A stretch of 34,846 bases of DNA, taken from assembly GCA_025351245.1 (NCBI GenBank), contig JANXWH010000064.1, positions 1-34,846 of the forward strand. Reading direction: 5' to 3'. Below the pieces are notes generated by a model that had not been told where the DNA came from, made no database searches, and saw only the letters and a program-made list of their open reading frames with translations. Of this stretch, positions 1 through 34,846 are shown piece by piece. Both the position numbers and the translations under genes were made by a program. This DNA comes from Chloroflexota bacterium (GTDB lineage: Bacteria > Chloroflexota > Limnocylindria > Limnocylindrales > CSP1-4). Positions within the stretch are counted from its first letter, which is position 1. Every line of letters starts with the position of its first letter.

Positions 1-186
1 GTCAGCCGCACCCGGACGGTCACCAACGCGTCGGGGGCCGTGATCCACCGCGACGTGTTCAACTCGAACTACGCCCGGGTCGACGGCCTCACCCTCATCG
101 GCCAGGCCGCCTCCAGCACCGGTGGCAGTGCGCCGATCCCGGGCCCGAGCCCGATCGCCACGCCCTACCCCTCGGCGGCGCCCTAG
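1..186 (+). CDS. C-terminal fragment of a VanW-like family protein (5' end outside window)
   Basis: Frame 1 reads VSRTRTVTNASGAVIHRDVFNSNYARVDGLTLIGQAASSTGGSAPIPGPSPIATPYPSAAP*; the 'R-V-T-N-A-G-x-V-x-x-R-D-x-F-x-S-x-Y-x-x-V-D-G' ending resembles VanW-type C-termini. Confidence 0.5.
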   Translation, partial: VSRTRTVTNASGAVIHRDVFNSNYARVDGLTLIGQAASSTGGSAPIPGPSPIATPYPSAAP

Positions 187-209
187 CCGACGTTCCGGGC
201 GCCCGCCCG

Positions 210-2582
210 TCAGGCGGCCGCGCCGGCTGCGTCGACGACGCCGGCCTCGCCGGCCTCGTCGCCGAGCGAGACGTAGAGTTCCTCCTCCTGTGCCATGTGC
301 AGTCGCAGGATCGCGTCCAGGCCGTACAGGACGCGCCGCAGGTCCACGAGGTCCTCGCGCGCCGGGCCTTCCGGTGGGAGGTCCCCCACCAGCCGATCGT
401 AGAGCCCGATCAGGTGAAAGATCTCCGTGTGCGTCCGATGGAGCGCGGCGGTGGCGTCGTCGTTGCCGATCGCCTGGGCCAGCATCGGGTAGATCGTCCG
501 GTCCTCCTGGCGCTCGTGCCGCATGAGGTCGTCGACGAGGAATGACCGGGTCGCCTCCAGCTCTACCGCCGCGCCGCCGGCCGGGAGCGCGTCGATCCCA
601 TCGGCCAGCCGCCGGATCCGCTCGAGGGCCGGTGCAAGCTCGCGGTGCTCGGTACGCAGGCCGGCGCTCGTCTCCGCCCAGCCGGGCACGTGGGCCCGCA
701 CCTCGGTGCCGCCGCGCAGCGCGCGGAGGGCGTTCAGGATGACGGCCACGTCGATCGCCTCCTGGATCAGCGCCCCGGCCACCACGGGAAGGGCGCCCAG
801 TGCGGCGAACCCCATCGCCACGAGCGACATCCCCATCCCGGCGATGACGCTCTGGACGGCGATCTGGCGAGACCGCTTCGCGAGGCGGATGGCCTCCGCG
901 AGCCGGTCCAGGCGATCCACCGTGATCACGAGGTCGGCTGCCTCGGAGCTGGCAGTCGCGCCGCGGGCGCCCATCGCCACCCCCACGTCCGCGATGGCGA
1001 GGGCCGGGGCATCGTTGATGCCGTCGCCGACCATGACCACCGGGCCGAGCGCGTCCGCCATCTCCTGGCGGACCGCGTCCACCTTGTCGGCCGGGGTCCG
1101 CTCGGCCAGGACGCCGTCCACGCCGATTGCCGCGCCCACCATCTCCGCGACGGAGGCGTGGTCGCCGGTCACCATGACGATTCGCGTGATCCCGGCCCGC
1201 CGGAGCGAGCGGATCGCGCGCGGTGTCTCGGGGCGGATCGGATCGTCGAGTACGAGCGCGCCGGCCAGGCGATCGTCCGCCCGCACGAAGACGTGGGTGC
1301 TCCCCTCCACGGCGCCGCGCCGGCGCAGCTCGCGCGCCCACGCGGGGAGGCTTCCACCGCCGGCGCCGACGTGGCCCGCGAAGTCCGCGGATCCGACCTG
1401 GACCTCCCGGCCGTCGACGCGGCCGGAGACGCCCGAGCCGGGCGTCTCGACGACGTCGGTCGGGAAGGAGAGCGTCAGCCCCCGCTCGCGCGCCCCGTGG
1501 ACGATGGCGGCGGCCAGGACGTGGGGGCTGACCTGGTCGACGGACGCGGCGAGACGCAGGACGTCATTCGGGTCGACACCGGGCGCCGCCTCGACCCCTG
1601 CCAGGCGCGGCCGCCCGGCGGTGAGCGTGCCGGTCTTGTCGAAGAGGAGCACGCGGGCCCGGGCGAGCGTCTCCAGCGGCCCGCCGCCCTTCACGATAAT
1701 CCCGCGTCGGGCCGCTCGACTGAGGCCCGCCACGATCGCGATCGGCGCGGCAAGGAGCAGCGGACAGGGCGTCGCGACGACGATCACAGCCAGCGCCCGG
1801 ACGGGATCGCCCGAGATCAGCCAGGCGAAGCCCGCCACGGCGAGCGTGAGCGGGACAAAGAGGAGCGCGTACCGGTCCGCGAGCCGCACGAACGGCGCCT
1901 TCGAGCCCTCCGCCTCACGGACCAGCCGGACGATGCCGGCATACGTCGACTGCTCGGCGGCGGCGATCGCCCGGAGGTCGAAGGGGCCCCCCGCGTTCAG
2001 GGTCCCCGAATTGACCTGGTCCCCCTCGGCCCGCGTGACGGGGCGCGCCTCGCCGGTGAGGGCCGCCTCGTCGAGGACGGCCGCGGCGCCCTCGACCAGG
2101 CCGTCCACCGGGACGACCTCACCGGGCTTGACCATGAGCCGGTCGCCGATGACCACAGCGTCGATCGGCCGCGTGACGAGCTCGTCGTCCTCGTAGCGGT
2201 GGACGTCGCGCGGCGCCCGGCTCAGGAGTGCAGTCAGCTCGCGGTGCGCGCGCCCAGCCGCATACCGCTCGAGCGCCTCGCCGGTGGCGAGCATCAGGGC
2301 GATGATCGCCGCCGCGACGAACTCCTCCATTGCCAGCGCCCCGCCGATCGCAAGGACTGCGATGACGTCAACGCCAGCCTCGCGGGCGAGCAGGCGGCGG
2401 AGGATCGACCACGCCAGGCGGACCCCGACGATCCCGGATGGGACGACCCAGGCGATCGTGGCCAGGTCGTCCTGACCGGCCCAGGCGAAGGCCAGTCCCA
2501 GCGCCAGCCCGGCCGCGCAGAGAGGGAGCAACACGCTGCTGAAGACACCAAGGACGCGGGCGGGCAGGCTAGGCGATGTCAT
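210..2582 (-). CDS. P1B-type heavy-metal translocating ATPase with C-terminal hemerythrin-like (HHE) domain
   Basis: TGEARPV, TPCPL, DKTGTLTAGRP and GDGINDAPALA motifs; C-terminal H...HERQE...H-T-H-TE...HMAQEEELY pattern typical of a hemerythrin four-helix bundle. No N-terminal metal-binding domain. Confidence 0.93.
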   Translation of the reverse strand: MTSPSLPARVLGVFSSVLLPLCAAGLALGLAFAWAGQDDLATIAWVVPSGIVGVRLAWSILRRLLAREAGVDVIAVLAIGGALAMEEFVAAAIIALMLATGEALERYAAGRAHRELTALLSRAPRDVHRYEDDELVTRPIDAVVIGDRLMVKPGEVVPVDGLVEGAAAVLDEAALTGEARPVTRAEGDQVNSGTLNAGGPFDLRAIAAAEQSTYAGIVRLVREAEGSKAPFVRLADRYALLFVPLTLAVAGFAWLISGDPVRALAVIVVATPCPLLLAAPIAIVAGLSRAARRGIIVKGGGPLETLARARVLLFDKTGTLTAGRPRLAGVEAAPGVDPNDVLRLAASVDQVSPHVLAAAIVHGARERGLTLSFPTDVVETPGSGVSGRVDGREVQVGSADFAGHVGAGGGSLPAWARELRRRGAVEGSTHVFVRADDRLAGALVLDDPIRPETPRAIRSLRRAGITRIVMVTGDHASVAEMVGAAIGVDGVLAERTPADKVDAVRQEMADALGPVVMVGDGINDAPALAIADVGVAMGARGATASSEAADLVITVDRLDRLAEAIRLAKRSRQIAVQSVIAGMGMSLVAMGFAALGALPVVAGALIQEAIDVAVILNALRALRGGTEVRAHVPGWAETSAGLRTEHRELAPALERIRRLADGIDALPAGGAAVELEATRSFLVDDLMRHERQEDRTIYPMLAQAIGNDDATAALHRTHTEIFHLIGLYDRLVGDLPPEGPAREDLVDLRRVLYGLDAILRLHMAQEEELYVSLGDEAGEAGVVDAAGAAA

Positions 2583-2740
2583 TCCCCCAGTCTACGGGGA
2601 CCGGTCCGGTGCTTCGCGGGTCCCCGGTCCCGCGTCGCCGGGCCGTTCAGCCTGCGCGCCACCCAATGCGCCCGCGTGGCGCAGAATCGGGCCGACCGTC
2701 GGGCGCGCCCGTCCCGGTCCGCGTTCACAGGAGACCCAGC

Positions 2741-3772
2741 ATGACCATGCGCCTGGAGCTTGCCGAATCGCCCGCGGTTGTTGCGGGCCTCCTCGCGAGC
2801 GCACGGGCGCCGCTTGCCCGCGTGGCCGACGAGGTCCGTCGCCGCGGGACCCGGTTCGTCGTGATCGCCGCGCGCGGCACGTCCGACCACGCCGCCACCT
2901 ACGCCCAGTACGTGCTGGGCGCGCGGAATGGCCTCCCCGTGGGGCTGGCCACGCCGTCACTGTCGTCGCTCTACCGGAACGGGCCTCGAGTCCGGGACGC
3001 GCTCGTGGTCGGGATGAGCCAGTCCGGGCGCTCACCGGACATCGTCGCGGTGCTCGACGACGCACGCAGCCAGGGCGCGTTGACGCTCGCGATCACGAAT
3101 GATCCGGGATCGCCGCTTGCCATCGTCGCCGACGTCGTGGTGCCGCTGGAAGCCGGGCCGGAGCTGGCGGTCGCGGCCACGAAGACATACGTCGCCCAGC
3201 TCGCCGTGGTCGCCCTCCTGTCGGAGGCGCTGCGCGGCGGCGATCCGGACCCCGCGCTCGCCCGGCTTCCCGCGGCGCTCGCCGGGATCATCGAGCTGGA
3301 GGCTCGGATCGTCGGTCTCGCGGGCCGACTGGCGCACGCGCCGGCCTGCGTCGTCCTGGCCCGGGGCTTCCAGTACGCGACCGCGCGCGAATGGGCGCTC
3401 AAGCTCAAGGAAGTGGCCGGCGTCTTCGCCGACCCGTATTCGGCTGCGGACTTCGAGCACGGACCGATCTCGCTGGTCGAGCCCGGGCTGCCGGTGTTGG
3501 CAGTCGTGTCGAGCGGGCCGACGCTGCCCGGCCTCGTGACGCTGCTCGGGCGGCTGGCAGCGGACGGCGCGGACCTGCTGGTCGTGTCGGACGCCGCCGG
3601 GGCCCGCGCACTGGCGAGCGGCTCCCTCGCGCTCCCCGCCGATCTCCCGGAATGGCTGGCGCCGATCGTTGCGATCCTGCCCTGCCAGCTCTTCGCCTAT
3701 CACCTGGCGGTCGCGCGCGGGCGCGACCCGGAGACTCCGCGCAATCTCCACAAGGTGACGCTGACCCGGTAG
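2741..3772 (+). CDS. SIS-domain protein, GlmS-isomerase-like / glucosamine-6-phosphate deaminase (NagB-II type)
   Basis: Two SIS-like halves (VIAARGTSDHAATYAQYVLG; GMSQSGRSPDIVAVLDDARSQGA; ARGFQYATAREWALKLKEVAGVFADPYSAADFEHGP). Start chosen at ATG 2741, preceded by caGGAGacccagc. Confidence 0.85.
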   Translation: MTMRLELAESPAVVAGLLASARAPLARVADEVRRRGTRFVVIAARGTSDHAATYAQYVLGARNGLPVGLATPSLSSLYRNGPRVRDALVVGMSQSGRSPDIVAVLDDARSQGALTLAITNDPGSPLAIVADVVVPLEAGPELAVAATKTYVAQLAVVALLSEALRGGDPDPALARLPAALAGIIELEARIVGLAGRLAHAPACVVLARGFQYATAREWALKLKEVAGVFADPYSAADFEHGPISLVEPGLPVLAVVSSGPTLPGLVTLLGRLAADGADLLVVSDAAGARALASGSLALPADLPEWLAPIVAILPCQLFAYHLAVARGRDPETPRNLHKVTLTR

Positions 3773-4351
3773 ATCGCGGGCGTGCGGTCCGCCGTCGGGC
3801 CGCGCCCGGCGCTCGAGTTCTGCGCGGCGGCACGCCGCCGACCGGCGCCCGCGGCGTGCTCGTCACCAAAGTCGTTTGGGGAATCGGCCGCAATGTCCCC
3901 GGGAGCGGCCAGATGGCAGGAACGGGTAACGACGTGACCGACGCGCCCCGCGCTCGGACCCGCGGATCCTGTCAGATGAACGCTCCGCGAGCCGTATGCC
4001 GGGTCGGCTGGGATCCGATCCTCTGACGCGCGCCGGCGGGGCACGTCAAGCGGCCGCGAACCCTGTCACGTGCTCGTCCGGCGCGTCACGTGATCGGGTT
4101 CGGCCGTCTTGGCGGGCCCCGTGACCGCTCGGCGCACCGCCCGCACGCGTCGCCGCGACGAGCGACGCGCCGTACGGTTCGCGACGCGCGCATCTGATAC
4201 GAACGAGAGCACGCGGGGCGGGTCGGCGGGGCCAACAGACACGGCGTCCCGCGGTATCCGGGGGACGCGCGAGCCATGCTCATCTCTCCATGGCCGGCTC
4301 GGGGAGGACCAGGTGTGCTCGGAACTTCCGGCGACCCGTCGGACGAACAAA

Positions 4352-4381
4352 CACGCCGGGCGGCTGGCGCCGCCCGGCGTG
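4352..4381 (-). terminator. Rho-independent terminator-like hairpin downstream of the PEP-hydrolase-like gene
   Basis: Perfect 13-bp stem cacgccgggcggc/gccgcccggcgtg with tggc loop; minus strand continues TTTGTTTGTTCG, a T-rich tail. Confidence 0.72.
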
Positions 4382-4436
4382 GATGCGCCGGTGCCCGGGC
4401 GCGCTGCGACGGGCGCCAGCAGCGACGATTGAGCCG

Positions 4437-5270
4437 TCAGGCGAGCTTGAGCAGCTTGAACTCCTGGACCTGGCCGCGGATGGCGCGCTCCGTTGGGAGC
4501 CGCTCGATGCTCGAGGCGCCGAAGAAGCCGTTCACGCCGGGCATCCGGAGGAGCGCCTTCCCCACGTTCTCCGGCTCGTCGAAGGGCCCGCCGTGGCAGA
4601 TCACGATGATGTCCTTGCGGACACTCCGCCCGGCCTCGGCGATTGCCATGACCCGGTCGATCGCGTCGTCGAGGGAGAAGGCCACCCCGGCGCCGATTGA
4701 ACCGGCCGTGGTCAGGCCAACGTGGGCGACGAGCTGGTCGGCCCCCGCCTTGGCCATCGCCCGCGCGTCGTCGGGGTTGAAGACGTAGGGAGAGCAGAAG
4801 AGGTCGATCTCGGAGGCAAGGCGGATCGCCTCGATCTCCTTGTCATAGCCCATCCCGGTCGCTTCAATATTCTTCCGGAAGTCGCCGTCGATGAGGCCCA
4901 CAGTGGGGAAGTTCTGGACCCCGTCGAAACCCATCTCCTTGAGCTGCTTGAGGAAGACGGGCATGAGGCGGAACGGGTCCGTGCCGCATACGCCGGCGAG
5001 GACCGGCGTGTCCTTCACCACCGGCAGCACCTCGGCGGCCATCTCCACGACGATCCCGTTGGCATCGCCGTAGGGCATCAGGCCGGCGAGCGAGCCGCGG
5101 CCGGCCATCCGGTAGCGGCCCGAGTTGTAGATGATCATCAGGTCGGCGCCGCCGGCCTCGGCCATCTTCGCGGTGATGCCGGTGCCGGCGCCGCAGCCGA
5201 CGATCGGCGTGCCGGCATCGATCTGTGCCCGGAGGCGCCGCTGGATCTCCTTGCGTGGAATGAACGGCAT
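4437..5270 (-). CDS. Phosphoenolpyruvate hydrolase family / TIM-barrel protein (Tm-1 C-terminal-domain family)
   Basis: [71 protein letters not shown]... characteristic of this family. Confidence 0.88.
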
Positions 5271-5297
5271 GGTTGTCCTCCTTCGGACTGTTGGTTG

Positions 5298-6512
5298 TCA
5301 GCGCCCGGCGAGCATCTCGAGAAGGGTCTCCGCGACCTTTCCCGAGAACTCCGGATCGTTGATGTTGGCGTCGACTTCGATGAGGGGGATCCCCGGCTTG
5401 AGCCCGGAGCGGATGGCGTCGAAGCACGCACCGTCCGCAGCCGGATCCCAGAACTCGTGGCCCTCGGAATCCAGCATGGACACGCCCTTGAGGGGCAGCA
5501 GCACGGCGACCGGCGCCGTCGCGGCGTTCGCGGCAGCGGCGATCTTCTCGCCCATCCAGCGGTTCTCCTCCACGTTCGTGCGGAGGAGGGTGATGTTCGG
5601 GTTCCACTTGTAGAGGGTGCGGGTGTGGTACTTCTCGGGGACCGTCTCCATGCCCCCGAAGTTGGCCATGTCGACGCAGCCCGGGACGAGAACCGCCGGG
5701 ATGCCGGCCCGCGACGCCGCCAGGCACCGCTCCGGGCCCGCGCTCAGCATGCCGCCGCAGATCTCGTCGGCGAGCTCGGTCGTGGTCATGTCAAGCGACG
5801 CGGTGATGAAGCCGTCTGCGATGAGGCCCTCCATTGCGCGCCCGCCGGAGCCGGTGGCATGGAAGACCAGGACCTCGTAGCCCTTCGCCTCGACCAGCCC
5901 CTTGGCGTGCTCGACTGCCGCCGTCGTGTTTCCGAACATGGACGCGACCACCAGCGGCTTGTCGGTACCGGCGGCCGGAGCCTCCATCTTGACCATGCCG
6001 GCGATGGCGCCCGCCGCATTCGCGTAGATCGCGCGGCTGAGCCGGTTGAAGCCGGCGACGTCGACGATGGAGGGCATGAAGGTGATGTCCTTCGTGCCGG
6101 CGAACGCGCTCACGTCCCCGCCGCCCATCGTGGAGACCATCAGCTTCGGGACGCCCACCGGGAGGACCCGCATCGCGGTCGTCGCGATCGAAGTCCCGCC
6201 GCTGCCGCCCATGCCCATGATCCCGTCGACCTTGCCCTCCGCGTAGAGCTTGCCGACAACGGCCGCCAGCCCGGCAGCCATCGTCTGCATGGCCTCGTCC
6301 TTGTGGTCGCCGGAGGTGATGCGGGCGAGGTCGCCACCGACCGCCGCCACGACGACCTCGCGAGCGACGTCCGGCGCAAATGCCGGCGGCCCCATGACCC
6401 CAAAGTCGACCACGAGCGTGGCCAGGCCCTGGCCCTCGATGAGCTCCTTCACGTACCGGAAGTCCTCGCCCTTCGTGTCGAGGGCTCCCACGATCACGAC
6501 CGTCTTTGCCAT
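5298..6512 (-). CDS. Tm-1-like ATP-binding domain protein (UPF0261)
   Basis: MAKTVVIVGALDTKGEDFRYVKELIEGQG... GGSGGTSIATTAMRVLPVGVPKLMVSTM...; start at 6512 preceded by AGGAGG on the minus strand. Confidence 0.88.
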   Translation of the reverse strand: MAKTVVIVGALDTKGEDFRYVKELIEGQGLATLVVDFGVMGPPAFAPDVAREVVVAAVGGDLARITSGDHKDEAMQTMAAGLAAVVGKLYAEGKVDGIMGMGGSGGTSIATTAMRVLPVGVPKLMVSTMGGGDVSAFAGTKDITFMPSIVDVAGFNRLSRAIYANAAGAIAGMVKMEAPAAGTDKPLVVASMFGNTTAAVEHAKGLVEAKGYEVLVFHATGSGGRAMEGLIADGFITASLDMTTTELADEICGGMLSAGPERCLAASRAGIPAVLVPGCVDMANFGGMETVPEKYHTRTLYKWNPNITLLRTNVEENRWMGEKIAAAANAATAPVAVLLPLKGVSMLDSEGHEFWDPAADGACFDAIRSGLKPGIPLIEVDANINDPEFSGKVAETLLEMLAGR

Positions 6513-6824
6513 CGCTGCCTCCTGCGGCGCGGGCGAAGGCCCGGCCAGCGTGCTGGGTTGCGCCGCAGGCCCGCTTCCGAGGTTCGTGGGGGACGTGTGC
6601 GAGGGGAACGGGGCCGGCGCCTGGAGGCTCATGAAAGCGCGACCGCCCAGGCCCTGCCAGTGCCATCAGGCACCTTGACCGAGGATTCTCGATGATCGAT
6701 CGGCGATCACGGACCGGGCGCCAATCCGCGGAGCGCGCCGCCCAGTGCGAAGCCGGGGACGGGCAGGGGCTGGTCCGTTGGGAACGCGGGATCGCGCGAA
6801 CCCGGGCACGCCGCCAGGGAATGG

Positions 6825-7198
6825 TGGTGGAGATGGGGGAGGGTCGAACTCCCCGTCCGAAACCCGTGACTCGGGCCCACTACGAGCGTGTCCGATGCTT
6901 GATCTCGACCGACCCACCCCCATCGGCAGGGGCGATGATCGGTCCAGCTACGTGTCCCTAGATCGGGCTTCGCTCCCGGCTACGCGGCGCTTGCCGGGGC
7001 TGCATCCCCGCTGAGTGACGCTTCCACGGCCCACGAGGAGGAGGCCGCTTCCACGCTCACCTTACCGCCTAAGCGGCGAGGGCGAGAGCAGGCTGCTTGT
7101 TGGCAGTTACTTCGTTTTGCCGCCTTTTAACGAGGCCAGAGCGGCATCCTCGGCTCGCGTTCCCGGGCTGCAGGGCCCCGTCGAGACCACGCATCCCC
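6825..7198 (-). ncRNA. ssrA: tmRNA (transfer-messenger RNA)
   Basis: Minus strand begins GGGGATGCGTGGTCTCGACGGGG and ends GGGGAGTTCGACCCTCCCCCATCTCCACCA; 5' GGGGAUG pairs with 3' CAUCUCC; internal tag ORF ANKQPALALAA-TAG (7069-7104); lies directly downstream of smpB. Confidence 0.93.
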
Positions 7199-7346
7199 AC
7201 CGATCGAACCGGCGCTCCGCCGGCTCGCGCCGACCCAGGGCCGGCGAGGGCATTGTACGCCGAGTTGGCGGCACCCCACGCGGAGGCGCTCGGCATCGGC
7301 TCGCGGGGGTTGCGGCCCACGCCGGGGAGCTCCCCGCCCGAGCTGC

Positions 7347-7814
7347 CTACGATCGGCCCCGGGCCGTGTCCGCCATCGTTCGGGCCAGGTCGCGCTTGGC
7401 ATCGCGCTCGGCGATCTCCCGACGACGGTCGTGGAGCTGCTTCCCGCGTCCCAGCCCGATCTCCAGCTTCGCGTGCCCGCGGCGGTCGATGAACAGGCGG
7501 AGTGGGACGATCGTCAGGCCCTTCGACTTCGTCTTGCCGAGCAGCTCGTCGATCTCGTCGCGATGAAGGAGCAGCTTTCGCGACCGCTTCGCCTCGTGGT
7601 TGAGGCGGTTGCCGCCGGCGAACGGGGCGATGTGGGCGCCGACGAGCCAGGCCTCGCCGCGGTCGATCCGCGCGTAGGCCTCCTGGAGGCTCACATGACC
7701 CGCCCGGATCGACTTGATCTCCGTGCCGGTCAGGACGAGGCCGGCCTCGAACGTATCCTCGATGGAGTACTCGTGGCGGGCCTTGCGGTTGAGGGCGATG
7801 GTCGATTCGCCCAT
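7347..7814 (-). CDS. smpB: SsrA-binding protein SmpB
   Basis: NRKARHEYSIEDTFEAGLVLTGTEIKSIRAGHVSLQEAYARI...EAWLVGAHIAPF; adjacent to tmRNA; GAGGAG upstream of ATG. Confidence 0.97.
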   Translation of the reverse strand: MGESTIALNRKARHEYSIEDTFEAGLVLTGTEIKSIRAGHVSLQEAYARIDRGEAWLVGAHIAPFAGGNRLNHEAKRSRKLLLHRDEIDELLGKTKSKGLTIVPLRLFIDRRGHAKLEIGLGRGKQLHDRRREIAERDAKRDLARTMADTARGRS

Positions 7815-7878
7815 CGGTGGCTGCTCCTCGTCGTGGCTCTGCGGTTGCTGACGCCGGAGTGAATCCGGGACGCACGAA

Positions 7879-7904
7879 GGCCGGCTCCGCTGCCGGAACC
7901 GGCC
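7879..7904 (-). other. Strong hairpin in smpB 5' leader
   Basis: Minus-strand GGCCGGTTCCG-GCAG-CGGAGCCGGCC, 11-bp stem with one G-U wobble. Confidence 0.6.
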
Positions 7905-7923
7905 CTCGAACGCGTCTCGAGTT

Positions 7924-7973
7924 GCCCACCCGCTGGGGCGTCCGTCAGGCGGATGCTCCCTGCGAGGTGGTGC
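7924..7973 (-). other. Long imperfect hairpin in smpB 5' leader
   Basis: Minus-strand gcaccacctcgcaggg agca TCCG ccTGA CGGA cg ccccagcgggtgggc: GC/CCACC/CGC/GGG segments pair, with an inner TCCG/CGGA stem-loop. Confidence 0.55.
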
Positions 7974-7998
7974 AACAACGCGGACTACTGTCTGTCAC
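7945..7998 (-). CDS. Putative 17-aa leader peptide MTDSSPRCCTTSQGASA
   Basis: GTG start preceded by AAAGGAGG at 9-nt spacing; TGA stop sits in the apical loop of hairpin 7924-7973. Too short for the ORF track. Confidence 0.4.
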   Translation of the reverse strand: MTDSSPRCCTTSQGASA

Positions 7999-8026
7999 TG
8001 CACATCACCTCCTTTCGGTTGGCGGA

Positions 8027-8055
8027 ACCGTACATGACGACCCGGGATCTGGCAA
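8027..8055 (-). promoter_or_regulatory. Candidate sigma70-like promoter for the smpB leader
   Basis: Minus-strand TTGCCA-N17-TACGGT (8055-8050 and 8032-8027), about 30 nt before the leader ORF. Confidence 0.35.
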
Positions 8056-8081
8056 GAGCTCCGAGGTCGGCAGAGCTCCGA

Positions 8082-8158
8082 CGCCGGCGACAGGGATCCG
8101 ACGCCGGACTGTCGGCGGCGACACGCGGGCCTCGCCGGCGACAGGGATCCGACGCCGG
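8082..8158. repeat. Two exact 26-nt direct repeats, cgccggcgacagggatccgacgccgg
   Basis: Copies at 8082-8107 and 8133-8158 in the smpB / S41 protease intergenic region. Confidence 0.85.
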
Positions 8159-8279
8159 GGGTGCCGTAGCGCGGACCCGGCCGCCCCGCGCCCGGGGTCG
8201 GGTGTCGCCCGCAGGGCCCGGGTTATCGGCTGGGCTTCGGTTATCGGCTGAGCCGATCATCCGGAGCCATAGCGCGCTC

Positions 8280-8315
8280 GGAAACGCGGCTAACCTCTCG
8301 ATTGGCCGCGTTTCC
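8280..8315. repeat. Perfect 11-bp inverted repeat ggaaacgcggc / gccgcgtttcc
   Basis: 14-nt loop taacctctcgattg; downstream of the S41 protease stop; no clear U-tract. Confidence 0.7.
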
Positions 8316-8466
8316 ACGCTCCGCGACAACGGATCCGATCGTGCCATCCGATCACGGGGTTCCCGGCACAGCGGATGAGATGCTCCCGGGCCCCGGGGCC
8401 GAAGCGGGTCCAGGCCGCCGGTTCCGGGTCGGCCCCGGCCGTGGCCCCAGGCTGCCGGCTGTGACG

Positions 8467-9849
8467 TCAGGATGCCCGGGGCAGTGCCCCTATCGCGGCC
8501 GGCGCCCCGAGGGCCTTGAGCGCCGCGTCAATGTACGGGTCACCGGTCGGGGTGGTCGACGCGACGTTCGCCGCGACCGCGACGTCCGGGGTGAGGCCCT
8601 TCGTGTGGATCCAGCGCTTGGCCGGCGTGAGCCACTTCGCGATCGTCAGGCGGAACCCGCCCGAGTTGTCGGCCAGGTCCACCCACTGCTGGACGGTGCC
8701 CTTGCCGAAGGTAGTCTCGCCGACCAGCATGCCCCGCTTCGTGTCCTGCAGGGCGCCGGAGACGATCTCGCTGGCCGAGGCGCTCCCCTTGTTGACGAGC
8801 ACCATGACGCGGATGCCGGGGTCCGTGGCGACGCCGCCAGGCGAGGCGTCCGTCGCGACCTGTGTGCCGTCGGCGCTCTCCTCCCAGAAGAGGGGCCCAC
8901 CGGCGATGAACTGGCTGGCGATGGTGCGCGCCGCCGTCACGTAGCCGCCCGGGTTGTCGCGCAGGTCAACGATCACCGACCGCTCGCCCTTCTCGAGGCC
9001 GGCCCGGAGCGCGTCCGTGAAGTCCTTCGCCGCGTTGTCGGAGAACGCGGCGACCCGGATGTAGCGGACGCTGGCGTTCGCCAGGTCGCGCGTCTCCACC
9101 TGGGTCTGGACGATCGTGTCGCGGACGATCCGCAGGTCGAACGGCGCCTGCCCGGTGCGGGCGACGGTCAGCACGACCGGCGTGCCCTTCTTCCCCCGCA
9201 CCTTCGCGATCGCCTGGTCCAGCGTGAGGCCGTCCACGCTGGCACCCTCGATCGCGGTGACCACGTCGCCGGCGCGCAGGCCTGCCGCCTCCGCCGGTGA
9301 CGCCGCGATCGCGGAGACGACCGTCATCCGGCAGGTTGGCCCGAGGGTGGTGCAGGCACCGCCGACCGCGGCCGAGGAGCGAGCCGAGATCACGGCGCCG
9401 ATCCCCTCGAACTGGCCACCCAGGGCCTCGCGGGCGCGCTGGAGGTCGTCGGGGCTCATGTACAACGAGTAGGGGTCGCCCAGGGCCTTGATCATCCCGT
9501 CGATCGCGCCCTCGACGAGCTTCTTCCTATCCACCTGGCCGACGTAGCTCCGGTTGATCGAATCCCACGTGTCCCAGAACGGCCCGAAGAGCGCCTGGTC
9601 GGCGGCCGGCGTCCCCGGCGTTGTCGCCGTTCGCGCCCCGAGCGTGAAGCCGGAGAGAAACAGCGCGGCGCCGGCAAGCAGCGCCACGACCGCGAGGGCC
9701 AGCTGGAGCGACCCGACCCCGCGGCGAGGCGGCTGGCCGGGCGGGACGGCCGGGGTGACGGGTGGCAGGACGGCCGGAGTGACGGGCGCGGCAACCGCTT
9801 CGTCGCTCGAGGGCTCGGGGGGCGTGAAGTCTGGGTCAGGCGTGGTCAT
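8467..9849 (-). CDS. S41 family C-terminal processing peptidase (PDZ-containing, CtpA-like)
   Basis: PDZ segment AASPAEAAGLRAGDVVTAIEGASVDGLTLDQAIAKVRGKKGTPV; VNKGSASASEIVSGALQDTKRGMLVGETTFGKGTVQ catalytic region; N-terminal TM segment. Start set at ATG 9849. Confidence 0.93.
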   Translation of the reverse strand: MTTPDPDFTPPEPSSDEAVAAPVTPAVLPPVTPAVPPGQPPRRGVGSLQLALAVVALLAGAALFLSGFTLGARTATTPGTPAADQALFGPFWDTWDSINRSYVGQVDRKKLVEGAIDGMIKALGDPYSLYMSPDDLQRAREALGGQFEGIGAVISARSSAAVGGACTTLGPTCRMTVVSAIAASPAEAAGLRAGDVVTAIEGASVDGLTLDQAIAKVRGKKGTPVVLTVARTGQAPFDLRIVRDTIVQTQVETRDLANASVRYIRVAAFSDNAAKDFTDALRAGLEKGERSVIVDLRDNPGGYVTAARTIASQFIAGGPLFWEESADGTQVATDASPGGVATDPGIRVMVLVNKGSASASEIVSGALQDTKRGMLVGETTFGKGTVQQWVDLADNSGGFRLTIAKWLTPAKRWIHTKGLTPDVAVAANVASTTPTGDPYIDAALKALGAPAAIGALPRAS

Positions 9850-9856
9850 GGCAGGC

Positions 9857-10768
9857 TTACCTCGTGAGATAGCTTCGCACCGAGAGCCACGACCCCAGGA
9901 CCCCAACCCCCAGGCCGGTTCCGACCACCAGCAGGACCACGTCTCGCTGGAGGGAGCCGAACTCGAGGGGGAGGATCCGGAAGAAGCCGTACATGAAGTC
10001 AGTGACCGGCCCGGAGGCGACCGCGAGGACGGCCAGCGCTGCCGCGGCCCCCAGGAGTCCCACGAACGCGCCCTCGAAGATGAACGGCCAGCGGATGAAC
10101 GCGTCCGACGCGCCGACGAGCCGCATGACCTCGATCTCTTCGCGCCGGGCGACGACCGCCAGCCGGATCGTGTTGACGATGATGAAGAGGACCACGAAGC
10201 CGACGAGCACCAGGAGCACGAAGCCTCCGGTCCGCAGCACGCCCGTCACCGTCGTCAGCTGCTGGACCAGTTTCTGGACCTCGACCACGTCGTCGACGAC
10301 GCGGCTGCGGTCCTGGAGCAGCTGGACGATCGGCTGGTACTCCCGCGGGTCAACCAGCTTGACCTCCAGGCTGGCCGGGAGCGGGTTGCGGTCCAGGAAT
10401 CCCGTCAGGTCCACCTGGCCGCGCTGTCGCAACCGATCGCGGAATCGCGCCAGGGCCTCTTCCTTCGAGACGTAGGCGACGGACCGGACGGAGGGCAGCG
10501 CCGCGACGTCCGCGGCGAGGGCCACGGCCTGCACGGTGAGGGACCCCTCGGCGCCCGCAACGTCGTGGAGGTCCGCGACGATCTCCACCTTCTGCTCCAC
10601 GTACTGGACGCCCGCCGCCAACCCCGCCTGGACCAGCCAGAAGCCCGCGAGCAGGAGAAGCATCAGGAGCATCGTCGCGGTGGCCGCGAGAGTCATCAGG
10701 CCGTTGCGGCGGAGCCCCTGCAGGCCGCGGGTGACGCTGAACGTGACGAAACGGAGGAAGCCGAACAC
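9857..10768 (-). CDS. ftsX: Cell division protein FtsX (permease-like)
   Basis: Four-TM FtsX architecture; RREEIEVMRLVGASDAFIRWPFIFEGAFVGLLGA; adjacent to ftsE. Confidence 0.93.
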   Translation of the reverse strand: MFGFLRFVTFSVTRGLQGLRRNGLMTLAATATMLLMLLLLAGFWLVQAGLAAGVQYVEQKVEIVADLHDVAGAEGSLTVQAVALAADVAALPSVRSVAYVSKEEALARFRDRLRQRGQVDLTGFLDRNPLPASLEVKLVDPREYQPIVQLLQDRSRVVDDVVEVQKLVQQLTTVTGVLRTGGFVLLVLVGFVVLFIIVNTIRLAVVARREEIEVMRLVGASDAFIRWPFIFEGAFVGLLGAAAALAVLAVASGPVTDFMYGFFRILPLEFGSLQRDVVLLVVGTGLGVGVLGSWLSVRSYLTR

Positions 10769-10771
10769 GGC

Positions 10772-11545
10772 TCAGTCGTCGCGGTGGTAGCCGCCGACCT
10801 CGTCGCGGACGACGCGCCCCTCCTCGAGCGCGACGACCCGGCGGCGGAGGGCGGTCACCACGCCGGCGTTGTGGGTGGCAATCAGGATCGTGACGCCCAG
10901 CTCGTTGATCCGGAGCAGGAGCTGGAGGATCTCCCAGCTGATGAGCGGGTCCAGGTTCCCCGTGGGCTCGTCGGCGATGATCAGGCGCGGCTCGTGGACC
11001 AGGGCGCGGGCGATCGCCGTCCGCTGCTGCTCGCCGCCGGAGAGCGTGGGCGGCAGCTGGTCCGCCTGCGCGCCGAGCCCGACCACCGCGAGCGCCCGAT
11101 CGACGGCCGGCCGGATCCGCCCACGCGGCGTGCCGGTCACCTCGAGAGCGAACGCGACGTTCTCCCGGACCGAGCGCGCCGGCAGGAGCTTGAAGTCCTG
11201 GAAGACGATCCCGATCTTGCGGCGCAGCTCGGGGACTTTCCGGCGCGGCACGCGCGCGAGGTCACGCCCGTCAAGGATCACCTCGCCGGTCGTCGGCAGC
11301 TCGTCGCGGATCAGGAGCTTGAGGAGCGTGGACTTGCCGGCGCCGGATGGCCCGACAAGGAAGACGAACTCACCTTCCCCCAGGCTGAGGTCAACGTCGC
11401 GGAGGGCCGCCGTGCCGTTCGGGTAGACCTTGCCGACGCCACGCAGTGCGACGACCGGACGGGCCACTCCTGACGTGCCCGCGGCCGCGTGGTCCGGCGA
11501 TGGATCGAGCGCGGCGGCAGGTCGGAGGATGGTGGGGGTCGTCAC
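10772..11545 (-). CDS. ftsE: Cell division ATP-binding protein FtsE
   Basis: VALRGVGKVYPNGTAALRDVDLSLGEGEFVFLVGPSGAGKSTLLKLL...LSGGEQQRTAIARALVHEPRLIIADEPTGNLDP. Confidence 0.95.
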   Translation of the reverse strand: MTTPTILRPAAALDPSPDHAAAGTSGVARPVVALRGVGKVYPNGTAALRDVDLSLGEGEFVFLVGPSGAGKSTLLKLLIRDELPTTGEVILDGRDLARVPRRKVPELRRKIGIVFQDFKLLPARSVRENVAFALEVTGTPRGRIRPAVDRALAVVGLGAQADQLPPTLSGGEQQRTAIARALVHEPRLIIADEPTGNLDPLISWEILQLLLRINELGVTILIATHNAGVVTALRRRVVALEEGRVVRDEVGGYHRDD

Positions 11546-11614
11546 GTCCGGTCGAGGCTACCACCGGCCCGCCGATCCGTCCGGTCCGGCCACGCCCAAG
11601 AGGCCGCGCAGCCG

Positions 11615-12625
11615 CTACAGGACCGCCAGCGTGATCGGCACGTAGCGCTCGAAGTCGGCGAAGGGTCGGTCCCAGCAGACGAGCGCCGGGAAATCCTCCA
11701 GTCGAAGGCCGGCTGCGAGGAGCGTTGCCACCGCCGCGCTCGCCGACCCGGGGATCCAGGCAGAGAAGGCGCCGGCCGGTCGAACCGATCCCAGGAGGTG
11801 TCCCATGACGGGCCCCATCAGGATGGCATCCTCGACGGCGATCGGACCCAGCCGGCCGACCTCCGAGGCGTACCCGTACCCGACGACGCTCCCATCACCG
11901 CTCTCGTACAGGTAGCCGAGGCGGCCCTGCGCACCCAGGTAGGCATGGTCCTGCGGATGCGCGTACCCGAGGGTCCCGCGATCCAGGCGGTCGAGCGCGG
12001 CAGCCAGCCGGCGCGGCCCCGCCCCGTCGGTCGGCCCGGCGCGCAGCAGGTCGAATGGGACCGCACGGATCCCGTCCGGCAGCCCGGCCACGGGGCGCTC
12101 GGGACGGCCGACCAACTCCAGCACCGGCAGGCGCGGCACCATCCCGAAGCGGCTGTACAGGGCGTTCGAGATCGGCTGGGCGCTGTCGGTGCACGTCGCG
12201 TGGGTGGCATCGTCGGCGCCGGCCAGCACCTGGGCCAGGAGGCGCCGTCCCAGGCCGCGCTCCTGGTGGGCCGGTTGCACGAAGAGCATGGAGAGGAACC
12301 AGACGTGCTCGCGCCGGAGCGCGGAGACGAACGCGACGATGGGGCCTTCGGCGCTGGCCGGATCGTGGGCTGCCATGGCCCCGGCAGGGTGGGGAGCGTC
12401 CGCCACGGCAACCCAGAAGCCGTCCGGGTCGGTCGCGAGCAGGTGGCCCAGCAGCCCCAGCAGCGGTCCGAAAGTGGGCGGCATCTCCGGCCGTCCCACC
12501 CTGACCCCGTACTCGGTGAGGCCGGCGTGCCAGACGCCGACGCATGCCGGTAGATCGCCGGGCTGGGCGGGTCGCAGCCGGATCGCCGGCGCTCCACCCG
12601 GCGCTCCACCCGGCGCGGCCGTCAT
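11615..12625 (-). CDS. GNAT family N-acetyltransferase (probably tandem GNAT domains)
   Basis: IRLRPAQPGDLPACVGVWHAGL...VWFLSMLFVQPAHQERGLGRRLLAQVLAGADDATHATCTDSAQPISNALYSRFGMVP. Start revised to ATG 12625; upstream part of the ORF overlaps prfB. Confidence 0.8.
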   Translation of the reverse strand: MTAAPGGAPGGAPAIRLRPAQPGDLPACVGVWHAGLTEYGVRVGRPEMPPTFGPLLGLLGHLLATDPDGFWVAVADAPHPAGAMAAHDPASAEGPIVAFVSALRREHVWFLSMLFVQPAHQERGLGRRLLAQVLAGADDATHATCTDSAQPISNALYSRFGMVPRLPVLELVGRPERPVAGLPDGIRAVPFDLLRAGPTDGAGPRRLAAALDRLDRGTLGYAHPQDHAYLGAQGRLGYLYESGDGSVVGYGYASEVGRLGPIAVEDAILMGPVMGHLLGSVRPAGAFSAWIPGSASAAVATLLAAGLRLEDFPALVCWDRPFADFERYVPITLAVL

Positions 12626-12644
12626 GCGCGAATGCTCGGCGCGA

Positions 12645-13767
12645 TCACGCTGGCTCGGCCGTGCCGCTGACCGGGGCGCCGGTCGCCTCGCGCTCCAGCT
12701 CGGCCGCCATGAAGACGTCCAGGTCGCCGTCGAGCACCGCCGCCGTGTTGGACGTCTCCACGCCGGTCCGGTGGTCCTTGACCATCTGGTACGGGTGCAG
12801 GACGTAGCTCCGGATCTGGTTGCCCCAGCCGGCCTCGACGTGCTCGCCCTTGATGAGCCGCAGCTCGACCTCCTTCTCCTCCAGGCGACGCTCCAGGAGC
12901 CGGGCGGCAAGGACCTTGGACGCGGTCTCGCGGTTCTGCGTCGCGGAGCGCTCGTTCTGGCAGGTCACCACGATCCCGGTGGGGACGTGGGTCAGCCGCA
13001 CGGCCGAGTTCGTCTTCTGGACGTGCTGCCCGCCCGCCCCGGACGATCGATACATCTCCACCCGGATCTCGTCCCAGTTGAGCTCCACCTCGGCCTCGTC
13101 CTCCACCTCGGGCATCACCTCGATGAGCGCGAACGTCGTCTGGCGGCGCTTCTGCGAGTCGTACGGGCTGATCCTGACCAGCCGGTGCACGCCGCGCTCG
13201 GGGCGCAGCCAGCCGTACGCCCGCCGGCCGTCCACGCTGAACGTGACGCTCTTGAGGCCGGTCTGCTCGCCCTCCGTCTGGTCCACGACCTCCGTCGAGA
13301 AGCGATGGCGCTCGGCCCAGCGCAGGAACATCCGGAGGAGCATCTCCGCCCAGTCCGTCGCCTCGGTCCCGCCGGCACCCGCGCTGATCGTGACCAGCGC
13401 GCCGCGCTGGTCGTATTCCCCCGAGAAGAGGAGGGCGGTGCGCTCGCGCTCGAACGAGACGCGGAGCGCATCGGCGTCGCGATCGATCTCGGCGAGCATC
13501 TCGGCGTCGTCGGCCTCGGCGGCGAGGTCGGCCAGCTCCTCGAGCCCCGTGGCGCGCGACTCCAGGTCCTGCCAGAGGGTCAGCTCCCCCTGGAGTCCGT
13601 CGGCCTCGCGAAGGATCCTCTGGGCGCGCCGCTGGTCATCCCAGAACCCGGGAACGCCGATCAGCGCGTTGAGCTCCGCGACGCGCGCTTCCTTCGCGGG
13701 GAGGTCAAAGACGCCCCGAGGTCGCGTGGATCCGCCCGGCAAGATCGCGGAGGCCGGCCCGGTCCAT
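12645..13767 (-). CDS. prfB: Peptide chain release factor 2, expressed via programmed +1 frameshift
   Basis: Body ORF contains GAGGTEATDWAEMLLRM and SSGAGGQHVQKTNSAVRLTH (GGQ). Upstream ORF ATG 13767 MDRAGLRDLAGRIHATSGRL ends at TGA 13707-13705 within TCGGGGCGTCTTTGAC; +1 shift joins to DLPAKEARVAELNALIG. Confidence 0.95.
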
Positions 13768-13992
13768 CTAGGCTCGGCCTCGCACGTCCTGGAGGAGGAT
13801 CGGCCGGAGCTCGATGAGCCGCAGGGCGGTCTTGCTCCGGGCGACGACGGGGTTCACGCATGCGCAGTACGCGTTGTGAGCGCAAACGCCGCAATTTCCA
13901 TCGCAGTCCAGCGCCGCAGCGTAACTGCAGTTCCTGCAGTCTCGCTCACAGGCGATGAGATCGACGAACGCGGCGTCAGTGATCTGCTTCAC
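13768..13992 (-). CDS. Small Cys-rich protein, unknown function, abutting prfB
   Basis: GTG 13992 after GAGGGAGC; (M)KQITDAAFVDLIACERDCRNCSYAAALDCDGNCGVCAHNAYCACVNPVVARSKTALRLIELRPILLQDVRGRA; stop TAG directly abuts prfB ATG (TAGATG). The ORF track extends it to 14151. Confidence 0.6.
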   Translation of the reverse strand: MKQITDAAFVDLIACERDCRNCSYAAALDCDGNCGVCAHNAYCACVNPVVARSKTALRLIELRPILLQDVRGRA

Positions 13993-14083
13993 CGCTCCCT
14001 CAAGCACTGCAGTGGCGACGTCTGGCCGGTCGAATTCCCGCCGGGACGGGAGCTGGGCATCGCCGGTCGGTGATAATGGTGTG

Positions 14084-14112
14084 AGTATACGAGGGCAACG
14101 CAAAGCGGCCAA
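14084..14112 (-). promoter_or_regulatory. Candidate promoter for the Cys-rich ORF / prfB operon
   Basis: Minus-strand TTGGCC-N17-TATACT (14112-14107 and 14089-14084). Confidence 0.5.
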
Positions 14113-14143
14113 GAGGGAGTTTTCGGCAGAGGGAGTTTTCGGC
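14112..14143. repeat. Tandem duplication of 16-bp unit agagggagttttcggc
   Basis: Exact copies 14112-14127 and 14128-14143, overlapping the -35 box by 1 nt. Confidence 0.9.
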
Positions 14144-14220
14144 ATTCGCAACCAGGCCGGGAAGCGGATCGTCCCGGGGCCCGCGTCGGGCGCCGAAGGA
14201 CCGGCCGCCCGACCGGTTGG

Positions 14221-14883
14221 TCACGGCGAGCCGGCCACCCCGAGCTCCGGGCCGATCGCCCCGCCCACCAGGCCGTAGAAGGCCAGCGCGCCAAGCTCGT
14301 GCAGGGTCGCATCCAGGCGCTGTCCCAGGCCGGCATCGGTCGGGCTTGTCGTCGTCGGTGAGCCGTACGCCTGGATCTTCAGGTCCTTGCCCATCCGCAT
14401 CACGCGCAGCATGTGCGTCCGGTCCGAGACGAAGAGCGCGCTTCGCAGCCCATGCGCGCGGAGGATGCCGGCCACCGACTCGAGCGATTCGAGCGTGGAC
14501 CGGCCGCGATCCTCCTCGAGAATTGCGGCGTCGGGAACGCCGTGGGCGACCGCGTAGGCGCGCGCGACCGCGGCCTCCGTCGTCCGGTCGCCCTCGCGCC
14601 GACCGCCAGTCACGATGAGGACGGGCGCCACACCGTCCGCGTAGAGGCGCACCGCGTGGTCAAGGCGGCTGGCGAAGACCGGTGACGGCCGCCCGTCGTA
14701 CTGCGCCGCGCCCATCACGACGATCGCGTCCACCGGCCGCGTCTCGTCCACGGTGCCGTGCTGCCAGATCTGAAAGGTCGCGTAGCCGATGACGAGGACG
14801 CCGCCGACGACCACGGCCAGGCCCACGAGGGCGAGCTCGCGGACCGGCGACCGCCCGACGTGATCCCTCAGCGGCCGTGACAT
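14221..14883 (-). CDS. YdcF/SanA family (DUF218) membrane protein
   Basis: PVDAIVVMGAAQYDGRPSPVFASRLDHAVRLYADGVAPVLIVTGG...EDRGRSTLESL; N-terminal TM. ATG 14883 overlaps the secA 3' end. Confidence 0.88.
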   Translation of the reverse strand: MSRPLRDHVGRSPVRELALVGLAVVVGGVLVIGYATFQIWQHGTVDETRPVDAIVVMGAAQYDGRPSPVFASRLDHAVRLYADGVAPVLIVTGGRREGDRTTEAAVARAYAVAHGVPDAAILEEDRGRSTLESLESVAGILRAHGLRSALFVSDRTHMLRVMRMGKDLKIQAYGSPTTTSPTDAGLGQRLDATLHELGALAFYGLVGGAIGPELGVAGSP

Positions 14884-17800
14884 TTCTTGAACTTGAGCCC
14901 CGACCCGCAATAGCACGGGTCGTTGCGGCCGAGCTTCGCGGCCGCGGGGTTCGCGCCCCTGGCGGAGTCGGAGCGGGCCTCGTCGCCCAGCCGCTCCTGC
15001 ATCGCCCGGAGGGCGGGCGCCGCGGGGAGGTTTCGAGCGGCCGCCACGGCCGCAGGCGAGGGCCCCGAGGGTCGGGCGCTCGAGGTGGAGGCCCCACCGC
15101 CCGAGAACGTGGCGCTCGTCGGAGCCGTGCCGCTCACGCTCGGCTGGGTGGCAGCGCCCGCGGCGCTTGCAGACCGGACCGCCGCGGCGCCGGCAGCGAG
15201 GCTCGCGACGAGCTCCGCCTCGTCGGCCGTAGGGGTCGAGGGCTGCCGGACCACCGAGACGCGGAAGATCGTCGTCGCCACCTGGTGGCGGATCAGGTCG
15301 CTCAGCTGGTCGTAGAGGTTGAAGGCCTCCTTCTTGAACTCGTTGAGCGGGTCCTGCTGGGCATAGCCGCGGAGCCCGATCCCGCGCCGCATGTCGTCGA
15401 GCTCCGTCAGGTGCTCGATCCAGAGCGAGTCGACCGTCCGGAGCAGGACGAGGCGCTCGATCATCGACCAGTCCTCGGCGCCAACCTCGGCCGACTTCTC
15501 CTGGAGCTTCGCGTCGGCCAGGTCGCGGAGATGACCCGCCAGCGCCTCGCGGCCGCCCATCTCCCAGAGCTCGTCCTCCGAGGTTCCCGGCCCTTCCAGG
15601 CCCATGGCGTTCAGCGCCGCGGCGAGCCCTTCCATGTTCCAGTCATCGGGGATCTCGGCCGTGCAGTACGTGGCGAGGAGCGCGTCCACCTCCTCGTCGA
15701 GGAACGCGTGGGTCGTCTCGGTCAGGTCCTCGTTGCGGAGCACCTTGTCGCGCTCGGCGTAGATCGTCTCGCGCTGCTTGTTGATCACGTCGTCGAACTC
15801 GACGACGCGCTTCCGGATGTCGAAGTTGTAGCCCTCGACCCGCGTCTGGGCGCTTTCGATGGTCTTGCTGACGATGCGCGATTCGATCGCGACGTCGTCC
15901 TCCAGCCCCAGCCGCTCCATCAGGCCCGCCACCCGCTCGGAGGCAAAGCGCTTCATGAGGTCGTCTTCGAGCGAGAGGTAGAAGCGCGACGAGCCGGGGT
16001 CGCCCTGCCGCCCGGCGCGGCCGCGGAGCTGGTTGTCGATCCGGCGCGAGTCGTGGCGCTCGGTACCGATGATGTGGAGCCCGCCCGCGGCCACCACCCG
16101 TTCGTGGTCGGCGTCGCAGATCGCCTTCGCCTCGGCGAAGGCCTCGTCGTAGGTCGCCTTGTCCACCTCGGCAGGGTTCAGCCCGCGCTGATGGAGGATC
16201 TCCGAGGCCATTCCGGCGGGGTTGCCGCCCAGCTGGATGTCCGTCCCTCGGCCGGCCATGTTCGTCGCGATCGTGACGGCGCCCGAACGGCCCGCCTGGG
16301 CGACGATCGGCGCCTCCTTCTCGTGGAACTTGGCGTTGAGAACCTCGTGCTTGATGCCGCGCCGCCCGAGGAGCTCGGAGAGGATCTCGGACTTCTCGAC
16401 GCTGACCGTGCCCACCAGGATCGGCCGGCCCGCATCCTGCATCTCGACGGTCTCGTCGATGAGCGCCTTGTATTTGCCCTGCTCGTTGCGGAAGACCAGG
16501 TCCTGCTCGTCGTCGCGGATCATGGGCTGGTTGGTCGGGATCGAGACCACCTCCAGCTTGTAGATCTTGTGGAACTCCTCGGCCTCGGTCATCGCGGTAC
16601 CGGTCATGCCGGCGAGCTTCGCGTAGAGGCGGAAGTAGTTCTGGAACGTGACGGTGGCGAGGGTCACGGACTCGCGCTGGACGCGCAGCCCCTCCTTTGC
16701 CTCCATCGCCTGGTGGATGCCCTCGCTCCAGCGCCGGTCGGGCATCTGGCGCCCGGTGAACTCGTCGACGATGACGATCTCGCCGTCCCGGACGATGTAG
16801 TCGCGATCGCGCTTGTAGAGCGCGTGGGCCTTGAGCGCCGCATCGAAGTAGCGGGTCAGCCGCGGATCGTCGTAGAGGTTCTGGACGCCGAGCCACTGCT
16901 CGATCTTCGTGATCCCCTCTTCCGTCGGCGAGACCGCCCGATCCTTGAGGTCGACGAAGTAGTCGCCGCCCTCCTCCTCGCCCTCCGCTCGCGCCCGAAG
17001 ACGGGGCACGAGCCGGGCGAACTGGAAGTACAGGTCCGCCGACTCTTCAGCCTGGCCGCTGATGATCAGCGGCGTGCGCGCCTCGTCGATGAGGATGTTG
17101 TCCACCTCGTCGACGATCGCGAAGTAGTGGCCCCGCTGGACGCGCTGGTCCATCTCCGTGACCAGGTTGTCGCGCAGGTAGTCGAACCCGAAGTGATGGT
17201 TCGTTCCGTACGTCACGTCCGCCGCGTAGGCCTCGCGGCGCGAGCACGGGCGGAGGTTGATCAGCCGTTCGTCGGTGGTGGGGTAGCCGGGCTCGAAGCG
17301 GTACGCTTCCTCGCCCACCACGATTCCGACCGAGACGCCGAGGAAGTGGAAGATCGGGCCCATCCACTGCGCGTCGCGGCGGGCCAGGTAGTCGTTCACG
17401 GTCACGACGTGGACGCCCTGGCCGGTCAGTCCGTTGAGGGCGGCGGCCATCGGTGCGATGAGGGTCTTGCCCTCGCCGGTCCGCATCTCCGCGATCTTGC
17501 CCTGGTGGAGCACGCAGGCGCCCATCAGCTGGACGTCGAAGTGGCGCATTCCGAGCGTCCGGCGCATCCCTTCGCGGGCGGCGGCGAAGACCTCCGGCAG
17601 GACGTCGTCGAGCGCCGCCTGGAGTTGGGCGGTCTCCTTCGTCAGTCGATCCGTCTTGAGATCGCGGCGGCGGGCGGGTTCGTCCTGCTCGAGCTCGTCG
17701 GTGGTCGGGCCGAATCCCGCCTGGAGCTCCGCCAGCTCCGCCCGGATCTCGTCCATCCGAGCCTGGACCTGGGCATCGGACTCGCCCTGGAGATCCGGTT

Positions 17801-17891
17801 CAAGGGCGTTCGCGGCATCCACGAGCGGCTGGACGCGCCGGACTTCGCGGTCATTGGAATCGACGAAACGGGAGAGGAAGCCGAGCACCAT
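14868..17891 (-). CDS. secA: Preprotein translocase subunit SecA
   Basis: MRTGEGKTL, VDEVDNILIDEARTPLIISG, GRAGRQGDPGSSRFYLSLEDDLM, C-terminal SEC-C motif CYCGSGLKFKKCHGR. Confidence 0.98.
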   Translation of the reverse strand: MVLGFLSRFVDSNDREVRRVQPLVDAANALEPDLQGESDAQVQARMDEIRAELAELQAGFGPTTDELEQDEPARRRDLKTDRLTKETAQLQAALDDVLPEVFAAAREGMRRTLGMRHFDVQLMGACVLHQGKIAEMRTGEGKTLIAPMAAALNGLTGQGVHVVTVNDYLARRDAQWMGPIFHFLGVSVGIVVGEEAYRFEPGYPTTDERLINLRPCSRREAYAADVTYGTNHHFGFDYLRDNLVTEMDQRVQRGHYFAIVDEVDNILIDEARTPLIISGQAEESADLYFQFARLVPRLRARAEGEEEGGDYFVDLKDRAVSPTEEGITKIEQWLGVQNLYDDPRLTRYFDAALKAHALYKRDRDYIVRDGEIVIVDEFTGRQMPDRRWSEGIHQAMEAKEGLRVQRESVTLATVTFQNYFRLYAKLAGMTGTAMTEAEEFHKIYKLEVVSIPTNQPMIRDDEQDLVFRNEQGKYKALIDETVEMQDAGRPILVGTVSVEKSEILSELLGRRGIKHEVLNAKFHEKEAPIVAQAGRSGAVTIATNMAGRGTDIQLGGNPAGMASEILHQRGLNPAEVDKATYDEAFAEAKAICDADHERVVAAGGLHIIGTERHDSRRIDNQLRGRAGRQGDPGSSRFYLSLEDDLMKRFASERVAGLMERLGLEDDVAIESRIVSKTIESAQTRVEGYNFDIRKRVVEFDDVINKQRETIYAERDKVLRNEDLTETTHAFLDEEVDALLATYCTAEIPDDWNMEGLAAALNAMGLEGPGTSEDELWEMGGREALAGHLRDLADAKLQEKSAEVGAEDWSMIERLVLLRTVDSLWIEHLTELDDMRRGIGLRGYAQQDPLNEFKKEAFNLYDQLSDLIRHQVATTIFRVSVVRQPSTPTADEAELVASLAAGAAAVRSASAAGAATQPSVSGTAPTSATFSGGGASTSSARPSGPSPAAVAAARNLPAAPALRAMQERLGDEARSDSARGANPAAAKLGRNDPCYCGSGLKFKKCHGR

Positions 17892-17975
17892 GGGACGGTC
17901 AGTATAGGCGTGGGGCCCCGCGGAGACCCTCCGATCACCCGTTGCTGGGGCCGCGCCCCACGAGGTGGCCCCCGG

Positions 17976-18206
17976 CTACTTCCAGAACCCGGAGCCGTAC
18001 CCGGCCAGGAGCAGCACGAACGTCAGGGCGCCCAGCGCCAGCCAGAAGAGGACCGAGACGGACGTTCGGGTCGGGTTCATCTCCCGGTTCGCGAGCGGCG
18101 ACGCGTTCCAGCGCGGCGAGCGGAGCTGGGTGCGCCAATCCTTCGGCGTCTCCGTGCGGGGCTCCAGGCCGCCCTGGCCGTCGGGTTGATGCAGTTGGAG
18201 GGTCAT
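17976..18206 (-). CDS. Small hypothetical protein with a C-terminal TM segment
   Basis: 76 aa ending SVSVLFWLALGALTFVLLLAGYGSGFWK; ATG overlaps the prs stop by 4 nt; same strand as its neighbours. Confidence 0.6.
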   Translation of the reverse strand: MTLQLHQPDGQGGLEPRTETPKDWRTQLRSPRWNASPLANREMNPTRTSVSVLFWLALGALTFVLLLAGYGSGFWK

Positions 18207-19345
18207 CGGTCTCCGAACGTGCGAGCCGGCGCCACGCCGGCGATATCGGCCGGATGGTCGGGGTCGTGCCGCGTCGTCAGGTGCTCCGGCGGCAGGATGG
18301 CGCCGGTCCGGGCGTCCAGCGTCTGCTCGACGCCGTCCTCCCAGAGGATCATCTCCTGCGTCAGCGACGCCTCGCTGCTGAAGAGCGCGCCAACCGACTC
18401 GCCGCGATGGATCCGGCGGATCGCCTCACCGATCAGGGGCGCCACGGAGAGCGTCGTGATCTGGGGGATCCGCTTCTCGGTTGGGAGCGGCACGGAGTCG
18501 GTCAGGACGAGCTCCCGGATGGGGGAGCCCGCGATCCGGGCGATTGACCCCTCGGACAGGATCCCGTGCGTTGCGCAGGCGTAGATCTCCTCGACGCCCT
18601 CCCTGACCAGGGCCCGCACGATCTCCATCAGCGTCCCGGCGGTGTCGACCTCGTCGTCCACGATGATCGCGCGCCGCCCGCGGACATCGCCGATGACGTT
18701 CAGCAGCTCGGCCCGATCCAAATTGCCCACACGGCGCTTCTCGATGATTGCGAGCGGCGCGTCCAGCAGCTCGGCGAAGGTCCTGGCGCGCTTCGCGAAG
18801 CCCAGGTCCGTGACGACGACGATGTCGGTCAACGCTTTCTGGCGGAAGTAGTTGGAGAGGAGGTGGACGGCGGTCAGCTCGTCGACCGGGATATTGAAGA
18901 AACCCTGGATCTGGCCCTGGTGCAGGTCCATCGTGAGGACGCGGTCGGCGCCGGCCACCGTGATCATGTCGGCAATGAGGCGCGCGGTGATCGGGACGCG
19001 CGGCTGGTCCTTCTTGTCGGAGCGCCCGTAGCTGTAGTACGGGACGACCGCCGTGATCCGCCCCGCGCTCGCCCGCTTGAAGGCGTCGATCATGATCAGG
19101 AGTTCCATGATCGACTGGTTGACCGGGTGGCAGGTCGGCTGGACCAGGAAAACATCCTTCTCGCGGACGTTGTCGAGGATCTTGACGAAGATGTTCTCGT
19201 TCGCGAACGAGAAGACCTCGGCGTCGCCCAGACGGACGCCCAGGTAGCGGCAGATCTTCCGGGCAAGGCCGTCGTTGGCGTTGCCCGTGTAGACGTCGAA
19301 CGAGTCGGAGTACACGAGCGCCTCCTCCGCGCCGAAGGCCGTCAT
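18203..19345 (-). CDS. prs: Ribose-phosphate pyrophosphokinase
   Basis: [84 protein letters not shown] and [13 protein letters not shown]. Confidence 0.96.
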
Positions 19346-21906
19346 CCTCCCGACGGATCCCCTCCCGGCCCGGTCGGCCCCGCGTCGGGACCGCCATTGT
19401 CGCCCATACCCTCCCGCTCTGCCAGCCCCTCGCGGAACGCGGCAATGCCGACAACCCGGTCGCCCTCGTTCAGGCGCATCGTGATGACGCCGCGTGCCCC
19501 GGACGAGTACCGGTTGATGGTCTGTGTCTCGGTCCGGACCACCTGCCCGCCGGCGGAGATGAGCAGGAGCTCCTCGTCCGCCTCGGTCACCTGCTGGACC
19601 GCCGCCACGCGGCCGGTCTTGCGACCCTCCAGGGGGATCAGCATCACGCCCTGGCCACCGCGGTGCTTGCGCCGGAACTCGCGCAGCGCCACGCGCTTCC
19701 CGTAGCCCGTCTCGGTCAGGACCAGCAGGTCCGTCCCGGGCTGGACCACGCTCATCGCCACGACCTCGTCGCCGGCGCGTGCAAGACGGATCCCGATGAC
19801 GCCGGCGGCGTCGCGGCCCATGGCCCGGACCTCGCTCTCTGCGAACCGGGCCAGCTTGCCCTGGGCGGTGGCGATGATCACGTCGTCGCTCCCCGTCGCG
19901 ACGTCCACCCAGGCCAGCTCGTCGCCGTCCGCGAGGGTGATCGCCCGGATCCCGGACGAGCGGACCTTCTCGAACTGCTCCAGCGGCGTCTTCTTGACGG
20001 TGCCCTTCCGGGTGGCCATCACGAGGTAGGACGCGGCGGTGAAATCCGGCACCATGAGCGTGGCGGTCGGGACTTCTCCGGCCTCCACCTGGACGCCCGG
20101 CAGGTTGATGATCGGGATTCCCTTCGCCTGGCGGCTGGCGTCCGGCACGAGGTGCACCTTGGCCGAGAAGACGCGCCCACGGTTCGTGAAGAAGAGCGCC
20201 CAGTCGTGGGTGTTGGCGACGAGGAGGCTGTCCACCGCGTCCTCCTCGCGGGTGACGTGCCCGATGATCCCCTTGCCGCCGCGGCCCTGGCGTCGGTAGG
20301 TGGCCACCGGCTGGCGCTTGATGTAGCCGCGGCGGCTGATCGTGACGACGACGTCCTCGTCGGCAATCAGGTCCTCGTCGGTCATCTCGCGCGAGGAGTC
20401 GTCGACGACACGCGTGCGCCGCTCGCCGGCGTACTTCCGCTTCAGCTCGGTGAGCTCATCCTTGATGATCGCGAGGATCCGGGCCGGGTTGGCGAGGATG
20501 TCCTCCAGCTCGGCGATCTGCTGGATCACCGCCAGGTACTCATCCTCGATCTTCTTCCGCTCGAGGGCGGCGAGGCGGGCCAGTCGCATGTCCAGGATCG
20601 CCTGGGCCTGCAGCTCGCTCAGGGTGAAGCGCTCCATGAGATTGCGCCGGGCGGTCTCCACGTCCGCCGACTCGCGGATCGTCCGGATCACCTCGTCAAG
20701 GTGGTCCAGCGCGATCTTGAGCCCCTCCAGGATGTGGGCCCGCTCGCGGGCCTTGCCCAGCTCGAACTCGGTCCGCCGACGGACGATCTCGCGGCGATGG
20801 TCCACGTGGTGCTGGATCACGGCCTTGAGCGGAAGCGTCTGCGGCTGGCCGTCAACGAGCGCGAGCATGTTGAGGTTGAACGCGAGCTGCATCGGCGTGT
20901 GCTTGAACAGGTTGTTCAGCACCGTATGCGGGTTCGCATCGTTCTTGATCTCGATGTAGATCCGCATCCCGTCCCGGTCGGACTCGTCGCGGAGGTCGGC
21001 GATCCCGTCGATGCGCTTGTCCTTGACGAGGTCGGCGATCTTCTCGAGGAGCGACGCCTTGTTCACCTGGTAGGGCAGCTCGCTGACGATGATCGCCACC
21101 CGGTCGCGGCGTGCCTCCTCGAAGGCGACCTGGGCCCGCATGATCACCCGGCCGTGGCCGTGGGCGTACATCTGGCGGATCGCGTCGACCGTCTCGGTGA
21201 CGCCGGTGAGCGCGTTCTTCTGCTGCTCGTAGCGGAAGATGGAACCGGCGGTCGGGAAGTCGGGCCCCTTGATGAACGCGCACAGGTCGTCGGTCGTCAG
21301 CTCCGGGTCGTCGATGAGCGCGATCGTCGCGTCGACGACCTCGCCGAGGTGGTGCGGCGGGATGTTCGTGGCCATCCCCACGGCGATGCCGGAGCTCCCG
21401 TTGACGAGCAGGTTCGGCAGCCTCGCGGGCAGGATGACCGGCTGCCGATGCTGGCCGTCGTAGTTGTCGACGTAGTCGACGGTGGCCTTGTCGATGTCGG
21501 CGAGCATCTCGGCCGCGATCGGGGCGAGCCGCGCCTCCGTGTAGCGCATCGCGGCGGCCGAGTCGCCGTCGACGGAACCAAAGTTGCCCTGCCCGTCCAC
21601 CAGCGGGTAGCGCATGGAGAAGTCCTGGGCCAGGCGGACAAGGGTGTCGTAGATCGCCTGGTCGCCGTGCGGGTGGTACTTGCCCATCACCTCGCCGACG
21701 ATCGCCGCGCACTTGCGGTACGAGGCGTTCGAGGCCAGGCCCATCTCGCCCATGGCGTAGAGGATTCGGCGGTGGACCGGCTTGAGGCCGTCGCGGACAT
21801 CCGGGAGCGCGCGGGCCACGATCACGCTCATCGCGTAGTCGAGGTAGCTCGTCCGCATCTCGTCCTCGATGCGGATCGTTCGGATGTTGCCCAGGTCGTC
21901 GGTCAC
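19342..21906 (-). CDS. gyrA: DNA gyrase subunit A
   Basis: [40 protein letters not shown]; catalytic Tyr region [15 protein letters not shown]; GyrA-box-like RQGRGGKG; six-bladed CTD. Confidence 0.96.
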
Positions 21907-22912
21907 GGAATGGGTCTCCGGTTCAGGTCCAGCGGGGTTCCGGGCGTGGCCGTCCCACGACCCGCGTGCACGAAGGCGGCGGCGGTCGCGCCGGCAGCGG
22001 ACGTGTTGGCGGCGCCGGACGTCCGGCGGACGCCCGCGAGCAGGGTGCGAATTCCGGCGGCGTCAGCCGGAGCAAGCTTGGCGAGCGCGTCGCGCACCAC
22101 CCATGCGCGGGCCCCATCGGCCGTCGCAGCGGCACGCCCGCCCTCCCGCCGGCAGAACGCGGTCACGGCGGCCGGGTCAACGGCCGTCAGGTTGCGGAGC
22201 GCCCAGCTGAGCGCTTTCTGGACGTCCGGCTCGGGATCGCCGATCAGGAGGCCGATGAGCCCCAGGCCGCGTACGGCGACGTCCGGCGTCCGCCCGGCCG
22301 CCCGGTCCACGAACGGGATCGTCGCGACCGTGGAGCCAACGAGCCGGCGCTCCCAGCGGCTGGGGCTGTAGACCAGCTGCTCCAGCTCGGCCCAGCGGTA
22401 GGGCTCGCGGAGGATTCCCGGCCCGATCGTCGCCGCCAGCGTATCGACGGTGATCCAGTCATCCGCCTCCGCGGTGAGCTGGCGGAGCACCTGCCAGGCG
22501 CGTTCCGGATCGTCCGGCAGGATCCGGCCGAGGAGCCAGCAGGCGAACCAGCGCAGCTCCCTGAGCGGATCGCGGGCGAGCGCCTCCGCGACCGGAAGGA
22601 GCCGGGCGGCGCGAACGCCCCGCAGCTCGTCCGCCAGCGCTCGGTGCACGGATTCGAGGAGCGGCAGCCGAACGCCGAGCAGCGGTCCGATCCCGGGCGC
22701 CACCAGCCGCTGGCCGGCCAGGTAGGTCGGATCGGCGAGCGTTGCCAGGCCCTCGCGGGTGGCCGCCACGAAGCCCGCCGGACCGTCGACCTCGTCGGCA
22801 AGCCTGTGGCCCAGGTCGCGTGCCGCCTCTATGTGCGTCGCGACGAACGCATTGGATGCGAGGGTCGTGGCGCTCGGCGTCCGGGCGGCTGCGGCCGCGG
22901 CCGCGACGGCGG

Positions 22913-22916
<4 letters not shown>
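21903..22916 (-). CDS. HEAT-repeat protein, likely DNA alkylation repair (AlkD-like) family
   Basis: Helical repeats [18 protein letters not shown]...[18 protein letters not shown]...[17 protein letters not shown]...[17 protein letters not shown] resemble AlkD-type proteins. Confidence 0.7.
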
Positions 22917-26292
<3,376 letters not shown>

Positions 26293-26296
<4 letters not shown>

Positions 26297-27195
26297 GCGG
26301 CGCCTCCGGGCACGCCCGCGCCGGGGACGACCGGCAGATGCGGTTGCGGAACGGTGATCGCGGACGCCGCGCCCCAGGTCGCGGCGGATCCCGGTGGCGG
26401 GGCCGCCTCACCGTGCTCCCCGTGCGGCCGGCCGGCCTCGTGGTCGAGTCGGCTCCGAAGCTCGGTCGCGAGCGCCCGGTAGGCGATGGCGCCCCGACTG
26501 TCGGGTGCATACCCGGCGATCGGACGGCCGTGGCTGGGTGCTTCCGCGAGCCGAACGCTCCTTGGCACAACGGTCTGGAAGACCGCCGACCCGAGGTGCT
26601 CACGGACCTCTGCGGCAACCTCCGCGGAGAGATTCGTCCGGGCGTCGAACATCGTGAGAACGACGCCTCGCACCGCCAGCGCGGGGTTCAGATGATCGCG
26701 CACGAGGTGGATCGTCGCGATCAACTGGGAGAGACCCTCCAGCGCGTAGTACTCGCACTGCATCGGGATCAGGACGGCGTCAGCAGCCGTCAACGCGTTC
26801 ACGGTGAGCAGGCCGAGGGATGGCGGGCAGTCGATGAAGACATCATCGAAATCGGAACGGACCGACGCCATCACGCGGGTCAGCCGGCGTTCTCGCTGCG
26901 GCACGATCGCAAGCTCCACCTCGGCGCCGGCCAGGGCGATCGATGATGGGACCAGCGAGAGTCCGGGCGTCTCCGTCGGCACGATGAGCGCGCGGAGATC
27001 CACGCCACCCATCAGGGCGTCGTAGACCGACGAGCCGGCAGCCGCGCGATCCGCGCCAAGGCCACTGGTGGCGTTCCCCTGGGGGTCGAGATCGACCACG
27101 AGCACCCGCCGACCATCCCCGGCGAGGTAGGCCGCGAGGTTGACGACGGTTGTGGTCTTCCCGACGCCGCCCTTCTGGTTGGCGCACGCAAGCAT
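26293..27195 (-). CDS. parA: Chromosome-partitioning ATPase ParA (Soj)
   Basis: MLACANQKGGVGKTTTVVNLAAYLAGDGRRVLVVDLDPQGNATSGLG; start could alternatively be GTG 27204. Confidence 0.96.
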
Positions 27196-27395
27196 CTGGC
27201 CCACTAGAGGCCGTTCTCCTCGGGAATCACGCACCAAGTCTACCATTCCGGCCCCTTCCGACCCCTGGACGAGAGCGTGACAGCCGCGCCTTCCCTTCCG
27301 CGTATCGCCGCCTTACGTCAGGCTGCACCGGTCGACTCGCCCGTGCCGCGTGGCCCCAGCCCCGGCTCGCGGGCCCCCGCCTCGCACCTTGGCCG

Positions 27396-27411
27396 CGTTT
27401 CACGTGAAACA
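27396..27411. promoter_or_regulatory. parS: parS site 1 (ParB binding)
   Basis: cGTTTCACGTGAAACa matches the 16-bp parS consensus TGTTNCACGTGAAACA at 15/16; next to parAB. Confidence 0.93.
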
Positions 27412-27467
27412 TCGCCGTCCCGTGCCGCGCGGCCGCCGTCCCGTGCCCCGCCTCGGCACCTTGGCCG

Positions 27468-27483
27468 CGTTTCACGTGAAACA
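27468..27483. promoter_or_regulatory. parS: parS site 2 (ParB binding)
   Basis: Identical cGTTTCACGTGAAACa, 72 bp from site 1. Confidence 0.93.
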
Positions 27484-27626
27484 TCGCCGTCCCCGTGCCG
27501 CGCGGCCGAAGCATTCCCGCGCCAGCCGACGATTTGGCCCCCCTCGGTATACTCGCTGAGCAGAGTGCCGGCGGTTCGCGCGGATGCCGTGCTGCCGGGC
27601 TGCCGGTTCACTGAGGAACGACCGCC

Positions 27627-28133
27627 ATGAGCCTGGTTCTCGCAGCGGTCGGGGCGGCAGTGGCTGCGCTGATCCAGTCATCAATCCTCCCGTTCACCGC
27701 TGCTGGTGGCGCCGGGCTCGATCTCGTCCTCGTTCTCGCCGTCGTCTGGACGATGACGGTGGGCCTCGAGGGTGGCCTCATCTGGGCCTTCCTCGGAGGG
27801 TTGATCATCGACGTACTGCTCATGCGGCCACTCGGCCTCACCGCGTTCGTGCTCCTCCTCGCCGTCGGCGCCGCGTGGCTCGTCGGCCGCATCTCCCGGC
27901 GCGCCTTCTACCCGATCGTGGTCGCCACGGCGGCCATCACGGCAGGAATCGCGTCCGTCCTGACCGTCGTGCTCGTCGGTGCGCTTCGTGGGCTTCCCTC
28001 GGGCGTGGAGCCGCTGGCACAGGCGGTCCCGACCGGCCTGCTCGCGGGCCTCGCGGCTGCCGCGATCGCACCGGTGCCCGTCCTCATCCAGCGGCGCCGG
28101 TTAGGCGACGAGACCGAGCGGGGCGACTGGTGA
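27627..28133 (+). CDS. mreD: Rod shape-determining protein MreD
   Basis: Multi-TM ~168 aa protein, ALIQSSILPF...GLDLVLVLAVVWTMTVGLEGGLIWAFLGGLIIDVL; followed by PBP2 and RodA. Confidence 0.88.
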   Translation: MSLVLAAVGAAVAALIQSSILPFTAAGGAGLDLVLVLAVVWTMTVGLEGGLIWAFLGGLIIDVLLMRPLGLTAFVLLLAVGAAWLVGRISRRAFYPIVVATAAITAGIASVLTVVLVGALRGLPSGVEPLAQAVPTGLLAGLAAAAIAPVPVLIQRRRLGDETERGDW

Positions 28134-30067
28134 GCATCCTCGAGACGCCCCTCACCCATGAGCGACGGCCGGCGCGCTTCGTCGCCTTTGCCCTGACGGC
28201 CGTGCTCGTCCTGGGCGGCCTGACGACGCGCCTCTTCGCCATGCAGCTGGCCGGCAGCCCGGTGTCGGCGCCGGTTCCGGCAGCGGTCCTGCCGGCGGTC
28301 GAGGCCGGCCGCCGGGTCATGACGGAGCCCGTGCCGTCGACGAGGGGACTGATCTACGACCGGACGAAGGGGCTCCTCGTCGAGAACGTGCCGACGTTCA
28401 CCGTCTCGGTTCGACCCGCCGACCTTCCGCTGACCCAGCGACCGCAGGTGGTCGGGCGTCTGGCCGGACTGCTCGACATCTCCGCCACCACGATCACGGA
28501 AACGCTCGACGGCGCCACCGGCTCGCGGTTCGACCCCGTGCCGATCGCGCACGACGTTCCCCAGCAGACGGCGCGCCTGATCTCCGAGGACAGCCTGACC
28601 CTTCCGGGCGTCGAGGTCGCCGTGGAGGCGCGCCGCGACTACCTTGACGGGTCGTTATTCACCCAGTTGATCGGCTGGACGGGATCCATTGACGCGGCCG
28701 GCTACGCGTCGCTGAAGAGCCAGGGGTACCTCCCCGATGACCGGATCGGGAAAGCCGGGGTCGAGTCCGTCTACGAGTCCACGCTGCGCGGGACGTACGG
28801 GGTTCGCGAGGTCGAGAAGGACGGAACCGGACGCACCCTCCGCGTCCTCTCGACGACGACGGCGCCACAGGCCGGCAACTCGCTCGTCCTGACGATCGAC
28901 GCCAAGGAGCAGCGGCTGGCGCAGCAGGCGCTCGACTGGGGTCTCAAGAAGGCGGGGCTCAAGCGCGGCGCGATCGTCGTCATGAACCCACAGACGGGCG
29001 AGATTCTCGCCATGGTCAGCCAGCCCACGTACGACGCGAACCTGTTCTCGCGCGGCATCAGCACTGCGGATTTCCAGAAGCTCCTCGCAGACAAGGACCT
29101 TCCGCTCATCAACCATGCGATCGGCGACATCCAGCCGCCCGGGTCCACGTTCAAGCTGGTCACGGGCTCGGGCGTGCTTGCCGACAAGAAGCTCGGCCTG
29201 ACCGAGACCGTGCTGAGCAAGCCGTACGTCCAGCTCGGATCTAGCCGGTTCTACGAATGGAACCAACGCGGGTGGGGACCCCTCGACATCAAGTCGGGCT
29301 TCGCCCATTCCAGCGATACCTTCTTCTACCAGCTGGCCCAGCGGCTCGGGATCGATCGCCTCGCATACTGGGCCGGCCAGTATGGTTTCGGCCAGAAGAC
29401 CGGGATCGACCTTCCCGGCGAGGCTGCCGGCCTCATCCCGACGGACCAGTGGAAGCTGGACACGTTCGGCCAGGCCATCTTCCCGGGCGAGGTCCTCCAG
29501 GCCGGAATCGGCCAGGGCTACGATCTCGCCACGCCGCTCCAGCTGCTCAACGCATACGCGGCCCTGGCGAACGGCGGCACGCTCTACCAGCCGCAGGTCG
29601 TCCGCGAGATCGTGAGCCCGGACGGCACCGTCGTTCGACCGTTCACCCCGAAGGTGATCCGGAAGATCGCCGCGCCGAGCTGGGTGTTCACGACCATGCG
29701 CGAGGCCGCCCGGCGCGTCGTCACGAGCCGGCACACGTACAACCTGGCAGATCTTCCGATCGTGGTTGCGGGCAAGACCGGGACGGCCGAGTTCGGCCTC
29801 CGCGACAAGAACGGCGTGCTGCCGTACCACAACTGGTTCGCGGGGTTCATTCCGAAGGGCGCCTGGAAGAAGGACAACCCGACCGGCGACGTCTCCAAGC
29901 CCGACTCGGAGCTGGCCTTCGCCGTCTTCATCTACAACTCCGGCACGCTCGGCAACACGGCGACGGAGGTCGCCAAGTACTACCTCCAGCTCCACTACGG
30001 GATCACGAAGGATTACCGGCTGCCGCAGCTCCTCAAGCACACGAACTTCTACGCAGGCGGCCGCTGA
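28130..30067 (+). CDS. mrdA: Penicillin-binding protein 2 (MrdA-type transpeptidase)
   Basis: RGLIYDRTKGLLVENVPTF, MVSQPTYDANLFSRG, PPGSTFKLVTGSG, FAHSSDTFFYQLAQRLG, VAGKTGTAEFG (KTG). GTG 28130 overlaps the mreD stop. Confidence 0.95.
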   Translation: MSILETPLTHERRPARFVAFALTAVLVLGGLTTRLFAMQLAGSPVSAPVPAAVLPAVEAGRRVMTEPVPSTRGLIYDRTKGLLVENVPTFTVSVRPADLPLTQRPQVVGRLAGLLDISATTITETLDGATGSRFDPVPIAHDVPQQTARLISEDSLTLPGVEVAVEARRDYLDGSLFTQLIGWTGSIDAAGYASLKSQGYLPDDRIGKAGVESVYESTLRGTYGVREVEKDGTGRTLRVLSTTTAPQAGNSLVLTIDAKEQRLAQQALDWGLKKAGLKRGAIVVMNPQTGEILAMVSQPTYDANLFSRGISTADFQKLLADKDLPLINHAIGDIQPPGSTFKLVTGSGVLADKKLGLTETVLSKPYVQLGSSRFYEWNQRGWGPLDIKSGFAHSSDTFFYQLAQRLGIDRLAYWAGQYGFGQKTGIDLPGEAAGLIPTDQWKLDTFGQAIFPGEVLQAGIGQGYDLATPLQLLNAYAALANGGTLYQPQVVREIVSPDGTVVRPFTPKVIRKIAAPSWVFTTMREAARRVVTSRHTYNLADLPIVVAGKTGTAEFGLRDKNGVLPYHNWFAGFIPKGAWKKDNPTGDVSKPDSELAFAVFIYNSGTLGNTATEVAKYYLQLHYGITKDYRLPQLLKHTNFYAGGR

Positions 30068-31230
30068 TGGGCGTCCTCCGCGTCGAGCGCGACGCTCCCA
30101 CCGGCATCGCGGCCCGCGTCGGCGGCGTCGCGTGGCGCGACTTCGATCTGCAGCTCTTCGTCTACGCCGTCCTGCTCGCCACGCTGGGGCTGACGATGGC
30201 GTACAGCAACACGGCCGTCCAGCTCGGCGGCGAGGCGCTGCAAGGCGGGACCACGTTCGTCCGCGGGCTCATCTGGGCGATGGTTGCCCTGGTTGCCTTC
30301 GCGGCCGCGGCGGCCTTCGACTACACGTGGCTGAAGGCGTTCTCCTGGCCCATCTACCTCGTGAACCTGGCGCTCCTGGTGGCCTCGCTCGCGCTCGGCA
30401 GCTCCGATGCGGCGTCCGCCCGCTGGGTCTCGATCTTCGGGCTCCAGTTCCAGTTCAGCGAGATCGCCAAGATCCTCATGATCGTCGTTCTCGCGCGGTA
30501 TCTCGCGGACCGCGAGCAACGCCTGGACTCACTTTCGGCGATCGTTGGTGCGTGCCTGATCGTGATCCCGCCGTGGGTCCTCGTGCTCCTGCAACCGGAC
30601 CTCGGGACGTCGCTCGTCTTCATCGCCGTCCTGGCCGGGATGCTCTTCATGGCGGGCGCGAGCCTGCGCTGGCTCGGGGCGCTGGCGGTGGCGACGTTCG
30701 CAGCCCTGCCGCTGATCTGGACCTACGTGCTCCACGACTACCAGAAGGAGCGCCTGACGAGCTTTCTGGACCCGGCGAAAGATCCGCTCGGTGCGGGCTT
30801 CCAGCTCCTGACCGCCCAGAAGGCCGTGAGCTCCGGCGGGCTCCTGGGGGCGGGCCTGACGAACGGCGCGCAGAACCAGTCGAACCTGCTTCCCGTCCAG
30901 GCGACGGACTTCGTCTTCGCGATCCTGGCAGAGGAGCTCGGCTTCATCGGGTGCGTCGTCGTCTTCCTGCTGTTCGCGGCGCTCCTCTGGCGGATCCTCA
31001 CGATCGCCTGGCGGTCCAGGGACCCGTTCGGCCTGATGATGGGCGCGGGCGTGGCCTCGATGATCCTGTTCCAGATCGCCGTCAACGTCGGGATGGTGCT
31101 GGGCCTGATGCCGATCACCGGCATCCCGCTCCCGTTCATCACGCACGGCGGCGCCTCGCTCGTCAGCATCGCCATCGGGCTCGGAATTCTCCAGAGCATC
31201 GCCATGCGCCAGCACCGTGCCGAATGGTGA
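30067..31230 (+). CDS. rodA: RodA/FtsW/SpoVE family SEDS glycosyltransferase
   Basis: QFSEIAKILMIVVLARYLADRE, LLQPDLGTSLVFIAV, YQKERLTSFLDPAKDPLGAGFQLLTAQKAVSSGGLLGAGL, LMPITGIPLPFITHGGASLVSIAIGLGILQSI. Confidence 0.96.
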   Translation: MGVLRVERDAPTGIAARVGGVAWRDFDLQLFVYAVLLATLGLTMAYSNTAVQLGGEALQGGTTFVRGLIWAMVALVAFAAAAAFDYTWLKAFSWPIYLVNLALLVASLALGSSDAASARWVSIFGLQFQFSEIAKILMIVVLARYLADREQRLDSLSAIVGACLIVIPPWVLVLLQPDLGTSLVFIAVLAGMLFMAGASLRWLGALAVATFAALPLIWTYVLHDYQKERLTSFLDPAKDPLGAGFQLLTAQKAVSSGGLLGAGLTNGAQNQSNLLPVQATDFVFAILAEELGFIGCVVVFLLFAALLWRILTIAWRSRDPFGLMMGAGVASMILFQIAVNVGMVLGLMPITGIPLPFITHGGASLVSIAIGLGILQSIAMRQHRAEW

Positions 31231-31371
31231 TGCGCCCGGCCGACTACCCGGCCCAGACTCGCGGTCTGCCCGTCCAGGTGGACACGCCTGCGGGTCGCTG
31301 CCTGCCTCGCCGGCGATTGCGCCCTCGCCCGTGACCGAGGACCTCGTGTCGCCGCCGCCGGCGTCAGCCGC

Positions 31372-32205
31372 ATGACCGAGCGGCGCCCGTCGTCAGGACC
31401 GCCGGACGCCGGGAGCGTGCCGGCCGCGCCGCCGGCCGTTCCGCCCGCCGTCCCGCTGAGCGCGCCGCCGGCCGACTTGTCGACATCCGGGCCGGTTGTG
31501 CGGCCCTCGAGCAGCCCGCGCCAGCGCTGGCGCCTCTACCTGCGGTTGCCGGCGGTGCAGGTGCCCGGCGAGCTTCCTGCCGGAGCCGGTGCCTGGGCCT
31601 CGCTTCTGGAGCGAAGCGGGCTGCCGTTGGCCGGCGAACCTGGGCGGGGCCGCGCCGTGCCGGCCGCGCAGCTCCCGCTCGGCATCGCCGGCGAGCGCGA
31701 GATCGTCGACGTGGTCCTTGCGGCGCGCCTTCCGGCCGCCGAAGTCCGGGAGCGGGTTCGTGCCGGGCTCCCGCCGCTCGTCGAGCTGGTCGACCTCCAC
31801 GACGTCTGGATCGGGGCACCTTCGGCGTCGGCCGCCCTGGTCGCCGCCGACTACCGGGTGGAGGTTGCGGGCGCGTCGCCGCTCGGGCTGCGGGTCGCGG
31901 CAGAGGCGCTCCTGGCCGTCGCCACCCTGCCGCGCGAGCGACGTCGCGAGAAGAAGACGCAGACATTCGATCTGCGGCCGCTGATCGTCTCGCTCTCGGT
32001 GGCGGCCGTGCTCCCGCCCGCCGGTGCCGGCGCGGACGCACCCACAGCCCTGCTGCGGACCCGTCTCCGCCACCGCCCGGACGCCGTGGGGCGCCCGGAG
32101 GACGTAGTCGCGGCACTCGCCGAGCCGCCGGCGCCCCCGCTCGACGGGGAAGTCCGCGTGCTCCGGATCGTGCGCGAGCGGTTGCTCACCGGGGACGACG
32201 CCTGA
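31372..32205 (+). CDS. DUF2344 / TIGR03936-family radical-SAM-associated protein
   Basis: RWRLYLRLPAVQVPGEL...LPLGIAGEREIVDVVLAARLPAAEVRERVRAGLPPLVELVDLHDVWIGAPSASAALVAADYRVEV. Confidence 0.82.
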   Translation: MTERRPSSGPPDAGSVPAAPPAVPPAVPLSAPPADLSTSGPVVRPSSSPRQRWRLYLRLPAVQVPGELPAGAGAWASLLERSGLPLAGEPGRGRAVPAAQLPLGIAGEREIVDVVLAARLPAAEVRERVRAGLPPLVELVDLHDVWIGAPSASAALVAADYRVEVAGASPLGLRVAAEALLAVATLPRERRREKKTQTFDLRPLIVSLSVAAVLPPAGAGADAPTALLRTRLRHRPDAVGRPEDVVAALAEPPAPPLDGEVRVLRIVRERLLTGDDA

Positions 32206-32277
32206 CGCTCGTCGTCGGGGACGGCCGACCCCTCAGCCCGGGCCGTCCGGGCCGTCCGTTCCGGCCGAGCGGCCCTC

Positions 32278-32296
32278 CCGGGATGGCCCATCCCGG
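32278..32296. promoter_or_regulatory. Perfect inverted repeat ccgggatgg-c-ccatcccgg upstream of ABC operon
   Basis: 19-bp palindrome in the intergenic region; a second palindrome ggtccg-tc-cggacc lies at 32316-32329. Confidence 0.5.
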
Positions 32297-32359
32297 TGCA
32301 CGCTGAATAGTTGGTGGTCCGTCCGGACCGCCCACGTTCCCGCGGATCGGAGGTGCGGC

Positions 32360-33307
32360 GTGCCCGAGGCGATCGAGCTGCGCAGCCTGACGCGGTGGTA
32401 CGGCAAGCGCCGCGGCGTCATCGACCTGGAGGCGGACGTCCACGAGGGCGAGGTCTTCGGGTTCCTGGGCCCGAACGGTGCAGGCAAGACCACCACGATC
32501 CGGATGCTCCTGGGCCTGATCCGGCCCAGCGGGGGCAGCGCCCGGATCCTGGGGCTGGACCCCTGGACGCAGGCGCCCGCCGTGCATCGGCGGCTCGCCC
32601 ACCTTGGAAGCGACCCGGGCTACCTCGGCGACCTGGATGCCGCGTCGCTCCTGGACCACCTGGGCGCGCTTCGTGGGCTGCAGAAGGGCGCCTGGCGATC
32701 GCTCGCAGAACGCCTCGACCTGGATCCGAGGGTGCCGCTGAAGAAGCTGTCGCGCGGCAACCGCCAGAAGGTGGGCGTGGTCTCCGTGTTCATGGGCCGC
32801 GAGCCACTCCTTGTCATGGACGAGCCGTCCACCGGCCTGGACCCGCTCATGCAGCGGGAGTTCCTGGCGCTCGTGGCGGAGGCGCGCGCGGATGGCCGCA
32901 CGGTCTTCCTCTCGTCCCACAACCTGCCCGAGGTGGAACGGGCCTGCGACCGGGTGGCGATCATCCGGGAGGGCCGCATCGTCAAGATCGCCACCGTGGC
33001 CGCCCTGGTGGGGGACCACACGCGCTCCGTCAACCTGGTGCTCGGGCGGCCGGCGGCGGAGGGTGCGTTTGCCCTGCCCGGCGTCACGGTCCTCTCGAGC
33101 ACCGGGCAGGACGTCCACGTGATGGTCCGGGGCGATATCAACCCGCTCCTCCGCTGCCTTGGCGACCTGGACGTCCGCGACATCGCGATCAGCACACCCG
33201 ACGTCGAAGACCTCTTCTTCCGGTACTACGAGGGCACGGTTGCCGGGTCGGAGGGACGGGTCGTCGCGACCGGCGGCACCGGGATCCACGCGGAGGCCGC
33301 CCCGTGA
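32360..33307 (+). CDS. ABC transporter ATP-binding protein (ABC-2 type)
   Basis: FGFLGPNGAGKTTTIRMLLGLIRPSGG, KLSRGNRQKVGVVSVFMGREPLLVMDEPSTGLDPLMQREF; GTG start. Confidence 0.93.
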   Translation: MPEAIELRSLTRWYGKRRGVIDLEADVHEGEVFGFLGPNGAGKTTTIRMLLGLIRPSGGSARILGLDPWTQAPAVHRRLAHLGSDPGYLGDLDAASLLDHLGALRGLQKGAWRSLAERLDLDPRVPLKKLSRGNRQKVGVVSVFMGREPLLVMDEPSTGLDPLMQREFLALVAEARADGRTVFLSSHNLPEVERACDRVAIIREGRIVKIATVAALVGDHTRSVNLVLGRPAAEGAFALPGVTVLSSTGQDVHVMVRGDINPLLRCLGDLDVRDIAISTPDVEDLFFRYYEGTVAGSEGRVVATGGTGIHAEAAP

Positions 33308-34107
33308 CCGCGCTCTCGTTTCGCCTCGAGCTTCGACGCAGCCGGATCCTCGCCGTGGGGCTGGCGGTCGTCGTCCTGGTGTACGGCGGGCTGATCGCCG
33401 CGCTGTACCCGATCCTGCTCGCCAACACGGCGCAGATAGAGGACTACATGAAGCTCTTCCCGAAGGGATTCATGGCGGCCTTCGGGATCACGGGGAGCCT
33501 GGCCGACCCAGGCATCTTCTTCACGACGTACATCGGCAGCTTCCTCTGGCCGATCGTGGCGGCGATCGGCGCCATCGTCCTCGCAACCCGGCCGACGGCC
33601 TCGGACGCCGAGCGTGGCTGGGCCGACCTTCCCCTCGCGACGCCGTTGACGCGCGGACGCTACCTCGGCGCGGCGATCCTTGGCCAGGTGGTGGTCCTCG
33701 CCGCCCTCGCGCTCGCGACGGTCGGGGGCGTGCTGGCGGTGGGCACGCTCGTCGGGGCCGGCTTCGACGTCGCCCGGTTCACTGCCGCCGGCGTCGTTCT
33801 GTGGCTCTTCGCGTGCGCCATCGCCGGCATGACCTCGCTGCTGGCCGTGATCACGCTGAGCCGTAGCGTGGCCGCGGGGGTCGCGGCAGGAGTCCTGATC
33901 GCGATGTACCTGTTCAACATCGTTGCGCAGGTCCAGCCCGACTTCGCCTGGCTCGGCGACCTGTCCGCGTTCCGTTACGCTGGGGTTGGCGCGCTGATCG
34001 ACCGCGGGACGGTGGACTGGGTCGGCATCGGGGTGCTCGCCATCGTCGCCGTGGCCGGCTGGACGGCGTCGCTCGTGCTCTTCCGGCGGCGAGACCTCCT
34101 GCCCTGA
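33304..34107 (+). CDS. ABC-2 type transporter permease
   Basis: Six-TM-like protein; GTG 33304 overlaps the ATPase stop by 4 nt. Confidence 0.9.
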   Translation: MTALSFRLELRRSRILAVGLAVVVLVYGGLIAALYPILLANTAQIEDYMKLFPKGFMAAFGITGSLADPGIFFTTYIGSFLWPIVAAIGAIVLATRPTASDAERGWADLPLATPLTRGRYLGAAILGQVVVLAALALATVGGVLAVGTLVGAGFDVARFTAAGVVLWLFACAIAGMTSLLAVITLSRSVAAGVAAGVLIAMYLFNIVAQVQPDFAWLGDLSAFRYAGVGALIDRGTVDWVGIGVLAIVAVAGWTASLVLFRRRDLLP

Positions 34108-34120
34108 ACCGGGCTGTCGT

Positions 34121-34149
34121 TTGACCGGAACGGCGGAGCGCCGTACACT
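34121..34149 (+). promoter_or_regulatory. sigma70-like promoter upstream of rplU
   Basis: TTGACC (34121-34126) N17 TACACT (34144-34149). Confidence 0.7.
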
Positions 34150-34239
34150 CCCAATTCGCGCCCGAGACAAGCGGGCGGTTTGTTTCGCGCCCACCCGCGG
34201 CCGGCACTTCACGCCCGCCGAGCACCCACCCGGAGACCC

Positions 34240-34846
34240 ATGTACGCAGTCATCGAGACCGGCGGGAAGCAGTATCACGTCGAAGTCGGCACGGAGCTCG
34301 CGGTCGAGCTCCTCGACGTCGAGCCCGGTCAGGAGATCACCCTCGACCGCGTTTTGCTGGTCGCGGACGGGGACGAGGCGGCCATCGGCCGGCCGCTCGT
34401 TGCCGGGGCCGTCGTCAGCGCCACGGTCCTGCGGGCCGACCGCGCCGACAAGGTGATCTCGTTCAAGTACAAGCCAAAGGCCCGCCGCCGCGTCAAGAAG
34501 GGCCATCGCCAGGAGCAGACGATCCTGCGCATCACGGACGTCGCGCTCAACGGCAAGAGCGCCGCCGCGACCGAGAAGCTCGCGGCGGAGGCGCGCAAGA
34601 CGGAGCGCGAGCGACTCGCCGAGGCCGCCGCCACGCTGGCGGCCGCCGACGCCGCCCTCGCCGCGACCCTTGCATCGAAGGCCGCGGCCGCCGAAGCAGC
34701 CGCCGAAGCAGCCACTGGCCCCGCGGACGCGGCGAAGAAGCCGGCGAAGAAGCCGGTTCGCGCGCGAAGTGCGGAGGCGGAGACGCCCGCAGCCGACGCG
34801 GCGAAGCCCGCCGCCAAGCGCCCTCGCGCCGTGAAGAAGGAAGACT
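34240..34846 (+). CDS. rplU: Ribosomal protein bL21 with long Ala/Lys-rich C-terminal extension (3' end outside window)
   Basis: MYAVIETGGKQYHVEVGTELAVELLDVEPGQEITLDRVLLVADGDEAAIGRPLVAGAVV...KYKPKARRRVKKGHRQEQTILRITDVALNG followed by an Ala/Lys/Glu-rich tail. Confidence 0.96.
   Translation, partial: MYAVIETGGKQYHVEVGTELAVELLDVEPGQEITLDRVLLVADGDEAAIGRPLVAGAVVSATVLRADRADKVISFKYKPKARRRVKKGHRQEQTILRITDVALNGKSAAATEKLAAEARKTERERLAEAAATLAAADAALAATLASKAAAAEAAAEAATGPADAAKKPAKKPVRARSAEAETPAADAAKPAAKRPRAVKKED

Follow-up and report, generated by a model that had tools for sequence, protein, structure and literature searches.

A conserved, apparently translated leader with alternative Shine-Dalgarno/anti-Shine-Dalgarno helices upstream of smpB in a class of Chloroflexota

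The window, the whole 34,846-nucleotide stretch of contig JANXWH010000064.1 that was analysed (Chloroflexota bacterium, assembly GCA_025351245.1), carries smpB and, directly downstream, ssrA on its minus strand, preceded by a structured leader. The features, all on the minus strand, are as follows.

8050..8055, minus: -35 element TTGCCA; its T, T and G positions are kept in 77, 77 and 80 of 81 non-redundant class leaders
8027..8032, minus: -10 element TACGGT, 17 nt from the -35 element; predicted transcript start near 8020
8004..8016, minus: extended Shine-Dalgarno sequence (SD) GAAAGGAGGTGAT, 13 nt, containing AAAGGAGG; near-invariant across the class
7945..7998, minus: leader short ORF (sORF) MTDSSPRCCTTSQGASA-TGA, 17 codons, GTG start; frame test on 55 distinct ORFs
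7964..7974, minus: anti-SD TGCACCACCTC within the sORF; its pairing partners are 8011-8006 and 8003-7999, which gives helix P1
7924..7973, minus: helix P2, a long hairpin with the TGA in its loop; z = -3.8, arm permutation test 0/5000
7879..7904, minus: helix P3, an 11-bp GC hairpin in the position of a leader terminator; z = -5.5, orthologues in sister families T-tailed
7347..7814, minus: smpB, 155-aa ORF with its ATG at 7814; PF01668 match, E = 3.2e-58
6825..7198, minus: ssrA (tmRNA, tag ANKQPALALAA), found by ARAGORN and Rfam RF00023

A sequence-only reading had already placed the promoter, the SD, the 17-codon ORF, both hairpins and the smpB ATG on this strand, and each was recovered at the position it had been given. 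The stability of the hairpins, which that reading had left to be compared with shuffled sequence, exceeded that of dinucleotide shuffles for the whole leader (7870-8025, z = -4.7), for P2 (7973-7924, z = -3.8), and for P3 (7904-7879, z = -5.5). The orientation of smpB and ssrA was identical in 21/21 loci where both were seen, and no further copy of the leader was found at a meaningful E-value in the genome of the window. Upstream of the leader, S41-type protease-, ftsX-, and ftsE-like genes, named from their ORF translations only, occupy 8467-11545 of the minus strand in the same orientation as smpB-ssrA.

The leader was matched by DNA similarity in 34 of 41 genomes (that of the window and 40 relatives), and the SD block was present in 130 of the 151 genomes of the class. 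When the search started from smpB, the leader was seen before 34/34 class smpB genes with readable upstream DNA, a count that takes in one variant recognised by eye (L251) and leaves outside it L252, which is cut, and L250, which is masked with part of the leader visible; the SD lay 138-283 nt ahead of the smpB start. When it started from the motif, the leader was upstream of smpB in each of the families f1, f2, f3, f28, and f29. The common layout in the class is a promoter, the 13-nt SD, an ORF of 13-28 codons, a GC-rich hairpin, and then smpB; the variants that the motif search passed over (g75, g77, and g82) deviate mainly near the start codon. The element is therefore kept class-wide, and the lack of conservation in relatives, which had been set beforehand as a possible refutation, was not what we found. 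The literature searched, which left most subscription journals outside its coverage, yielded no earlier description of such a leader before smpB or arfB, in agreement with the earlier remark that none was known before smpB.

In the promoter, the -35 TTG and the -10 TAnnnT positions hardly vary. The second-position A and the sixth-position T of the -10 element were each present in 81/81 non-redundant class leaders, the spacer between the -35 and -10 elements was 17 nt in 64 of them, and the distance from the -10 element to GAAAGG was 9-11 nt. This distance, together with the conserved promoter, places the predicted 5' end of the RNA 3-5 nt before the 13-nt SD. The 3' end of the 16S rRNA of a relative (G010) is GGCTGGATCACCTCCTTTC, to which the SD GAAAGGAGGTGAT is fully complementary.

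Across 55 distinct leader ORFs, the distance from the start codon to the anti-SD was 17, 20, 23, or 26 nt and that from the anti-SD to the stop codon was 25 or 28 nt, a single frame being kept throughout, and all insertions and deletions ahead of the stop codon were multiples of three; for the non-coding distance from the stop codon to P3, all three residues modulo 3 were populated (21/19/13). In addition, the stop codons interchange (TAG 27, TAA 19, TGA 9), and the GTG start is swapped for ATG in L217, L231, L242, and L251, with the SD spacing shifted in some. The frame-preserving indels, the interchangeable stop codons, and the GTG/ATG starts strongly suggest that the leader ORF is translated. 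The peptide itself is loosely conserved (MxDS..RCTTSQExxA/V in f1, MSSSCHATTEAVR in f3, and M.DASGxPKTQ.. in f28), and the constraint on the sORF coincides to a large extent with the anti-SD pairing.

The sequence-only reading had proposed the supply of Cys-tRNA as a signal, from a Cys-Cys pair in the window peptide. Together with the Cys codon that lies within the anti-SD of most f1 members, this pair is what would favour an amino-acid-specific attenuator, in which ribosomes stalled on Cys codons (or others) would control smpB. However, the Cys-Cys pair is confined to a few members; the Cys is usually single, gives way to Arg in L015 and to Ile in L025, and is missing from both L213 and L217 and from the majority of f28 ORFs. 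Its retention in most f1 members is accounted for by the overlap of the TGC codon with the conserved anti-SD pairing, and a conserved run of regulatory codons was not found in the leader ORFs. A Cys-responsive leader is thus rejected on conservation, and we regard amino-acid-specific attenuation of any kind as highly improbable.

Helix P1, which had been overlooked in the sequence-only reading, is formed by the SD (8011-7999) and the anti-SD inside the ORF (7974-7964). In the window its predicted energy is -21.4 kcal/mol (z = -3.6), and it was the RNAalifold consensus choice over 34 leaders. Because P1 and P2 both use the anti-SD strand, they are mutually exclusive. The arms of P2 paired better with their own partners (mean -34.5 kcal/mol) than with permuted ones (-29.6 kcal/mol), and 0/5000 permutations were as good, relatedness not having been removed; a compensatory example is the change of CCACC/GGTGG to CCATC/GATGG in L022 and L031. 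The two arms of the long hairpin, for which the earlier reading had suggested a search for covarying pairs, thus co-vary, kinship included. These comparisons suggest that the conserved switch is the pairing of the SD with the anti-SD versus that of the anti-SD with the sequence downstream. In f28 and f29 (L200-L208 and L251), the leader ORF ends in an SD mimic of its own, CTGAGGTGATCGCG, which is able to pair with the anti-SD and can be regarded as a putative variant of the P1/P2 switch.

The hairpins orthologous to P3 in f3, f28, and f29 carry T-rich tails (for example, GGCTCTTTCCTTTC and GCCGCCGCTCTTTCTTTTTG), and by sequence the last leader hairpin in these families is clearly a predicted intrinsic terminator, a correspondence that the sequence-only reading had not noticed for P3. 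In L209, smpB begins only about 24 nt past the terminator tail, so that smpB there must be read through from the leader promoter. The tail of P3 in the window (TTCGTGCGT) is T-poor, as are the f1 tails as a group (UUCGUGCGU), and the hairpin of the window family, whose tail is weak, did not come up in the terminator scan; we infer that P3 in the window may nonetheless act as a terminator. An antiterminator was sought in 38 modelled leaders, with the ribosome absent or on the start or stop codon, and none was found: the predicted pairing of the terminator was 0.61-1.00 and changed little in the models with a ribosome on either codon. A classical antiterminator is therefore rejected as a simple answer, since the terminator pairing stays high at every modelled ribosome position. 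The attenuator layout proposed by the sequence-only reading stands in part: a frame-constrained translated ORF and alternative hairpins do lie before smpB, whereas a classical terminator/antiterminator switch gained no support, the modelled terminator barely responding to ribosome position.

The T-poor tails of f1 and the missing antiterminator would also fit a translational mode of control, in which the leader, with its strong SD and hairpins, sets the translation of smpB or the stability of its mRNA, and P3 is protective or insulating. Nevertheless, the anti-SD pairs with the SD of the leader itself, not with that of smpB, and the counterpart of P3 is clearly a terminator in f3, f28, and f29 as well as before arfB, which makes this mode quite unlikely in our estimate. 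We have high confidence that the element is a genuine cis-leader and is translated, and moderate confidence that it acts via premature termination. Comparison gives good support to the ORF, its frame, the mutual exclusivity of P1 and P2, the location ahead of smpB, and the terminator of the sister families.

A scan of named genomes for the SD block gave matches mostly in Alphaproteobacteria, where the complementarity of the leader SD to the 16S rRNA is lengthened to GAAAGGAGGTGATCCAG. In Rhodobacteraceae, the SD block heads an 18-codon ORF (MSRxxLExGVGT...), which is followed by a terminator and then by arfB (L042, L045, L046, L072, L086, L139, and many of L256-L294). This gene, which was identified via its GGQ-containing sequence, encodes the peptidyl-tRNA hydrolase of alternative ribosome rescue. 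Starting from arfB, the leader was present at 24 of 30 Rhodobacteraceae loci (22 by pattern, and L286 and L289 by eye); starting from the motif, 32 of 39 genomes had arfB behind it in the same orientation, at a distance of 177-332 nt, the coordinates having been compared by hand. The leader was absent from the arfB genes examined in other Alphaproteobacteria (L259-L264). SmpB and ArfB are non-homologous rescue proteins, and the use of one leader design for two unrelated rescue proteins favours ribosome state as the signal over autoregulation by the protein. From this sharing we infer that the sensed quantity is ribosome state. Homology and convergence of the smpB and arfB leaders both fit, because the 16S 3' end dictates the SD block.

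Like the ribosome-mediated attenuators of the trp/ilv type, the smpB leader has a short translated ORF amid alternative helices and, clearly in f3, f28, and f29, a predicted terminator before the regulated gene; unlike them, it has neither a regulatory codon run nor a detected competition between terminator and antiterminator, its helices open and close the SD of the leader itself, and its target is a ribosome-rescue gene. The polycysteine leader ORF attenuators of actinobacteria consist of a small Cys-containing ORF in the 5' leader; in the smpB leader Cys is not conserved and the target differs. A related survey in actinobacteria has been published (PMC1262725). The feature that defines the erm-type translational attenuator, sequestration of the SD of the downstream gene, is absent, as the conserved P1 covers the SD of the leader itself. 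The regulation of arfA and brfA by trans-translation, described for brfA in PMC11633108, is alike in that the expression of a rescue factor is tied to the state of translation; there, however, the rescue ORF itself is read from a non-stop mRNA, whereas the smpB leader has a separate sORF whose stop codon is always kept. These comparisons suggest that the leader is a variant on the leader-attenuator kind, most likely controlling a ribosome-rescue gene.

The window leader gave a full-length, sub-threshold match to the Rfam family RF01867 (CC2171), at 35.4 bits and E = 2.3e-6; against the gathering cut-off of 75, membership in the family was rejected. Both the SD-like 5' block and the terminal hairpin of RF01867 were aligned in the leader, and no CC2171 match was obtained in other class members within a 61-genome phylum sample. 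Both RNAs have CGAAAGGAGGUGAU..CAGUG at the 5' end and a GC-rich hairpin of the terminator type at the other, are of similar length, and carry an in-frame sORF. CC2171 differs in being free-standing instead of preceding smpB, in its inner helices, and in its annotation as non-coding. Units of the CC2171 type in other Alphaproteobacteria likewise appear free-standing. At loci of the MSHC type (L060, L062, L067, L084, L112, and others), an in-frame ORF of 21-26 codons follows an SD of 17 nt that is complementary to the 3' end of the 16S rRNA, and the anti-SD-like TGGA element was in frame with the MSHC... ORF in each of the 25 sequences, out of 41 examined, in which it could be located. The constant frame of this element suggests that the CC2171 'sRNA' family, annotated as non-coding, is probably translated into a small peptide. 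In Caulobacter, two formerly predicted ncRNAs proved to be translated (PMC4117421).

This resemblance also bears on whether the smpB leader works chiefly as a short terminated transcript, an sRNA or small mRNA acting in trans like CC2171, with smpB merely receiving read-through. The full-length match and the many alphaproteobacterial copies that are free-standing, end in a terminator, and have no rescue gene behind them point that way. A trans-acting RNA would leave unexplained the fixed link to smpB throughout the class and, separately, to arfB in Rhodobacteraceae, and we consider this explanation unlikely.

We instead favour, as reasonably probable, a cis-acting translated leader through which ribosome state sets the expression of SmpB and possibly of tmRNA too. 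Transcription would begin a few nucleotides ahead of the 13-nt SD, so that a ribosome may be captured once the RNA emerges. With a 30S subunit bound, the short ORF would be translated and the anti-SD left available for pairing with the sequence around and past the stop codon (P2); with no ribosome bound, the anti-SD would close the SD (P1). P3 would terminate most transcripts and let a regulated share of them continue into smpB, sORF translation presumably tuning the read-through at P3. The signal would be ribosome availability or translation state and not an amino acid, most plausibly with more rescue factor made when ribosomes are stalled or scarce; our confidence in the exact signal is low to moderate. 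To our knowledge, how the levels of the ribosome-rescue machinery are set is largely unknown apart from arfA/brfA, and a conserved leader before the rescue genes of two phyla (smpB and arfB, respectively) would be a direct regulatory tie between ribosome state and rescue capacity. More tentatively, these elements may be widespread RNA sensors of ribosome availability, in which a copy of the 16S anti-SD within the same RNA molecule vies with the ribosome for access to a near-maximal SD, the result of this contest setting rescue-factor output (SmpB in Chloroflexota, ArfB in Rhodobacteraceae), the free-standing RF01867 copies being translated reporters of the same signal.

Relatives of the module also stand alone, with no rescue gene after them, so that rescue control is not its only use. 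In Bradyrhizobium (L053, L116, L119, and others), another free-standing unit of related type codes for a 14-aa peptide, MSxxKRCHLAGIAR, that hardly varies and whose ORF contains an anti-SD; a rescue gene was not seen behind this unit. Within the phylum the motif is rare outside the class (20/251 genomes, 16 of them of the window's own family), and the spread beyond the class in Chloroflexota came to two clear extra matches only, L189 and L190, with smpB absent within 1.5 kb. In L189, which belongs to another Chloroflexota family, the SD block is followed by an ORF of 24 codons, right after whose stop codon comes a perfect anti-SD, CATCACCTCCTTTCG, and the unit apparently precedes a biotin-ligase-like gene.
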